Origin: Aurantimonas coralicida
GTDB taxonomy: Bacteria > Pseudomonadota > Alphaproteobacteria > Rhizobiales > Rhizobiaceae
Length of the DNA: 64,000 nucleotides
Direction: 5' to 3'
Assembly: GCA_011050685.1 (NCBI GenBank)
Contig: DRFF01000045.1
Location: 1 to 64,000 of the forward strand
The translations under genes and the position numbers were made by a program. The notes below the pieces were generated by a model. The model saw only the letters and a program-made list of their open reading frames with translations, searched no databases and was not told the origin of the DNA. Positions 1-64,000 of this stretch are shown here, piece after piece (the stretch's first letter is position 1; the number at the start of each line of letters is the position of its first letter).

Positions 1-287
1 CGTCGGTAGTGATCCGTGAGCGCAGACCGCAGCACCGTATAAAGCCAGGCGATCACGCTTTCACTCTTTCTGAGATCGACGTTGCTGGAAACTACCCGCA
101 AGCAGAAGTTCTGAAGCACGTCCTCCGCCGTATCCCTGTCTCCGACGCGGCGCAGGAGATAGCGCAGAAACTCGCCACGATGATCAGTCAGGGCCGCAGC
201 GACGACCGGCATTACCGGCACATAAGCATCATTGGGCTGAACCGGCTTCACATTGGGTGCGAGACTTCGGCGATCCGCTGCGAACAT
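1..287 (-). CDS. ECF-type RNA polymerase sigma factor, 3' part outside the window
   Basis: The reverse strand from 287 reads an open frame that runs off the left edge and gives about 95 residues. It carries a sigma-70 region 2 signature: FLRYLLRRVGDRDTAEDVLQ followed by the core-binding helix AWLYTVLRSALTDHYRR. The ATG at 287 is preceded by AGGAAAGG with a 9-base gap, a good ribosome binding site. Region 4 and any anti-sigma partner lie outside the window, so neither the ECF group nor the signal can be named. It is transcribed away from pyrE. Confidence 0.8.
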   Translation of the reverse strand, partial: MFAADRRSLAPNVKPVQPNDAYVPVMPVVAAALTDHRGEFLRYLLRRVGDRDTAEDVLQNFCLRVVSSNVDLRKSESVIAWLYTVLRSALTDHYR

Positions 288-518
288 CTTCCAAAGCCTT
301 TCCTGATTTGCTGCGTCGGAAGGACAGGGTCGTTTCCCGCTTCCGTCGCTAAGAAACAGCGCTTAAAAAACGATCCGGCCTTTTCCTATGGTCGCGCACG
401 CAGTCCGAGCGCCAATTTGAGATCGATCATGCAAGAAGTGCGCGCAGGCGGCTTTGATCTTGATCAAAACCACCGGCCGCATCGGAAAAAAATTGGTAAA
501 AGGTGTTGCGGACTCCTC

Positions 519-546
519 GTAGGTTCGAACCCTACATTACCCACCA
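519..546 (+). pseudogene. tRNA 3'-end relic (T arm, acceptor strand and CCA), possible attachment site
   Basis: The T stem GTAGG (519-523), T loop TTCGAAC (524-530) and stem CCTAC (531-535) are perfect. They are followed by a 7-base acceptor strand ATTACCC, discriminator A and CCA (544-546). No matching 5' acceptor GGGTAAT, complete D arm or complete anticodon arm is found upstream, although TTGGTAA near 493 resembles a D loop. This looks like a truncated tRNA rather than a working gene. Tyrosine-recombinase elements often leave such 3' fragments, but no integrase gene is visible here. Confidence 0.55.
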
Positions 547-625
547 AATTATCCCTCCATTTGTCTGTATGATGTTCTCCTGATAGGCGGCAGCGGGAAT
601 TGGCCGAATACGGAGCAGCGGCGAT

Positions 626-1204
626 ATGACCAGCGACGACGTGCTTGCGATCTTTCGCGAGGCCGGAGCCTATCTCGAAGGCCATTTCATCCTGACGTCC
701 GGCCTGCGCAGCCCTGTCTTTCTACAGAAGGCCAGGGTGTTCATGCATCCGCCTTTGACCGAGCGTCTGTGCCGTGCCCTGGCCGAGCGGATTCGGGCGG
801 ACGTCCCTGGACGCATCGACTACGTCGTCGGGCCGGCGATCGGCGGGCTGATTCCGGCCTATGAGACGTCACGGCATCTCGGGGTGCCGGCAGTATGGGT
901 CGAGCGGGAAGGCGGGGTCTTCAAGCTCCGCCGGTTCGAGGTGCCGCGCGGCTCCCGCGTCGTGGTGGTAGAGGACATCGTCACAACCGGGCTGTCGATT
1001 CGCGAGACCATCGCGTGCCTGGAGGATCTGGGAATAGAGGTCGCGGCGGCGGCCTGCATCATCGATCGTTCCGCCGGTAAAGCCGATGTCGGCGTGCCGC
1101 TGGTCGCGCTGGCCGAACATGCGGTCCCGGCCTATCCGGCCGATGCTCTGCCGCCCGAACTCGCCGCAATTCCGCCGATCAAGCCCGGTAGCCGGACGCT
1201 CTGA
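626..1204 (+). CDS. pyrE: Orotate phosphoribosyltransferase
   Basis: Cytosolic enzyme of de novo pyrimidine synthesis that joins orotate and PRPP to give orotidine 5'-phosphate. The 192-residue protein has the usual length. It shows the N-terminal [12 protein letters not shown] segment that binds orotate and the PRPP-binding loop [14 protein letters not shown] around residues 111-124. The ATG at 626 follows GGAGCAGCGGCGAT. It heads the block pyrE-DUF2062-lepB-rnc-era-recO that is typical of Hyphomicrobiales. In many relatives a RelA/SpoT gene lies upstream, but here the upstream neighbour is a tRNA relic and an ECF sigma gene. Confidence 0.95.
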
Positions 1205-1209
1205 ACCGC

Positions 1210-1288
1210 GACCATGGCCGGCGCTCGTCAAGCCGTTTACGGAATGTCGTCGTCGCGTCCTATATAATTGGTGGACCATGGCCGGCGC
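1210..1288 (+). repeat. Direct repeat pair of 15 bases
   Basis: GACCATGGCCGGCGC occurs at 1210-1224, directly after the pyrE stop, and again at 1274-1288, just ahead of the DUF2062 gene. The copies are 64 bases apart and bracket a short spacer that contains TATATAATTG. No function is assigned. It may be a small duplication or part of the promoter region of the following gene. Confidence 0.6.
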
Positions 1289-1315
1289 GCCGGCGAGATG
1301 AGGAATGCGACGGGC

Positions 1316-1945
1316 ATGCTGTTCGGGCGACGCCATCCGGAAAAGTTTGGATCGAAGCTTCGTACGCTGCTTTGGCCGCGCCGCTCGTTCTCGCGCTCGT
1401 TCCGTTACCTGCAGAAGCGTGTTCTGCGGCTCAATGCGACGCCGCACGCCATTGCCGCCGGCTTCGCCGCGGGGGTCTTTTCATCCTTCACACCCTTCAT
1501 CGGCTTCCACTTCCTGCTCGCCTTCGCGCTCGCCTATGTGGTCGCCGGCAACATGGCGTCGGCGGCGCTCGGAACTGCGGTCGGCAACCCGCTGAGCTTT
1601 CCGTTCATCTGGGGCGCGACCTATGAAATCGGGCAGTTCTTCCTCACGTCGCGGACGATCGATGGAACGGCGCCCTCGGGGATTGGCCGCGCCTTGACGC
1701 ATATGGATTTCGCCTCGATCTGGACGCCCATCGTCAAGCCGATGCTCGTCGGCGGGATTCCCCTCGGCACCGCTGCCGGGTTGCTGGCATACGGGCTGGT
1801 GTTCGCCGCGGCGCGCAGCTTTCAAAAACACCGCATGCGGCGCATTCTGGAAGGGCGGCCGCCGGCCAGTCCACTTCGGGGTGCCGAGAAGGCTCAACGC
1901 TCGGTCACGGCGGGGGGAAGCCTGCGCACCTCCGACGAAGTTTAA
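1316..1945 (+). CDS. DUF2062 family membrane protein
   Basis: About 209 residues with a basic N-terminus (LWPRRSFSRSFRYLQKRVLRL) followed by the DUF2062 core TPHAIAAGFAAGVFSSFTPF. Two or three hydrophobic segments follow: roughly 50-75, 85-100, and a third one near residues 145-165. The family is an inner-membrane protein of unknown function, found next to pyrE and lepB in Hyphomicrobiales. The frame is open upstream to a TTG at 1268 and an ATG at 1298. ATG 1316 was chosen because homologues begin MLF-x-RR at this point. The C-terminus is basic and low in complexity. Confidence 0.85.
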   Translation: MLFGRRHPEKFGSKLRTLLWPRRSFSRSFRYLQKRVLRLNATPHAIAAGFAAGVFSSFTPFIGFHFLLAFALAYVVAGNMASAALGTAVGNPLSFPFIWGATYEIGQFFLTSRTIDGTAPSGIGRALTHMDFASIWTPIVKPMLVGGIPLGTAAGLLAYGLVFAAARSFQKHRMRRILEGRPPASPLRGAEKAQRSVTAGGSLRTSDEV

Positions 1946-2033
1946 CAATTCAGTGCATTGCTCCGGTGAAAGCGAGCCGATAGAAGGCGCCGAGCGACGT
2001 TTTGCGGCGCGAAACGGCAATGAAGGGCAGGGC

Positions 2034-2771
2034 ATGGTCGACGAGGCCGAACGGGCGGAACAAGGCGGCGGCTTCGGCGAAACCGTCAAGGTCATCGTGC
2101 AGGCGCTGCTTTTGGCGCTGATCATCCGCACGTTCCTGTTCCAGCCATTCTCGATTCCCTCCGGCTCGATGATGCCGACGCTTTTGGTGGGCGACTACCT
2201 CTTCGTCTCCAAATGGAGCTACGGCTTCTCGAAATATTCGATCCCGTTCTCGCCGCCGCTGTTCGAGGGCCGGTTGCTCGGCTCCGCGCCGGATCGGGGC
2301 GATGTCGTCGTCTTCCGCAAGCCACATGAGGAAGAGACCGACTACATCAAGCGGCTGATCGGTCTGCCCGGCGATCGCATCCAGGTCCGCGACGGTGTGC
2401 TCTCCATCAACGGCAAACCGGTACCGCGCGAAGTGGTGGGCGAGTTCGTCGCCGACGACGGCACCGCCGTGCCGCAATATCGCGAGACGCTGCCCAATGG
2501 CGTCTCCTATCTGACGCTTGATCTCAGCCCGAGCTCGGCCGGCGACAACACCCGCGAATTCGTGGTGCCGGACGGGCATTATTTCATGATGGGTGACAAC
2601 CGCGACAACTCGCTGGATAGCCGGTTCGACGTCGGTTACGTTCCCTTCGAGAATCTGGTCGGCAAGGCGCAGGTGATCTTCTTCTCCGTTCAGGATGACG
2701 TGTCGCCACTCGAAATCTGGAAATGGCCGACCGATTTGCGTCCGAGCCGCATCCTGACATGGCTAAGCTGA
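2034..2771 (+). CDS. lepB: Signal peptidase I
   Basis: Membrane serine protease (clan SF) that removes signal peptides from exported proteins. The 245-residue chain has one N-terminal membrane segment (about 17-35). The catalytic Ser45 lies in PSGSMMPTL and the general-base Lys106 in DYIKRLIGLPGD. The later box GDNRDNSLDSR is also present. ATG 2034 follows AAGGGCAGGGC; the frame is open further upstream but that part is unlike lepB. The acpS gene usually found just before lepB in rhizobia is absent. The 3' end overlaps rnc. Confidence 0.95.
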   Translation: MVDEAERAEQGGGFGETVKVIVQALLLALIIRTFLFQPFSIPSGSMMPTLLVGDYLFVSKWSYGFSKYSIPFSPPLFEGRLLGSAPDRGDVVVFRKPHEEETDYIKRLIGLPGDRIQVRDGVLSINGKPVPREVVGEFVADDGTAVPQYRETLPNGVSYLTLDLSPSSAGDNTREFVVPDGHYFMMGDNRDNSLDSRFDVGYVPFENLVGKAQVIFFSVQDDVSPLEIWKWPTDLRPSRILTWLS

Positions 2772-3469
2772 AAGCCGACAAGTCGCTCGACGAGCTCGAA
2801 CGCCGGCTCGGCATTCGATTTCGCGAGCGCGCGCGGTTCGAGCGTGCGCTCACCCATTCGAGCCTGCGGCCCTCCGGTGGCAACGACCGCAGCTACGAGC
2901 GGCTGGAATTTCTCGGCGATCGGGTGCTCGGCCTTGTGATCGCCGAAAAGCTGTTCGAAATGTTTCCGAGCGCCGACGAAGGCGAGCTGTCGTTGCGGCT
3001 GAATTCCCTGGTCAGCGCCGAGACCTGCGCCGAAATCGCCGATGAACTCGGGCTCTACGAGTTCGTTCGACATGGCGGCGATCTGAAGAAGCTGAAGGGC
3101 GAGCGGACGCGGAGCATCCGCGCCGACCTCGTCGAATCGCTGATCGCTGCGATCTATCTCGGCGAAGGGCTGGAGACGGCGCGCGGCTTCATCATCGCCC
3201 ATTGGGCGGGGCGTATCGAGGATGCCGGGAGCGCCCGGCGCGATCCGAAGACGGCGCTGCAGGAATGGGCGCATACCCGTGGGCCGGAGACGCCGCACTA
3301 TGCGATCGTAGACCGGTCCGGCCCCGACCACGATCCGGTGTTCACGGTCCGCGTCACCGTCCCCGGTATCGAGCCGGCGGACGGGCAGGGGCGCTCGAAG
3401 CGAATTGCCGAACAGGAGGCCGCCACCGCGGTCCTTATCCGCGAATCTGTCTGGAAGGACGACAATTGA
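2759..3469 (+). CDS. rnc: Ribonuclease III
   Basis: Double-strand-specific endoribonuclease for rRNA maturation and mRNA turnover. The 236-residue protein has the signature ERLEFLGDRVL (48-58), the second acidic cluster RADLVESLIAAIYL, and a C-terminal dsRNA-binding domain ending KRIAEQEAATAVL. The start is uncertain: ATG 2759 overlaps lepB by 13 bases and ATG 2723 would add 12 residues, and neither has a strong ribosome binding site. The stop overlaps the era start by four bases (TTGA), so the two are translationally coupled. Confidence 0.93.
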   Translation: MAKLKADKSLDELERRLGIRFRERARFERALTHSSLRPSGGNDRSYERLEFLGDRVLGLVIAEKLFEMFPSADEGELSLRLNSLVSAETCAEIADELGLYEFVRHGGDLKKLKGERTRSIRADLVESLIAAIYLGEGLETARGFIIAHWAGRIEDAGSARRDPKTALQEWAHTRGPETPHYAIVDRSGPDHDPVFTVRVTVPGIEPADGQGRSKRIAEQEAATAVLIRESVWKDDN

Positions 3470-4416
3470 CCGACCAAGACGATCAGACCCAAGATACCGC
3501 GGTCCCGGCCGAGGGCGCTCTCGCGCCGACCCGCTCGGGCTTCGTGGCGCTGCTCGGCGCGCCCAATGCCGGCAAGTCGACGCTGGTCAATCAGCTCGTC
3601 GGCACCAAGGTTTCGATCGTCACCCACAAGGTGCAGACGACACGGGCGCTGGTGCGTGGCATCGCCATCCGCGACCGCACCCAGATCGTCTTCGTCGACA
3701 CGCCGGGCGTTTTCGCGCCGAAGCGCCGGCTCGACCGGGCGATGGTGCGCACCGCCTGGTCCGGCGCCAGGGACGCCGACATCGTGCTCGCCATCATCGA
3801 TGCCGACCGGGGCATTAGCGAGGACGTGGAGACGATCCTCGAACGGCTGAAAACCGTCGATCAGCCGAAGGTGCTCTTGCTCAACAAGGTCGATCGCATG
3901 AAGCGCGACCGCCTGCTGGGGCTGACCAAGGAGATTTCGGAGCGCGGCGATTTCGCCGAGATCTTCATGATCTCGGCGCTCAATGGCTCGGGTTGCGACG
4001 ATCTGATGACCTATCTGGCCCGCGCGCTGCCGGAAGGCCCGTGGTATTATCCCGAAGACCAGATCACCGATTTGCCGCTACGCCAGCTCGCCGCCGAGAT
4101 CACCCGCGAAAAGCTCTTCCTGCGACTGCATCAGGAACTGCCCTATTCGTCCCATGTCGAGACCGAATTGTGGGAAGCGCGCAAGGACGGATCGGTGCGT
4201 ATCGAGCAGACGATCTATGTCGAGCGCGACAGCCAGAAGCGCATCGTCATCGGTCACAATGGCGAGACCATCAAGGCGATCGGCCAGGCGGCGCGCAAGG
4301 AGATCATGGAGGCCGCCGACCAGACGGTTCACCTGTTCCTTTTCGTCAAGGTCCGCGAAAACTGGGGCGATGACCCGGAGCGCTATCGCGAGATGGGGCT
4401 GACTTTCGAGAAATAG
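3466..4416 (+). CDS. era: GTPase Era, 30S ribosome assembly factor
   Basis: Binds the 3' end of 16S rRNA during 30S maturation. It has G1 GAPNAGKS (31-38), the switch region [12 protein letters not shown]3 DTPG (78-81), G4 NKVD and a C-terminal KH domain with the [17 protein letters not shown] helix-turn. The chosen start is TTG 3466, within the rnc stop (TTGA), with GGAAGGA six bases before it. This gives 316 residues. The frame stays open upstream to 3202, but that part overlaps rnc and is not Era-like. The neighbours rnc and recO are the usual ones. Confidence 0.95.
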
Positions 4417-4514
4417 TCAGCGCGATCGCCGAACATCGGATCGCCACCGGATTTCGGGTGCTATCCGATCCGGCGCGTCGGCGCCGCTCCAAACGGGAAG
4501 GGACGCGGTTTCCC

Positions 4515-5252
4515 ATGGAATGGCGTGAGGATGCGATCGTGTTGGGCGTGCGCCGACACGGCGAGACCAGCGTCATCGCCGAGGTGATGACCCGCGAGCG
4601 CGGCCGCCATCTCGGCCTCGTGCGCGGCGGGCGTTCGCGCAAGCAGCAGCCGATGCTTCAACCCGGCAATTCCGTCGCCATCCAATGGCGCGCCCGGCTC
4701 GACGAGCATATGGGCACCTTCCTCATCGAACCGCTGGAACTTCGCGCGGCGCGGCTGATGGAAAACGGCATCGGCCTCAACGGTGTCCAGCTTGTCGCCG
4801 CGCATCTGCGCCTGCTCGCCGAGCGCGACCCGCACGCAAGGCTCTATGACGGACTGGCAGTGATCGTCGATCATCTGGACGAGCCCGACAAGGCGGCGGA
4901 ATTGATGCTGCGGTTCGAGATCGCGCTCCTGGAAGAACTCGGCTTTGGCCTCGATCTGGAGCGCTGCGCGGCGACCGGGCAGCGAAGCGATCTCGTCTAT
5001 GTCTCGCCGAAGACCGGCCGGGCGGTTAGTCGGGACGCCGGCGAGCCCTGGCGCGACAAGCTGTTGCCGCTCCCCGCTTTTCTCATTGAAAGCGACAAGG
5101 CGTGCGACCCCCAAAGCCTCGTTGATGGATTTCGCATGACCGGCTATTTCCTCTCGCGGCATGTGTTCGAGCCACGCGGCCTTGCCGAGCCGCTGTCGCG
5201 CGCCGGGTTTCTGGCCGCCATCGAGAAGATTCGCGCCCGCGCAAGCGCCTGA
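4515..5252 (+). CDS. recO: DNA repair protein RecO
   Basis: RecFOR pathway protein that loads RecA on gaps and anneals SSB-coated strands. The 245 residues begin [17 protein letters not shown], with the N-terminal OB fold and the conserved [14 protein letters not shown] segment. A helical middle with [17 protein letters not shown] and a CaaTG-like motif (RCAATGQ) follow. ATG 4515 was chosen over 4458 because homologues start with MEW. It is the last gene of the lepB-rnc-era-recO block and converges on an MFS gene after 12 bases. Confidence 0.92.
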
Positions 5253-5264
5253 TCGAACGCCGTC

Positions 5265-6494
5265 TTATGCCGGCAGCAATTCGCGCTCCACCGGCGCCTC
5301 ACGGATCGGCCAGTGGACGACCGCCGCGATCAGGCCGAGGATGACGCCGAGCCACCAGACCGGATCGTAGGAGCCCATCGCGACGTAGAGATAGCCGCCG
5401 AGCCAGACGCCGAGAAACGAGCCGATCTGGTGCGACAAGAAGACCAGCCCGCCGAGCAGTCCCAGATAGCGGGTGCCGAACATGATCGCCACGAGCGCAT
5501 TGGTCGGCGGCACCGTCGACAACCACAACAGCCCCATCACCGTGGAGAAGACGACGACCGTCGCCGGCGTCTGCGGCGTCAGCAGGAAGATGGTCACCGC
5601 GATCGAGCGGCCGATATAGATCAGCGCGAGGAAATGCGGCTTGGAATAGCGCTGGCCGATCAGGCCCGAGCCGATCGAGCCGATGATGTTGAAGAAGCCG
5701 ATCAGGGAGAGCGCCGTCACCGCCCAGACCGGCGCCATGCCGAGGTCGGCGATATAGGCTGGAAAATGCGCGGTGATGAAGGCAACCTGAAAGCCGCAGA
5801 CGAAGAAGCCGGTGGTCAAAAGCAGATAGCTCTTGGTCGCGAATGCCTCGCGCAGCGCCGCGCCCATGGTCTGCTCCACCTCCGCCTGGAGGTTGCCGGA
5901 CGTGCGGCTGTTGCCGCGCAAAGCATAAGCGAACAGCGGCACCAGCAGCATCATGGCCGACAGGATGAGCAGCGAATCGGACCAGCCATAGCTGTCGATC
6001 AGTGCCTGGCTGAGTGGCGCGAACAGGAACATGCCGGCCGAGCCCGCCGCCGTGCCGAGGCCGAAGACGAAGGAGCGCTGCTCGGGCGACACCCGCCGCG
6101 CGAAGGCCGCCAGCACGATGCCGAATGAGCCGGCGGCGACGCCAAGCCCGACAAGGACGCCGGAACCGATGGTCAGCCAGAACGGCGTCGGGGCAATGGC
6201 AGTGACGCCGAGCCCGGCGGCGTAGAGAAACCCTGATAGAATCAGCACCCTGCCGGTGCCGAATCGGTCAGCGATGGCGCCGAAGATCGGTTGCCCTGCG
6301 CCCCAGAACAGGTTCTGGATGGCGATCGCGATGGCGAAATCCTCGCGGCTCCAGCCATGCTCGGCGAGCATCGGAATCTGGAAGAAGCCGATTGCCGAGC
6401 GGGGGCCGAAGGTCAACAGCGCGATGGCGCATCCGGCGGCGATCGCGATCCATGGCCTCGTCGCTCCCCTGGTGGTCGATGTGGTCGCGCTCAT
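5265..6494 (-). CDS. Major facilitator superfamily transporter
   Basis: About 409 residues with 12 predicted membrane helices and the MFS loop FGAIADRFGTGRVL between helices 2 and 3. It resembles the oxalate/formate antiporter-like (OFA) and related anion MFS groups (GxRxSxGFFxxPM near the N-terminus), but the substrate is not shown. ATG 6494 has GGAG eight bases upstream; a GTG at 6518 is also in frame. It is transcribed away from panC, and a small inverted repeat lies between the two. Confidence 0.85.
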   Translation of the reverse strand: MSATTSTTRGATRPWIAIAAGCAIALLTFGPRSAIGFFQIPMLAEHGWSREDFAIAIAIQNLFWGAGQPIFGAIADRFGTGRVLILSGFLYAAGLGVTAIAPTPFWLTIGSGVLVGLGVAAGSFGIVLAAFARRVSPEQRSFVFGLGTAAGSAGMFLFAPLSQALIDSYGWSDSLLILSAMMLLVPLFAYALRGNSRTSGNLQAEVEQTMGAALREAFATKSYLLLTTGFFVCGFQVAFITAHFPAYIADLGMAPVWAVTALSLIGFFNIIGSIGSGLIGQRYSKPHFLALIYIGRSIAVTIFLLTPQTPATVVVFSTVMGLLWLSTVPPTNALVAIMFGTRYLGLLGGLVFLSHQIGSFLGVWLGGYLYVAMGSYDPVWWLGVILGLIAAVVHWPIREAPVERELLPA

Positions 6495-6562
6495 GCTTCC
6501 GGTCTCCGGGTTCGGCACTTAGAGCGTTAGCATCCGGATCGAGCCTGAGGGAAACGCGTTTG

Positions 6563-6581
6563 GGTGATCGGTGTGATCACC
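6563..6581. promoter_or_regulatory. Inverted repeat in the divergent MFS/panC promoter region
   Basis: GGTGAT (6563-6568) and ATCACC (6576-6581) form a perfect inverted repeat with a 7-base centre. It lies 69 bases from the MFS start and 106 from panC. The size fits a dimeric repressor site, but no regulator gene is adjacent, so this is only a candidate operator. Confidence 0.35.
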
Positions 6582-6687
6582 GGGAAGAATACGGACTCGT
6601 CTTCCGTCTCCGTGGGCCGGGAGGCTTCGAGCCTTCCCCCCGCCTCCCAGTGTCGCTAAAAGGTCCGCGACAGCCGAGGAGGGGCGC

Positions 6688-7569
6688 TTGCAGTTGTTCG
6701 AACGGATCGCGCCGCTACGTGCCGCGCTGAAAGCGCATCGCCTCGCCGGCGAGACGATCGGCGTCGTGCCGACCATGGGCTATTTGCACGCCGGGCATCT
6801 GAAGCTGGTCGAACGGGCCGCGGCCGAGAACGACCGGGTTGTTGTCACCATCTTCGTCAACCCGACGCAGTTCGGTCCGAACGAGGATCTTGACGCCTAT
6901 CCCCGCGATATCGAGAGCGATTTGGCACAACTCGCGGATTTCCCGGTCGACTATGTCTTCGCGCCGCCCGTCGACGAGATGTACGGTCGGCCGATGCAGG
7001 CCTTCGTGGATCTGAAGCCGCTCGGCGACATCCTGATCGGCGAATTGCGCCCCGGCCATTTCCGTGGCGTGGCGACCGTCGTCACCAAGCTGTTCAACAT
7101 CGTCCAGCCGGACCGCGCCTATTTCGGCGAGAAAGACTACCAGCAGCTGACGATCATCCGGCGGATGGTCGCCGATCTGGAAATGCCGATCGAGATCGTC
7201 GCCGTGCCGACGGTACGTGAAACCGACGGCCTCGCCCTGTCGTCGCGCAATGTCCGCCTGTCTTCGGAAGATCGCGCGGTTGCGACGGTACTGGCGAGCG
7301 CTCTCGACGAGGGCGAGAAAGTGGTCGCTGGCGGTGAGCGCGATCCGGCGACGGTTCTCTCAGCCGTTCGGGTGATCATCGAAGCCGAGCCCCGCGCCGA
7401 TCTCCAGTCTCTCGATCTTCGCGACGCGGCGACGCTCGACGCCGTAGATCGGATCGGCGACCGACCGGTGGTCCTGTTGGTCACGGCGCGGTTCGGCGAG
7501 GTGCTGTTGATCGATCAGCGCGTGGCCGCTCAGAAGAGCCGATCCGCCCAAACGGGAGAATGCGCATGA
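6688..7569 (+). CDS. panC: Pantothenate synthetase
   Basis: ATP-dependent ligase that joins pantoate and beta-alanine. The 293 residues show the nucleotidyltransferase motif [14 protein letters not shown] (HIGH-like HAGH), the pantoate-binding [22 protein letters not shown], and [12 protein letters not shown] near residue 175-190. The start is a TTG at 6688 after a strong GAGGAGGGG. The stop overlaps the panB start in ATGA at 7566-7569, so the two are translationally coupled. Confidence 0.96.
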
Positions 7570-8384
7570 GTTCGCCGATCCGCACGACGCGCCTGACGGC
7601 ACCGGAACTGCGTTCTCGCAAAGGTGCGACGCCGATCGTCGCCGTCACCGCCTACAACACGATCATGGCACGGCTCGTCGATCCGCATGTGGATTGCATC
7701 CTCGTCGGCGATAGCCTGGCGATGGTCGAGCACGGCATGGGGTCGACGCTCGGCGCGTCGCTGGAACTGATGATTGCCCATGGGCGGGCGGTGATGGCCG
7801 GCGCGTCCAAGGCGCTCGTCGTCGTCGACATGCCGTTCGGCAGCTACGAAGCGAGCCCGTCGGACGCCTTCCGCGCGGCCGCGCGATTGATGGCGGAGAC
7901 CGGCTGCGGCGCGGTCAAGCTCGAAGGCGGCAGCCGCATAGCCGGAACAATCGCATTTCTGGCCGAGCGTGGGATTCCGGTGATGGCCCATGTCGGGCTG
8001 ACACCCCAGTCGGTGAACGCCCTCGGCGGCTTTCGCACGCAGGGGCATGACGAGGTCGGGCGCGAGCGGATTCTCGCCGACGCGCGGGCGGTCAGCGAGG
8101 CGGGGGCCTTCTCCGTCGTGCTGGAGGGCATCGTCGAGCCTTTGGCCGAGGCGATCACGCGGGATATCGCGACTCCGACCATCGGCATTGGCGCGGCGGC
8201 GGCCTGCGACGGGCAGATTCTCGTGCTGGAGGACATGCTGGGCCTGACCGAGAAAGCGCCGCGCTTCGTCAAGCGCTACGCGGCCCTCGGCGAGGCTGTC
8301 GGCCAGGCGGTATCAAACTATGCCGAGGAGGTTCGGTCGCGGGACTTTCCCGGACCGGAGCATGTCTATCGGCCGCGGGGCTGA
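7566..8384 (+). CDS. panB: 3-methyl-2-oxobutanoate hydroxymethyltransferase
   Basis: Transfers a hydroxymethyl group from methylene-tetrahydrofolate to alpha-ketoisovalerate, the first step to pantoate. About 272 residues forming a TIM barrel, with the ligand segments [44 protein letters not shown] and the late [17 protein letters not shown] 7566 is preferred over ATG 7560 because GGGAGA lies at a proper distance and the four-base overlap with panC is regular. It forms a two-gene operon with panC. Confidence 0.96.
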
Positions 8385-8435
8385 GGCAGGCCTTCTTCCT
8401 CGGCGACCTTCGGCGATAACGCTGGAGATCTGCCG

Positions 8436-8987
8436 CTAAAGCGCCAACGGTAGAACGAACGGGGTGCCGGAAAAGGCGTCTTCGCCGCGGCCGATGGCGT
8501 GAATCGCCTCGACCATCCGGCCGCCTCGTTCGAGCTTTTCGTCGGCCAGTGCGACCAGCCGCCGGTTGGGCGTCGCGGACGGGGCGCGCCGCCGCAGCTC
8601 CCGCGCCAGCGTGGCTTCCTCGAGATCCGGATTGATCGCCAGCGCCAGGATGAAGGCGGCGGCGGTGGAGCGGCTGATCCCGGCCCAGCAATGAATCGCC
8701 AGCGGCTTTTCCCGGTCCCAACGCCGGCCGAAGGTGAGCAGGTCGTCAATGTGATCGCCGGACGGCGCGATCATACCGTCCACCGGCTCAGCGATGTCGT
8801 TGAAGCCGAGAAACAGATGACGCTCGGCGACAATTCCCGTCGGCCGCGGCACCGCCGTATCGGCATTGATCAGCGTGACCAGATCGCGCGCACCGTGTTG
8901 GGCGACGGTGGCGGGCAGTTCGGCGAGGGAGGAGACGACGAGATAGGACATATTCTTACATATCACCCCGGAAGCGGGTTTTGTCAT
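8436..8987 (-). CDS. Tyrosine phosphatase superfamily protein
   Basis: 183 residues with one clear catalytic loop, HCWAGISRSTAA, which matches the HCx5R(S/T) cysteine phosphatase signature. The Cys nucleophile lies near residue 100. The rest resembles the small dual-specificity-like phosphatases of Alphaproteobacteria. The substrate is unknown. ATG 8987 overlaps the HD-protein stop (ATGA); an internal ATG at 8951 (MSYLVVSSL) is the alternative start. It is the last gene of the ygfZ-HD-phosphatase operon. Confidence 0.8.
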   Translation of the reverse strand: MTKPASGVICKNMSYLVVSSLAELPATVAQHGARDLVTLINADTAVPRPTGIVAERHLFLGFNDIAEPVDGMIAPSGDHIDDLLTFGRRWDREKPLAIHCWAGISRSTAAAFILALAINPDLEEATLARELRRRAPSATPNRRLVALADEKLERGGRMVEAIHAIGRGEDAFSGTPFVLPLAL

Positions 8988-9621
8988 CCCCGCCTGACCG
9001 CTTTGCCGACAGTTGTCGTTGAGGCCGCCACTGCGCCGTCCAGTTCCGCGAATCGCTTCAGGAAGGCCACCTCCGTCGCCGCCGTCGGCAGCGGCGCGAA
9101 GTCTTGCGGGTCGAGGGGCGCTGCTCCGGGCTTGCCGAAGAACGCCGCCGCTTCATGGGCTTCGAAGCCGGCGAGCAGTGTCGCCTCGAAATAGGCCGAG
9201 ATCCGGTCGGCGGCCTTGATCGCCTTCTCGACCGGGGCCGGAAGCCTCGCCGGCAGACCGAAGCGCTGATGCACCGCCGCCTGGAGCCGCTTTTCGACCA
9301 GCTTGTAGTCGCCGCCCATGACGCTCTTGAACGGCGAGATCATGTCGCCGATAACATATTCCGGCCCGTCATGGAGGAGGGCCGCCAGGCGCCAGCGCGG
9401 GTCGTTTTCGCCTCGCGCCACGATCGCTTCGACGATCAGCGAATGCTGCGCGACGGAGAAGGCGTGATCGCCGCGCGTCTGGCCGTTCCAGCGGGCGACG
9501 CGGGCGAGGCCGTGGGCGATGTCCTCGATCTCGACGTCGAGCGGCGAGGGATCGAGCAGGTCGAGCCGGCGGCCCGACAGCATCCGTTGCCAGACGCGCT
9601 TCGGCTTGGGTCCGATACGGC

Positions 9622-9625
<4 letters not shown>
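8984..9625 (-). CDS. HD-domain hydrolase (YfbR/nucleotidase-like)
   Basis: 213 residues of the HD superfamily. Metal-binding motifs seen are FSVAQHSLIV, the central ALLHDGPEYVIGDMISPFK, and a later KAADRISAYFEA. Proteins of this shape include deoxynucleoside 5'-monophosphatases such as YfbR. The substrate here is inferred only at family level. Both ends overlap neighbours by four bases (ATGA with ygfZ upstream and with the phosphatase downstream), which points to strict co-translation. Confidence 0.8.
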
Positions 9626-10509
<884 letters not shown>

Positions 10510-10584
10510 GGGCGGCTCGCTTGTGTGATCCAGCTCAGTTACGTAAGCCGGACACGGCAGAGGGACAAGCACGGGATAGCATCG

Positions 10585-11931
10585 ATGGGCACGACCGCCA
10601 CGACCTACGAGACGGTTCTAAAGGGCGGCACCGTCGTCAATCAGGACGGCGCTGGCATCCGCGATATCGGGATCATCGACGGCCGGATCGCCGCGATCGG
10701 GACGATCGATCCGGCATCGGCCGGGACGGTGATCGATTGTACCGGCCTGCATGTGCTGCCGGGTGTCATCGACAGCCAGGTGCATTTTCGCGAGCCCGGC
10801 GCCGAGCACAAGGAAGACCTCGAAACCGGATCGCGCGCCGCCGTCCTCGGAGGCGTGACCTGCGTCTTCGAAATGCCGAACACCAATCCGCTGACCACGA
10901 GCGAGGCAGCGCTTGCCGACAAGCTGCGTCGCGGCCGCCATCGAATGCACTGCGATTTCGCTTTCTGGGTTGGCGGCACGCGCGAGAACGCGGCGGAGGT
11001 GGCGGAACTCGAGCGGCTGCCGGGCGCTGCAGGCATCAAGGTGTTCATGGGCTCGTCGACCGGCTCGCTGCTGGTCGAGGACGACGACGGCGTCCGCGAG
11101 ATCCTGAAACGCACGCGCCGGCGCGCCGCCTTCCACTCCGAGGACGAATTCCGGCTGCGCGAGCGGGCGGCGCTCAGGGTCGAGAACGATCCGGCGTCGC
11201 ACCCGGTCTGGCGCGACGAGATCGCGGCGCTCAAATGCACCGAGCGGCTGGTGCGAATTGCCGAGGAGGAGGGCGCCCGCATCCATGTCCTGCACATCTC
11301 GACCGCCGAGGAGATCGCGTTTCTCGCCCGCCACAAGCGCAACGCTACTTGCGAGGCGACGCCGCATCATCTGACGATGACGGCGGACGACTATGCCCGC
11401 CTCGGCACCAAGCTGCAGATGAACCCACCGGTGCGCGAGGCGCGGCACCGGGATGGAATCTGGCGGGGCATCGCGGATGGCGTCGTCGACGTCCTCGGCT
11501 CGGACCACGCGCCGCACACACTGGAGGAAAAGGCCAAGCCCTACCCGCAGTCGCCCTCCGGCATGACCGGGGTCCAGACGCTGGTGCCGATCATGCTCGA
11601 TCACGTCGCCAACGACCGGCTGTCACTCGCCCGCTTCGTCGATCTGACCTCGGCCGGGCCGCAGCGCATCTTCGGCATCGCCAACAAGGGCCGGATCGCG
11701 CTCGGCTACGACGCCGATTTTACCATCGCCGATCTGAAGCGCCGGGCGATGATCACCGATGGCTGGATCGGCTCGCGGGCGCAATGGACGCCTTATGACG
11801 GCAAGCAGGTCACCGGCTGGCCCGTCGGCACGATGGTCCGTGGCCGCAGAGTCATGTGGGATGGTGATCTGGTCGAGAGGGCGACCGGCGAGCCGGTGGA
11901 ATTCCTGGAAGCGCTGCCGGTGCGACGATAG
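10585..11931 (+). CDS. pyrC: Dihydroorotase family amidohydrolase
   Basis: 448 residues of the class I dihydroorotase group, which interconverts carbamoyl-aspartate and dihydroorotate. It has the N-terminal beta domain, DSQVHFREPG (64-73), the carboxylated-lysine segment GIKVFMGSSTG, histidines in FHSED and VLHIST, and the catalytic GSDHAPHT. The first metal-site His of the usual HxH is Gln here. This is common in one alphaproteobacterial subgroup, so activity on dihydroorotate is likely but not certain. ATG 10585 follows GGGATAGCATCG; the frame is open to 10447. Confidence 0.85.
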   Translation: MGTTATTYETVLKGGTVVNQDGAGIRDIGIIDGRIAAIGTIDPASAGTVIDCTGLHVLPGVIDSQVHFREPGAEHKEDLETGSRAAVLGGVTCVFEMPNTNPLTTSEAALADKLRRGRHRMHCDFAFWVGGTRENAAEVAELERLPGAAGIKVFMGSSTGSLLVEDDDGVREILKRTRRRAAFHSEDEFRLRERAALRVENDPASHPVWRDEIAALKCTERLVRIAEEEGARIHVLHISTAEEIAFLARHKRNATCEATPHHLTMTADDYARLGTKLQMNPPVREARHRDGIWRGIADGVVDVLGSDHAPHTLEEKAKPYPQSPSGMTGVQTLVPIMLDHVANDRLSLARFVDLTSAGPQRIFGIANKGRIALGYDADFTIADLKRRAMITDGWIGSRAQWTPYDGKQVTGWPVGTMVRGRRVMWDGDLVERATGEPVEFLEALPVRR

Positions 11932-11977
11932 GAACGGCGCGCTTGGGGCAGGGCGGAAGCGACCGCCTCCGGGACGG

Positions 11978-12784
11978 TCAGTCGCCGGCGACGAAGAAGC
12001 TGAGCCGCCCGTCCGGCGAAATGCCGACGCGGTAGAAATTATAGGCGCCGAACCCTTTCATCTGCTCATAGTCGCCGGCGGTGACGAGCTCGAACAGTTC
12101 GACCAATTGCGGCTTCGACAGGCTATCGATGGCGACCTGCGTAAAATACGGCCACACATAGATCTCGTTGTCGGCGCCCGGTTCGACGCGGACGTGCCCG
12201 GCCTGGAGAACCTCCAGAAGAATCGCCAGAATTTCCAGGCCTTCGCCATCGCCGGACGTCTGTTTCAAAAATTCGATCGGATCGCCGCCGACATCGCCGA
12301 AGGACAGAACCGTCCCGTCTTCGCCGGGCTCGACATAGGGGCGCAATTGCTCGATCTCGCCGGCCCTGGCGATCGCGATGAGTTTGGCGCGAAGGTCGCG
12401 CACCGGCGCGGGCAGTCCATCGTCGCCATAGGCGATCTCGGTGGCCAGCGGGACGGCAAGCACCGGCTTGACGCCGGCGGACGAAGGCTTCGATTTGAGA
12501 TCGACGCCGCTCGCGGGTTCCTCGGCGGATGGCAATGGCGTTTCGCCGTCGTCGGTCCGCTCGGGATCGGTATCGCTTGGGCTGTCGCCGTCGACAGGCA
12601 GGGTGGGAGCGTTCACGTCGGTGTTCGTGGAGGGCAGCGGCGGTAACGGAACGACGAGGATTCCTTCTTTGGAATCCGATTTACCCTCAGTCGGTTCGAT
12701 CTGGGAGAAGGCCTGAGCATTGGCCGCTGCGAGCAGGGCCACGCCAAATGCGGCGGCGCTGATGACGAGGTTCACGCGGCGCAT
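11978..12784 (-). CDS. Exported conserved protein of unknown function
   Basis: 268 residues. The first 25 form a clear Sec signal peptide (RR, a hydrophobic stretch, and AQA before the cut). A Pro/Asp/Glu-rich disordered stretch covers about 30-85, and the folded C-terminal half ends with YNFYRVGISPDGRLSFFVAG. It resembles hypothetical proteins seen across Hyphomicrobiales, and no catalytic motif is visible. The start at 12784 places the signal peptide correctly; the frame is open to 12964. It probably acts in the periplasm. Confidence 0.75.
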   Translation of the reverse strand: MRRVNLVISAAAFGVALLAAANAQAFSQIEPTEGKSDSKEGILVVPLPPLPSTNTDVNAPTLPVDGDSPSDTDPERTDDGETPLPSAEEPASGVDLKSKPSSAGVKPVLAVPLATEIAYGDDGLPAPVRDLRAKLIAIARAGEIEQLRPYVEPGEDGTVLSFGDVGGDPIEFLKQTSGDGEGLEILAILLEVLQAGHVRVEPGADNEIYVWPYFTQVAIDSLSKPQLVELFELVTAGDYEQMKGFGAYNFYRVGISPDGRLSFFVAGD

Positions 12785-12863
12785 CAGCTTGGCAAAACTT
12801 TCACTGCCTTCGAACGAGTGCCGGGACGCCGGCACGACAAAACGGTCGGGATGCCCTGCGCGC

Positions 12864-13124
12864 CTATTGGATGGTCCGGTTCGGTCGGAACTCGCCGAAC
12901 TCGATTCGCTGACGCAGCGCCTCGACCATTCCCAGGACGTCGTCCTCGCCATGCAGCCGAACAAGCTCGGTCAGCGCGGTCGTGATCGCGGTCTCCGCCA
13001 GGATCTCGGCCTCGATCCCGTCCGAGATGCCATCGGCCCAGGCTTCGTTGTGATATTCGAAAGCGACTTGCTTCTTTTCGGCCTGGATCATCTCGTCCAG
13101 TTCGGCACCCTGCAAATCGATCAT
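12864..13124 (-). CDS. Small conserved hypothetical protein
   Basis: 86 residues, acidic and helical, with no membrane segment and no known motif. The sequence starts MIDLQGAELDEMIQAEKKQ and contains ALTELVRLHGEDDVLGMVEAL. Codon use matches the neighbours and nothing better lies on the other strand, so it is probably real. It sits in a run of minus-strand genes for small exported proteins, but no link is shown. Confidence 0.65.
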   Translation of the reverse strand: MIDLQGAELDEMIQAEKKQVAFEYHNEAWADGISDGIEAEILAETAITTALTELVRLHGEDDVLGMVEALRQRIEFGEFRPNRTIQ

Positions 13125-13228
13125 TGCGATCCCCTCAATTCCAGCCTTTCGGCTTCACGTCCCGTTAACGTCCTAACACGATCTCGTTGCAAAAATCGAA
13201 GCTGTTTTCGAGGACCGTTAATCCGAGG

Positions 13229-13687
13229 TTAATTTCCGTACCTAGCGCCAATCTCGCGTGCGAGCGTCGCCCCCTCGCCCTGATAGCGATTGACCGCGAC
13301 GCGAGCGGCCGGTGTGCAGCTGCGGTAGGTCGATTCGAACGCGCGGTAACCGCCGTTGAAACTCGCCACCAGATGTCTTCTGTCAGCGTCGTTGGGCGCT
13401 TGCGCCTCGATCAGTTCCCGCATTTTCTCCCGCCACACGGCGGCTTGAGGATCGTTGCAAAGCGTCCGCAGAAAATGCATCGACCCGAGAATCGAAGCGA
13501 GGCGGTTCAACGACTTCATGTAGGGCGCGTCGATCGGCGCCACCGCCGCCGGAGCTTCCTCCGCGTCCACGACGCCCTCTTGTTGCGCCGGCGTCTCTGC
13601 TGTCTGTGCGTGTAGGTCAGTGCCGCCGACGGAACCCAGAAGGACCGCCGCGATGGCGATGGCCGAGAAAGAAACACGCAGACGCAT
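13229..13687 (-). CDS. TIGR02301 family exported protein
   Basis: 152 residues beginning with a signal peptide (MRLRVSFSAIAIAAVLLGS, cut near LHA-QT). An Ala/Glu linker follows, then the conserved domain with YMKSLNRLASILGSMHFLRTLC, ASFNGGYRAFESTYRSCTP and a final VNRYQGEGATLAREI. The family is periplasmic, found in Hyphomicrobiales and of unknown function. In related genomes it often lies next to a NUDIX gene, as here. The start was moved inward from 13777 to the signal peptide at 13687. Confidence 0.85.
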   Translation of the reverse strand: MRLRVSFSAIAIAAVLLGSVGGTDLHAQTAETPAQQEGVVDAEEAPAAVAPIDAPYMKSLNRLASILGSMHFLRTLCNDPQAAVWREKMRELIEAQAPNDADRRHLVASFNGGYRAFESTYRSCTPAARVAVNRYQGEGATLAREIGARYGN

Positions 13688-13832
13688 CGGAAATCTTTCA
13701 GCTCTCGTTAACGGATTTGCAAGGGTTGCCTCACAATGCCGGGCCTTATCCCGCAGCCTGCGCCATTCTGGCAACAACCAGAGGCGCAGCCGACGGCGAA
13801 AATCTGCCGAAACCCGCTCGTTGGCCTCCTAC

Positions 13833-14261
13833 TCAGTCCTTGACCAGTTGCTCCGCAGCAGCGCTCACGGCCTGCCAAAGGCCAGGCGTCGTTCGGCCGT
13901 CGGCGTCGGCCGCGGCGACATCCGCCAAGCTCATCAGATACAGCGCAGCGGCGTCGTCCGCCGCTTGCATCGCCGCGTCCTCGGGAACCCGTCCACAGAA
14001 AACAGCGATCACGGCGTGAAATGCGTCGTCGATCGCCTCGTGCAGTCGCAAAAAGGTCAGCGGTCCGGCGATGACGCCGGTTTCCTCGGCCAGCTCGCGC
14101 CGGGCCGCGGTGTCGAGGCGCTCGCCCCACAGTACCTTGCCGCCGGGCAGGCTCAGGCGACCGGCGAAAGGTGGCTGCCCCCGTTCCACCAGGAGAACGC
14201 GATCGCGACTCATCAGGCAGACCGAGACGCCGACAAGCGGGCGGGCAGGGGGGTTATCCAT
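13833..14261 (-). CDS. NUDIX hydrolase
   Basis: 142 residues with the NUDIX box [22 protein letters not shown] (G-x5-E-x7-RE-x-EE-x-G), so it cleaves a nucleoside diphosphate linked to another group and needs Mg2+. The N-terminus [21 protein letters not shown] is the usual first strand pair. The exact substrate (oxidised nucleotide, ADP-ribose or other) cannot be read from the sequence. The 145-base gap downstream, before the TIGR02301 gene, shows nothing clear. Confidence 0.88.
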
Positions 14262-14336
14262 GGTGTCTCATTCCGATCCCCTTCCGTTGCCCGCGCACTT
14301 CTTGACTTCATGCCGTCGCTCCGGCTCAACAGCGCC

Positions 14337-15089
14337 ATGTGCGGACGCTTTACCCTGACGGCAACTCCCGAGACGATAGCCGAAATGCTTGCGCTGGCGG
14401 AGATCGAGCCGTTTCCGCCGCGCTACAACATCGCGCCGACCCAGCCCATCCTGATCGCGATCGGCGGTCAGGAGGAGCGACCGGGGGCGAATTTTCTCCA
14501 TCGCACGGCGCTTCTCGCCCGCTGGGGGTTCATTCCCGCCTGGGTCAAGGACTGGCAGAGTTTTCCGCTGCTGTTCAATGCCCGGGCCGAGACGGCGGCC
14601 GAGAAGAATTCCTTTCGCGCGGCGATGCGATACCGCCGCTGCCTGATCCCCGCCAGCGGCTTCTACGAATGGCGGCGGCGCGGAAAGGCGAAATCCGAGC
14701 CCTATTTTCTGCGGCCCGGCGACGGCATGCCCTTCTGCTTTGCGGGATTGATGGAAACCTGGCTCGGCGCCGATGGCAGCGAGGTTGACACCGCAGCGAT
14801 CCTGACGACGGCCGCCAACCGGCGGATCGCGCCGATCCACGAGCGGATGCCGGTCGTCGTGGCGCCGGCTGACCACACACGCTGGTTGAACTGTCGGGAC
14901 AACGACCCTGCGGCGGTCGCCGATATTCTGTATGCCGCCAACGACGATTTTTTCGAGCCGGTGCGCGTGTCGGACCGCGTCAACGCCGTGGCGAATACCG
15001 ATCCGGACATCCAGCGCCCGATCGCCGAGGCCGAACCGCTGCCAACCGGCACGGACGCGGCGCTCGATGTTCAGCGGAAACTGCTTTGA
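14337..15089 (+). CDS. yedK: SRAP domain protein, abasic-site sensor (YedK/HMCES family)
   Basis: 250 residues of the SRAP family, which forms a covalent link to abasic sites in single-stranded DNA through the N-terminal Cys. The start at 14337 gives M-C-G-R-F, so Cys2 becomes the exposed nucleophile after Met removal. Upstream in-frame ATGs, such as 14310, would bury it. Other family positions seen are NIAPTQ, NARAET, a central GFYEWRR (with the catalytic Glu) and a late RMPVVV. It acts in the cytosol. LysE follows 40 bases later. Confidence 0.9.
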   Translation: MCGRFTLTATPETIAEMLALAEIEPFPPRYNIAPTQPILIAIGGQEERPGANFLHRTALLARWGFIPAWVKDWQSFPLLFNARAETAAEKNSFRAAMRYRRCLIPASGFYEWRRRGKAKSEPYFLRPGDGMPFCFAGLMETWLGADGSEVDTAAILTTAANRRIAPIHERMPVVVAPADHTRWLNCRDNDPAAVADILYAANDDFFEPVRVSDRVNAVANTDPDIQRPIAEAEPLPTGTDAALDVQRKLL

Positions 15090-15129
15090 CCGACTTCTTC
15101 CAAACGCGAACCGAGCGATACGGACAGCC

Positions 15130-15750
15130 ATGACAGACCTTCTGCCGGCAGCCTTCGGCGGCTTTGCCCTCGGACTCGGCCTGATCGTGGCAATCGGCGC
15201 CCAGAACGCGTTCGTGCTTGAACGCGGCTTGGTGCGCAATCATGTCCTTGCCGTCGTGCTGGTCTGCAGCCTGTCGGATGCTGTGTTGATCGCCGCCGGC
15301 GTCGCCGGACTCGGCAGCCTGATTACCGGCGCGCCCGGTGTGGTCCGGTTCGTGACCTTCGCCGGCGCCGCGTTCCTGTACGCCTATGCGTTCCTGGCGC
15401 TGCGCCGTGCCTTCGACCGCAACGCCATGGCCGTGCGGGGCGGCCGGCTCACGAGCCGGCGCGCGGCGCTCGCAACGGTGCTCGGGCTGACGTTCCTCAA
15501 CCCGCATGTCTATCTGGATACGGTGGTTCTGCTGGGAAGCCTTTCGGCGCGATATGCAACGGGGGCCGAGAAAGCCGCCTATGCCGGCGGCGCGATGGCC
15601 GCATCGATCGTCTGGTTCGTGGCGCTGGGCTATGGCGCGCGATTGCTGGCGCCGCTCTTTCGAAAACCCGCCGCGTGGCGGATTCTGGACCTTTCGATCG
15701 CCGCAGTGATGGCGATCCTCGCAACCGGCCTGCTAGTCGGTGGCAGGTAG
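15130..15750 (+). CDS. LysE/ArgO family amino acid exporter
   Basis: 206 residues with five to six predicted membrane helices and the family signature AIGAQNAFVLERGLVRNH near the N-terminus, plus TFLNPHVYLDT in the second half. ArgO and LysE export arginine, lysine or their toxic analogues; LNPHVYLDT is typical of the ArgO/LysE branch. The usual LysG/ArgP regulator is not adjacent. The start at 15130 matches homologues, while upstream sequence overlaps the SRAP gene. Confidence 0.88.
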   Translation: MTDLLPAAFGGFALGLGLIVAIGAQNAFVLERGLVRNHVLAVVLVCSLSDAVLIAAGVAGLGSLITGAPGVVRFVTFAGAAFLYAYAFLALRRAFDRNAMAVRGGRLTSRRAALATVLGLTFLNPHVYLDTVVLLGSLSARYATGAEKAAYAGGAMAASIVWFVALGYGARLLAPLFRKPAAWRILDLSIAAVMAILATGLLVGGR

Positions 15751-15754
15751 CGCG

Positions 15755-15928
15755 TCAGCCGCCGTCTTTTTTTGCGCTCGAAGTGTCAGCCTTCGCCTGC
15801 TTCTGCTTGCAGCAGCACTGGCTCGCCGCCGCAATCGCGGGGATGCCGATCTCGTGGTAGTTGCGCTCAAGATTTACGTCACGCTCGCGGTCGCTCTTGG
15901 AGCGAAATTGAATTGTCTCGGTTTTCAT
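15755..15928 (-). CDS. Small conserved hypothetical protein with a CCC motif
   Basis: 57 residues starting MKTETIQFRSKSDRERD with RNYHEIGIPAIAAA in the middle and then three adjacent cysteines (QCCCKQK) before a Lys-rich tail. Short proteins of the form DRxRxxxLxRNYxxIGIPA appear to be conserved in Hyphomicrobiales, to my recollection, without a known role. GAGG lies just before ATG 15928; a longer frame starts at 15967. It converges on the LysE gene. Confidence 0.55.
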   Translation of the reverse strand: MKTETIQFRSKSDRERDVNLERNYHEIGIPAIAAASQCCCKQKQAKADTSSAKKDGG

Positions 15929-16265
15929 GGCCTCGATCCGTGGCTTGTTTGGACAGCTACAGGGCACCCCGATCGTGCCATTTTCAAGGGCGATGGCTAA
16001 GACGAACTTAACGCCCTAAGCCTTTGTCCTTCTTAACAATATGAAGTGATAATCCAGCCACAAGCCTGCGGTTCCAAAGCGGCATGAATTTTCCTGATTC
16101 CACTGGAAAATCGGACGATTGTTGCGCGGAACCTCACGGGCGATCACGGGACATTTGTCGCAGTCAGGCAAGTTGTTCGGCGGAGGCGAGGCGAAGCGCG
16201 TTTGTCAGCCGCCTCGATTGGCGCTAGCGAGAGCGCTGCAATGACGAGCGCGACGAGGACGACGC
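15929..16265. other. Intergenic region upstream of cysS
   Basis: This stretch of about 340 bases holds no convincing gene. It contains an AT-rich part (16020-16115) with an inverted repeat ATTTTCC (16088-16094) and GGAAAAT (16105-16111), 10 bases apart. The repeat could be an operator or weak terminator. The cysS ribosome binding site (GAGGACGACGC) is at its right end. Confidence 0.5.
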
Positions 16266-17876
16266 ATGGATGACGGGTTTCGCGGGCTGAGGCTCTGGAA
16301 CACGATGACGCGGACGAAGGAGGAGTTTCGGCCGCTGGATTGGCAGGATTCGGCAAAGGCCGAGGCAGACCGGCGCGTGCGTCTCTATGTCTGCGGCCCG
16401 ACCGTCTACGACTACGCCCATATCGGCAACGCCCGGCCGGTCATCGTGTTCGACGTGCTCTACCGGCTGCTGCGTCACCTTTATCCCAGCTTGGAAAAGG
16501 GGGGCGACGCCCAAGTCACCTATGTCCGCAACATCACCGACGTCGACGACAAGATCAACGCGCGGGCGGCGCGCGACTATCCGGATCTGCCGCTGAACGC
16601 GGCGATCGCCAGGGTGACGCAGGCGACCGCCGATCAGTTCCATGACGACGTTGCGGCGCTCGGCTGCCTTCCCCCGACGCACGAGCCGCGCGCGACCGAG
16701 TTCGTGCTGCCTCGCGCCGACGGCAAATCCGACATGGTGTCGATGATCCGGACGCTGATCGACAAGGGCAACGCCTACGAGGCGGGCGGCGAGGTGCTGT
16801 TCGACGTCACCTCGATGCCCGACTACGGCAAATTGTCGAACCGGCGCCTGGAGGACCAGCAGGCCGGCGCCCGCGTCGCGGCGGGCAGCCACAAGAAGAA
16901 CCCCGGCGATTTCGTGCTGTGGAAGCAGTCCGCCGAGAACGAGCCGGGCTGGGAGGCGCCCTGGGGTCAAGAGGCGTGGACGGCCGCAGGCCGGACGGGG
17001 AACCCGAAAGGCCGGCCCGGCTGGCACATCGAATGCTCGGCGATGAGCGAAGCTTATCTCGGCAAGACCTTCGATATTCACGGCGGCGGACTCGACCTGA
17101 TCTTCCCGCACCACGAGAACGAGATCGCCCAGTCGCGCTGCGCCCACGACACCGAGCAGATGGCGCAGGTCTGGATGCACAACGGCTATCTACAGGTCGA
17201 GGGCCGCAAGATGTCGAAGTCGGAGGGCAATTTCGTCACGATCCACGATTTGCTGCACACGGAAAAATTCGGCGGGCGCAAATGGCCCGGCGAGGTGCTG
17301 CGGCTGGCGATGCTGATGACCCACTACCGCGAGCCGATCGATTTTTCGGTGAAGCGGCTGGAGGAGGCTGGGGCGCGGCTAACTAATTGGCGTCGGCACG
17401 CTTCGATGATGATGAAAGCAGATATGCCACCTGTTGATCATCGAATTGTCCTTAAGCTGGAAAATGATCTGGATATCGGGGGCGCACTGAATGTAGTCGA
17501 TGACCTCGCACATGGTGATGCCACTGATAAGAGCGTACGAGTGGTTACAGCGGCTTTGAATTTTCTTGGTCTTCAACAATCGGCCGAAGACGCGATATCA
17601 ATCCTAGAAAAAATCACTGACGCCACTGAATATCGCTTTAAATACTACGTGAGGGATAATTTGCTGGATAGGGGCGAAGTGGAAGCCTTCTATGCTGTTT
17701 GGAACATGCTCGACGCGAATACAGCAATTGAAATGCGGCAATCCAGTATCAGGAAAAAAGATTTCGCCGAGGCCGACCGCATCCGCGACGAGCTTTTGGC
17801 CAAGGGCATCCAGCTCAAGGACGGCAAGGACCCGGAGACCGGCGAGCGGGTGACCACCTGGGAGGTGAAGCGTTAG
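16266..17876 (+). CDS. cysS: Cysteinyl-tRNA synthetase
   Basis: Class I enzyme that charges tRNA-Cys. 536 residues, slightly long for the family. It has [18 protein letters not shown] (zinc-binding Cys and HIGH-like HIGN), the zinc residues in IECSAM and HHENE, and the KMSKS loop as KMSKSEGNF. From about 17380 to 17765 (the helical region after the catalytic core) base composition drops clearly and codon use changes, then GC-rich coding returns for the last 35 codons. The frame is intact throughout. GAGGA lies seven bases before ATG 16266. Confidence 0.95.
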
Positions 17877-17913
17877 AGGCTGACGCTCCGCCACTTGGGG
17901 GCAGTCGCGCCTC

Positions 17914-18327
17914 TCATTGGGCCGCGTCCATCACCCGGACGTGGCCTTCCGCGCCATAGGCCAGGATGGCGCGATCGACCGTCGCGATCGGAATTCCGTG
18001 ATGCCGCGCCGTGGCGACGATGAACCGATCCGCCGGATCAGGATGAAACGAGCCCGGCAGCGAGACGCTCGCGACGGCGATGGAAGGCTCCAGCGGCAGC
18101 AGACGAATGCTGGGGCGGGACAATGCGGCGTCAATCCAGAGGCCGACGTCGGTTGCAAGGCTCAGCCGGCCTTTTTGGGTCAGCAAGGCGATCTCCCATG
18201 GCGTGATCGCCGAGATTGCGACCGCGCCCCGTCCGGCTTCCCGCCCGATGATATCTCGGGTCGCATCACCCAACTTCGGGTCGTCGCCTAGTAGCCAGAT
18301 CAGGACATGCGTATCGATCAGGATCAC
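17914..18327 (-). CDS. PIN-domain ribonuclease toxin (VapC-like)
   Basis: 137 residues beginning LIDTHVLIWLLGDDPKLG, with the first acidic residue at Asp5. The later HPDPADRFIVATAR carries the second acidic cluster of PIN nucleases. Such toxins cleave RNA, often tRNA or rRNA, when freed from the antitoxin. GTG 18327 overlaps the antitoxin stop (GTGA), a typical arrangement; a TTG at 18342 is also in frame. It lies just after cysS, on the opposite strand. Confidence 0.87.
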   Translation of the reverse strand: MILIDTHVLIWLLGDDPKLGDATRDIIGREAGRGAVAISAITPWEIALLTQKGRLSLATDVGLWIDAALSRPSIRLLPLEPSIAVASVSLPGSFHPDPADRFIVATARHHGIPIATVDRAILAYGAEGHVRVMDAAQ

Positions 18328-18569
18328 CGCAATGCGTCCCAATCTTCAGGATCGCTGGCCGGCGAGATGATGTCGTCATAATCGAGGATCGTGTCCTTCA
18401 TCGCGCCGAACAAGGACTGGCGCCCCTCAGTCGTTTCCACTGGTACCATCTTCGCCACGGGCTTTCCGTGGCGCGTCACGACGACGGGTTCGTGATCGCG
18501 ATTCATCGCATCGATGAGCTTGAGGCAGTCAGACTTGAACCGCGTCGCGGTTACGGTTTTTTCGGTCAT
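18324..18569 (-). CDS. Phd/YefM-type antitoxin
   Basis: About 81 residues: MTEKTVTATRFKSDCLKLID followed by EPVVVTRHGKPVAKMVPV, the Phd/YefM DNA-binding fold, and an acidic C-terminus (DYDDIISPASDPEDWD) that would wrap the PIN toxin. ATG 18569 has a strong GAGGGAG seven bases upstream. An AT-rich stretch at 18590-18615 probably contains the promoter. It is co-translated with the PIN gene. By family it represses its own operon. Confidence 0.87.
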   Translation of the reverse strand: MTEKTVTATRFKSDCLKLIDAMNRDHEPVVVTRHGKPVAKMVPVETTEGRQSLFGAMKDTILDYDDIISPASDPEDWDALR

Positions 18570-18705
18570 GGCCAAGCTCCCTCAATTCTGTCTATAAAAT
18601 ATGTACATTAACTACGGGGATGCAAGCGGGCACGGCATCGTTTTTGATCGGATGCGGTCGAGCGTCCCTGTCCAATTCAGCAAAGGGCACTAGTAATCAT
18701 TCTCG

Positions 18706-19665
18706 ATGACAGGTCCGCTTCGTAAACCCTTTCCCGGCCTCGAGCCTTATCAGACCGGTAGCCTGGACGTCGGCGACGGGCATCAGCTTTATTACGAGCT
18801 GTGCGGCAATCCCGATGGCAGACCCGTTGCTTTCCTGCATGGCGGGCCAGGCAGCGGGGCCTCGTCCCAGCACCGCCGGCTGTTCGATCCGGCGCGCTAT
18901 CGCATCATGTTGTTCGACCAGCGCGGCTGCGGGCGTTCGACGCCCCTCGGTCGTCTGGACGCCAATACCACCTGGCATCTCGTCGCCGATCTGGAGCGCC
19001 TGCGCGCCTTGCTCGGCGTGGAACGCTGGCTGCTGTTCGGCGGCTCCTGGGGTGCGACCCTGGCTCTGGCCTATGCCGAGACGCATCCCGAACGGGTGAG
19101 CGGCATGATACTGCGCGGCGTCTTCACCGGCCGGCGCTCCGAACTCGACTGGTTCTACGAGCGCGGTGCCAACCGGCTTTTCCCGGATCGCTGGGAGGAT
19201 CTGGTGGGGCAAATCCCGGCGGCCGAGCAGGACGACCTCGTCGCGGCCTATCGCAAACGGCTCACCCATCCCGATCGCGCCGTCCGCGCCGCGGCGGCAC
19301 GCGCGTGGACAAACTGGGAGTCGGCGACGGTCATGCTGCGGCAGACCCAGGCCGGCGAAAACGGCAACGGCGGGGCTGTATCCGATGCCACGATCGCCTT
19401 CGCCCGGATCGAGAATCATTATTTCTACCACGACCTCTGGCTCAAGGAGGGCCAGCTGATTCGCGACGCACACCGTCTGGCGGACATTCCGGGCGTCATC
19501 GTCCAGGGCCGCTACGACGTGGTGACGCCGGCGGTCACCAGCTGGCAGCTCGCCCAGGCTTGGCCGAAAGCGGACTACCGGATGGTGGAGGGCGCCGGCC
19601 ACGCCTTCGCCGAGCCGGGCATCCTGCACGAACTGCTGGAAGCCACCGACCGCTTCGCGCGGTAG
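18706..19665 (+). CDS. pip: Proline iminopeptidase
   Basis: Alpha/beta hydrolase of family S33 that removes N-terminal proline from peptides. 319 residues with the oxyanion-hole motif HGGPGSG (45-51), DQRGCGRS (71-78) and the nucleophile Ser114 in GGSWGATLAL. The catalytic Asp lies in GRYDVVTP and His in GAGHAF. The length is standard. It is probably cytosolic since no signal peptide is seen. It is transcribed away from the toxin-antitoxin pair, with a GFA gene 84 bases downstream. Confidence 0.93.
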   Translation: MTGPLRKPFPGLEPYQTGSLDVGDGHQLYYELCGNPDGRPVAFLHGGPGSGASSQHRRLFDPARYRIMLFDQRGCGRSTPLGRLDANTTWHLVADLERLRALLGVERWLLFGGSWGATLALAYAETHPERVSGMILRGVFTGRRSELDWFYERGANRLFPDRWEDLVGQIPAAEQDDLVAAYRKRLTHPDRAVRAAAARAWTNWESATVMLRQTQAGENGNGGAVSDATIAFARIENHYFYHDLWLKEGQLIRDAHRLADIPGVIVQGRYDVVTPAVTSWQLAQAWPKADYRMVEGAGHAFAEPGILHELLEATDRFAR

Positions 19666-19749
19666 GAGGGCGCCGCTGGAGCCAGAGGATGGATCCGGTT
19701 AGTATTTCGATGTCGTCGGTAAAGCGGGCATGCAGAGGAGGGCAATCCC

Positions 19750-20220
19750 ATGACCATTCACACCGGCGGCTGTCAGTGCGGCGCGGTGCGGTTTCGCACC
19801 GAGATCGATCCGGCGAAGGCGTCGATCTGCCATTGCCGCATGTGCCAGAAGGCATTCGGCAGTTTCTATGCGCCTCTGGTTTCGGTGCGCGACCATAGTC
19901 TCGTCTGGACCAGGCGCGAGCCGAAGCGCTTCCAGTCGTCCAACCACATCCGGCGTGGCTTCTGCGAGGATTGCGGGACGCCGCTCACCTACGAGGCGCC
20001 GGACGGAGTGGCGCTCGCCATCGGCGCTTTCGACGATCCGGCGGCGATATCGCCAGTCATCCAGTACGGCGTCGAGGCGCGATTGCCCTATGCCGATCGT
20101 CTGGCGAGCCTGCCGTCGAGGGCGACCGAACAGGACGTGGACCCAACCTCGTTTCTCCACGACCTGGTCTCGTATCAGCATCCCGACCGTCCCGGCGACG
20201 ACGAGGCCGCGCCGGCTTAG
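19750..20220 (+). CDS. GFA (CENP-V/Gfa fold) family zinc protein
   Basis: 156 residues with all zinc ligands of the GFA family: GGCQCGAVRF, ICHCRMCQKAFGSFYA and FCEDCGTPLTYE. The family was named for a glutathione-formaldehyde activating enzyme, but most members have no proven reaction, so no substrate is claimed. GAGGAGGG is seven bases before ATG 19750. No formaldehyde-oxidising genes are adjacent. Confidence 0.9.
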   Translation: MTIHTGGCQCGAVRFRTEIDPAKASICHCRMCQKAFGSFYAPLVSVRDHSLVWTRREPKRFQSSNHIRRGFCEDCGTPLTYEAPDGVALAIGAFDDPAAISPVIQYGVEARLPYADRLASLPSRATEQDVDPTSFLHDLVSYQHPDRPGDDEAAPA

Positions 20221-20384
20221 TCGGGTCCCGACCACCGACCACCCATCCGCTGCCGGTTCGCTTCCGCTGCCAATCCGCTACCGAGCATCACCGAATCGGA
20301 TCGGTGCCATCATCGAAAAGCGGGTGTCGCCCCACGCGCCATCTGATAGACCGCCGTCATCCAACTCTTTCATCGAGCAGTCTC

Positions 20385-21293
20385 ATGCCAGCGGCCGACG
20401 CCGGATCGAACAAGGGCTTTGCCTATGCCCTGAGCGCCTTCGCGATCTGGGGACTGGTGATGCCCGTCTATATGAAGGTCCTAGATGCGGTGCCGCCGCT
20501 GGAGATCGTCGCGCACCGTATCCTGTGGGCGGTTCCCTGCGCCGCGCTGATCTTGTGGTGGCAAGGCGCACTCGGCTCCGTCTGGCGGTATTTCAGGGAC
20601 TGGCGGACACTGGCGCTGGCGGCGCTGACGGCCACGATCATCTCGATCAACTGGGGTGTCTATATCTACGCCATCGCGACCGACCGCACGGTCGAGGCGG
20701 CGCTCGGCTATTATATCAACCCGCTGGTCAATGTGCTGCTCGGCGCCATCGTTCTCGGCGAGCGACCGAACCGGCCGCAATCCTTCGCGATCGGGCTGGC
20801 GGTCGTCGCCGTCGTCATTCTCACCGTCAATGCCGGCGGTCTTCCCTGGATTTCGCTGGTGCTTGCCTTTTCCTTCGGCAGCTATGGTCTGTTGCGCAAG
20901 ATGGTGCCGGTCGGCGCAACCGAGGGTTTCTTCCTCGAAGTGGTGATCCTGGCGCTGCCGGCGCTGGCTGTCCTCCTGGTCTCGGGGGGAAGCCATTTCC
21001 TGGCGAGCGTCCGCGAGGCGGCGCTGCTTGTCGGAACCGGTCCGATCACCGCGATTCCGTTGATCCTGTTCGCGATGGGCGCACGAATGCTGCACTATTC
21101 GACGATCGGCATCCTGCAGTATGTCGCGCCGACGCTGATTTTTCTGACCGCCATCTTCATCTTCGGCGAACCGTTCAACATGTGGCAGTTCGTTGGCTTC
21201 GCCTTCATCTGGGCGGCGCTCGCCGTCTACACCTGGGCACTGTTTCAAAAGGGCAGGGCAGCACGGCGCGCCCCGCGGCCGCAGGGCATTTGA
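20385..21293 (+). CDS. rarD: RarD family EamA transporter
   Basis: 302 residues with ten predicted membrane helices in two EamA repeats. It matches RarD in FAIWGLVMPVYMKVLD, EIVAHRILWAVP, NWGVYIYAIATDRTVEAALGYYINPL (read in parts) and LHYSTIGILQYVAPT. RarD was first reported in connection with chloramphenicol sensitivity, and its physiological substrate remains unsettled. ATG 20385 matches homologues; the open frame to 19971 overlaps the GFA gene. Confidence 0.88.
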   Translation: MPAADAGSNKGFAYALSAFAIWGLVMPVYMKVLDAVPPLEIVAHRILWAVPCAALILWWQGALGSVWRYFRDWRTLALAALTATIISINWGVYIYAIATDRTVEAALGYYINPLVNVLLGAIVLGERPNRPQSFAIGLAVVAVVILTVNAGGLPWISLVLAFSFGSYGLLRKMVPVGATEGFFLEVVILALPALAVLLVSGGSHFLASVREAALLVGTGPITAIPLILFAMGARMLHYSTIGILQYVAPTLIFLTAIFIFGEPFNMWQFVGFAFIWAALAVYTWALFQKGRAARRAPRPQGI

Positions 21294-21327
21294 GCGGGCA
21301 CCATTCCTTGCCTGCTCAGGAAACCGG

Positions 21328-22878
21328 TCAGCCGCCGTCGGACCATGTCGTGCGGTAAAGATCGAGCCGGCGGTCGCGCAGATTGCGCACCGAGCCCTCG
21401 TAGCGGGCCCAGCCGAGGGTCGCCAGGTTCAGGTCGGCGACGGTCACCATCTCGACATTCTCCGAGGCTTCGGCGGCGATGCCGTCGCGGGCGAAGGGAA
21501 AGTCGCACGGCGTGAAGATACCGGACTGGGCGTATTCGATGTCGAGATTGTCGACATTGCCGAGATTGCCGGTCATGCCCGAGGTGACCACGTAGCACTG
21601 GTTTTCGATCGCCCGCGCCTGGCAGCAATAGCGCACGCGCAGATAGCCGTGGCGGGTATCGGTGTTGAACGGCACGAACAGGATGCGCGCGCCCTGGTCG
21701 GTAAGCCGTCGGGCGACCTCCGGGAATTCGGAATCGTAGCAGATCATCACGCCGATCGAGCCGCAATCGGTCTCGATCGTGTCGATCGGATCGCCGCCCT
21801 TGATCTGCCAATATTGCCGCTCGTTCGGGGTCGGGTGGATCTTCTCACGGGCATGGACCGAGCCGTCGCGCAGAAAGACGTAGCCGACGTTCTGGATGTC
21901 GCCGTCGTCGGTCTTGGTGGCGTGACTGCCGCCGATGATGTTGATGTTCCTGCGGATCGCCATGTCGGTCAGCCGCGCAACGAAGTCCGGCGTGTGCTCG
22001 GTCAACCGCTGGATCGCGGCCTCCGGCTTCAGTTCTTCGGCCTCGCAGGACAGAAGCATCAGCGTGAACAGCTCGGGAAACACGACGAAATCGCCGCCAT
22101 ATTCCGACGCGACTTCGACGAAATAGTCCACCGCGTCGTAGAAATCCTGCGGCTTTTCGATCCGCCGCGCCTTCATCTGGACGGTGACGACGCGCACCAC
22201 ATCCGGATTGCCGCGATTGACCGGCTGCTCCTGACGCAAAGGGTCGAAATAGGGGTTGCGCCAGACCATCAGCACGCCGTAGCCGCCGGAGGCGCGGTCG
22301 CTCGGATAATAATCCTTCAAAAGGGTTTCCGGCTCGAAGCCGGATTTCAGATGGAAGGAGGCGACCGGGTCCTTCACCTCGCTGGCCTTGACGGCCTCCA
22401 GATAGGCCTCGGGCGACGCATATTTCCTGGCGTTGCGCTGATAACCCGGCATCCGGCCGCCAAAAGCGATGCCCTTGAGATGCAGATCCTGGCAAAGCCG
22501 CCGCCGCGCGTCATAGAGGCGCTTGCCGATCCTCAGGCGTCGCCGGTCCGGATCGACACAGATTTCGGTTCCGTAGAGCCATTCCCCCCGGCGATCGTGC
22601 ATCGCCGCGTAACCGCCGCCGGTCACCTCCGCCCATGTGTGCTGACCCAGCGCCTTGTCCTCGGACAGGATCATGGTCGCGGCATAGCCGACGATCTCGC
22701 CCTCATAGGCGACGACGAACTGACCCTCCGGGAAGGCCGAGAGCTGTCCCAGAATCATGCCGCGCGTATAGGCCGGCTCGTCCTTGAAGACCTTGGCGGA
22801 GAGGGCGATGATGGCGGCGACGTCGCTCTTTTCGGCCGTCCGGATTTCAAGTTTCGGGGTCGAGCGTTTCTCGGCCAT
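21328..22878 (-). CDS. GNAT acetyltransferase fused to carbon-nitrogen hydrolase
   Basis: 516 residues. An N-terminal GNAT domain (about 10-190) contains the acetyl-CoA loop region VDPDRRRLRIGKRLYDARR. A C-terminal nitrilase-superfamily domain (about 225-500) has the catalytic triad Glu in FPELF, Lys in REKIHPTPNE and Cys in ICYDSEFPE. This two-domain form is known as a bifunctional GNAT/carbon-nitrogen hydrolase and the natural substrate is not established. ATG 22878 was chosen; ATGs at 22917 and 22935 are also in frame. It is probably monocistronic. Confidence 0.9.
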   Translation of the reverse strand: MAEKRSTPKLEIRTAEKSDVAAIIALSAKVFKDEPAYTRGMILGQLSAFPEGQFVVAYEGEIVGYAATMILSEDKALGQHTWAEVTGGGYAAMHDRRGEWLYGTEICVDPDRRRLRIGKRLYDARRRLCQDLHLKGIAFGGRMPGYQRNARKYASPEAYLEAVKASEVKDPVASFHLKSGFEPETLLKDYYPSDRASGGYGVLMVWRNPYFDPLRQEQPVNRGNPDVVRVVTVQMKARRIEKPQDFYDAVDYFVEVASEYGGDFVVFPELFTLMLLSCEAEELKPEAAIQRLTEHTPDFVARLTDMAIRRNINIIGGSHATKTDDGDIQNVGYVFLRDGSVHAREKIHPTPNERQYWQIKGGDPIDTIETDCGSIGVMICYDSEFPEVARRLTDQGARILFVPFNTDTRHGYLRVRYCCQARAIENQCYVVTSGMTGNLGNVDNLDIEYAQSGIFTPCDFPFARDGIAAEASENVEMVTVADLNLATLGWARYEGSVRNLRDRRLDLYRTTWSDGG

Positions 22879-22983
22879 GGGTTGGCGGGTCCTTGTCACG
22901 CGAGGGGAGAGCGGCATGGCCGTGTTTTCTCGCATCTAGGACGAAACCCCGCATTCGCAACCGCGCGACAGGGGGGCGGAAGA

Positions 22984-23589
22984 TCAAAGCCGCTCGATGA
23001 TCTCCAGCCGCCCTTCGTCGCCATTCACTGATGTCGCGGCGACAAGATGCGGCACGATGTCGGCGACGTCGTCGATGATAATCGGCCGAACCTGATGGGC
23101 GCGGTGCAGGAACCCTTCCTCGCTCATGTGGTCGAACAGCCGCGACAGGGGATCCCAGAAGCCGCCGATATTGGCGATGACAATCGGTTTTTCGTGCCGG
23201 CCCAATTGGCTCCAGGTGAGGATCTCGACCAGTTCCTCCAGCGTGCCGATCCCGCCGGGCAGAGCGACGAAGGCGTCCGATCGCTGAAACATCAGATGCT
23301 TTCGCTCGTGCATGTCCTCGGTGACGATCAGCTCGTCCAGCCGCTTCAGCTCGCGCTCGGTCGCCTCCATATCGATGAGGAAGCGCGGGATAATGCCGGT
23401 GACACCGCCGCCCGCCGCGATGACGCCTTCCGAAACGGCGCCCATGATGCCGCGGGTGCCGCCGCCATAGACGAGCCGCATGCCGGCTTCGCCGATCGCC
23501 GCGCCGAGCTTTCGCCCGCTATCGATATAAAGGGGATCGCGGCCCGCCGAGGAGCCGCAATAGACGCAGACGGATCGAATCGTGCTCAT
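22984..23589 (-). CDS. LOG family protein (cytokinin riboside 5'-monophosphate phosphoribohydrolase-like)
   Basis: 201 residues with the Rossmann fold and both LOG motifs: YGGGTRGIMG and LPGGIGTLEELVE, the second containing the catalytic Glu. Family members hydrolyse the N-glycosidic bond of nucleoside 5'-monophosphates; TIGR00730 is the matching group. Activity on cytokinin or AMP cannot be separated by sequence. ATG 23589 matches homologues. It is transcribed away from the protease/hydrolase fusion. Confidence 0.9.
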   Translation of the reverse strand: MSTIRSVCVYCGSSAGRDPLYIDSGRKLGAAIGEAGMRLVYGGGTRGIMGAVSEGVIAAGGGVTGIIPRFLIDMEATERELKRLDELIVTEDMHERKHLMFQRSDAFVALPGGIGTLEELVEILTWSQLGRHEKPIVIANIGGFWDPLSRLFDHMSEEGFLHRAHQVRPIIIDDVADIVPHLVAATSVNGDEGRLEIIERL

Positions 23590-23747
23590 GGTCGCGAGAG
23601 TCGGACGGGGGCGGGAGGAGGTCAAGCGGGAAGGGGCGCGCGGGGTGGACAATCGGTAAATGACGATCCAATATAGTATACGTCAGTCGTTTATTTGTTT
23701 GATCAATAAAAATTTCCTAGGGGTAGTTTCGATAAAGGAGTAGAGCC

Positions 23748-25808
23748 GTGACGAAAAAACCTCAGCAGAGCTCGCCGGAGTTATCCATCGCGCCAGATTT
23801 GACCGCGAACACTTCCAAAGAGAGTGGAGACATGGAAACGGTCTCTGCGGAAGACGCCGAGGCCAGACTACCCACCGATATACCAGAACTTCCAGAGCCA
23901 GATGTTCCCGCCGATGCCCCGCTAGCCGAGCCCGGCGTAATTAGGCTCGGAAATCGCGAGTTCATTGCTAGTCCGCAGACCTTTGCGGGTCGCAGGCTCG
24001 ATGTTCTCCCCGATCTTCCCGATATTCGCGATCGGATTTACCAACCGCACCTGAAGGCACTTCCCAACAGTATCTACCCGTCAATCGCGTTCAAAGTGCG
24101 CGATCAAGGTGCTTCTTCGAGTTGTACGGGATTTGCTCTTTCGCACATCATCGACTGTGTGACGCACAGGGAGATGCTAAAGGAAAGACCCCGTCGTGCG
24201 AGTGCGCGGATGCTCTATGAATTGGCCAAACGCAATGATGAATGGACAGGCACTGCCTACGAGGGATCAAGCATTCGGGGAGCGATCAGTGGATTTTATC
24301 GCAATGGCGTATGCGTGGAGAACCCTGCGGACGGCTCGAACGCCGAATGGATTCTAACCTACGAAAGGGCAAAAGAGGCGCGGGAAACAAGGCTTGGATC
24401 CTACTACCGTTTACAGCCTGACCTGTCTGATTATCATGCCGCTTTAAACGATGTCGGTGCGATTTATGCGTCGGCTCAGATTCATCAAAACTGGAATAAA
24501 CCCCTCAAAGGTCGCATCGAACCCAGCGGAGCGCCTGTGGGCGGACACGCCTTCGCGATTGTCGGCTACGATTCGGAAGGCTTCTGGATATTGAATTCCT
24601 GGGGCTCAACCTGGGGCGATGGGGGGATTGCCCATTGGCGGTACGAGGACTGGGCGGCGAGCGTCATGGACGCATGGGTTTTGCAACTCGGCGTACGGGC
24701 GCCAACTGCGTTTAGTGCCGCCCCGAAAAGTGCACCGTCCGCAATCTCGACGCCGCTGGTATCGTCCCCGCCTAACCGCGGAGACATCGTGGGACATTTC
24801 ATCAATATCGATGACGGTCGCTATATTACCGGCGGCCGATACGGTTCCCCAACTGCCGGTGAGATGGGCGAAACTGTCCGGCGGTTGAGCAAGCGAGATT
24901 CAAATTCTGGCAAAGGCTACGATCATTTGGTGATTTACGCCCACGGCGGCCTGAACACCTTGGATGACGAGGCAAGGCGCATAGCGACATGGAAGCGGCA
25001 CGATATTTTTGGCCGGAACCGAATCTACAATTTCCATTTGATGTGGGGGTCAGGTTTAGTCGACGAGGCCTTTGGTCCCCTGTCGGACATGCAGTCTGCG
25101 AGAGCTGCGGGTCTTATCGGCGACATCATCTTCGAGACCGGACCGGGAAAAGCGCTGGGCAGTCGTGCTTGGCGAAATATGAAGCAAGACGCGGTTGCCG
25201 CCTTCAGTGAAATTACAGGGTATAACGGCGGCTTCGTCGGCCCCGCCCCGCTGCTCGGTGGGCTAGACAAGGCCGAGCATCGTCCGATCGTGCATCTGGT
25301 CGGACACAGTGCGGGCTCCATCATACTGGGTCAATTTCTGGGTGCGCTTGGCCGGTTCAATTTAAAGAAATTTACTCTTGGCAGCATCCATCTGATGGCT
25401 CCAGCCTGCACCTCTGGTTTCTTCGATGAATTCTATGGCAATTACTTGAATGGAAACGGGGCGGTTGCACTAAAAGATAAAATTTATTTATACAATTTAA
25501 ATAAAAAACTCGAACTATCTGATACTGTTGCTATCAATGGCATTGGGTATGGGAGATCGTTACTCCATTTAGTGTCACGTTCTTACGAAGAAATGCCAAA
25601 CATGCCTCTCACGGGCATGGAATTATTCGCAGAAAATCTTCCGAAGTCCAAAAAACTTTCTGTAAATTATTCGAATAACGCCGCGACGAAATCAACCAGT
25701 CATGGCGGCTTTGATAATGATCCCGCTACGCTAACGACGATCATGTCTCATATAATTGGGGGCCCCGTTCCTAAACCGCCAAAAAAAGAAGAATTGCTCG
25801 GTTACTGA
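23748..25808 (+). CDS. Papain-like (C1) protease fused to an alpha/beta hydrolase
   Basis: 686 residues in one frame, with no signal peptide or membrane segment. Residues 1-65 are acidic, Pro-rich and probably disordered. Residues 85-315 form a C1-type protease with RDQGASSSCTGFA (oxyanion Gln120, Cys126), GGHAFAIVGY (His267) and ILNSWGSTWGDGG (Asn283). After a Ser/Pro linker (320-345), residues 390-660 look like an alpha/beta hydrolase with YAHGGLN and the nucleophile elbow VGHSAGS (Ser521). A later GFDND may supply the acid. The gene is clearly less GC-rich than its neighbours, most strongly at its end. The GTG start follows AAAGGAG. No immunity or secretion partner is adjacent. Its role is unknown. 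Confidence 0.8.
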   Translation: MTKKPQQSSPELSIAPDLTANTSKESGDMETVSAEDAEARLPTDIPELPEPDVPADAPLAEPGVIRLGNREFIASPQTFAGRRLDVLPDLPDIRDRIYQPHLKALPNSIYPSIAFKVRDQGASSSCTGFALSHIIDCVTHREMLKERPRRASARMLYELAKRNDEWTGTAYEGSSIRGAISGFYRNGVCVENPADGSNAEWILTYERAKEARETRLGSYYRLQPDLSDYHAALNDVGAIYASAQIHQNWNKPLKGRIEPSGAPVGGHAFAIVGYDSEGFWILNSWGSTWGDGGIAHWRYEDWAASVMDAWVLQLGVRAPTAFSAAPKSAPSAISTPLVSSPPNRGDIVGHFINIDDGRYITGGRYGSPTAGEMGETVRRLSKRDSNSGKGYDHLVIYAHGGLNTLDDEARRIATWKRHDIFGRNRIYNFHLMWGSGLVDEAFGPLSDMQSARAAGLIGDIIFETGPGKALGSRAWRNMKQDAVAAFSEITGYNGGFVGPAPLLGGLDKAEHRPIVHLVGHSAGSIILGQFLGALGRFNLKKFTLGSIHLMAPACTSGFFDEFYGNYLNGNGAVALKDKIYLYNLNKKLELSDTVAINGIGYGRSLLHLVSRSYEEMPNMPLTGMELFAENLPKSKKLSVNYSNNAATKSTSHGGFDNDPATLTTIMSHIIGGPVPKPPKKEELLGY

Positions 25809-25828
25809 GAATCTTCCTTACGGATTAT

Positions 25829-26587
25829 TCACAGAACCCCCGAAAATTCCTTGTCCACCGCCTGCAGCGTGTGTTCCGCCCACACCGCATCCCGCTCGGC
25901 CCGGGGCGCGTCGATCTCGTAGACGCCGCGCACGGCCGCCGGCCGCGCCGTCAGAAATACGATGCGGTCGGACAGTTGCAGCGCTTCCCTCAGATTGTGG
26001 GTGACCATCAGCGCGGTCGTCGGCCGGGCCGACCAGACCGTCATCAATAGCTCCCGCAGGCGGTTCGCGGTCATTTCGTCGAGCGAGACGAAGGGCTCGT
26101 CGAGCAGCAGCAGCGCCGGCTCGATGGCGAAGGCACGGGCGAGCGCGACCCTGCGCGCAAGGCCCAGCGACAGTTCGCCCGGATAGCGCGAGCGCATCTC
26201 ATTCAGGTCGAGAATGGCAAAGAGATCGTCGAGATCGGCGCCGGCCTTCGCCTCGGGCAGCGCCAGCCGGACGTTCTGCTCGACCGTGCGCCAAGGCAGG
26301 AGCCGCGGCTCCTGGAAGACGGCGGCGACGCGGCCGTTCTCGTCGGGCAGGCGGACATGGCCGGAAAAGTCGGTGTCGAGACCGAGGATGATCCGCAGCG
26401 TCGTCGTCTTGCCGCAGCCGGACGGACCGATCAGCGTGGTGAAGCTGCCGGGCGGCGCCTGGAACGCGATCTCGGCGATCGCCCGCACTTCAGCACCGTC
26501 GACCGCGTGGAACGTCTTGTCGCGGACGAGGACGTCAAGCGGGCCGGATACGCCAGCGGGTGGAATAGGCTTCGAGCGGTTGGACAA
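25829..26587 (-). CDS. ABC transporter ATP-binding protein (SsuB/TauB/NrtD type)
   Basis: 252 residues with Walker A GPSGCGKTT, a Q loop (AVFQEPRLLPW), a signature that reads LSLGLARRVALARAF, Walker B ALLLLDEPF and the H-loop His in MVTHNLREA. The LSLGL in place of LSGGQ is the usual variation of this nitrate/sulfonate/taurine group. The start is uncertain (TTG 26587, overlapping the permease gene by 53 bases). It is the last gene of a three-gene operon with permease and binding protein. Confidence 0.88.
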   Translation of the reverse strand: MSNRSKPIPPAGVSGPLDVLVRDKTFHAVDGAEVRAIAEIAFQAPPGSFTTLIGPSGCGKTTTLRIILGLDTDFSGHVRLPDENGRVAAVFQEPRLLPWRTVEQNVRLALPEAKAGADLDDLFAILDLNEMRSRYPGELSLGLARRVALARAFAIEPALLLLDEPFVSLDEMTANRLRELLMTVWSARPTTALMVTHNLREALQLSDRIVFLTARPAAVRGVYEIDAPRAERDAVWAEHTLQAVDKEFSGVL

Positions 26588-27338
26588 GCAGGAACTCGAT
26601 CAGGAGCATTATGGCGACGAAGGCCAGCGTGTAGGCGAGAATGGCGGCCACGTCGAACAGCTGGAAATACAGATAGATCTGGAAGCCGACGCCGTTCGAG
26701 CGGCCGAGGAGTTCGACCACCAGCGCGATTTTCCAGATCAGCGCGATGCCGGAGCGGGACGCCGCGGCGAAATAGGGCTGCAACTGCGGGAGCACCACAT
26801 GGCGCATCGTCTTTGCCGGGCCGAAGCGGTAGACGGACGCCATCTCGCTGAGGTTGCGGTCGAGGGCGCGGGCGCCCTCGCGCATCGTCACGACGACGTT
26901 GGGGATCTTGTTGACGGCGATGGCGCCGATGGCGGCAGCCTCGTTGAGCCCGAACCAGATATAGGCAAGGACGATGACGACCAGCGCCGGGACGTTGAGG
27001 AACAGGATCACCCAGGGATCGAAGAACCGGTTGGCGTCGCGGTTAAGGCCGAGCGCAATGCCGATCGCCGCGCCGATCGCCATGGCGAGCACGAAGGATA
27101 CGGCAACGCGAAACAGCGTCATCGCCAGATGAAAGAATAATTCGCCGGTCTTCGCGTCGCGCCAGAAGGCGTCGAGCACGGCGGGCGGCGCCGGCAGGGC
27201 GCGGCTGTCGGCGAAGACCGCCACGACCCACCACAGGACGAGCAATCCGGCCAGCGACAAGAGCGTCATCAGGGCCGGGCCAGCAGCGCGAGCCACGCGG
27301 CGGCGCCCGCTTGCCACGGCGGGACTGTCAGCCGCCAT
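26535..27338 (-). CDS. ABC transporter permease (SsuC/TauC type)
   Basis: About 267 residues with six predicted membrane helices and the ATPase-contact loop EMASVYRFGPAKTMRHVVLP (EAA loop). It belongs to the BPD_transp_1 family of nitrate/sulfonate/bicarbonate importers. ATG 27338 overlaps the stop of the binding-protein gene by 11 bases. The frame is open to 27461 but that part lies inside the upstream gene. It would form a homodimeric channel with the ATPase at 25829. Confidence 0.88.
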   Translation of the reverse strand: MAADSPAVASGRRRVARAAGPALMTLLSLAGLLVLWWVVAVFADSRALPAPPAVLDAFWRDAKTGELFFHLAMTLFRVAVSFVLAMAIGAAIGIALGLNRDANRFFDPWVILFLNVPALVVIVLAYIWFGLNEAAAIGAIAVNKIPNVVVTMREGARALDRNLSEMASVYRFGPAKTMRHVVLPQLQPYFAAASRSGIALIWKIALVVELLGRSNGVGFQIYLYFQLFDVAAILAYTLAFVAIMLLIEFLLVQPLEAYSTRWRIRPA

Positions 27339-28311
27339 CGGCAAGGCCGGGCCAGTAGGTGCCCTCGGCCAGCTCCGTGGACGGTCCGACGAGCTTTTCT
27401 CCGCCGATCCCGGCAAGCAGCCGGTAGAGCGTCCTCGCATCGGCTTCTTCCTCCGCGGCACTGCGGGACGGGATGCCCTCGCGGTAGCGATCGCGCAGGG
27501 TTTGCAGCGTCTTCTCGTCCTCGGCCTTGGTCAGGGGGGCGACGATATCCCATTCCTCGTCGGATGATGCGAGCAGCGCTTTCGTCGCCTTGTCGGCGGC
27601 GAGGAAGCCCTCGATCGCCTTGGGTTTCTCTTCGGCGAAGCTGTCGTGAAACACCCAGCCGAGCGCCGCGACCGGACCCGACGTTCCCATCTGGATGGCC
27701 GCATCGGTCCCCGAAATCAGCGTGCGAAATCCTTCCGCCTCAAGGCGCGCGGCGTAGTGCCAAAAATTCAGGACGGCGTCGAGTTCACCGGACTGCGCCT
27801 TGGCCATGAGCAGCGGTGGCGCGCCGAAAACCACGTCGTTTTCGCTCGCCAGGTCGATCCCGTATTTCTTTTTGGCAAGCGCCTGGATCAGCAGCCAGTT
27901 CTTGTCGAGCGGCCCGCCGGCGACTCCGATTGTCTTGCCTTTCAGGTCGCCGAGAGACTTCATGTCGCTGTCACCGGCCACCATCATCGAGCCGACCGAT
28001 GTCGAATAAGGCGCGAAGGTGAAATCCGCGCCGGCCGCCCGCAGGCGCGAGACCCAGAGCCAGTCGGAGACGATGATATCGACGCCGCCCGCCTGCAGCG
28101 CGACGTTGGAAGCATCCTCGCCGGCGAAGGGAACGATCTCCACATGGACACCGTTCGTTTCGTCAAGCCCGTTGCGGGTCATGGCGTCGAGCGCCCAGTT
28201 GACGGTGCCGTATTTGAGCACGCCGACGCGAATTTTTTCCTGGGCCATCGCGCCGGTCAAGAAAACCGCGAGCAGCAAGGCGGCGCCCAGCGCCGAGCGA
28301 AGCCAAGCCAT
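27328..28311 (-). CDS. ABC transporter substrate-binding protein (NMT1/SsuA-like)
   Basis: 327 residues with a signal peptide (MAWLRSALGAALLLAVFLTG, cut after AMA). A periplasmic type II binding fold follows: KIRVGVLKYGTVNWALDAMT, GGVDIIVSDWLWVSRLRAAG, then LKGKTIGVAGGPLDKNWLL. It resembles the nitrate/sulfonate/taurine group, but the substrate is not shown. No desulfonating or other catabolic enzyme lies nearby. ATG 28311 has GGGAGGA eight bases upstream. It is the first gene of the operon. Confidence 0.88.
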   Translation of the reverse strand: MAWLRSALGAALLLAVFLTGAMAQEKIRVGVLKYGTVNWALDAMTRNGLDETNGVHVEIVPFAGEDASNVALQAGGVDIIVSDWLWVSRLRAAGADFTFAPYSTSVGSMMVAGDSDMKSLGDLKGKTIGVAGGPLDKNWLLIQALAKKKYGIDLASENDVVFGAPPLLMAKAQSGELDAVLNFWHYAARLEAEGFRTLISGTDAAIQMGTSGPVAALGWVFHDSFAEEKPKAIEGFLAADKATKALLASSDEEWDIVAPLTKAEDEKTLQTLRDRYREGIPSRSAAEEEADARTLYRLLAGIGGEKLVGPSTELAEGTYWPGLADGG

Positions 28312-28435
28312 GATGGCGATCCTCCCAATCATGTTTCTAACAATGCCCTGATCCGAGAGCATAGCACGTGCTGCCGGCGCGACGCGTCGACGCCAAGGAT
28401 CGGGAAAATGTCCCCATCGCGACAGACGCGGCGTG

Positions 28436-29026
28436 TCAGGAACGCGCGTCGATCGCCTCGGCGATCTCGTCGGCCATCTTCAGCAGTCTTACGATCACCG
28501 GAACCGCGAGCGCGACGATCGAGCGGTCCTGTCCACGCGCTCGCTGGGCCTCGCGGACTTCCTCGACGATCGCCCCGACCGCCGGGATGAAGCGGATCGC
28601 CAGGGAGATCGCCAGGCTCACCTTGCCGACATCGAAACCGAAGCGGGCAAGGGGGCTGAGCGCTTTTTCGATCACCGCAACGAGGTCGGCCGTGCGTGTT
28701 GTCAGTGTGACCAGGGACGCGGCGAGGATCAGGGCGGCGAAACGCAGGACAAGAAGCAGCGCCGCGGAGAGGTCGACCAGCCAGAGCTGCGCCGCGAACA
28801 GGATGGCGAGAACCCAGAGAACCGGGCGGATCTGGGCGAAGGCGGCACGGGCCGGAATGCGTGCCAGCGCGTAGCCGGCAAGGACTATGACGAGCGCAAT
28901 AGCCGCGAGCCACACGTCGTCGATGGCGAAGAGGACGGTTCCGAGGACGAGGAGGGCGATGAGCTTTAGCGACGCGCGGACACCGTGGACGGGGCTCGAA
29001 CCCGGCCGGTAGAGACCCGCGATCAC
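28436..29026 (-). CDS. bioN: Biotin ECF transporter transmembrane protein BioN
   Basis: 196 residues of the EcfT/CbiQ family. It has hydrophobic helices in the first half and the coupling helices with an ARG-type motif (REAQRARGQD), which contact the ATPase. It couples ATP hydrolysis by BioM to biotin transfer by BioY. The start overlaps the bioM stop by four bases (ATGA). It is the last gene of the bioY-bioM-bioN operon; the gap after it (28312-28435) is an AT-poor spacer with no gene. Confidence 0.9.
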   Translation of the reverse strand: MIAGLYRPGSSPVHGVRASLKLIALLVLGTVLFAIDDVWLAAIALVIVLAGYALARIPARAAFAQIRPVLWVLAILFAAQLWLVDLSAALLLVLRFAALILAASLVTLTTRTADLVAVIEKALSPLARFGFDVGKVSLAISLAIRFIPAVGAIVEEVREAQRARGQDRSIVALAVPVIVRLLKMADEIAEAIDARS

Positions 29027-29697
29027 CCGACGATCCTTAGATAGGCCGCGATCGCTTCCTTCGGCGCGGCGTCGGTGATGAGTTTGCCCTCGTCGAAAAC
29101 CAGCACCCGGTCGAAACCGGCGAGGAGATCGAGATCATGGGTGACGAGGATCACATGCTGATCCAGCGCAGCCACGGCGTCCATGACACGACGTGTGTTG
29201 CGCCGGTCGAGGAGTGTGGTCGGTTCGTCGAGGACGAGCCAGGCGGGTTCCAGAATCATGACGCCGGCCAGCGCCACCATCTGGCGTTCGCCGCCGCTGA
29301 GCTCGTGGACGAGCCGATCGCCAAAACCGTTCAGGCCGAAGCGGTCGAGGGTTTGCTCGACCTTGCCGGGAATGTCGGCGGCCGCGACACCGCGGCCCTT
29401 GAGCCCGAAAGCGAGATCCTCGCCGACGGTCGGGTAGACGATCTGATTGTCCGGGTTCTGAAAGACGAAACCCACCTGGCGGCGCACTTCTCGGCCCTTC
29501 GTCCGGGTGTCGAGCCCGCCGACGGCGACCTGCCCGGTGGTCGGCAGGATCAGCCCGTTGAGCAGTCGGGCGAAGCTGCTCTTGCCGGAGCCGTTGGCGC
29601 CGATGACCCCGATCCGCCGTTCCGCGAGCCGCAGGTCCAGATCGGCGAGGATCCGGCGCCCGGCACGCTCGAGCGAAACTCCGGCGAGCTCGATCAT
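29023..29697 (-). CDS. bioM: Biotin ECF transporter ATP-binding protein BioM
   Basis: 224 residues with Walker A GANGSGKSSF, a Q loop (VGFVFQNPDNQIVYPTVGED, typical of ECF ATPases), the signature HELSGGERQMVALAGV, Walker B AWLVLDEPT and the H-loop VILVTHDLDLL. Only one ATPase gene is present, so a homodimer is expected, as in known BioMNY systems. It lies 17 bases after bioY and overlaps bioN. Confidence 0.92.
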   Translation of the reverse strand: MIELAGVSLERAGRRILADLDLRLAERRIGVIGANGSGKSSFARLLNGLILPTTGQVAVGGLDTRTKGREVRRQVGFVFQNPDNQIVYPTVGEDLAFGLKGRGVAAADIPGKVEQTLDRFGLNGFGDRLVHELSGGERQMVALAGVMILEPAWLVLDEPTTLLDRRNTRRVMDAVAALDQHVILVTHDLDLLAGFDRVLVFDEGKLITDAAPKEAIAAYLRIVG

Positions 29698-29714
29698 CGA
29701 CCGCGGGGCTGCCG

Positions 29715-30278
29715 TCAGGCCCGGCCCGCGCGCACTCGCGAGGGGATCAGCGGGTAGGACCGCTTGACGGTCGTGATCACCCCGGCGGCGATGCCGGCCT
29801 TGATCAAATCACCCGGGATGAAGGCAGCCGAGGCAGTGAGGGCCGTCCAGAGCGGAATGTCGGCGACGGCGGCGACGACCGGGATGCCGATCGCGTAGAG
29901 AACGACGATGCCGCCGAAGACCGAGATCAGGAAGGCGCCGACAAAGCCGAGGCCGGTCCAGAAACGCTCGGTCAGCCAGCCGATGACATAGGCGGCGACG
30001 ATCCAGCCAAACAGGAAGCCGGCGGTCGGGCCGGCGAATACGCCGATGCCGCCGCGTCCGCCCGACAGGAGCGGCAGGCCGATCGCCACCAGCACAAGGA
30101 AGAGAACCATCGACAGCGCGCCGCGCTTGGCCCCGAGGATGCCGCCGGCCAGCATGACACCCATCGACTGCGCGGTGATCGGCACGCCGAGGGCCGGGAT
30201 CGTCAGCGGCGGGAACACCGCAAGGACGGCCATCAGAGCGGCGAAGAGGGCGATGTAGACGATGTCTTTGGTGGCCAT
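29715..30278 (-). CDS. bioY: Biotin transporter substrate-binding subunit BioY
   Basis: 187 residues with six membrane helices and the family signature TIPALGVPITAQSMGVMLAG near the N-terminus. Further family matches are GGRGGIGVFAGPTAGFLFGW (high-affinity biotin site region) and FIPGDLIKAGIA at the end. It imports biotin, alone or with BioMN. ATG 30278 matches homologues; the frame is open to 30518 but lacks BioY-like sequence there. I saw no BioR box (TTATMKATAA) in the 160 bases upstream. Confidence 0.92.
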   Translation of the reverse strand: MATKDIVYIALFAALMAVLAVFPPLTIPALGVPITAQSMGVMLAGGILGAKRGALSMVLFLVLVAIGLPLLSGGRGGIGVFAGPTAGFLFGWIVAAYVIGWLTERFWTGLGFVGAFLISVFGGIVVLYAIGIPVVAAVADIPLWTALTASAAFIPGDLIKAGIAAGVITTVKRSYPLIPSRVRAGRA

Positions 30279-30438
30279 CGGACGGGTGCCTTTGCTTCGG
30301 GTGGGCGGACGGGCGCGAGCGCGCCGTGTGGCGGCGAACGCCGCTTCCTCTGACCGGATCGGGCGGCAAAGGTCAATGTTCGGGAGGGCGCACAAGAAAC
30401 CCATCGCAACGGCTTCCGGCGGGCGTTTGGCCGCCGCC

Positions 30439-30834
30439 TCAGGCCGCCTCGATATCGGTTTGGGCGAAGTCGTCGCCCTTGTAGAGTAGCGGAACGCGGT
30501 AATGCCTGGCGCAGGCATAGGCGAAGCAGTCGCCGAAATTCAGCGCGGCGGGGTGGCGGCCCTTGCCATAGCGCTCATAGGCTTCGACAGCGAGGGCGGT
30601 GGCTTCCGGCGGAATTGCTACCACTTCGATATCCAGTTTGCCCAAGACCTTGCGGACGGCGGCTTCGGCATCGATCGGTTGTTTATTTCGGATACGGCTT
30701 AACGCTGCGACCGTCTCCCAAACAGCTGTGGGCGATGTAAGGCATCCCGCAGTTTCGTCGATCCTTGAAGCGAAGTCGCGCGCCTCCGGTTCATCCGCAA
30801 GTATCGCGCAAAGCGCTGAGGCGTCGATGAACAT
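30439..30834 (-). CDS. vapC: VapC family PIN-domain ribonuclease toxin
   Basis: 131 residues beginning MFIDASALCAILADEPEA, with Asp4 as the first catalytic acid. A central SPTAVWETVAALSR contains the Glu, and LNFGDCFAYACARHYRVPLLYKG (read in parts) supplies the second acidic cluster. ATG 30834 shares one base with the antitoxin stop (TGATG), so the pair is coupled. The frame is open to 30864. It belongs to the VapC subgroup that goes with Rv0623-like VapB antitoxins. Confidence 0.9.
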   Translation of the reverse strand: MFIDASALCAILADEPEARDFASRIDETAGCLTSPTAVWETVAALSRIRNKQPIDAEAAVRKVLGKLDIEVVAIPPEATALAVEAYERYGKGRHPAALNFGDCFAYACARHYRVPLLYKGDDFAQTDIEAA

Positions 30835-31085
30835 CAATCGTCCTCGTAGAGACTGTCGATCCAAGCCTTATCCGCCGATGTGCCACCGGGACCAGCTTTC
30901 TCGCGCAGCTCTCGGACGAAACGCATGATTTCCTCGACCCGCGGAGAGGCCGGTCGCTCCACAGCCGAGCGTCCGATCTCATTCTCCAACGCCACGCGCA
31001 CCGCTTCCGTCTTGCTGACACCTTTGATCGCGGCAAGTCGGTCGGCCAATTCGCCAACCTCACGGTCCTTGACGTAAAGAGGCAT
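30834..31085 (-). CDS. vapB: VapB family antitoxin (Rv0623-like)
   Basis: 83 residues. The N-terminal part PLYVKDREVGELADRLAAI and then KTEAVRVALENEI match the ribbon-helix-helix antitoxin group once called PSK transcription factors. The C-terminus (KAWIDSLYEDD) is the toxin-binding part. GGAG is seven bases before ATG 31085. A perfect inverted repeat 20-52 bases upstream is the likely autoregulatory operator. Confidence 0.9.
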   Translation of the reverse strand: MPLYVKDREVGELADRLAAIKGVSKTEAVRVALENEIGRSAVERPASPRVEEIMRFVRELREKAGPGGTSADKAWIDSLYEDD

Positions 31086-31104
31086 CGCGCAACTCCATCC
31101 AGCA

Positions 31105-31137
31105 TGGGATATCCCAAGATAATCTTCGGATATCCCA
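31105..31137. promoter_or_regulatory. Inverted-repeat operator of vapBC
   Basis: TGGGATATCC (31105-31114) and GGATATCCCA (31128-31137) are perfect inverted copies separated by 13 bases. Each half contains the palindrome GGATATCC. The centres are 23 bases apart, about two helical turns, as expected for two RHH dimers on one face. The site is just upstream of vapB. Confidence 0.8.
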
Positions 31138-31167
31138 GTGTCCAGCGGAGACGTCCGATGTGTCAGG

Positions 31168-32652
31168 TCACGTCAGCGTCCGGCGCACCGCGTCGGCCCA
31201 GCCGGCGAGCTTGTGCCCGCGGGTGACGGCGTCCATTCGCGGCTCGAAACGGCGCTCCAGGCGCCAACGCTCGGAAAAGCCGGACATGTCCGGCCACACG
31301 CCCGCCTTCTGCCCGGCCACCCAGGCGGCGCCGAGCGCCGTCGTCTCCAGCACCACCGGCCGGTCGACCGGCGCGTCGAGAAGGTCGGCGAGGCGCTGCA
31401 TCGTCCAGTCCGACGCGACCATGCCGCCGTCGACGCGCAGGATCGTGTCGCTGGCGCCAGTCCAGTCCTTCTTCATGGCGGAGAGAAGGTCGGCGGTCTG
31501 GAAGCAGACGGCCTCGAGCGCCGCGCGGGCGATCTCGTTCGGACCGGTCTTACGGGTCAGGCCGTAGATCGCGCCGCGCGCCTCGGCGTCCCACCAGGGC
31601 GCGCCGAGCCCGGTGAAGGCCGGCACCATGTAGACGTCCTGGGCATCGTCCGCCTCGGCCGCCATCGGGCCGGTGCGGTCGGCGCGCTCGACGACGCCGA
31701 GCCCGTCGCGGAGCCATTGCACGGCGGCCCCGGCGATGAAGATCGAGCCTTCGAGGGCGAAGGCGGTCTTGCCGGACAGGCGATAGGCGATGGTCGTCAA
31801 AAGGCGGTTGGAGGATGGCACGCGGGTATCGCCGGTGTTGAGAACCGCGAAGCAGCCGGTGCCGTAAGTGGATTTCAGCATTCCCGGCGCGAAACAGGCC
31901 TGGCCGAGCGTCGCCGCGTGCTGGTCGCCGGCCATGCCGCAGACCGAAATTGCGGCGCCGAACAGCGATGTCTCGGTCACGCCGAACTGCGCGTCGCAAT
32001 CCTTCACTTCGGGTAGAAGCGCGCGGGGTACGTTCAGTAGCTTGAGCAGGTCTTCGTCCCAAGCGTTCGCCTCGATGTCGAACAGCATGGTGCGGCAGGC
32101 ATTGGTGGTGTCGGTCGCGTGGACTTTGCCGCCAGTGAGGCGCCAGAGCAGGAAGGTGTCGACCGTGCCGAAGGCAAGCTTGCCGGCCTCAGCCTTGGCG
32201 CGTGCGCCCTCCACATGGTCGAGCATCCAGGCGATCTTGGTGCCGGAGAAATAGGGGTCAACGATCAGACCGGTCTTTGCCGTGATCGCCGGCTCGGCGC
32301 CATCATCGACGAGCTTGCGGCAGATGTCGGCGGTTCGGCGATCCTGCCAGACGATGGCGTTGTGGATCGGCTTGCCGGTGGCGCGGTCCCAGATCAGCGC
32401 GGTCTCGCGCTGATTGGTGATGCCGATTGCGGCGATGTCGGAGGCCGAGAGCGAAGCGTCGGCGAGGGCGGTGCGGACCGTGGCGACGACTGAGCGCCAG
32501 ATGTCTTCGGGATCATGCTCGACCCAGCCAGAGCGCGGAAAATGCTGCGGAAACTCTTCCTGGCCGACGCCGACGATGCGAAAGCCGTCGTCAAAGACGA
32601 TCGCGCGCGACGATGTCGTGCCCTGATCGATGGCGAGGACGTATCCGGACAT
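31168..32652 (-). CDS. glpK: Glycerol kinase
   Basis: Phosphorylates glycerol to glycerol 3-phosphate in the cytosol. 494 residues of the FGGY family with the N-terminal phosphate loop [26 protein letters not shown], the [13 protein letters not shown] region and the family signature [18 protein letters not shown] late in the chain. A strong AGGGGGAG lies five bases before ATG 32652. It is the last gene of the glp locus, separated from glpV by 87 bases that contain a strong hairpin. Confidence 0.96.
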
Positions 32653-32691
32653 TTTGTCTCCCCCTGAGGCGTCACATCGTTTTCGAATAGC

Positions 32692-32718
32692 GGAAAGCCG
32701 GGACGAGCCCGGCTTTCC
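32692..32718 (-). terminator. Hairpin between glpV and glpK
   Basis: GGAAAGCCGGG (32692-32702) and CCCGGCTTTCC (32708-32718) form a perfect 11-base stem with a 5-base loop. No clear U run follows on the minus strand, so it is more likely a partial terminator or a 3' mRNA-stabilising hairpin that lowers glpK output relative to the transporter genes. Confidence 0.65.
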
Positions 32719-32739
32719 TTGTCGTTGCCGATTGGCCGT

Positions 32740-34572
<1,833 letters not shown>

Positions 34573-34662
34573 AGTCTTATACCTCCCAAAACAGGTGCCG
34601 GTCTTTTGTTATGGCGGAGCCGCGTCGACCGGTGGGACGCGGCGAGGCCGGATTCCGCCTCT

Positions 34663-34944
34663 CTAGACGAGGCGAAAGACGAGGATGAAGAAGACGGCGC
34701 ATACGATCAGCGCGTACCAGAGCGACAGATCGGTGCTCCAGAGCCAGCCGAGGCAGATAAAGGCCGAGCCCAGCAGAGAAACGAACAGGCGGTCGCCGCG
34801 CGTCGTCTCGAAGCGCAGGATGCCGACGCGGGGACTGCCGCCGGGCGAGGCGTATTCCCAGACGCCCATGCCGGCGATCATGGCGAAGATCACCAGAAAG
34901 AAAGTCGCGGTCGGCCATGTCCAGGCCATCCATGAGAAATCCAT
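34663..34944 (-). CDS. glpU: Small membrane protein GlpU (DUF2160 type)
   Basis: 93 residues with two to three membrane segments: WPTATFFLVIFAMIAGMGVW, then VSLLGSAFICLGWLW and WYALIVCAVFFILVF. A conserved EYASPGGSPRVGILRFETTRGD loop (read in parts) lies between them. Rhizobial glycerol transport operons carry this small gene between glpQ and glpV; its role in transport is not settled. ATG 34944 shares a base with the glpQ stop (TGATG). Confidence 0.88.
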   Translation of the reverse strand: MDFSWMAWTWPTATFFLVIFAMIAGMGVWEYASPGGSPRVGILRFETTRGDRLFVSLLGSAFICLGWLWSTDLSLWYALIVCAVFFILVFRLV

Positions 34945-35849
34945 CAAACCCTCCCCAGGGCGAAGCCCTTGGCGATGTAGTTGCGCACGAACCAGATGAC
35001 GATCGCGCCGGGAATGATCGTCAGCGCGCCGGCTGCGGCCAGAACGCCCCAGTCCATGCCCGACGCCGAGACGGTGCGGGTCATGATCGCCGAGATCGGC
35101 TTGGCGTCGGTCACGGTCAGCGTCCGCGCAATCAACAGCTCCACCCATGAGAACATGAAGCAGAAGAAAGCGGCGACGCCGATGCCGCTGGCAATCAGGG
35201 GCGTGAAGATCTTGAAGAAGAAGCGCGGGAACGAGTAGCCGTCGATATAGGCGGTCTCGTCGATCTCCTTCGGAATTCCCGACATGAAGCCTTCCAGAAT
35301 CCAGACGGCAAGCGGCACGTTGAACAGTGTGTGGGCGAGCGCCACCGCGATGTGCGTGTCGATCAGTCCGAAGGCCGAATAGAGCTGGAAGAAGGGCAGG
35401 GCGAACACCGCTGGCGGGGCCATCCGGTTGGTCAGGAGCCAGAAGAACAGGTGCTTGTCGCCGAGGAAGCGGTAGCGCGAAAAGGCGTAGGCGGCCGGCA
35501 GCGCCACCGCTACCGAGATCACCGTGTTCATGGCCACGTAGATGATCGAGTTGATGTAGCCCGAATACCAGGACGGGTCGGTGAAGATTACCGCGTAATT
35601 GGCGAGCGTCGGATTTGCCGGGAACAGCGTGACGCTCGACAGGATTTCCTGGTTGGTTTTGAAGCTCATATTGATGAGCCAGTAGATCGGCAGCATCAAG
35701 AACAGGATGTAGACGATCGGGATCAACGCCTTCCAGCGGAAGTGGCGTGTTCGTGCCCGCTCACGCGTCCTGAGCGCGGTTTCCGAATGGCTCGCTGCCG
35801 GCAGCACGCGGTGGGCCTCGTGGCCGGCGGTGGTGGTTTGATCGCTCAT
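34944..35849 (-). CDS. glpQ: Glycerol ABC transporter permease GlpQ
   Basis: 301 residues of the MalG-like permease family. It has six predicted helices, a long cytoplasmic N-terminus and the EAA loop EIDETAYIDGYSFPRFFFKI. It pairs with GlpP to form the membrane channel. ATG 35849 overlaps the glpP stop (ATGA). The much longer open frame up to 36446 is a shadow over glpP and was not used. Confidence 0.92.
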   Translation of the reverse strand: MSDQTTTAGHEAHRVLPAASHSETALRTRERARTRHFRWKALIPIVYILFLMLPIYWLINMSFKTNQEILSSVTLFPANPTLANYAVIFTDPSWYSGYINSIIYVAMNTVISVAVALPAAYAFSRYRFLGDKHLFFWLLTNRMAPPAVFALPFFQLYSAFGLIDTHIAVALAHTLFNVPLAVWILEGFMSGIPKEIDETAYIDGYSFPRFFFKIFTPLIASGIGVAAFFCFMFSWVELLIARTLTVTDAKPISAIMTRTVSASGMDWGVLAAAGALTIIPGAIVIWFVRNYIAKGFALGRV

Positions 35850-36733
35850 TCCGAAACTCCCGTCAGCGGCTTGTCGGCTCCGGCGTTGGTCATCACGGTG
35901 TAGAAGACCCAGGAGAGCGCGAGGATGATCAGGAAGTAGACGAGCGACATGGCGGCCGCCTCGCCGAGGTTGAACTGGCCGATCGCGAGCTTGACGAGGT
36001 CGATCGACAGGAAGGTGGTCGAATTGCCCGGACCGCCGCCGGTGACGACGAAGGGCTCGGTGTAGATCATGAAACTGTCCATGAAGCGTAAGAGCACGGC
36101 GATCAGCAGCACCCGGCCCATCTTCGGCAGCTGGATGAAGCGGAAGACGGCCCAGCGCGACGCGCCGTCGATCTTGGCGGCCTGATAATAGGCATCGGGG
36201 ATCGACACGAGGCCCGCGTAGCACAGCAGCACCACGAGGCTGGTCCAGTGCCAGACGTCCATGACGATGACGGTGACCCAGGCGTCGAACGGATCGCGGA
36301 CGTAATTGTAGTCGATGCCGAGCGCCGCGACCGAATAGCCGAGCAACCCGATGTCGGTGCGGCCGAAGACCTGCCAGATGGTGCCGACGACGTTCCAGGG
36401 GATCAGCAGCGGCAGCGCCATCAAGACGAGGCAGACGGAGACCCAAAAGCCTTTCTTCGGCATCGACAGCGCCACCAGAATGCCGAGGGGAATCTCGATC
36501 GCCAGGATGATTCCGGAGAACATCAGATTGCGGATCAGCGCGTCGTGGAATCTTGCCGAGGTCAGGATGTCCTGGAACCAGGATGTGCCGGCCCAGAAGA
36601 ACTGGTTGTTGCCGAAGGTGTCCTGCACCGAATAATTGACCACGGTCATCAGCGGGACCACCGCCGAAAAGGCGACGAGCAGGAGCACCGGGAGGACCAA
36701 AAACCAGGCTTTGTTGTTCCAGGTCTTTTCCAT
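35846..36733 (-). CDS. glpP: Glycerol ABC transporter permease GlpP
   Basis: 295 residues of the MalF/UgpA-like permease family with six predicted helices and the EAA loop ASIDGASRWAVFRFIQLP-like segment near residue 190 (seen as AAKIDGASRWAVFRFI). It begins MEKTWNNKAWFLVLPVLLL. It forms the channel with GlpQ. It starts 11 bases after glpT and is coupled to glpQ. Confidence 0.92.
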   Translation of the reverse strand: MEKTWNNKAWFLVLPVLLLVAFSAVVPLMTVVNYSVQDTFGNNQFFWAGTSWFQDILTSARFHDALIRNLMFSGIILAIEIPLGILVALSMPKKGFWVSVCLVLMALPLLIPWNVVGTIWQVFGRTDIGLLGYSVAALGIDYNYVRDPFDAWVTVIVMDVWHWTSLVVLLCYAGLVSIPDAYYQAAKIDGASRWAVFRFIQLPKMGRVLLIAVLLRFMDSFMIYTEPFVVTGGGPGNSTTFLSIDLVKLAIGQFNLGEAAAMSLVYFLIILALSWVFYTVMTNAGADKPLTGVSE

Positions 36734-36744
36734 GATCTGTCTCC

Positions 36745-37821
36745 CTATGCCCGCTCGACCAGCCAGGAATCGGCGTAAAGATTGAGCGCGTCGGGCGCGA
36801 AGCGAACGGCCGGGTCCGCCGGAATGCTGGCGCCTTCCGGCACGATGGCGCTCAGTCGCGTGCCCGCCAGCGTCGCCCGCACGATGCGCTCCGAGCCGAC
36901 ATCCTCGACCTTCTCGACCGTGACGGGGATGCCGTCGTTTCTGCCGACGATCTCGACGAATTCCGGCCTGATGCCGAGTTCGGTCTTCTGGCCCGAATGG
37001 AACCCGATCGGGTTGCCGGGAAGGGCGATGCGGATGTCGGAGATGACGGCCTCGCCGCCCTCCATCCGGCAGGGCAGGACGTTCATGCCGGGCGAGCCGA
37101 TGAAATAGCCGACGAAAGTATGTTTCGGCCGCTCGAACAGCTCTTCCGGCGTACCGATCTGGACGACCTCGCCGTCATACATGACGACGACCTTGTCGGC
37201 GAAGGTCAACGCCTCGGTCTGGTCGTGAGTGACGTAGACCATGGTCATCTGGAACTCGCGGTGCAGCTGCTTCAGTTCCGAGCGCAACTGCCACTTCATA
37301 TGCGGATCGATGACGGTCAGCGGCTCGTCGAACAGGATCGCGTTGACGTCGGAGCGCACCAGGCCGCGCCCGAGCGAGATCTTCTGCTTTTCGTCGGCGG
37401 TCAGGCCGCGAGCCTTGCGGTCGGCCTTCGCTTCCAGACCGATGCGGCGGATCATGTCCTCGACGCGGGTCTTGATCTCGGCGGCCGGAACCTTGCGGTT
37501 CTTCAAGGGGAAGGCGAGGTTCTGGCGCACCGTCATGGTGTCGTAGATCACCGGAAACTGGAACACCTGGGCGATATTGCGCGCCTCGGGCGTCAGTTCG
37601 GTGACGTCCCGGTCGTCGAAATAGACGTTCCCCTCAGAGGGCGTCAGCAGTCCGGAGATGATGTTGAGCAGCGTGGTCTTGCCGCAGCCGGACGGACCCA
37701 GCAGCGCATAGGCGCCGCCATCCTCGAAGGCGTGGTCGACCTCGCGGAGCGCGTAGATGCCGGCGTCGCCCAGCGCTCGCGAATAGGCGTGGCGGATATG
37801 ATCGAGACGGATGCGAGCCAT
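36745..37821 (-). CDS. glpT: Glycerol ABC transporter ATP-binding protein GlpT
   Basis: 358 residues: Walker A GPSGCGKTTLLN, a signature that reads GLTADEKQKISLGRGL, Walker B AILFDEPLTVID, H loop YVTHDQTEALT, and a C-terminal MalK-type OB domain. The signature lacks the usual LSGGQ. GlpS, the other ATPase, has a canonical one (NLSGGQQQR), so the pair is expected to work as an asymmetric heterodimer. This GlpT is unrelated to the glycerol 3-phosphate antiporter of the same name. Confidence 0.92.
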   Translation of the reverse strand: MARIRLDHIRHAYSRALGDAGIYALREVDHAFEDGGAYALLGPSGCGKTTLLNIISGLLTPSEGNVYFDDRDVTELTPEARNIAQVFQFPVIYDTMTVRQNLAFPLKNRKVPAAEIKTRVEDMIRRIGLEAKADRKARGLTADEKQKISLGRGLVRSDVNAILFDEPLTVIDPHMKWQLRSELKQLHREFQMTMVYVTHDQTEALTFADKVVVMYDGEVVQIGTPEELFERPKHTFVGYFIGSPGMNVLPCRMEGGEAVISDIRIALPGNPIGFHSGQKTELGIRPEFVEIVGRNDGIPVTVEKVEDVGSERIVRATLAGTRLSAIVPEGASIPADPAVRFAPDALNLYADSWLVERA

Positions 37822-37831
37822 GAACGTCTCC

Positions 37832-38905
37832 TCAAGCCGCTTGTCGCGCGGACGCGGACGTGGCGTTGCCGTGTTCGTCGAAGATCAGGATTTTCGCCGG
37901 ATCGAAGGACAGGCGAATATGATCGCCGGGTTCGATGCGGCGGACTCCATGGACGAGGGCAATGATGCTGTTGTCGCCGACATCGGCGTGGACGAAGGTT
38001 TCCGAGCCGGTGACCTCGGTCAGGACGACCCGCGCCTCGAAGCCGCCGTCGCCGGCCTCGAATGCCAGATGATGCGGCCGGATGCCGCCGCGATAGGCGC
38101 CATCCGGAAGGGCGGAAAAAGCGGGTCCGGCATCGAAGGCGACGCCGTTCGGCGAGGCGAAGCGTGTGCCGGTCTTGACGAAATCCATGACGTTGAGCGG
38201 CGGATCGGAGAAGGTTCGCGCCGTCAGCAGGTCGTGCGGCTGGCGGTAGATCTCGGTGGTCTCGCCGAACTGGGTGACGCGGCCTTTCGACATCGTCGCG
38301 GTGCGCCCGCCCAAGAGCAGTGCCTCATGCGGCTCGGTCGTCGCGTAGACGAAGATCGCGCCCGTTTCGGCGAAAATTCGCGGCAATTCTTCGCGCAATT
38401 CCTCGCGCAGCTTGTAGTCGAGATTGGCGAGCGGCTCGTCGAGCAGAACCAGTTCAGCGTTCTTGACCAGAGCGCGGGCCAACGCCGTGCGCTGTTGCTG
38501 ACCGCCGGAGAGGTTGAGCGGCGTGCGGTCGAGAAACGGCGTCAGCTTCATCAATTCGGCGGCCTTGTGCACCGCCGCCTCGATCTCGGCCTTGGAATGA
38601 CCGGCGATCCGCATCGGCGAGGCGATGTTCTCGTAGACGGTGAAGGAGGGGTAGTTGATGAACTGCTGGTAGACCATGGCGACGTTGCGTTTGCGCACGG
38701 GAACGCCGGTCACGTCCTTGCCGTCCATCAGGATGTGGCCAGAGGTGGGGACGTCGAGGCCCGCCATCAGGCGCATCAGGCTGGTCTTGCCGGCGAGCGT
38801 TGGACCGAGCAGCACATTGAGCGAGCCACGCTCGAGGGTCAGCGATACGTCGATGATGTGTTTTTCGCCGCCGACGCTGCGGCTGACGTTCTGCAATTCG
38901 AGCAA
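37832..38905 (-). CDS. glpS: Glycerol ABC transporter ATP-binding protein GlpS
   Basis: 357 residues with Walker A-like GPTLAGKTSLMR, the signature LNLSGGQQQRTALARA, Walker B LVLLDEPLANLD and a C-terminal regulatory domain of the MalK type. The H-loop position reads YATTEPHEALLL, so the usual catalytic His of VTHD is changed. Together with the changed signature of GlpT this fits a heterodimer with one active and one degenerate site. It lies 10 bases before glpT and 20 after glpD. Confidence 0.92.
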   Translation of the reverse strand: MLELQNVSRSVGGEKHIIDVSLTLERGSLNVLLGPTLAGKTSLMRLMAGLDVPTSGHILMDGKDVTGVPVRKRNVAMVYQQFINYPSFTVYENIASPMRIAGHSKAEIEAAVHKAAELMKLTPFLDRTPLNLSGGQQQRTALARALVKNAELVLLDEPLANLDYKLREELREELPRIFAETGAIFVYATTEPHEALLLGGRTATMSKGRVTQFGETTEIYRQPHDLLTARTFSDPPLNVMDFVKTGTRFASPNGVAFDAGPAFSALPDGAYRGGIRPHHLAFEAGDGGFEARVVLTEVTGSETFVHADVGDNSIIALVHGVRRIEPGDHIRLSFDPAKILIFDEHGNATSASARQAA

Positions 38906-38925
38906 ATTGCCCTCCCAGGCGGCTG

Positions 38926-40425
38926 CTATTCGGCCGCTTTGCGCCAGTCAGCTTTTCGATTCTTCATGTGTTCGGCAAGCCTTGATTGCTGGTTCCCGTC
39001 AAACCGAAGGCCGAGCTTCGTGCGGCGCCAGAGAATGTCCTCCGCCGTCCTCGCCCACTCGTTCAGGACGAGCCAATCGACTTCGGCCTCATGGAGCCCG
39101 TGACCGAAATCCAGCCCCAGCGCGCCGGGCCGAATGAACTTGCGGATGTCGGTGCCGTAGCCGCGCGCCAGACGCCGAACGGTGCGTGCATCGAGTTCCG
39201 GAACGGAGCGTTGCAATTCCTCTTCCAACGCGGCCAAGCCATCCACCGGAAAGTCGCCGCCGGGCAGCGGCTTGTCGCCGGTCCAGCGCGTTCCCCTGGC
39301 GCCGAGGCGGCGTTCGATCTTCTCCAGAACCTCCTCGGAGAGCACCCGATAAGTGGTGATCTTGCCGCCGAAACCGTTGAGAACCGCCGGTTCGTCCTTG
39401 TCGCCCTCGACCTTCAGGACGTAGTCGCGCGTGGCCTCCTGCGCCTTGGATGCGCCGTCGTCGAAGAGCGGGCGCACGCCTGAATAGGACCAGACGATAT
39501 CGTCGGCAGCCAACGGCCGTTTGAAATATTCGCTGGCGGCGGAGAGGAGATACTGGGTTTCCGCCTCGGTGATCGCCGCGTCGGCCGGATCGCCATCGAA
39601 ATCCTGGTCGGTCGTGCCGACGAGGGTGAAGTCTTCCTCATAGGGGATCGTGAAGATGATCCGCCCGTCGGCGTTCTGGAAGATATAGGCGCGGTCATGG
39701 TCGTAGAGCTTGCGGGTGACGATGTGGGAGCCTTGGACAAGGCGGATGTTGTGGGCCTCGTTCTGGCCCATCGCGGCCTGGATGATCGCGTCGACCCAGG
39801 GGCCGCCGACATTGACGAGGAAGCGGGCCGAGACCGTGTAGGTCCGGTCATCGTCCTGGTCGGCCAAGGTGATCTGCCAAAGGCCGGCCTCGCGACGGGC
39901 CTCTAGCACCTTGGTTCGGACCATGATGTCGGCGCCGCGCGCCGCTGCGTCTCGGGCGTTCAGGACGACGAGACGGGCGTCGTCGACCCGGGCGTCGGAA
40001 TATTCAAAACCCTTGTGGAATTCGTCCTTCAGCGGCGCGCCCATAGGTCCGTCGAGATCGACCGTCGTCGTCGCCCTCAGCTTCTTGCGGCCGCCGAGAT
40101 GGTCGTAGAGGAACAGTCCGAGCCTCAGCAGCCATGCCGGCCGAAGCCCGGAATGGTGCGGCAGGATGAAACGCAGCGGCCGGATGATGTGCGGTGCGAT
40201 GCCCCACAGCACCTCGCGCTCCATCAGCGCATGGCGCACAAGACTGAATTCATAGTGTTCGAGATAACGCAAACCGCCATGGACCAACTTGGTCGACCAG
40301 GAGGAGGTGCCGGAAGCCAGATCGTTCATCTCGGCCAGGCCGACCCGATAGCCACGACCCGCCGCGTCGCGGGCGATGCCGCAGCCGTTGATGCCGCCAC
40401 CGATGATGAAGACGTCGTAGTCCAG
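38926..40425 (-). CDS. glpD: Glycerol-3-phosphate dehydrogenase, apparent CTG start
   Basis: Membrane-associated FAD enzyme that oxidises glycerol 3-phosphate to dihydroxyacetone phosphate. The FAD-binding sequence DYDVFIIGGGINGCGIARDA begins directly after a CTG codon at 40425-40423, which has GGGGAGG five bases upstream. No ATG, GTG or TTG lies in frame between the upstream TAA TAA stops and this point. The first in-frame ATG (40329) would delete the FAD site. With the CTG start the protein has 499 residues, the usual length. Later motifs are GTSSWSTKLVHGGLRYLE, GPWVDA and the C-terminal helical domain. Confidence 0.92.
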   Translation of the reverse strand: MDYDVFIIGGGINGCGIARDAAGRGYRVGLAEMNDLASGTSSWSTKLVHGGLRYLEHYEFSLVRHALMEREVLWGIAPHIIRPLRFILPHHSGLRPAWLLRLGLFLYDHLGGRKKLRATTTVDLDGPMGAPLKDEFHKGFEYSDARVDDARLVVLNARDAAARGADIMVRTKVLEARREAGLWQITLADQDDDRTYTVSARFLVNVGGPWVDAIIQAAMGQNEAHNIRLVQGSHIVTRKLYDHDRAYIFQNADGRIIFTIPYEEDFTLVGTTDQDFDGDPADAAITEAETQYLLSAASEYFKRPLAADDIVWSYSGVRPLFDDGASKAQEATRDYVLKVEGDKDEPAVLNGFGGKITTYRVLSEEVLEKIERRLGARGTRWTGDKPLPGGDFPVDGLAALEEELQRSVPELDARTVRRLARGYGTDIRKFIRPGALGLDFGHGLHEAEVDWLVLNEWARTAEDILWRRTKLGLRFDGNQQSRLAEHMKNRKADWRKAAE

Positions 40426-40490
40426 AAGAGCCTCCCCAGGCTTCGCGTTGCAACATTCAAGTTGCGATTGCGAACAACGAGAAGGTTATT

Positions 40491-40523
40491 ACGAAACCAA
40501 ACCGAAGGTCAAACGAAAATTAA
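40491..40523. promoter_or_regulatory. CGAA repeats upstream of glpD, candidate GlpR operator
   Basis: Three 11-base units follow one another: ACGAAACCAAA (40491), CCGAAGGTCAA (40502) and ACGAAAATTAA (40513). The CG dinucleotides are exactly 11 bases apart, so they face one side of the helix. They lie between glpR and glpD, about 65-100 bases from the glpD start. DeoR-type GlpR proteins commonly bind TTCG/CGAA repeats. Confidence 0.6.
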
Positions 40524-41311
40524 CTAAGGGAAGGCCTGTTTCGATCGCCGACGTGCGGGGCGGTTTCGATCAAGCGCACATCGTTGTCGCGGCAGATGCG
40601 GTGGATGGAGGCGGGGGCGATGTCGGTGACGAAGGTGTTCATCTGGTCGAGGTGGCCGATGCGCACCGGCGCGCTGCGCTCGAACTTCGACGAATCCGAC
40701 GCCAGGATCACATGACGGGCGTTGGAGATGATCGCCTGGGCGACGCGCACCTCGCGGTAGTCGAAGTCGAGAAGCGACCCGTCGGCATCGATCGCCGAGA
40801 CGCCGATCACGGCGAAGTCGACCCGGAACTGGCGGATAAAATCGACCGCTGCCTCGCCGACGATACCGCCGTCGGAGCGGCGCACGACGCCGCCGGCGAT
40901 CACCACCTCCATCTCCGGATAGGGCCGCATGGCCGTGGCAACGTTGATGTTGTTGGTGATCACCATCAGCCCGGCGTGGCGAAGGAGGGCGTGGGCGACC
41001 GCTTCGGTGGTGGTGCCGATGTTGATGAACAGCGAGGCCCGGTCGGGAATGAGATCGGCGACGGCCTTGCCGATCGCCGCCTTTTCCTCGGCCGCGATTG
41101 TCCGCCGCGCATTATAGCCGACATTCTCCACGCCGGAGGAGAGCACGGCGCCGCCGTGCACACGGGACAATAGCCGCTGCTCGCAAAGCTCGTTCAGATC
41201 CTTGCGGATGGTCTGCACCGAAACGCCGTAGTGCCCCGCCAGTTCGTCGACGGAGACCCGGCCCGAGCGCTTGGCGCCCTCGAGAATCTGCATCTGGCGA
41301 TCGGACAACAT
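40520..41311 (-). CDS. glpR: DeoR-family glycerol regulator GlpR
   Basis: 263 residues. The N-terminal winged helix-turn-helix has RQMQILEGAKRSGRVSVDEL and GVSVQTIRKDLNELCEQ. The C-terminal sugar-phosphate sensor domain (DeoRC) has INIGTTTEAVAHALL, ITNNINVA and VIGVSAIDADGSLLDFD. It is expected to repress the glp operon unless glycerol 3-phosphate is bound. GGGAGGG is seven bases before ATG 41311. CGAA repeats lie in front of this gene and of glpD. Confidence 0.92.
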   Translation of the reverse strand: MLSDRQMQILEGAKRSGRVSVDELAGHYGVSVQTIRKDLNELCEQRLLSRVHGGAVLSSGVENVGYNARRTIAAEEKAAIGKAVADLIPDRASLFINIGTTTEAVAHALLRHAGLMVITNNINVATAMRPYPEMEVVIAGGVVRRSDGGIVGEAAVDFIRQFRVDFAVIGVSAIDADGSLLDFDYREVRVAQAIISNARHVILASDSSKFERSAPVRIGHLDQMNTFVTDIAPASIHRICRDNDVRLIETAPHVGDRNRPSLS

Positions 41312-41347
41312 GGTGGATCCCTCCCAAGACGGAAGGGATCATGGGAA

Positions 41348-41376
41348 AAACGAAACTAAAACGCAAGAAACGAAAG
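41348..41376. promoter_or_regulatory. CGAAA repeats upstream of glpR, candidate autoregulatory operator
   Basis: AAACGAAAC (41348-41356), AAAACGC (41358-41364) and AAACGAAAG (41368-41376) form a repeat array 37-65 bases upstream of the glpR start. The motif matches the one in front of glpD, which supports GlpR as the protein that binds both. Confidence 0.55.
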
Positions 41377-41386
41377 AGCTACCGCT

Positions 41387-41836
41387 CTATCCCGAGGTCG
41401 GTTGATGTCTCGCTGGATAGTCCATCGGGAACTCCATGCAGCCACGATGATAGGGAAACCGGGCCCGTTGCAGCGGATCCGGCCCTGTGAAAATCAACCG
41501 CGTTCGAAATGCGACCGGGCTGGCGCCGACGAGATATCCGCGCAGAGGTTTCTCGTCCGGCACGAACATCGGGATATCCAAATAGCGTCGCGGGTCCCGG
41601 ACCCATGATGGAATGGAAAGCTGCCAGCGCCGGGCAAGATGTTCCGCTGCTCCTCCCAGAAAGGCGTCGGTTCGCGTATCGCCTAGGAAGCCCGGATCCT
41701 CGGAGAGGAGAGCGGACTGACGTTCGCATTCGCCGTCTGCGGCATAAAACGTATCGAGAAACTCGCGAAGGTGGTGCCGCCACGCGGCGTCTTCGCGGGT
41801 GCGGCGGGCGACTTCCTTGATGGTCCGTGGTCTCAT
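41387..41836 (-). CDS. Hypothetical protein paired with a nucleotidyltransferase
   Basis: 149 residues beginning MRPRTIKEVARRTREDAAWR. Helical and basic at the start, it ends in a Pro/Arg-rich part (RDPRRYLDIPMFVPDEKP and FPMDYPARHQP). I do not recognise a family. The start at 41836 lies four bases after the nucleotidyltransferase stop, with GGGAGG eight bases upstream, so the two genes are one unit. It could be an antitoxin or accessory partner of that protein. No DNA-binding motif is certain. Confidence 0.7.
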   Translation of the reverse strand: MRPRTIKEVARRTREDAAWRHHLREFLDTFYAADGECERQSALLSEDPGFLGDTRTDAFLGGAAEHLARRWQLSIPSWVRDPRRYLDIPMFVPDEKPLRGYLVGASPVAFRTRLIFTGPDPLQRARFPYHRGCMEFPMDYPARHQPTSG

Positions 41837-41840
41837 CAAG

Positions 41841-42404
41841 TTAGCCTCCCGGATCGAGGACACGCGCAAACCGCCCGGCAGCAAGGGGCGCTGGCGCATC
41901 GTCATGAATGCTTGCATAGAGAGCGTGGAGTTGCGCTTCGTCGGTGATCCCGAGATGCGACGCCAGCGCTCTCGCATCCTCCATATCCCGCTCGTCCCGA
42001 TCGAGACTGCGGAGGGCGTGAAGCTTCATTGCCAGCAGATAATGCGGTTTGGCGAGCAAGACGCGGAGGCCGGGATTGGAACCGGTCGGATATGTTCCGG
42101 AGATCTCGAACAGGCTGTCCTCTTCATGCAGGGGCGTAAACATGCCGACTGCATTGTTGAGCCAGTCGACGTCGAGCCCCATGTGCTCGGCAACCGATTT
42201 GACCGATGGCGCGAGGGCAGCCTCGTCGTAGCCTTCCCGGACTACGGCATCGACATCTTCCGTCGAGCGCCGCCACTCGAACTGCAGCATGATCGCACTC
42301 CCGCCGTAGATCGCCAGTTCCACGAAAACACCGCGCCGGGATAGATCCCGGCCGAGACGATCAAGCGCCTCAATCAGCCGGCTGCGATCCAAATGTTCGT
42401 TCAT
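41841..42404 (-). CDS. DUF6036-like nucleotidyltransferase
   Basis: 187 residues. LAIYGGSAIMLQFEWRRSTED-VDAVV shows the G-G-S followed by D-x-D of the nucleotidyltransferase (Pol beta-like) fold. A later LLAKPHYLLAMKLHALRSLDRD with RDMEDARALASHLGI is seen in AbiEii/DUF6036-type proteins. Members include toxins of type IV or related systems and uncharacterised proteins. It is the first gene of a two-gene unit with the 41387 gene. Confidence 0.75.
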   Translation of the reverse strand: MNEHLDRSRLIEALDRLGRDLSRRGVFVELAIYGGSAIMLQFEWRRSTEDVDAVVREGYDEAALAPSVKSVAEHMGLDVDWLNNAVGMFTPLHEEDSLFEISGTYPTGSNPGLRVLLAKPHYLLAMKLHALRSLDRDERDMEDARALASHLGITDEAQLHALYASIHDDAPAPLAAGRFARVLDPGG

Positions 42405-42609
42405 TTCGTCCTACGCGTTTCCACTTCGATCGCGCGCCACGATATCACGCCGGGAGCAATCGCGCCCAGAAGCGGAAAAATGCCGATGTCGGTCACGCTC
42501 GTTGAGCAACGAGGTTCCCATGCGCCGCTTGTTTTTGCGGTGATGCGCCGATGTTCCGCAGACGCCGGCGGGGAGACGGACTGCCCGACGCGCCGAAATC
42601 GCTGCGGCC

Positions 42610-43467
42610 TCAGATCGCCGTGCGGTCCGCCTCGGCCAGGTAGATTTCGCGTAGCCGCCGCGCCACCGGCCCCGGCGCGCCGTCGCCGAGCGTCACGCCA
42701 TCGATTTCCACCACCGGCAGCACGAAGGCGGATGCCGAGGTGATGAAGGCTTCCTTCGCCCGCTTGGCTTCGTCCAGCGTGAAGCTGCGCTCCTCGATCC
42801 GCAGGCCGTCCTCCTCCGCCATTCGCAACACGGCGGCGCGGGTGATGCCGTGCAGAATCGCATGGGACAGGGCGCGGGTGACCAGCGCGCCGTCCTCGGT
42901 CAGGATATAGGCGTTGTTGGACGTGCCCTCGGTCACCATACCGTCCTCGACCAACCAGGCGTCGTCAGCGCCTTTCGCTTTGGCTTCCGTCTTGGCGATC
43001 GAGGGATAGAGCAGCTGCACGGTCTTGATGTCGCGGCGAGCCCAGCGCAGATCCGGCACCGACGCGATCTTGATGCCGGTGCGCGCGGCGGGCTTGTCGC
43101 GCAGCCCCATCGCCTGGGTGAACAGGACCAGCGACGGCTTGGTCTCTTCCGGCGGAAACAGGAAGTCGCGGTCGGCGGCGCCGCGCGTCACCTGCATATA
43201 GACCATGCCTTCGTCGATGCCATTGCGCTTCACCAGCTCCCGGTGGATCGCCAGGAGTTCCGCGTCGCTGGCCGGGGTCGCCATCTTGAGCTCCGACAGC
43301 GAACGCTCGAGGCGCTTCATGTGGGCGGCGAAGTCGACGAGCTTGCCCGACAGGACGCTGGTCACCTCATAGACCGCGTCGGCGAACAGGAAGCCACGGT
43401 CGAAAACCGAAATCTTTGCCTCTTGTTCCGGGAGGTAATCGCCATTGACGTAGACGGTGCGGCTCAT
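42610..43467 (-). CDS. dat: D-amino acid aminotransferase
   Basis: Fold type IV PLP enzyme of 285 residues. It moves the amino group between D-alanine or D-glutamate and 2-oxo acids. The N-terminus MSRTVYVNGDYLPEQEAKIS and VFDRGFLFADAVYEV are typical. The PLP Lys is expected at 148 in RRDIKTVQLL, and the cofactor Glu lies in VTEGTSNNAYIL. Branched-chain or 4-amino-4-deoxychorismate activity cannot be excluded from sequence alone. The start was moved in from 43569 to 43467. The gene is transcribed away from the SDR. Confidence 0.87.
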   Translation of the reverse strand: MSRTVYVNGDYLPEQEAKISVFDRGFLFADAVYEVTSVLSGKLVDFAAHMKRLERSLSELKMATPASDAELLAIHRELVKRNGIDEGMVYMQVTRGAADRDFLFPPEETKPSLVLFTQAMGLRDKPAARTGIKIASVPDLRWARRDIKTVQLLYPSIAKTEAKAKGADDAWLVEDGMVTEGTSNNAYILTEDGALVTRALSHAILHGITRAAVLRMAEEDGLRIEERSFTLDEAKRAKEAFITSASAFVLPVVEIDGVTLGDGAPGPVARRLREIYLAEADRTAI

Positions 43468-43667
43468 GCCAAACTCCGGGCCGGATGTTGCGTTGCCCGC
43501 TCCATACGACAGGGCGGCGGGGCAGGGAAGGTCGTCGCACGATATCGCCGTTAGGCGGAGTCCTCTCACTGGGGCTTTCGCAGGTCCAGCGACGTGCTAA
43601 TTCATCATCGACGGCACCGGCGGCGACGGATGATCGAGTCGGGCCAGCGAAACCGGAGGAGAGATTC

Positions 43668-44435
43668 TTGGACATTGGACAGACGACGCCGGCGATCGTG
43701 TCGGGTGCGGGATCGGGGCTTGGCCGTGGCACGGCGCGGGCGCTCGCGGCGATGGGCGCGAAGGTCGCCGTGCTCGACGTGAACGAGGAGGGCGGTCGCG
43801 CGGTCTCCGAGGAGATTGGCGGCCTGTTCATCAAGTGCGACGTGTCCGATCCGGGCGCAGTGGCCGACGCCGTGGCCAAGGCCGTCGAGGCGCACGGAGC
43901 GCCGCGAATCGTGGTCAATTGCGCCGGCATCGCCGTCGGCCGCAAGACGGTGTCGCGCGGCGAGGCGCACGATCCGGCGCTGTTCCGGAAAGTGATCGCC
44001 GTCAATCTCATCGGTACGTTCAACCTCTCGTCCCAGGTGGCGCTGAGGATGTCGGAGGCCGAACCGCTGAACGCGGACGGCGAGCGCGGCGTCATCGTCA
44101 GCACGGCCTCGGTCGCCGCCTTCGATGGGCAGATGGGGCAGATCGCCTATGCCGCCTCCAAGGCCGGTATCGCGGGGATGACGCTGCCGATGGCGCGCGA
44201 CCTCGCCAAGTCCGGCATTCGGGTGATGACCATCGCCCCCGGTATCTTCGAGACGCCGATGCTCGCCGGTATGCCGGAGGATGTGCAGGCCTCGCTCGCC
44301 GCCTCGATCCCGTTCCCCTCGCGGCTCGGCACGGCGGAGGAATACGCCAAGCTCGCTATCCACGTCGTTGAGAACCCGATGCTGAACGGCGAGACGATCC
44401 GCCTCGACGGCGCGATCAGGATGCAGCCCAAATAA
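43668..44435 (+). CDS. SDR family 3-hydroxyacyl-CoA dehydrogenase-like (HSD10 type)
   Basis: 255 residues of the classical short-chain dehydrogenase family: GAGSGLGRGTA (13-23) for NAD binding, NCAGI, and the catalytic Ser148, Tyr161 and Lys165 (YAASK). FPSRLGTAEEYAKL and PMLNGETIRLDGAIRM at the end match 3-hydroxy-2-methylbutyryl-CoA dehydrogenase/HSD17B10 relatives. The enoyl-CoA hydratase that follows supports a role in acyl-CoA or branched-chain amino acid degradation. The start is TTG 43668, six bases after GGAGGAGA. Confidence 0.87.
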   Translation: MDIGQTTPAIVSGAGSGLGRGTARALAAMGAKVAVLDVNEEGGRAVSEEIGGLFIKCDVSDPGAVADAVAKAVEAHGAPRIVVNCAGIAVGRKTVSRGEAHDPALFRKVIAVNLIGTFNLSSQVALRMSEAEPLNADGERGVIVSTASVAAFDGQMGQIAYAASKAGIAGMTLPMARDLAKSGIRVMTIAPGIFETPMLAGMPEDVQASLAASIPFPSRLGTAEEYAKLAIHVVENPMLNGETIRLDGAIRMQPK

Positions 44436-44531
44436 TCGACTATCGGCCGGACGCGATCGCGAGGCCGGCCCATAGACCTGCCACACGGGCGAGCGGTGCT
44501 CGTCCTGGCTCGATTCAGCGGGAGATAACCC

Positions 44532-45308
44532 ATGAGCGAAACCGACATCGTCCTTCAACGCCGCGAGGGCCGCGTCGCGATCCTCACCCTCAATCGTCCC
44601 AAGGCGCTGAACGCGCTGAACAGCGCGGTCATGCGCCAACTGGTCGAGCTGACCGGCTCGCTCGACCGCGATCCCGAGGTTGGCGCGATCCTGATCACCG
44701 GCTCGGAAAAGGCCTTCGCTGCCGGGGCCGACATCAAGGAAATGGAAGACCGCTCGGCGATGGAGATGATGCTCGCCGACTGGTTTGCCGAATGGGAGGC
44801 GCTGGAGCGGGTGCGCACGCCGATGATCGCGGCCGTCGCCGGCTTCGCTCTCGGCGGCGGATGCGAGCTGGCAATGATGTGCGACCTCATCGTCGCGGCC
44901 GACAGCGCCAAGTTCGGTCAGCCGGAGATCAAGCTCGGCATCATTCCCGGCATGGGCGGCTCCCAGCGCCTGACCCGCGCGGTCGGCAAGTACAAGGCGA
45001 TGGACATGATCCTCACCGGCCGAATGATCGGCGCCGAGGAGGCCGAGCGCATCGGCCTCGTCTCGCGGTTGGTGCCGGCGGACAAGCTGATGGAGGAGGC
45101 GCTCGGCGCGGCAACGACGATCGCGGACTTCTCCAAGCCGGCGACGATGACCGCCAAGGAAGCGACCAACCGGTCCTTCGAGGTCGGTCTGCGCGAGGGA
45201 CTCCTGCACGAGCGCCGGATTTTCCATGCACTGTTCGCTGGCGGCGATCGCAAAGAAGGCATGGCGGCTTTCCGCGAGAAGCGGCCGGCGACGTTCCGAC
45301 ACGGCTGA
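44532..45308 (+). CDS. Enoyl-CoA hydratase
   Basis: 258 residues of the crotonase family. It has [11 protein letters not shown] (oxyanion hole), [17 protein letters not shown], and the two catalytic glutamates in [20 protein letters not shown]. Both are present, so hydratase activity toward short-chain enoyl-CoA is expected. It follows the SDR after 96 bases, and the two probably act in the same acyl-CoA oxidation route. GGGAGATA precedes ATG 44532. Confidence 0.92.
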
Positions 45309-45380
45309 CAGCGGGTCTGCGGCAACGGTTTGCGAGGGAACGGGTGTCGCGGTCGTAACCCGGCACAGGCCAGATGAAAA

Positions 45381-45409
45381 AGAACCCCGGCGCCGAACGC
45401 CGGGGTTCT
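45381..45409 (-). terminator. Rho-independent terminator after livK
   Basis: AGAACCCCGGCG (45381-45392) and CGCCGGGGTTCT (45398-45409) form a perfect 12-base stem with the loop CCGAA. On the minus strand it is followed by TTTTCATC, so it ends livK transcription. On the plus strand no U run follows the stem, though it may also slow transcripts that leave the hydratase gene. Confidence 0.85.
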
Positions 45410-45448
45410 GTCACTGTCGGATGCCGCGGGCAGAGCCCGCCGACCGTC

Positions 45449-46687
45449 TTACTTGGTCGTGGTTTCGCCTGCCGGGTCGGCCGGCTTCTCGGCATCTGCG
45501 CCGTCCGCAGGCTTCTCGCCTTCCTTGGACATGCTTTCCATGCCCTCTTTCATCTTGTCGTCTTTCATCATCGCGCCGCCGGCATCGGCGGTCTCGACGT
45601 AGTCGTACTTGCCGTCCTTCCACTCGTAGAGGACGTAGCCCGGCAGGGTCACGTCACCCTTGTCGTCGAACTTCAGATCGCCAATCACAGTGGTGAAATC
45701 GCTGGAATTGAGCGCCTCGACGACGGGGTCGTAGTCGGTAGAGCCGGCTTTGGTCACCGCGTCCGCCCAAGCCTGGATCGCCGCGTAGGTGTAGAGCACG
45801 TAGCCCTCGGCGGTCTTGCCCTGCTTCTCGAGCTCGGCGACGACCGGAGCGGCCGCCTCGTTCTTGCGCGGGTCCGGGGAGAAGGTCATCAGCGTGCCCT
45901 GGCCGGCATCGCCGGTGATCGCCCAGTACTCGTCGCTGACCAGCGCATCGCCGGACATCAAGATGGTGTCCATACCCTGCTCGCGCATCTGACGCGCCAT
46001 CAGACCGGCTTCGGTATGATAGCCGCCGACATAGACGAGGCCGACGCCGGCTTCCTTCATCTTGGTGACAAGGGCCGTGTAGTCCTTTTCGCCGGCGGTG
46101 TAGGACTCCACGAGAACCGGGGTCTTGCCGGCTGCCTCGTAAGTCTTCTGCGTCTCGTCGGCCAAGCCCTTACCATAGGCGGTCTTGTCGTTGATGATCG
46201 CGACCTTGAGATCCGGGAAAGTCTCGGCGATGTAATTGCCGGCAACCTCACCCTGCTGGTCGTCACGGCCGCAGACGCGGAAGATGCCGCCACCGGGACG
46301 CTTGTCGGTGAAATCGGGATTGGTCGAGGCCGGCGAGATCTGCACGATCTGCTCGTCATTATAGACCTGGCTGGCCGGGATCGAGGAACCCGAGCAGAAG
46401 TGACCGGCGACGAAGGGCACGCCCTGCGAGGCAAACTGGTTGGCGACCGCGACGGCCTGCTTCGGGTCGCAGGCGTCGTCGCCGACGGACAGTTTCAGCA
46501 TTTCGCCGTTGACGCCGCCCTTGGCGTTGATATCGGCGACGGCTTGCTCGGCGCCGGTGCGCAGCTGCTCGCCGAAGCTGGCGTACTGGCCGGTCATGGG
46601 GCCGGCGACGCCGATGGTGATCTCGGCGTAGGCCGCGCCCGCGAAGACGAGGTTGAGCGCTGCGCCCGCCAGAAGTATTTTCTTCAT
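45449..46687 (-). CDS. livK: Branched-chain amino acid ABC transporter binding protein LivK
   Basis: 412 residues with a signal peptide (MKKILLAGAALNLVFAGAAY, cut at AYA-EI) and a type I periplasmic binding fold: TIGVAGPMTGQYASFGEQLR, GDDACDPKQAVAVANQFASQ, VAGHFCSGSSIPAS and FRVCGRDDQQGEVAGNYIAE. After the fold a 45-residue charged tail follows, ending in EKPADGADAEKPADPAG. It is unusual for LivK and almost the same as the GlpV tail. It lies 152 bases after the liv operon and is followed by a strong terminator. Confidence 0.92.
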   Translation of the reverse strand: MKKILLAGAALNLVFAGAAYAEITIGVAGPMTGQYASFGEQLRTGAEQAVADINAKGGVNGEMLKLSVGDDACDPKQAVAVANQFASQGVPFVAGHFCSGSSIPASQVYNDEQIVQISPASTNPDFTDKRPGGGIFRVCGRDDQQGEVAGNYIAETFPDLKVAIINDKTAYGKGLADETQKTYEAAGKTPVLVESYTAGEKDYTALVTKMKEAGVGLVYVGGYHTEAGLMARQMREQGMDTILMSGDALVSDEYWAITGDAGQGTLMTFSPDPRKNEAAAPVVAELEKQGKTAEGYVLYTYAAIQAWADAVTKAGSTDYDPVVEALNSSDFTTVIGDLKFDDKGDVTLPGYVLYEWKDGKYDYVETADAGGAMMKDDKMKEGMESMSKEGEKPADGADAEKPADPAGETTTK

Positions 46688-46777
46688 GAGAATCTTCCCT
46701 GTTTATTCTTTGAGGCGGCCAGAAGGCCACGGAGATGCAATGTGCATCCCCTCCTGGCGGGGATTAAAGACCGGATC

Positions 46778-46802
46778 GGCCGGCGTTGGAATAGCGCCGG
46801 CC
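46778..46802. other. Hairpin in the leader between DUF6867 gene and livK
   Basis: GGCCGGCG (46778-46785) and CGCCGGCC (46795-46802) form a perfect 8-base stem with a 9-base loop. No U run follows on the minus strand, so this is not a classical terminator there. It may protect the 3' end of the livHMGF transcript or weaken read-through into livK. Confidence 0.5.
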
Positions 46803-46839
46803 TAAAAATTCAAAGATGCTGAATCGCGGAGCAGACCGA

Positions 46840-47190
46840 TCAGTTTTCGTGGCGCACAACGCCGTATTGCCGGCTCATTTGCCGAGTGCGCACGAAACTG
46901 CGCCCGGCGGCCGCAAAAGCGAACAGCACGATGTAATCGATAAGCGCATAGTAGAACGCGACGCCGAAGGTCGCGGGCGGCAGAAAGAAGGTCCCGCCAA
47001 ACAGGCTGAAATGAATAAAGCGGACCGCAATGGTCAGAAGCAGGACATAGAACGCCATCAGACCCCAGCCGCTCCAGGTCAGAGCTGTCGACCGCCCGAT
47101 CATCCAGGCGCCGCCGCCGCCCAGAATTACCGTGACGAACAGGAATTCACCGATCGCGACTTCCCAGAGCAAGGACATTTCGGGCGCCAT
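46840..47190 (-). CDS. DUF6867 family membrane protein of the liv operon
   Basis: 116 residues with three membrane segments (about 10-30, 42-58 and 76-96) and a basic end (FVRTRQMSRQYGVVRHEN). It matches the DUF6867 proteins found after livF in Hyphomicrobiales; the function is unknown but the conserved position suggests a link with the transporter. ATG 47190 shares a base with the livF stop (TGATG). The longer open frame up to 48033 covers livF and was rejected. Confidence 0.82.
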   Translation of the reverse strand: MAPEMSLLWEVAIGEFLFVTVILGGGGAWMIGRSTALTWSGWGLMAFYVLLLTIAVRFIHFSLFGGTFFLPPATFGVAFYYALIDYIVLFAFAAAGRSFVRTRQMSRQYGVVRHEN

Positions 47191-47942
47191 CAGTGTGCTC
47201 CTCCCTCGAGATAGGCGCTGCGAACCTCCTCGCGGGCGAGTAGCTCCTTCCCGGTGCCGGTCATGGTGATCGTGCCGTTGACCATCACGTAGCCGCGATG
47301 GGCGAGGCGCAGGGCATGGAAGGCGTTCTGCTCGACGAGAAAGACCGTCAGGCCCTCGTTGCGGTTGAGTTCGCGAATGACCTCGAAGATCTGCTTGACG
47401 ATCAAAGGGGCGAGGCCGAGCGAGGGCTCGTCCAGCAACAGCAGCTTCGGCCGGCTCATCAGCGCCCGTCCGATCGCCAGCATCTGCTGCTCGCCGCCGG
47501 ACAGGGTGCCGCCACGCTGGCCGCGGCGCTCTTTGAGGCGCGGAAACAGCTCGAAGACCTTGCGCAAATCGTCGTCGAAAAAGGAGTCGTCCTCCAGGAT
47601 CGCGCCCATCTGGAGATTCTCCATCACCGTCATGCGCCCGAACACCCGGCGCCCCTCGGGCGACTGGGCGATCGACTTGGACATGATGGTATGGGTCGGC
47701 AGATGGGTGATGTCCTCGCCGCGGTAGACGATCTGGCCCTCGCGGGCGCGCGGATTGCCGCAGATCGTCATCATCAGCGTCGATTTTCCGGCGCCATTGG
47801 CACCGATCATCGTAACGATCTCGCCTTCGTAAACGTCGACATCGACCCCCTTGAGCGCCTGGATCTTGCCGTAGAAGGTCTGAAGGCCACGGATCGTCAG
47901 CAACGGTTCGGCCGTCGGCTGCGTTTCGACAACGGCGCTCAT
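47190..47942 (-). CDS. livF: Branched-chain amino acid ABC transporter ATPase LivF
   Basis: 250 residues with Walker A GANGAGKSTLM, the signature TLSGGEQQMLAIGRAL, Walker B LLLLDEPSLGLAP and the H-loop-like position FLVEQNAFHAL. This last one reads E-Q in place of T-H, as is normal for LivF. It forms a heterodimer with LivG on the LivHM channel. The start overlaps the livG stop by four bases. Confidence 0.95.
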   Translation of the reverse strand: MSAVVETQPTAEPLLTIRGLQTFYGKIQALKGVDVDVYEGEIVTMIGANGAGKSTLMMTICGNPRAREGQIVYRGEDITHLPTHTIMSKSIAQSPEGRRVFGRMTVMENLQMGAILEDDSFFDDDLRKVFELFPRLKERRGQRGGTLSGGEQQMLAIGRALMSRPKLLLLDEPSLGLAPLIVKQIFEVIRELNRNEGLTVFLVEQNAFHALRLAHRGYVMVNGTITMTGTGKELLAREEVRSAYLEGGAH

Positions 47943-48913
47943 GTGGCGCCTCCCTGAGGGCTTGCGGGCGCGGCGTTGGCGGGCCCTTTCTTGATGTGAA
48001 GGTCTTCCTCGATCGCGTCGACCTCCTCGTCATCGACGCCGAGATAGGCCGCGATGACCTTCGGATCGTTGCGGACCTTGTCGGCCGAACCGTCCGAAAT
48101 CTTCTTGCCGTAGTCGAGGACGATGATGTGATCGGAAATTTCCATGACCACGCCCATGTCGTGCTCGATCAGCAGAACCGACACGTCGTGCTCGTCACGA
48201 ATATATTTCAACAACGTGTTGAGCTCGGCGGATTCGCGCGGATTAAGGCCGGCGGCCGGCTCATCGAGGCACAGAAGCGACGGATCAGTGCACATCGCGC
48301 GGGCGATTTCCAGCCGACGCTGGGCACCGTAAGGAAGATCCGACGCCGGATCGTCCGCCCGATCGAGCAGGTTGGTATGACGCAGCCAATCGACGGCCTT
48401 GTCCTTGGCGGCGGCCGCGGCGCGGCGGTAGCCGGGCAGGCCGATCAATCCGCCGATGGTGAAGTTGGAGGCGTCCATCAGCTTGTTGTGCTGGGCGACG
48501 AGCAGGTTTTCCAGCACCGTCATGCCGCCAAACAGGCGGATGTTCTGGAACGTCCGCGCGACCCCGGCGACCTCGGTGATCTTGAAATCGGCCATGCGCT
48601 CGAGGAGAAAGATCGAGCCGGATTCTGCGTCGATATACTGCCGGCCGCTATCAGTGAGTTCGCGGACCTTCGCCTCCGGGATGCCGCGGCCGCGGCGCAG
48701 CGCGATGCGCCCTTCGGTCGGCTTGTAGAAGCCGGTGACGCAGTTGAACACCGTGGTCTTGCCGGCGCCGTTCGGACCGATCAGGGCGGTGATGTCGCCG
48801 CGGCCGACGTTAAAGGACAGATCATCGACGGCGGTGAGACCGCCGAAGCGCATCGTCAGATGCTCGACCGTGAGGACCGGGTCGACCGACCAGCGTTCGC
48901 TTTCCGTCAACAT
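47939..48913 (-). CDS. livG: Branched-chain amino acid ABC transporter ATPase LivG
   Basis: 324 residues, longer than enterobacterial LivG. Walker A is GPNGAGKTTVFN. An insert of about 40 residues (RRGRGIPEAKVRELTDSG to RMADFKITEVAG) before VARTFQNIRLFGG is also seen in rhizobial LivG. Walker B is SLLCLDEPAAGLNP and the H loop VLLIEHDMGVV. The segment YGAQRRLEIARAM replaces LSGGQ. The start and the livM stop share one base (TGATG). Confidence 0.95.
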   Translation of the reverse strand: MLTESERWSVDPVLTVEHLTMRFGGLTAVDDLSFNVGRGDITALIGPNGAGKTTVFNCVTGFYKPTEGRIALRRGRGIPEAKVRELTDSGRQYIDAESGSIFLLERMADFKITEVAGVARTFQNIRLFGGMTVLENLLVAQHNKLMDASNFTIGGLIGLPGYRRAAAAAKDKAVDWLRHTNLLDRADDPASDLPYGAQRRLEIARAMCTDPSLLCLDEPAAGLNPRESAELNTLLKYIRDEHDVSVLLIEHDMGVVMEISDHIIVLDYGKKISDGSADKVRNDPKVIAAYLGVDDEEVDAIEEDLHIKKGPANAAPASPQGGAT

Positions 48914-50379
48914 CAGTGACCCTCGCCCTGGGCGACAAGATCGGCGCCGATCTTCTTCTTTTGTTTATAGAAAACCGACGGCGAGCGAGACGAAATCAGG
49001 CCGCGCGGCTTCCACACCATGATCCCCACCATCGCCAGGCCGAAGATCAGCATCCGGTACTGGGTGGGATCGAAATCGCTGCCGAACACGGCCTGCAGGG
49101 CCGTCAGGTTTCGCAGGAGTTCGATGCCGCCGATCATCACCACCGAGGCGATGACCACGCCGAGCTGCGAGCCGAGACCGCCCAGCACGACGATGGCCAG
49201 CACGATTGCCGATTCGATGAAGGTGAAACTCTCGGGGGAAATGAAGCCCTGGCGCGCGGCGAAGAACGAGCCGGCGAAGCCGCCGAACATCGCGCCGGTG
49301 GCAAAAGCCGTCAGCTTGACATTGACAGTATTGATGCCGAGCGAGCGACAGGCGATCTCGTCCTCGCGCAACGCTTCCCAGGCGCGGCCGACGGGCAGTT
49401 TGCGTAGCCTCAGGGTCACCAAATTGGTGATCAGTGCCAGTGCGAGAATGATATAATACAGGAACACGAAGCGCTGCACCGAGCTATATTCGAGGCCGAA
49501 GAAGTCCGAGAAGGAGCCCTCACCGCGCGAAAATTCGAGACCGAAAAGGGTCGGTTTCGGGATGCCTAGCAGGCCGTTCGGTCCGCCGGTGAACTCGTAC
49601 CAATTGAGCAGCACGATACGGATAATCTCGCCGAAGGCGAGCGTCACGATCGCCAGATAGTCACCGCGCAGGCGTAGCACCGGGAAGCCGAGCATGACGC
49701 CCCACATCGCCGCGAACAGCCCGGCCATCGGCAGGCAAACCCAGAAGCCGAGGCCGAAATTCGTCGACAGCAACGCGAAGGAATAAGCGCCCACCGCATA
49801 GAAGGCGACGTAGCCGAGATCGAGCAGGCCAGCGAGACCGACCACGATGTTCAGGCCCCAGCCCAGCATGACATAAGTGAGGATGAGGATGGCCAGGTCG
49901 AGGAGATAGCGGTTCTGGCTCGGCAGGAAGGTGTCGAGCAGGAAGGGCAGCGTGAAGGCGACAAACAGCAGGAGGATACCGAACACTTTGCCGAGAGGGA
50001 TACCTCCGACAGCAGAAGAGGTGGCCTTGGTCCGTTTGAAATAGCCGCTGATCGGCCGCTCGGCCTTGAACAGGAAGTAGGACAGCACGAACCGCCCGAC
50101 GAAGGCGATGGCGATCCAGCTGAGCCACAGCATCGGCCGGGCGAGGAGGTCGAGACCGCCCGTCGCGATGTCGCTGCGAAAGGCGAGAAAGATCAGCGTC
50201 AGCCCGGCGACGATCGCCGCTGTGATGCCCGCCTCCTTCAGCGAGGCGACAAGGCGACTGTCGCTTTGCGGTGCCTCTACGAAGGGGGGCTCGCCGCGTG
50301 CTGCCTCGCGGCGCTCTTCGGATTCGCGCTCGGCGCCTTCCGGGCGATTGGAGAGGGTCGATGCGGTCGGGTCGGCCAT
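48913..50379 (-). CDS. livM: Branched-chain amino acid ABC transporter permease LivM
   Basis: 488 residues. The first 45 are polar and rich in Glu/Arg. An extra hydrophobic N-terminal half with about three helices follows, then the conserved LivM core with [20 protein letters not shown] and [23 protein letters not shown] 50379 was chosen (GAGAAGG upstream, just after the livH stop); 50412 is also in frame. It forms the channel together with LivH. Confidence 0.93.
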
Positions 50380-50383
50380 CGTC

Positions 50384-51301
50384 TCAGACCTTCTCGACTT
50401 CCGGCCGGCCAAGCAGGCCGGACGGCATGAAGATCAGGACGATCGCGAGAATGGAAAAGGCCGCGACGTCCTTGTACTCGACCGAGAAATAGCCCGACCA
50501 GAATGTTTCGATCAGGCCGATGGCCAAACCGCCGAGCATGGCGCCCGGCATCGAGCCGATGCCGCCGAGAACTGCCGCGGTGAAGGCTTTCACGCCGGCG
50601 ACGAAGCCGATGTAGAAGTCGATGACGCCGTAATAGAGCAGGTACATCATGCCGGCGACGGCGGCGAGGGTGGCGCCCATTACGAAGGTCAGCGAAATCG
50701 TCCGGTCGACATTGACGCCGAGCAGCGAAGCCATCTTCTGATCCTGCTCACAAGCCCGCTGTTGCCGTCCGAGCGATGTGCGCGAAATGATCAGCGAGAA
50801 TACCGCCATCAGGACGATGGTCGTCGCGATGATGATGATCTGCATGTAGGAAATCTGCACCGCGATGGCGCCGGGACCGTCGAGCAGGGTGATTCCGCCT
50901 TGGATCTGCGGCGGCAGCGGCTTGACCCGCGCGCCCTGCGTGATCTGGACGAAGTTCTGCAGGAAGATCGACATGCCGATGGCGGTGATCAGCGGCGCCA
51001 GCCGGAACGAGCCGCGCAACGGCCGATAGGCCACCCGTTCGATGGTCCAACCCCAGAGCGCCGTGAGAAGCATGGCCACGGCCAGCATGATCACCAGCAC
51101 CAGCGGCAGGAAGGTGATGCCGATCGCGGCGAGCAGGAGGAACGTGGTGAGCGCGATAAAGGAGCCAAGCATGAAGATCTCGCCATGGGCGAAATTGATC
51201 ATGCCGATGATGCCGTAGACCATCGTATAGCCGATGGCGATCAGGCCGTAGATCGACCCGAGAGTGATCCCGTTGATCAACTGCTGGAGAAAATATTCCA
51301 T
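50384..51301 (-). CDS. livH: Branched-chain amino acid ABC transporter permease LivH
   Basis: 305 residues beginning [20 protein letters not shown], with about eight membrane helices, [13 protein letters not shown] and the coupling region with [18 protein letters not shown], as in other LivH proteins. The start was moved in from 51460 to ATG 51301. It is the first gene of livH-M-G-F-DUF6867. The 208 bases upstream show no gene and probably hold the promoter. Confidence 0.94.
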
Positions 51302-51509
51302 TGTCCGCCCGTGTTCCGGTGCTGGGTTCGCCGTTTCCGGCCGACGCATCGAGCTGTCAGGAACGCCGCGCCGCAAGCCATGATCAATTCCATAGCAACG
51401 CCACGTCCGCAAGCCTCGGCGACTCGTGGCGGCAAAGTTGTCCACCTCATGCACAGTCATGATGTCGCGGTTTGATCAGAACGCAGCAGCGGCACGTCCA
51501 CCGCGATGT

Positions 51510-52289
51510 TCAGATGGTCGGCGAGCGGGGTGCGGACCGGTTTCCATCGAAATCGTTGGCTGCGGTCGCTTCAGGCTCGACCGCGCCGCGCGATTCCAGC
51601 CATCTGGCGATCATCCACCAGCCGACCGCCCAGGCCGCGCCCGCCGTCCAGCCGGCCAGTACGTCGGACGGCCAGTGCACGCCGAGATAGACCCGGCTGA
51701 CGCCGACGAGAACCGTCAGGAACACTGCCACGCCGATGAGAAACGCGCGCACCCGTCGCTGCGTTTGAACACGGGCGACAAGGATCGCCAGGGTCAGATA
51801 GGTGACCGCCGACATCATCGCGTGACCGCTCGGAAAACTCGCTGTGTAGACGAACGACCCGTGCGGAACAAGCGAGGGGCGGGGCCGGTCGAAGCCGTAT
51901 TTGAGAAGCTGGCTCATCAGGAAGCCGCTGCCGATCGCGGCGAGGACCAGCAGCATCGAGCGGCGGTTGCCCTGCATCCATAAAAATCCGGCTGTAAAGA
52001 CGGTGATGAGGACCAACGCTCCCGTGCCGCCGAAGGCGGTCATGTCGCGGCCGAACTCCTCCGCCCAGCGCGGGCCAAGCGGGTCGGAGGCATCGGCCGG
52101 ATTGCGCAGCGACAGCAATATCTCGGCGTCGAAGCCCTTGGTGTCACCCTCCACCACTTCGCCGGCGACCGAGACGAAACCCCAGATCGATGCGGCGACG
52201 AGGAGCGCGGCGATGAGGGTGGTCAGTTCCACCCGGTCACTGATCCATTGCTTGACGGCGTAAAGTCTCATGAAGGCTGCTTTCGTCAT
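51510..52289 (-). CDS. PAP2 superfamily membrane phosphatase
   Basis: 259 residues with about five membrane helices and the three PAP2 motifs: KYGFDRPRP (K-x5-RP type), PSGHAM and SRVYLGVHWPSD. The motifs place it among lipid phosphatases or undecaprenyl-pyrophosphate phosphatases of the periplasmic side of the inner membrane. The substrate is not determined. ATG 52289 or the ATG at 52271 may be the start. It is transcribed away from folP. Confidence 0.88.
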   Translation of the reverse strand: MTKAAFMRLYAVKQWISDRVELTTLIAALLVAASIWGFVSVAGEVVEGDTKGFDAEILLSLRNPADASDPLGPRWAEEFGRDMTAFGGTGALVLITVFTAGFLWMQGNRRSMLLVLAAIGSGFLMSQLLKYGFDRPRPSLVPHGSFVYTASFPSGHAMMSAVTYLTLAILVARVQTQRRVRAFLIGVAVFLTVLVGVSRVYLGVHWPSDVLAGWTAGAAWAVGWWMIARWLESRGAVEPEATAANDFDGNRSAPRSPTI

Positions 52290-52486
52290 GGCATAGTTGC
52301 TACGGCGGTGGCCGCGCGCAGGCTAACGCTCAGAGCGGCCGCCACCGGATCACCCGTTCATCATTCGGTCGGTCCGGTCAACGTTCTGGACCCGGCTCGA
52401 CCACCCTTGGGAGGCGCGCACATAATTGCGCGAAACATTGTCAGGCGCTACCGACAGAGCCAAGGGATTTACGGACCGGAGTTGAG

Positions 52487-53347
52487 ATGGACCTGATCGA
52501 ACCGCGCGGCGGAGTCTGGCATGTGGCCCATGGCCGCAGCCTTGATCTGTCCGGCGCAGCGCACATCATGGGCGTGCTCAACGCCACGCCCGACAGCTTT
52601 TCCGACGGGGGACGCTACGCCAGCGTCGAGGCGGCGGTCGCGGAATCGCTGAAGATGGTCGATGAGGGCGCGGCGATCGTCGATATCGGCGGCGAATCGA
52701 CCCGTCCCGGCGCGACGCCCATCGACGCAGCCGAGGAGCAGCGCCGGATCATGCCGGTGATCGAGGAACTGGCGCGCCGTTCCGACTGTCTGATCTCGGT
52801 CGACACCTATCGCTCGGAGACCGCACGGATGGCCGTGGCGGCTGGCGCGCACATCGTCAACGACGTGTGGGGCGCCCAGAGGGACGAGGCCATCGCACGG
52901 GTCGCGGCGGAGACCGGCGCCGGGCTGTGCCTGATGCATACGGGGCGTGAGCGCGAGAAATTGCCCGACGTCATCGCCGATCAGTTCCTGTTTTTGAAAA
53001 AATCGCTGACGATCGCGCGGGAAGCGGGGGTGCCGGACGCAGCCATCGTCCTGGATCCCGGCTTCGGCTTCGCCAAGGACGGGCCGGAGAATTTGATGCT
53101 GCTGGCGCGGCTGGGTGAGTTGAAGGCGCTCGGCTTTCCGCTGCTCGTCGGGACCTCGCGCAAGCGCTTCGTGCGCGGCGCGGTGGGCAGCGAGGACCCG
53201 GAGCCCGACATCGCGACGGCGGCGACCAGCGCGCTTTTGCGCGAGCGCGGCGCCGACATCTTTCGCGTCCACAACGTGCCGGCCAACCGCGACGCGCTGC
53301 GGATCACCGACGCCATGCGCCGCGCCATGAAGGGCGAACGCTGGTGA
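52487..53347 (+). CDS. folP: Dihydropteroate synthase
   Basis: Joins 6-hydroxymethyl-dihydropterin pyrophosphate with 4-aminobenzoate, and is the target of sulfonamides. 286 residues with GVLNATPDSFSDGG, IVDIGGESTRPGATP and the late GTSRKRFV loop, all of which contact substrates. GGAGTTGAG precedes ATG 52487. The stop overlaps the folK start in GTGA (53344-53347). Confidence 0.96.
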   Translation: MDLIEPRGGVWHVAHGRSLDLSGAAHIMGVLNATPDSFSDGGRYASVEAAVAESLKMVDEGAAIVDIGGESTRPGATPIDAAEEQRRIMPVIEELARRSDCLISVDTYRSETARMAVAAGAHIVNDVWGAQRDEAIARVAAETGAGLCLMHTGREREKLPDVIADQFLFLKKSLTIAREAGVPDAAIVLDPGFGFAKDGPENLMLLARLGELKALGFPLLVGTSRKRFVRGAVGSEDPEPDIATAATSALLRERGADIFRVHNVPANRDALRITDAMRRAMKGERW

Positions 53348-53862
53348 CGGCCAAAGCCACTCTCGGTCTCGGCGGCAATATCGGCGATCCGGCGGAGACG
53401 ATGGCGGCGGCGCTGCGCCTGATCGACGCGCGCGAGGATGCGCGGATCGTCGCCGTTTCGCGGCTTTATCGCACCCCGCCCTGGGGTAAGACCGACCAGC
53501 CCTGGTTTATCAACGCCTGCGCCGCGATCGAGACGACGCTGGGGCCTCGCGACGTCCTCGATCTGTGTCTTGAGACGGAGCGGGCGTTCAATCGCGAGCG
53601 GCGCGAGCGCTGGGGGCCGCGCACGCTGGATCTCGACGTGCTCGATTATGACGGGATGCCTTATGAGGACGCGGCGCTGACCCTGCCGCACCCGCGCGTG
53701 AGCGAGCGGGCCTTCGTGCTGATTCCGCTCGCCGACATCGCGGCGGATCTGGTCTTTGGGGAACGGACGGTGGCGGAATGGGCCGCGCGAGTCGATCGGG
53801 ACGGGATCGAACCGGCGAGCGAGGACGGCGAGTGGTGGCGGGAAGAGGGCGAGGCTCGTTGA
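53344..53862 (+). CDS. folK: 2-amino-4-hydroxy-6-hydroxymethyldihydropteridine pyrophosphokinase
   Basis: Transfers pyrophosphate from ATP to hydroxymethyl-dihydropterin, the step before FolP. 172 residues with LGLGGNIGDPAETM near the start, TPPWGKTDQPWFINACAAIE (read in parts) and the signature RWGPRTLDLDVLDYD. The GTG start overlaps the folP stop by four bases. No folB gene is present next to it, so the folate genes here are just folP-folK. Confidence 0.95.
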   Translation: MTAKATLGLGGNIGDPAETMAAALRLIDAREDARIVAVSRLYRTPPWGKTDQPWFINACAAIETTLGPRDVLDLCLETERAFNRERRERWGPRTLDLDVLDYDGMPYEDAALTLPHPRVSERAFVLIPLADIAADLVFGERTVAEWAARVDRDGIEPASEDGEWWREEGEAR

Positions 53863-53905
53863 GGAAAGAACGCCAGCGCGGGGCAAGCGCATCCCGCGAG
53901 GCATA

Positions 53906-53937
53906 TCTGAAACAGGATACAACGGGTCTGTTTCAGA
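53906..53937. terminator. Perfect inverted repeat after folK
   Basis: TCTGAAACAG (53906-53915) and CTGTTTCAGA (53928-53937) form a 10-base stem with a 12-base loop, between the convergent folK and the small membrane protein gene. It is a reasonable bidirectional terminator, although there is no long U run. The half-site TGTTTCA recalls parS, but the order of the halves is everted. Confidence 0.55.
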
Positions 53938-53960
53938 CGGTGGCCGTCGCTCCGAGGCTG

Positions 53961-54170
53961 TCAGATCAAAAAAGCCCCGAGTACGACGATCGCAACCCAA
54001 AAGAGGGCACCAACAATATTTGTGAGAAGCCATCCAAGGACTGGGCGACCGGCCTCGAACCGAAGCAAACGGGTGCTTTCGTAGTCGGAGCGGACCCAGC
54101 CAAAGCCAAGTATACGGATCACAACATAGCCCGTGCCTCCGAAGAGGACGTCCTCAAGAAAATGATACAT
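53961..54170 (-). CDS. Small membrane protein of unknown function
   Basis: 69 residues starting MYHFLEDVLFGGTGYVVI, with a hydrophobic stretch at the end (LGWLLTNIVGALFWVAIVVL) and a charged middle (VRSDYESTRLLRFEAGRP). No family is recognised. The gene is less GC-rich than its surroundings. The start is not well supported by a ribosome binding site (CGGCGG directly before ATG). A palindrome about 60 bases upstream may be regulatory. Confidence 0.5.
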   Translation of the reverse strand: MYHFLEDVLFGGTGYVVIRILGFGWVRSDYESTRLLRFEAGRPVLGWLLTNIVGALFWVAIVVLGAFLI

Positions 54171-54228
54171 CCGCCGATTTTTAGAATGGCATGGCCATTT
54201 AGCAAGCCGCGCATTTGAAGCAGATTTA

Positions 54229-54240
54229 GAAACCGGTTTC
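54229..54240. promoter_or_regulatory. Palindrome upstream of the small membrane protein gene
   Basis: GAAACCGGTTTC (54229-54240) is a perfect 12-base palindrome. A second inverted repeat, AATGGC ATG GCCATT, lies at 54185-54199. Both are upstream of the start at 54170 and could be operator elements. Confidence 0.4.
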
Positions 54241-54280
54241 AGCGGTTGGCCCAATTAAAACGGTGCTTCGACAGCCTTCC

Positions 54281-54814
54281 CTACTTCGTCAGCGCGCTCT
54301 GGCGCGTGCCGCCGGTGCGTTTCAAATTCATGCCGATGACCGGCACCAGTTCGGACGCCACCCGCACTGACACGGTGATCGCCATCGCGCCGGCGCCGTC
54401 AAGGCGGGCGATCATCGCGCCCTTGAGCTGCTTGCGGTCGAGGCCGACGACGATGCGATCGCCATCGACATTGCCGGAGACGATATCGAGGCCCTTGCCC
54501 TTGGCGCCGTCCTGGAAGGCGCCGGTATAGCCCTTGCCGGAACGCACCACCTCGGCCCGCATCGGCTGCGAGAACACGCCGACGCGGCAGGAGCCGTCCA
54601 ATTCCATGCCCAATTTCTTCGGATGCTGGGAGCCGGCGAAGTCGCAGACGAATTTGGTGCCCTTGTATTTGCCGGCAACGATCTCGCCGGGTCCTGACCA
54701 CTGGCCGACGACCTGGCGGAAGAACGCCTCGTCAGGTTCGGCAAGGGCAGGCGTCGCCAGCGCCGAACCGGCGGCGACGGCGAAAGCGAGACCGGCGGTC
54801 AGCATGCGGGACAT
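54281..54814 (-). CDS. Exported conserved hypothetical protein
   Basis: 177 residues with a signal peptide (MSRMLTAGLAFAVAAGSALA, cut near ALA-EP). The mature part starts DEAFFRQVVGQWSGPGEIV and contains GTKFVCDFAG and SCRVGVFSQPM, with two cysteines that may pair. It looks like a periplasmic lipocalin-like or beta-rich protein, but this is a guess from strand-like spacing of hydrophobic residues. It lies downstream of the YcjF/YcjX genes in the same direction. Confidence 0.75.
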   Translation of the reverse strand: MSRMLTAGLAFAVAAGSALATPALAEPDEAFFRQVVGQWSGPGEIVAGKYKGTKFVCDFAGSQHPKKLGMELDGSCRVGVFSQPMRAEVVRSGKGYTGAFQDGAKGKGLDIVSGNVDGDRIVVGLDRKQLKGAMIARLDGAGAMAITVSVRVASELVPVIGMNLKRTGGTRQSALTK

Positions 54815-54898
54815 GGGGCGAACCTTCCTGGCAGACGTAGTAGCTGGAACAGGCTGCCTTTATCGCCCGGAAGGGTTAATCAAGCCTTGCCGCGGTCT

Positions 54899-56011
54899 TC
54901 ACGATTTGTCGCGTGACGTGTCATCCGAGGCTGACCGGGACGGCCGAATCGCGCCGATTGCGGTGAGATCGCCGAGGACGTCGCCGATCGACGGCCGGCG
55001 AACCCGCAGGAAGGGCAGGGGCCGGCAGAGATCCATCGCGGCAAGGCCCACGCGAGCTGTCAAAAGCCCATTGACCACGCCCTCGCCGAGCCGCGCCGAC
55101 AGCTTCGCCGCCACCCCGTGGCCGAGCAGTTGCTGCATGACGCCGTCGCCGATCGCGATCGTCCCGGTGACGGCCAGATGCGCCACCACGTCGCGGGTCA
55201 GCCGCACCAGGCCGAGCGTGCCGGGCCGGGCGCCGTAGAGTTCCGACATGCGGCGGATGAGCTTGACGGTCTCGAACAGCACATAGGCGACGTCGACCAG
55301 CGCCTTCGGGCTGACGGCGGTGACCACCGACACCCGCTTGGCCGAGACCAGAATAAGGGCGCGGGCTTCGGCGTCGAGCGGTGCGAGAAGCTCGCGTTCG
55401 GCCAGCGCGATGAGATCGGCGCCGTCGATCACCTCGTCGTCGAGTTCGGCCATCCGCGCCCGGCCGTGGGCGGTCTTCGGCCGATCGGAGAGGAGCGTGG
55501 TCAAGGTTCGCACGACGGTTTTCGCGTCCGCTGAGGAATTGGCCTCGTAGGCGGCGAGTGCGGCCTGGCGCTCCCGGTCGACGGCGGCCAGCCGCATCAG
55601 GCCGATGATTTCCCGCAGGGCCACGCCCAGCGCGCCGACGACGAGCAGGACGGCAACAACGAGCGCCGCCCATCCCAGCCACTCCGATCGGGCGAACAGA
55701 TCCCGGATCAGGGCGTCGACGGCGAGGCCGACACCGAGCGAGACGAGAATGCCGAGGGCGCCGAGGAACAATTTGCCGAAGGAAAAGCCGTGGCGCCGCC
55801 GCGCCATCTGCTCGATCTCGAGCTCCACGATCGCCTCACGCTCGATGGCGTCGTCCGGCTCGATGGTGATCCGCGCCAGATCCTCAATGGCGCGTGGGGA
55901 TCGCCCCGACGCAGCGGTCTTTTGCTCCTGGTCGGAGCGGGGAATGCCCGTCTCTTCCAGCCGATACGCGCCGGGGCGCCGGCCGGGGCGGGGGCTCTCG
56001 TCGCTGCTCAT
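54899..56011 (-). CDS. YcjF/TIGR01620 family membrane protein (DUF697)
   Basis: 370 residues: a polar N-terminus with Arg/Glu, two membrane helices (about residues 75-95 and 105-130) and a C-terminal DUF697 domain with DAEARALILVSAKRVSVVTA and ALVDVAYVLFETVKLIRRMSEL. The family pairs with YcjX, and ycjXF belongs to the phage-shock or heat-shock regulons in E. coli. Here the start overlaps the ycjX stop (ATGA), confirming the pairing. The function is not known in detail. Confidence 0.87.
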   Translation of the reverse strand: MSSDESPRPGRRPGAYRLEETGIPRSDQEQKTAASGRSPRAIEDLARITIEPDDAIEREAIVELEIEQMARRRHGFSFGKLFLGALGILVSLGVGLAVDALIRDLFARSEWLGWAALVVAVLLVVGALGVALREIIGLMRLAAVDRERQAALAAYEANSSADAKTVVRTLTTLLSDRPKTAHGRARMAELDDEVIDGADLIALAERELLAPLDAEARALILVSAKRVSVVTAVSPKALVDVAYVLFETVKLIRRMSELYGARPGTLGLVRLTRDVVAHLAVTGTIAIGDGVMQQLLGHGVAAKLSARLGEGVVNGLLTARVGLAAMDLCRPLPFLRVRRPSIGDVLGDLTAIGAIRPSRSASDDTSRDKS

Positions 56012-57459
56012 GCCAGGCGATCTCCCAACAGGAATTCAAGGGCCCGGTCGAGCCGGATATGCGGCAGCGAGAGCGTCATCCCGGCCGCGTCGCGTTCGAG
56101 CTTCGGCGGCTTGAAACGCACGAAGCGGATCGGGTCCGCCGTGCCGCCGTCGCTTTCGACGAACAGCCGCGCGGGATCGGCCGGGAGGTCGCCGGGAAAG
56201 ATCGCCGTCTCGGTCTTGCCGTCGAAGGTTTCGTCGCCGATCGTCTCGCCGGCCGCGGGGGTGCCAACGATGACGGGCAGCGTGTCGCCGCGGTCGTCGA
56301 CGCTCGCCTCGCGGGTCGCCCGGATCGCGGCAAGGGCGAGAACGTCGGTTCGTGCGCCCGAGAAATTGGCGCGCGCGATGGCGTCGTCGAGCATTCGGCG
56401 AACGATGGATTCGAGGCGGCGATGGCTGTCGCGGTGGAGATGGTCGGCCTTGGTCGCGGCGACGAGGATGCGATCGATCCGCCTTGTCAGGAACGATCCG
56501 AGCCAGCTTGAGCGGCCGGGACGGAAGCAGGCGAGGATGTCGGCGAGCGCGGTTTCGAGATCGCGGACGGCCTCGGGGCCGGCGTTGATCGCCTGCATCA
56601 CGTCGACGAGCAGGATCTGGCGGTCGAGCCGGGCGAAATGCTCGCGGAAAAAAGGTTTTACCACCACCGTCTTGTAGGCCTCGTAGCGCCGCGCCAGCAG
56701 CGCCGCGAGCGAGCCCTTCGGATAGGTGTGGCCGGGCTCGACCGGCAGCGGGGCGAAGGTGAGGGCGGGGGAGCCTTCGAGGTCGCCCGGCATCAGGAAT
56801 CGCCCCGGCGGCAAAGTCGACAGGGCCGTCCTGTCGGCGCGGCAGGCTGTCAGATATTTGGCGAAGGCGGCGTGCAAGGCCTGGGCTGTCGGCTCGTCGG
56901 CCGGGGCTGCGAGATCCACCGTTTCGAGCAGCGCGAGATAGTCGCTGGCGAGAGGGCGGCGCGAGGGCAGCCGGGCGCGCGCGATCGCTTCAGTCGAGAA
57001 AGTCGAGAAATCCTTGTCCAGCAGCGGCAGGTCGAGCAGCCATTCGCCCGGATAGTCGACGATATCGATCGATAGCCGGCCACCGGAGAACATCCGTCCC
57101 CAACCCGACGCCGATTCATACTCGATCGTCAGCCGCAATTCGGAAATCGCCCGGGTCGATTGCGGCCAGGCCCGCTCCTCGAGGATCGTGCGGATATGGT
57201 CCTCATACTGGAAGCGCGGCACCGCGTCGTCCGGCTGCTCCTCCAGATAGCTGCGCAGGATGCGTCCCCCGGCCTGGGCTCCAAACAGCGGCAGCCGGCC
57301 CCCATGCAGGAGGTTGTGGACCAGCGCGGTAATGAAGACCGTCTTGCCGGCCCGCGACAGACCGGTGACGCCGAGACGCACGGTCGGGTGGAAAAGGCCG
57401 GTCGTCCGATCGGCGAAGGTATCGAGGACGAGACGGGCCTCGTCGGCAAGAGAGGTCAT
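56008..57459 (-). CDS. ycjX: YcjX family P-loop GTPase-like protein (DUF463)
   Basis: 483 residues with the P-loop GLSRAGKTVFITALVHNLL near residue 33. Further matches are PLFGAQAGGRILRSYLEEQP, a Walker B-like LSIDIVDYPGEWLLDLPLLD and VAATKADHLHRDS, which resembles NKxD. These match the YcjX family of ATP/GTP-binding proteins. It is co-translated with the YcjF partner. The membrane-stress role is taken from the family, not seen here. Confidence 0.88.
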   Translation of the reverse strand: MTSLADEARLVLDTFADRTTGLFHPTVRLGVTGLSRAGKTVFITALVHNLLHGGRLPLFGAQAGGRILRSYLEEQPDDAVPRFQYEDHIRTILEERAWPQSTRAISELRLTIEYESASGWGRMFSGGRLSIDIVDYPGEWLLDLPLLDKDFSTFSTEAIARARLPSRRPLASDYLALLETVDLAAPADEPTAQALHAAFAKYLTACRADRTALSTLPPGRFLMPGDLEGSPALTFAPLPVEPGHTYPKGSLAALLARRYEAYKTVVVKPFFREHFARLDRQILLVDVMQAINAGPEAVRDLETALADILACFRPGRSSWLGSFLTRRIDRILVAATKADHLHRDSHRRLESIVRRMLDDAIARANFSGARTDVLALAAIRATREASVDDRGDTLPVIVGTPAAGETIGDETFDGKTETAIFPGDLPADPARLFVESDGGTADPIRFVRFKPPKLERDAAGMTLSLPHIRLDRALEFLLGDRLA

Positions 57460-57540
57460 AGGCTGGGCGAAAATCCTCTGGAGACGGGCTGTCGGCGATA
57501 TAGGCAGTGACGATGGGCGTCGAAAGTGCGCCTCCTTCGT

Positions 57541-58068
57541 CTAACGCAGATCATGGGGATCGACGAATTCGCGAAGCCGGCCGGTGCCCCGTTCGATCGC
57601 GTCTAGCGGCCCTGAAAACTCCACGACAGCGAGGCCGCAGGTGGGGAAGCCCATCCGAATGGCTTCGATGGCGGCGGGATCGCCATCCGCGATGAGCGAC
57701 AGGGTGAATTGCTCGATCACCGGATTGTGCCCGACGAGGAGGATCGCATCGCAATCGCCGTGGCGCCGCGCGGCGTCGTAATAGGCCTCGACGCCCATGG
57801 CATAGAGGGCGTCCGAGGCTTCCTCGCGGCCTTCAGTCGGAAGTTGGGGGCGAATCCGGTCATAGGTCTCGCTCGCCCGCTTCGCCGTCGAACACACCAC
57901 CACGTCGAAGCGGTAGCCTTTCCTTGCGATGAACTCCGCGAGTCGGTCGGCTTCCTTGCGTCCTCGCGCATCCAGCGGACGGTGGTGGTCGCGCTGGCCG
58001 GGAAGGGCCCACGATGAATGCGCGTGGCGCAGGATGTAGAGGCGGCGGCTGGGCGATAAGGCGGACAT
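57541..58068 (-). CDS. sixA: SixA-type histidine phosphatase
   Basis: 175 residues of the histidine phosphatase superfamily. The catalytic His15 is in LRHAHSSW, Arg sits in STAKRASET, and the second His is in LLVGHNPVIEQ. SixA dephosphorylates phosphohistidine in phosphorelays in E. coli; whether this one does so for the CckA relay encoded nearby is open. It lies upstream of ycjX with an 81-base gap. Confidence 0.87.
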   Translation of the reverse strand: MSALSPSRRLYILRHAHSSWALPGQRDHHRPLDARGRKEADRLAEFIARKGYRFDVVVCSTAKRASETYDRIRPQLPTEGREEASDALYAMGVEAYYDAARRHGDCDAILLVGHNPVIEQFTLSLIADGDPAAIEAIRMGFPTCGLAVVEFSGPLDAIERGTGRLREFVDPHDLR

Positions 58069-58286
58069 GGCGATGGACTATGCCGAAACGACGGCATCGG
58101 GCAATCCGGTGACGGTCAAGCGCGCGCGCTGCTGACCCGGAAAGGCGGCATCGAGGCTCTTCATGCTGAAACCCGCGAACGCACGGGCCGGCACGTTTGT
58201 TGCCCGTCATAGCCGTGTCATCGCGCGGGCCGATGAGTCCCGTCGAAAAGCGAAGAAAAACGGGATGTTAGAAACCCGTTCACTTT

Positions 58287-58337
58287 CAAGTTGTAGTCTA
58301 TGAACAACTTGTTCGCTGCGGAAAGCGTCGTTATAAG
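58287..58337 (+). promoter_or_regulatory. Sigma-70-like promoter of dksA with overlapping inverted repeat
   Basis: TTGTTC (58309-58314) and TATAAG (58332-58337) are separated by 17 bases, a good vegetative promoter, 26 bases upstream of the dksA start. The inverted repeat CAAGTTG (58287-58293) and CAACTTG (58305-58311) overlaps the -35 box, so a repressor or activator might act there. Confidence 0.6.
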
Positions 58338-58363
58338 CCCGATTGCGTGAACGGAGGTGCGTG

Positions 58364-58780
58364 ATGAGCGAGACACTCAATATCGAGACGACCTTGTCCG
58401 AGGACGGGCAGTTCATGAATGATGGCCAGAGGGATTATTTCCGCAAGAAGCTGCTGGCCTGGAAGGCCGAAATCTTGCGCGAGTCGCGAGAGACGCTTGT
58501 CGCCCTGGCCAATGACAACAGCAATCTCGCCGACGCGGCCGATCGCGCCTCGTCGGAAACGGACCGCGCCATCGAGTTGCGGGCGCGCGACCGCCATCGC
58601 AAGTTGATTGCCAAGATCGACGCCGCGCTGGAGCGGATCGACGAGGGCACCTACGGCTATTGTGAAGAGACGGGTGAACCGATCAGCCTGAAGCGGCTGG
58701 ACGCCCGCCCGATCGCGACGATGTCCTTGGAAGCGCAGGAGCGGCACGAGCGCCGCGAGAAGGTCTATCGGGACGAGTAG
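58364..58780 (+). CDS. dksA: RNA polymerase-binding factor DksA, cysteine-poor
   Basis: 138 residues: an N-terminal helix pair with the coiled-coil tip DAADRAS (Asp57, Asp60, Ala62, matching the DxxDxA tip of E. coli DksA). It continues with ELRARDRHRKLIAKID and the C-terminal GYCEETGEPISLKRLDARP. Only Cys100 of the four zinc cysteines remains, as in other alphaproteobacterial DksA proteins, which need no zinc. It acts with ppGpp at promoters. GGAGGTG is five bases before ATG 58364. Confidence 0.93.
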   Translation: MSETLNIETTLSEDGQFMNDGQRDYFRKKLLAWKAEILRESRETLVALANDNSNLADAADRASSETDRAIELRARDRHRKLIAKIDAALERIDEGTYGYCEETGEPISLKRLDARPIATMSLEAQERHERREKVYRDE

Positions 58781-59096
58781 CTCCCTGGACGGGTCTGTTC
58801 ACACCAAGATTCCGATTGGCGCCTATAGGCTCAGCCAGCGAAAATTTGGTCTGGTCCCGAGTGACGGGGCGTGAATCGAAGAGCAAGAACACCCCTCCAT
58901 CACTGGTTTTCCGCACCTGCCATTTCGGCGGATGAGCCGTTACCGGCCACCGCTTTCCTCCAAGATCCTCGCATACACCCTGCCAAATGTGTCGGTGTCA
59001 GAGCAGCGACCGGCCTCGGTATCGTGCGGCGGCACGCCTCGCCTTCAGAGTTTCAGTGTCAGACGCACACGAATAAGTTTCCGGCGATTGCCCGAC
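58781..59096. other. Intergenic region between dksA and the FliO-like gene
   Basis: About 316 bases with no convincing gene in either strand. The two genes converge here, so a terminator is expected, but I see no strong hairpin with a U run. Short open frames are present but do not resemble known proteins. Confidence 0.5.
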
Positions 59097-60668
59097 TCAG
59101 TTGGCTTTACGATCGCTGTCGTCGCCGAAATTAAAGTCACCCAGCAACCGTTCCATTTCCTCTTCGAGTGTCAAAGGCACAGGTGCCGCGGCGGTGCGAG
59201 GCGGTGTGTCTGGCTGAGGGGCCGAGCGAGGAGGCGTGCCGTTGCCGGCGGATGAGGCAGGCGGCGCTGGTGCGACGACGCGTGGTGCCTCGACCGCCGT
59301 CGCGGGAGCCGGCTCTGATCTGGAGGCCTTGACTGGAGGCGCTCCGCGCGGCGCATCCGCACTTCGATCGACGTCGTCGGTCTTGTCGGCGAAGAAGGCG
59401 TCGTTGCCAAAATCCGCATCCATCTCGGCCGAAAGGAAGTCCTCGAGACTTGGCTCGGCATGCAGAACGGACGGACGATTCGGGGCGGCCTCAGTCTGGC
59501 TTGAGGACGTGGAACGCACCTCGGCCGCAGGCGGTCCCGAACGCTGCCGATCCCGCTGGCCGGGGTCGGTAAGCGACGAGTTCGCGTTATCTTGACGTGT
59601 CGTCGCCTCGGCTGCCTTAGGGGCTGGCTGCGGCATTTCCGCCGGCGCCTTGCGATTTTGTATCGCCGTGGCGAAGCTCCTGACCGACAGCGGCTGCCGC
59701 GGCGGGTCTCGGCGATCGACGGCATCGACGGCGATGGCTGGTGCGGTCGCATCCTGCACGCGTTCGAGGGTTGGGGACTGGGCGCGATTCATTTGCGCGC
59801 GCAGATCGGCGCGGTGCTGCTCGGCCTTGGAGGCCATCGGCTCGCGTTGCACATCGGGCACTGCCAGCGACGGCTCGCGTCGGCCGGAGGCAAGCGAGGC
59901 GGGGAGTGCCGCGTCCGATTGGGAGGCGGGAGACTCCGGCGAGACATTCCCGGCTTCCGTCGTCGACCGGCTCTGCCGCAGGTTGAGCGTCGGCGTCGCG
60001 ATCGAACGTGGAGGAAGGCTCCGCGTGGATACTGGCGAGCGATCGGTATCTATTTCCGGGATGGGCGCCGCACTGTATGCGGGCGCCTTGGCCTGTTCGG
60101 TGCCGGCCTCCGTTGGAGCTGGCGGGACAGTCGGGGCCGGGGGCACCGGCAAGGGCGCCGTCATCGGCGCGGGACGGGACTTGTTCTCGGATGGGGTCCG
60201 CGGGGCGACCGTTTCCTGGGGGCGTGGTTCAGGGCGTGGCGCCAGCGGTTTCGCTTCCGGGGCAGGAATCGGAACGACACCTCGACTGGATGCGGGTTCC
60301 GGCAATATTTCGTCTTCGAATTCGGGGAAATCGCCGCGTGGTTCGTCCCGACGGGCGCCAGTCGTGGCTCGAACGCGCAGAATGCTGCCCTCGATGAGTA
60401 CGTCGTTCTGTCCACCGACGAGCACGAGATGCTCGACCTCGTCGCGCCGTACCAAGACGAGGCGCCGTTTCTCATCGATTCGGGCGATATCCATGACCGC
60501 CAGTCGCGGAGCGCTTCCCTTGAAGCCGGTGCCGATTCTGCTGCCGAAGGCTTTTTTGGCGAGCACGATCATCAGTATTGCCAACAGGCACACGGCGGTC
60601 GCCACGATCGCCACCCAGACGATTGACGCGAGACTTTCGCCTACTAGGTCGACGATCCATTGGGGCAT
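59097..60668 (-). CDS. FliO/MopB-like protein with a long disordered tail
   Basis: 523 residues. The N-terminus has one membrane segment (ASIVWVAIVATAVCLLAILM) followed by a FliO-like domain: SAPRLAVMDIARIDEKRRLV, HLVLVGGQNDVLI. From about residue 115 to the end it is a Pro/Ala/Arg-rich, low-complexity tail without a fold, closing in LEEEMERLLGDFNFGDD. No other flagellar genes are in the window, so a flagellar role is doubtful. ATG 60668 was chosen; it lies opposite cckA with a shared upstream region. Confidence 0.78.
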   Translation of the reverse strand: MPQWIVDLVGESLASIVWVAIVATAVCLLAILMIVLAKKAFGSRIGTGFKGSAPRLAVMDIARIDEKRRLVLVRRDEVEHLVLVGGQNDVLIEGSILRVRATTGARRDEPRGDFPEFEDEILPEPASSRGVVPIPAPEAKPLAPRPEPRPQETVAPRTPSENKSRPAPMTAPLPVPPAPTVPPAPTEAGTEQAKAPAYSAAPIPEIDTDRSPVSTRSLPPRSIATPTLNLRQSRSTTEAGNVSPESPASQSDAALPASLASGRREPSLAVPDVQREPMASKAEQHRADLRAQMNRAQSPTLERVQDATAPAIAVDAVDRRDPPRQPLSVRSFATAIQNRKAPAEMPQPAPKAAEATTRQDNANSSLTDPGQRDRQRSGPPAAEVRSTSSSQTEAAPNRPSVLHAEPSLEDFLSAEMDADFGNDAFFADKTDDVDRSADAPRGAPPVKASRSEPAPATAVEAPRVVAPAPPASSAGNGTPPRSAPQPDTPPRTAAAPVPLTLEEEMERLLGDFNFGDDSDRKAN

Positions 60669-60912
60669 GGGCGCGATTTCCTCCTGCGGCGCCGGAGACC
60701 AGCGAAGTTTCCTTCCGTCGCCCAACCCGGTTGACCGATCTTTCGGTCCGGGGCAAGTGCAACGTCAGCTTGGCTGTTCATAATGCGTGGACAACGGTGC
60801 GCGAAGTCAGCATGGGCATTTTTCGTGGTCTTGGTTGAATAAAGCTTGGACGCGATCACTCGCCTCGGATTCGCTTTTGATTCATAGTTGCGGCAAGCAG
60901 GGGCGAATCGAC

Positions 60913-63456
60913 ATGGATGGAGCGGCGATGGGCGCGGCCGAGAAGCCTTTGATCGACCGGGCTGCGGCCGCATCGGGTGTGCGGCGCCTGCTCGTTCTGG
61001 GTGGCTTGTTGACCGTCCTGGCGGCATCCCTGGCGCTGTTTGGCCACGCCTATGGCGCAATCGCGCTGCTGGTGATCTTCGGTGGCCTCGCCGTGGCTGG
61101 AATCGCCGCGATCTTCGCCACCGCACTCGGCTTCGTGCAATTTACCGGCCGAATCGGCGAAGGCGCGATCGCCAAGGACTTTCTCGATACCGCGCGCAAC
61201 GGGACGCTGATCGTCGATCGCAAAGGGCGAATCATCTACGCCAACAGTGCCTATGGCGAGACGACCGGCGCGACGACGGCCGTCGGCGTGAAAACGCTGG
61301 AACGGCTGTTGGCGCGTGAACCGGAGGCCTCCGAGGCGATCTATTTCCTCGCCAATCTGGCGCGTGAAAATCGTTCCGGCCAGCGCGAGTTTCGTCTGCC
61401 GCGCAGCCTCTCGGCGATGGCGGCTGGCAATGGCACGCCGCATTGGTATCGGGCCTCGGTGCGCCCGTTGGCGACCTCGCGCGGAACGCTGCAAGCCTGG
61501 CAGATTCTCGACATCACCGCCGACCGCCAGTCGCAGGAGAGTTCCTTCCAGGATCTCCAGCACGCGATCGACTATCTCGACAGGGCGCCCGCGGGTTTCG
61601 TGGCGACGGACGCGGATCTGAAGATCGCCTATCTCAACGCCACGCTGGCCGGATGGCTGGGCGTCGATCTGGTCGAGTTCAAGCCCGGCGAGCTTTCCCT
61701 TCTCGATTTCGTGCCGGAAGGGTCACGCGCGTTGCTGGCGCCCAGTGCCAGCGACGATGACGCGGACGGAACCAGCATCGTCGATCTCGATCTCATCACC
61801 CGCGACGGGCAAAGCCTTCCGGTGCGGCTTCTGCGCAAGCCGGTGACTGACCACGCCGCGGCGCCGGGCATTGTGCGAACGCTCGTTCTCAGCCGCAGCG
61901 CGAAGAGCGAAGTGGCGGATACGGCGGAACTGGCCGAGGCGCGTTTCACTCGCTTCTTCAATTCGTCCCCCATGGCGATCGCGGCGCTGGACGAGGACGG
62001 GCGCGCGATCCGTTCCAACGCGGCCTTCCGGCAGGTCTTCGGTCTGGATGCATCCGGCGGCACCGCCGAGTTCGTCGGCAGCATCCGCGAAAGCGATCGC
62101 GATGGTCTGCGACAGGCGCTCGCCGCAGCGGTTCGCGGGCAAGCTGGAATCGCGCCTGTCGATGCCGAAATTCTGGGTGAGAGGCCGCGCTCTGTCCGGC
62201 TTTATATCAGCGCGATTCCGAAGGCCGGCCCGGACACTCACGAAGCGGCGATTCTCTACGGTGTCGAGATCACCGAGCAAAGGGCGCTGGAGGAGCAATT
62301 CGCCAAAAGCCAGAAGATGCAGGCGATCGGCAATCTGGCCGGCGGTATCGCCCACGACTTCAACAACGTGCTGACGATCATCACGGCGTCTGTGGACTTT
62401 CTCCTGCTCAACCATCGCACCGGAGATCCCTCGTTCCAGGACCTTTTGCTGATCAAGCAGAGCGCCAACCGCGCTGCCTCGCTGGTGCGCCAGCTGCTGG
62501 CCTATTCGCGCCGGCAGACGATGCGACCGAAGATGCTGAACCTCACCGACGTCGTCGCCGACATGCACCTGCTCCTGAAGCGTGTCAGCGGCGATCACGC
62601 CAAGCTGGAGCGCCATCACGCCCGTGACCTGTGGCCGGTGATGGCCGATATCGGCCAATTCGAGCAGGTGATCACTAATCTGGTTCAAAATGCCCGCGAC
62701 GCGATGCCCGACGGCGGAACGATCACTATCTCCACTCGCAATGTCGAGGCCGCCGAAGCCCGCGGCTTTGCATATGCGGAACTGACCGAAGGCGAGTATG
62801 TCCTGGTCGAGGTCGCGGACACCGGAACCGGGATTCCGCCGGACCTCGCCGAACGCATTTTCGAGCCGTTCTTCACAACCAAGGAGATCGGCAAGGGCAC
62901 CGGCCTCGGCCTGTCGATGGTCTATGGCATCGTCAAACAGTCGAGTGGCTTCATCTTCGTCGACTCCAAGGCCGGCGAGGGCACGGTCTTTCGAATCTTC
63001 CTGCCACGGCATATCCCAGATCAGGTCGCGGCGGCGAAAATCGAGGCGGGTGCCATCGCCCCCTCGAACGCCAAGCTCGACCTCTCGGGAACGGCGTCGA
63101 TCCTGCTCGTCGAGGACGAGGACCACGTGCGGGCCGGCAATGTTCGCGCTCTCAAGATGCGCGGCTACGACGTCCACGAAGCCGCGTCCGGCATCGAGGC
63201 GCTGGAGGTGATGGAAGAACTGGACGGTCAGATCGAGCTCGTGGTCTCCGACGTGGTCATGCCGGAAATGGACGGGCCATCGCTGCTCCGCGAGATGCGC
63301 AAGAAGCGACCGGATCTGAAATTTATCTTCGTGTCGGGCTACGCCGAGGACGCGTTCGCCAAGAACTTGCCGGAGGGCGAAAAGTTCGGCTTCCTCGCCA
63401 AGCCGTTCTCGCTGCGCGAACTGGCCGTCGCCGTCAAAACCATGATCGACGAATAG
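60913..63456 (+). CDS. cckA: Cell-cycle hybrid histidine kinase CckA
   Basis: 847 residues. Two membrane helices (25-45 and 48-72) are followed by three PAS-like segments (about 88-210, 215-340 and 345-460). The HisKA domain has His481 in GGIAHDFNN and the HATPase domain has [11 protein letters not shown] and [21 protein letters not shown]-terminal receiver domain carries the phospho-acceptor Asp780 in [10 protein letters not shown]. CckA feeds phosphate through ChpT to CtrA in the essential alphaproteobacterial relay. The domain order and length match. The start at 60913 is preceded by AGGGGCGAA. Confidence 0.95.
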
Positions 63457-63481
63457 GCTCGAACCGCTGCCGCTTCCCAGC

Positions 63482-64000
63482 TCACGCGGTCTTGGCCATG
63501 GCGACGGCGATGCGTCCGGCCAGCCGCGCGTTGGCTTCGACCAGCGCGATGTTGGCGGCCAGCGAGCGCCCCTCGCTCAAATGATACATGCGATCGAGCA
63601 GGAACGGCGTGACGGCCTTGCCGATAATTCCCTTCGCTTTTGCATCGCTGAGCGCCTGTTCGATCCAGCCCTCGACCATTGCGCGCGGCAACGCCTGATC
63701 CTCCGGCACTGGATTAGCGACCAGCATACCCCCGCCGATCGAAAGGGAGCTCCGCGCTCTCTGAAAGGCGGCGATCTCGTCCGCCGTATCGAGCCGAAGC
63801 GGGGCAGGTAGTCCGGATTCGCGCGACCAAAAGGCAGGTAACTCATGGGTGCCGTAGCCGATTACCGGAATGCCTTTTGTCTCCAGGACTTCCAGGGTTT
63901 TACTGAGATCGAGAATCGCCTTCGCCCCGGCGCAAACCACGATGACCGGCGTTCTCGCAAGCTCCTCCAGATCGGCGGAAATGTCGAAGCTCGTTTCGGC
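63482..64000 (-). CDS. psuG: Pseudouridine-5'-phosphate glycosidase, 5' part outside the window
   Basis: The reverse frame is open from the right edge to 63482, giving 173 C-terminal residues. They match the PsuG fold in VVCAGAKAILDLSKTLEVLE, GIPVIGYGTHELPAFW, GGGMLVANPVPED, IIGKAVTPFLLDRM and GRSLAANIALVEANARLAG. PsuG breaks pseudouridine 5'-phosphate into uracil and ribose 5-phosphate. A psuK kinase or transporter would be expected outside the window. It converges on cckA. Confidence 0.9.
   Translation of the reverse strand, partial: AETSFDISADLEELARTPVIVVCAGAKAILDLSKTLEVLETKGIPVIGYGTHELPAFWSRESGLPAPLRLDTADEIAAFQRARSSLSIGGGMLVANPVPEDQALPRAMVEGWIEQALSDAKAKGIIGKAVTPFLLDRMYHLSEGRSLAANIALVEANARLAGRIAVAMAKTA

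What the first reader, a model, noticed from the sequence alone, without database searches (positions are those of the whole stretch)
23748..25808. Papain-like protease fused to an alpha/beta hydrolase in a low-GC gene
One chain carries a complete C1 triad (Cys126, His267, Asn283) and a separate GHSAG hydrolase elbow (Ser521). I know of no named family with this architecture. The gene is poorer in GC than both flanks, has an AT-rich promoter region and a strong ribosome binding site, and stands between ordinary genes, so it looks acquired. It has no signal peptide, and the first 65 residues are acidic and disordered. Possible roles include a self-processing effector, a defence enzyme or a lipid/peptide remodelling factor. 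All of these are inference.
Basis: partly seen in the sequence, partly recalled or inferred. Interest (0 to 1): 0.78.

Follow-up and report, generated by a model that had tools for sequence, protein, structure and literature searches.

The report
Fused papain protease and lipase-like enzyme
A recently acquired single gene encodes one protein that joins a papain-like protease to a lipase-like hydrolase, and some relatives of it in other bacteria sit beside wall-, membrane- and DNA-degrading enzymes, which hints at a cell-killing or defence role that remains to be tested.

Summary
[quoted passage not shown] S521 and, by conservation, D592 and H652). It is a real family: full-length relatives occur in Alpha-, Beta- and Gammaproteobacteria, and the 16 genome-collection relatives aligned with it all keep both sites. 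In the wider family the papain site is intact in 80 of 80 proteins, while the hydrolase site is lost or unalignable in 16 of 76; in three such pairs the domain is still under purifying selection. This copy is a 2.19 kb single-gene insertion: in the nearest same-genus genome the flanks lie 60 bp apart. Pfam sees only the papain half. Among 77 adjacent same-strand ORFs of relatives are GDSL lipase (9), caspase (7), trypsin (5), NucA-type nuclease (5) and peptidoglycan hydrolases; among 77 distal ORFs none of these families matched two or more. A related hydrolase also occurs fused to caspase, sometimes with a wall amidase. Best reading: a self-contained, protease-controlled membrane-attack effector of a conflict or lysis system. 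Architecture is near certain; function is inference. Published conflict systems pair caspase with alpha/beta-hydrolase and trypsin with NucA; I found no description of the papain fusion.

The parts
23748..25808 (+). Gene for the papain-alpha/beta-hydrolase protein, 686 aa, GTG start
   Evidence: homologues
23635..25828 (.). 2194-bp inserted segment, 52.4% GC, holding this gene only; the flanks are 60 bp apart in genome G002
23734..23740 (+). Ribosome binding site AAAGGAG
   Evidence: sequence
23748..23993 (+). N-terminus, residues 1-82: acidic in its first 65, poorly conserved, low model confidence
23997..24692 (+). Papain-like (C1A, xylellain-type) domain, residues 84-315, including an N-terminal segment with invariant D89, D92, R94, D95 that aligns to xylellain
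24123..24125 (+). Codon of C126, papain nucleophile
24546..24548 (+). Codon of H267
24594..24596 (+). Codon of N283
24693..24770 (+). Ser/Pro/Ala-rich linker, residues 316-341 (mostly low model confidence)
24771..25769 (+). Alpha/beta-hydrolase domain, residues 342-674
25308..25310 (+). Codon of S521, hydrolase nucleophile in GHSAG
25521..25523 (+). Codon of D592, proposed catalytic acid
25701..25703 (+). Codon of H652, proposed catalytic His in HGGFDN
22984..23652 (-). Left flank: LOG-like protein gene (name recalled), conserved at the empty site
25829..26587 (-). Right flank: ABC-transporter ATPase gene (name recalled), conserved at the empty site

Best explanation
A stand-alone, horizontally moving effector enzyme of the bacterial conflict/lysis kind. 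A xylellain-type papain domain acts as the constant catalytic and probably gating element; the fused alpha/beta-hydrolase acts on a membrane lipid or other ester. The protein is made in the cytoplasm, held inactive (proposed: by the conserved PDxxDxRD segment that runs into the papain domain), and on a trigger the protease acts on itself, at the linker or on partners, and frees the hydrolase, damaging the cell envelope. In some relatives the attack would be shared with neighbouring peptidoglycan hydrolases, GDSL lipase-caspase proteins or trypsin-NucA proteins. Shown here: architecture, both sites, conservation, insertion, neighbour pattern. Inferred: substrates, autoinhibition, trigger, self-killing outcome.
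For: Papain site in 80 of 80, hydrolase Ser and His in 59 of 76, plus one truncated copy counted as active by hand. dN/dS 0.03-0.26 in the 22 of 24 domain comparisons that could be computed, including three pairs with a lost hydrolase site. Single-gene insertion; nearest relative by tree path in Acetobacteraceae, a 53% one in Raoultella. 77 same-strand ORFs within 250 bp, in 59 of 87 loci: GDSL 9, caspase 7, trypsin 5, Endonuclease_NS 5, PG_binding 3, CHAP 3, Amidase_2 2, GH19 2, Tle1 1. 77 distal ORFs: none of these among families matched by two or more. PADLOC models among the near ORFs: caspase 7, nacht 4, RT-protease 4. Hydrolase-caspase polypeptides: 5 of 5 scanned have caspase, three of them Amidase_2. 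A caspase gene follows a bare hydrolase after 1 base in L145. Kaur et al. 2020 (passages and section 32) describe caspase with a neighbouring alpha/beta-hydrolase, and trypsin with NucA mostly in alphaproteobacteria, as conflict systems.
Against: No sensor, NTPase or other partner beside the window gene; its genome has no caspase and no match to the shared neighbour N-terminal domain at the thresholds used. PADLOC has no match to the protein up to E 10. In the window's own clade (23 loci in the tree) only 3, L012, L022 and L028, have one of the tallied effector classes adjacent on the same strand (classes). Four GDSL matches (L031, L118, L127, weakly L111) are below Pfam's own cut-off. No evidence of cleavage, lipid substrate or toxicity.
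Confidence: 0.45

Rival explanations
1. An antibacterial toxin exported or injected into neighbours (type VI or similar), the two enzymes being warheads.
For: Neighbouring peptidoglycan hydrolases, nucleases and one Tle1-like phospholipase in relatives.
Against: No VipB/TssC in the window genome, while the control rings in E. coli; no signal peptide; the next gene downstream of the window gene lies on the other strand, so no adjacent co-transcribed immunity gene is seen. Other secretion routes were not tested.
Confidence: 0.2
2. An ordinary catabolic or stress-related bifunctional hydrolase (peptide and ester breakdown), with neighbours of no meaning.
For: The window copy and many relatives stand alone among metabolic genes; both domains are broad, common folds; 67 of 87 loci have none of the tallied effector classes adjacent.
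Against: Patchy distribution (6 of 59 other relatives; 26 of 396 other genomes of the order; both include single-domain matches); neighbour contrast with the distal control; hydrolase site lost while the domain is kept under constraint.
Confidence: 0.25
3. A regulator or protein-maturation protease in which the hydrolase fold is chiefly a binding or scaffold module.
For: 16 of 76 members have lost the hydrolase site or cannot be aligned there, whereas the papain site is kept in 80 of 80; three lost-site pairs show constraint.
Against: The 59 members that keep Ser and His also keep Asp in 58 and HGG in 57, which a scaffold would not need.
Confidence: 0.1

Closest known systems
Xylellain (PDB 3OIS), C1A peptidase of Xylella fastidiosa
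   Same: Best PDB match, profile E 7e-31 over the whole papain domain, including the PDxxDxRD segment
   Different: 291-residue chain with no hydrolase domain
Caspase plus alpha/beta-hydrolase pairs of VMAP ternary systems (Kaur et al. 2020, PMC7159879)
   Same: A protease paired with an alpha/beta-hydrolase; relatives of this hydrolase are fused or adjacent to caspase
   Different: Papain instead of caspase, in one chain; no vWA or MoxR family among the 25 of 84 displayed for near neighbours; whether the hydrolases are one family was not tested against the paper's sequences
System 3, trypsin plus NucA endonuclease (Kaur et al. 2020)
   Same: Trypsin-Endonuclease_NS proteins directly upstream in 5 loci (L107, L114, L116, L117, L118)
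   Different: Absent beside the window gene; section 32 of the paper names a papain-like peptidoglycan peptidase linked by EAD1, not this fusion
Metacaspases with Amidase_2, one of them with GDSL lipase (PLoS One 2012, PMC3501461)
   Same: Amidase plus caspase in one chain as in L043, L141 and L142; [quoted passage not shown]
   Different: The main text has no occurrence of 'papain' or 'cysteine protease'; passages and one section seen
Protease-gated nucleases (Canu, Hachiman, AVAST; PMC12799240)
   Same: Logic of a protease releasing a second hydrolytic enzyme (passages)
   Different: The effector here would be an esterase fused to the protease; gating is only proposed

Membership tests
Peptidase_C1 / papain C1A | Gln-Cys-His-Asn active site | tested here: met
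   Q120, C126, H267, N283; all four kept in 80 of 80
Peptidase_C1 / papain C1A | Score above Pfam's cut-off | tested here: met
   26.2 bits against 20.7
Peptidase_C1 / papain C1A | Papain fold | tested here: inconclusive
   Strong sequence match to 3OIS and Foldseek matches to C1 proteases, but the model is poor there
Alpha/beta-hydrolase superfamily | Fold | tested here: met
   Domain model pLDDT 85.7; Z 11.8, rmsd 3.8, 196 aligned to 9bld
Alpha/beta-hydrolase superfamily | Nucleophile elbow and Ser-Asp-His triad | tested here: met
   GHSAG; S521, D592, H652 invariant in 17 of 17 rows of A1 and 58 of 76 in the wide set; geometry not measured
Any named Pfam or NCBIfam alpha/beta-hydrolase family | Model match to the hydrolase half | tested here: not met
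   No hydrolase family in Pfam or NCBIfam up to E 10 for the window protein; the distant L120 gives only sub-threshold Thioesterase and similar matches
VMAP MoxR-vWA ternary system | MoxR, vWA and VMAP genes together | tested here: inconclusive
   Not scanned for beside the window gene; none among the 25 of 84 families shown for 77 near neighbours of the family
Kaur System 3 | NucA and trypsin core genes | tested here: inconclusive
   Not seen among the ORFs beside the window gene, read by eye; present in 5 relatives' loci; the rest of the genome was not searched
Type VI secretion effector | Type VI machinery in the genome | tested here: not met
   No VipB/TssC in G000, an assembly 98.78% complete in 202 contigs
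Known anti-phage defence system (PADLOC) | Match to a defence model | tested here: not met
   0 families up to E 10

The most novel reading that the evidence does not exclude
The family is an undescribed class of protease-gated lipases: one alpha/beta-hydrolase lineage put under the control of different proteases, papain in front in this protein, caspase behind (sometimes with a wall amidase) in others, as executioners of bacterial lysis or phage defence. In lineages where a separate GDSL lipase-caspase or trypsin-NucA partner is encoded next door, the built-in hydrolase has often decayed to a scaffold and the papain remains as the switch. This would be the lipase counterpart of protease-gated nucleases.
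Probability: 0.3. Interest if true: 0.8.

Novelty: new variant of a known kind. Interest (0 to 1): 0.6.

Why it matters
Plasmid records that annotate full-length members call them 'C1 family peptidase' and miss their second enzyme. If the conflict reading is right, it adds papain to caspase and trypsin as a control protease in bacterial conflict systems, and gives a one-gene, two-active-site protein in which protease gating of a lipase can be tested directly. The lineages that lost the hydrolase site offer a natural experiment on which half is the essential one.

Tried and rejected
Chance fusion or frameshift artefact: rejected, since full-length homologues are many. A known single family covering both halves: none in Pfam, NCBIfam, PADLOC or PHROGs (PHROG 16701 'peptidase' covers residues 106-310 only). 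Phage origin: phage records hold only papain-like matches, in 3 records; 2 related loci came from the viral-contig collection, one full-length and one papain only. Low GC as a family trait: rejected. Type VI delivery in this genome: no VipB. Caspase partner in this genome: none. Several independent losses of the hydrolase site: the tree needs 3 changes, but a single clade is not rejected (AU p 0.444), so 1 to 3 remain possible. Full-length structure: poor in the papain half, so nothing is claimed on how the domains pack. Foldseek on the viral library gave only 2 matches at E 0.001 or better, to unnamed proteins of one giant virus.

Literature: searches gave no listing or passage describing the papain-alpha/beta-hydrolase fusion. 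Six papers were opened, none read whole: PMC7159879 (passages, section 32), PMC12799240 (passages), PMC10318531 (12 of 26 places), PMC10380794 (passages), PMC8195603 (passages), PMC3501461 (passages, section 13). The library lacks most subscription papers, so this is a limited negative. Xylellain's own paper was not held; its activation mechanism is not used as evidence.

Limits of the counts. Neighbour ORFs come from a home-made caller and include likely spurious ones (for example the antisense ORF window:23047-23673); it also missed annotated genes such as the haem peroxidase 59 bases upstream in L033. The control is one random ORF per locus, either strand, more than 3 kb away, while the near set is same-strand only with up to two per locus; only 25 of 74 control families are displayed. 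The Fisher tests ignore relatedness, and assumes zero in the control; they are not relied on.

Full report
The gene. ORF 23748-25808 is open, starts with GTG behind AAAGGAG and encodes 686 residues. Pfam recognises only Peptidase_C1 (26.2 bits, cut-off 20.7). NCBIfam and PADLOC give nothing up to E 10; PHROGs gives a 'peptidase' family over the papain half. The best PDB sequence match is xylellain, 3OIS (E 3e-13; by profile 7e-31), and it includes the conserved PDxxDxRD segment before the catalytic core.

The second half. A 17-sequence model gives high confidence for most of residues 341-686 and poor confidence for the papain half. The hydrolase part modelled alone has mean pLDDT 85.7 and pTM 0.89 and matches many alpha/beta-hydrolases, best Z 11.8 (rmsd 3.8, 196 residues) to a dienelactone hydrolase, with no family standing clear of the rest. 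Conservation names the likely triad: S521, D592, H652, with HGG 399-401.

Family. Relatives covering both domains: 17 loci from the genome collection (53-68% in the best segment; L023 is cut by its contig end), 13 of 24 plasmid records with at least 80% coverage, including Betaproteobacteria, and more by profile. Genomes other than the window's own with a match: 26 of 396 of the order at E 1e-10, 11 of 384 of the class and 15 of 397 of the phylum at 1e-20. These counts include some single-domain matches, and the draws share a few genomes. Among 59 other close relatives 6 match at E 0.001, three of them over both domains. Plasmid records that annotate copies with at least 80% coverage name them 'C1 family peptidase'.

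Which half is kept. In alignment A1 (window plus 16 relatives) both sites are invariant. Over all 80 proteins with a papain domain, Q-C-H-N is present in 80. Of 76 with both domains, 59 keep S521 and H652 (58 with D592, 57 with HGG), L023 is truncated but keeps S521, and 16 have lost the site: 13 with another residue at 521 and 3 that cannot be aligned there. The 16 fall into three groups on the trees, but one origin is not rejected. dN/dS between close pairs is 0.03-0.26 for both domains, including three pairs with a lost hydrolase site (hydrolase residues 345-589; two papain comparisons could not be computed because dS was saturated).

Neighbours of relatives. Twelve of 87 loci hold a protein with a shared N-terminal domain of about 60 residues (KITxEELxRKLADP...) in front of GDSL lipase (L118, L125, L127), GDSL plus caspase (L031, L113), GDSL plus caspase plus M15 peptidase (L139) or trypsin (L130) (the GDSL matches of L031, L118 and L127 are below Pfam's cut-off); nine of the 12 are within 100 bp. 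Such adjacent copies occur with 7 of the 16 lost-site genes and 2 of the 60 others (relatedness not corrected). Trypsin-Endonuclease_NS proteins lie directly upstream in L107, L114, L116, L117 and L118 (L117 by the count and similarity). Peptidoglycan hydrolases lie adjacent in L012, L022, L028, L031, L039, L040, L041 and L101 (those of L022, L031 and L040 by annotation, family counts and similarity to scanned ones). In all, 20 of 87 loci have an adjacent same-strand gene of these classes, a Tle1-like phospholipase or a haem peroxidase (compiled; L033, where the annotation shows an adjacent haem peroxidase, is not counted). Among 77 near ORFs PADLOC models hit caspase 7, nacht 4 and RT-protease 4 times, and a few helicase-like proteins once each. 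A control of 77 ORFs, one per locus and more than 3 kb away, shows none of the tallied families among those with two or more members; only 25 of its 74 families are displayed, so single cases could be hidden.

Other homes of the same hydrolase. In L043, L141 and L142 (the last in genome G007 of the window's own genus; scanned as L005) it lies between an Amidase_2 and a caspase domain, and in L120 and L121 before a caspase. L140 is similar by profile but was not scanned; a Tle1-like phospholipase gene follows it. In L145 a bare hydrolase is followed after 1 base by a caspase gene. In L032 a trypsin-like domain precedes the papain domain; L042 is annotated likewise, and L034 and L119 have extensions of similar length. 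L128 also has a long N-terminal extension, without a Pfam hit there.

Arrival in this genome. The right-hand marker gene was found in 6 of 7 same-genus genomes, and in all 6 both flanks are collinear. In the nearest (G002) they are 60 bp apart where the window has 2194 bp at 52.4% GC; in the other five the gap is 238 to 2274 bp at 66-71% GC, and none of the six has the family gene there. The nearest relative by tree path is in Acetobacteraceae. The 2061-bp gene fills the insert, leaving no room for a mobility gene. The genome has no VipB, no caspase and no shared N-terminal domain at the thresholds used.

Reading. Kaur et al. 2020 report that a caspase in VMAP systems is always accompanied by a neighbouring alpha/beta-hydrolase, and describe trypsin-NucA systems, mostly in alphaproteobacteria (passages and section 32). 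A 2025 paper shows proteases activating partner nucleases in phage defence (passages). The present family fits that pattern with papain as the protease. I therefore favour a protease-controlled, self-contained lytic or defence effector at 0.45, and mark substrate, gating and outcome as inference. What weakens it: the window copy has no partner, no defence model matches it, only 3 of the 23 loci of its clade have one of the tallied classes adjacent, and 67 of 87 loci overall have none.

Noticed in passing
L032:2-5833, L034:3-5849, L042:3-5951, L119:1-6825, L120:9899-17101: Proteins of about 1950-2400 aa, with starts that look like secretion signals by eye, are divergently transcribed from the extended papain or hydrolase-caspase variants; the three scanned (L032, L119, L120) have no Pfam family.
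   Followed up: partly
L031, L039, L040, L041, L113, L118, L125, L127, L130, L139, L011, L027: A shared N-terminal domain of about 60 residues, without a Pfam name over the cut-off in the 7 of 12 proteins scanned one by one, precedes GDSL lipase, caspase or trypsin domains, much like an adaptor that marks effectors.
   Followed up: partly
L161:3240-5503, L162:3561-5834: The insertion site of the window gene holds other genes in two same-genus genomes (they look like YceI and cytochrome b561, names recalled), so it may be a variable spot.
   Followed up: partly
L028:9816-12718, L037:9099-12016, L033:5313-7028, L130:6016-7917: Haem peroxidase genes, twice with a cytochrome P450, lie near the family gene (the two in L037 named by eye from similarity to L028), reminiscent of oxidised-lipid pathways.
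   Followed up: no
L037:6953-9001 and 13776-15803: Two divergent copies of the family gene lie within 5 kb on one Rhizobium gallicum plasmid.
   Followed up: no
L010:6857-7798, L011:13554-14393, L037:12852-13724: A recurrent protein of about 280-310 aa lies near the family gene in three loci; the copy scanned (L037) has no Pfam hit.
   Followed up: partly
L147:7242-9317, L148:7265-9148: Papain domains of the same kind with a different N-terminal extension of about 200 residues and no hydrolase match.
   Followed up: no
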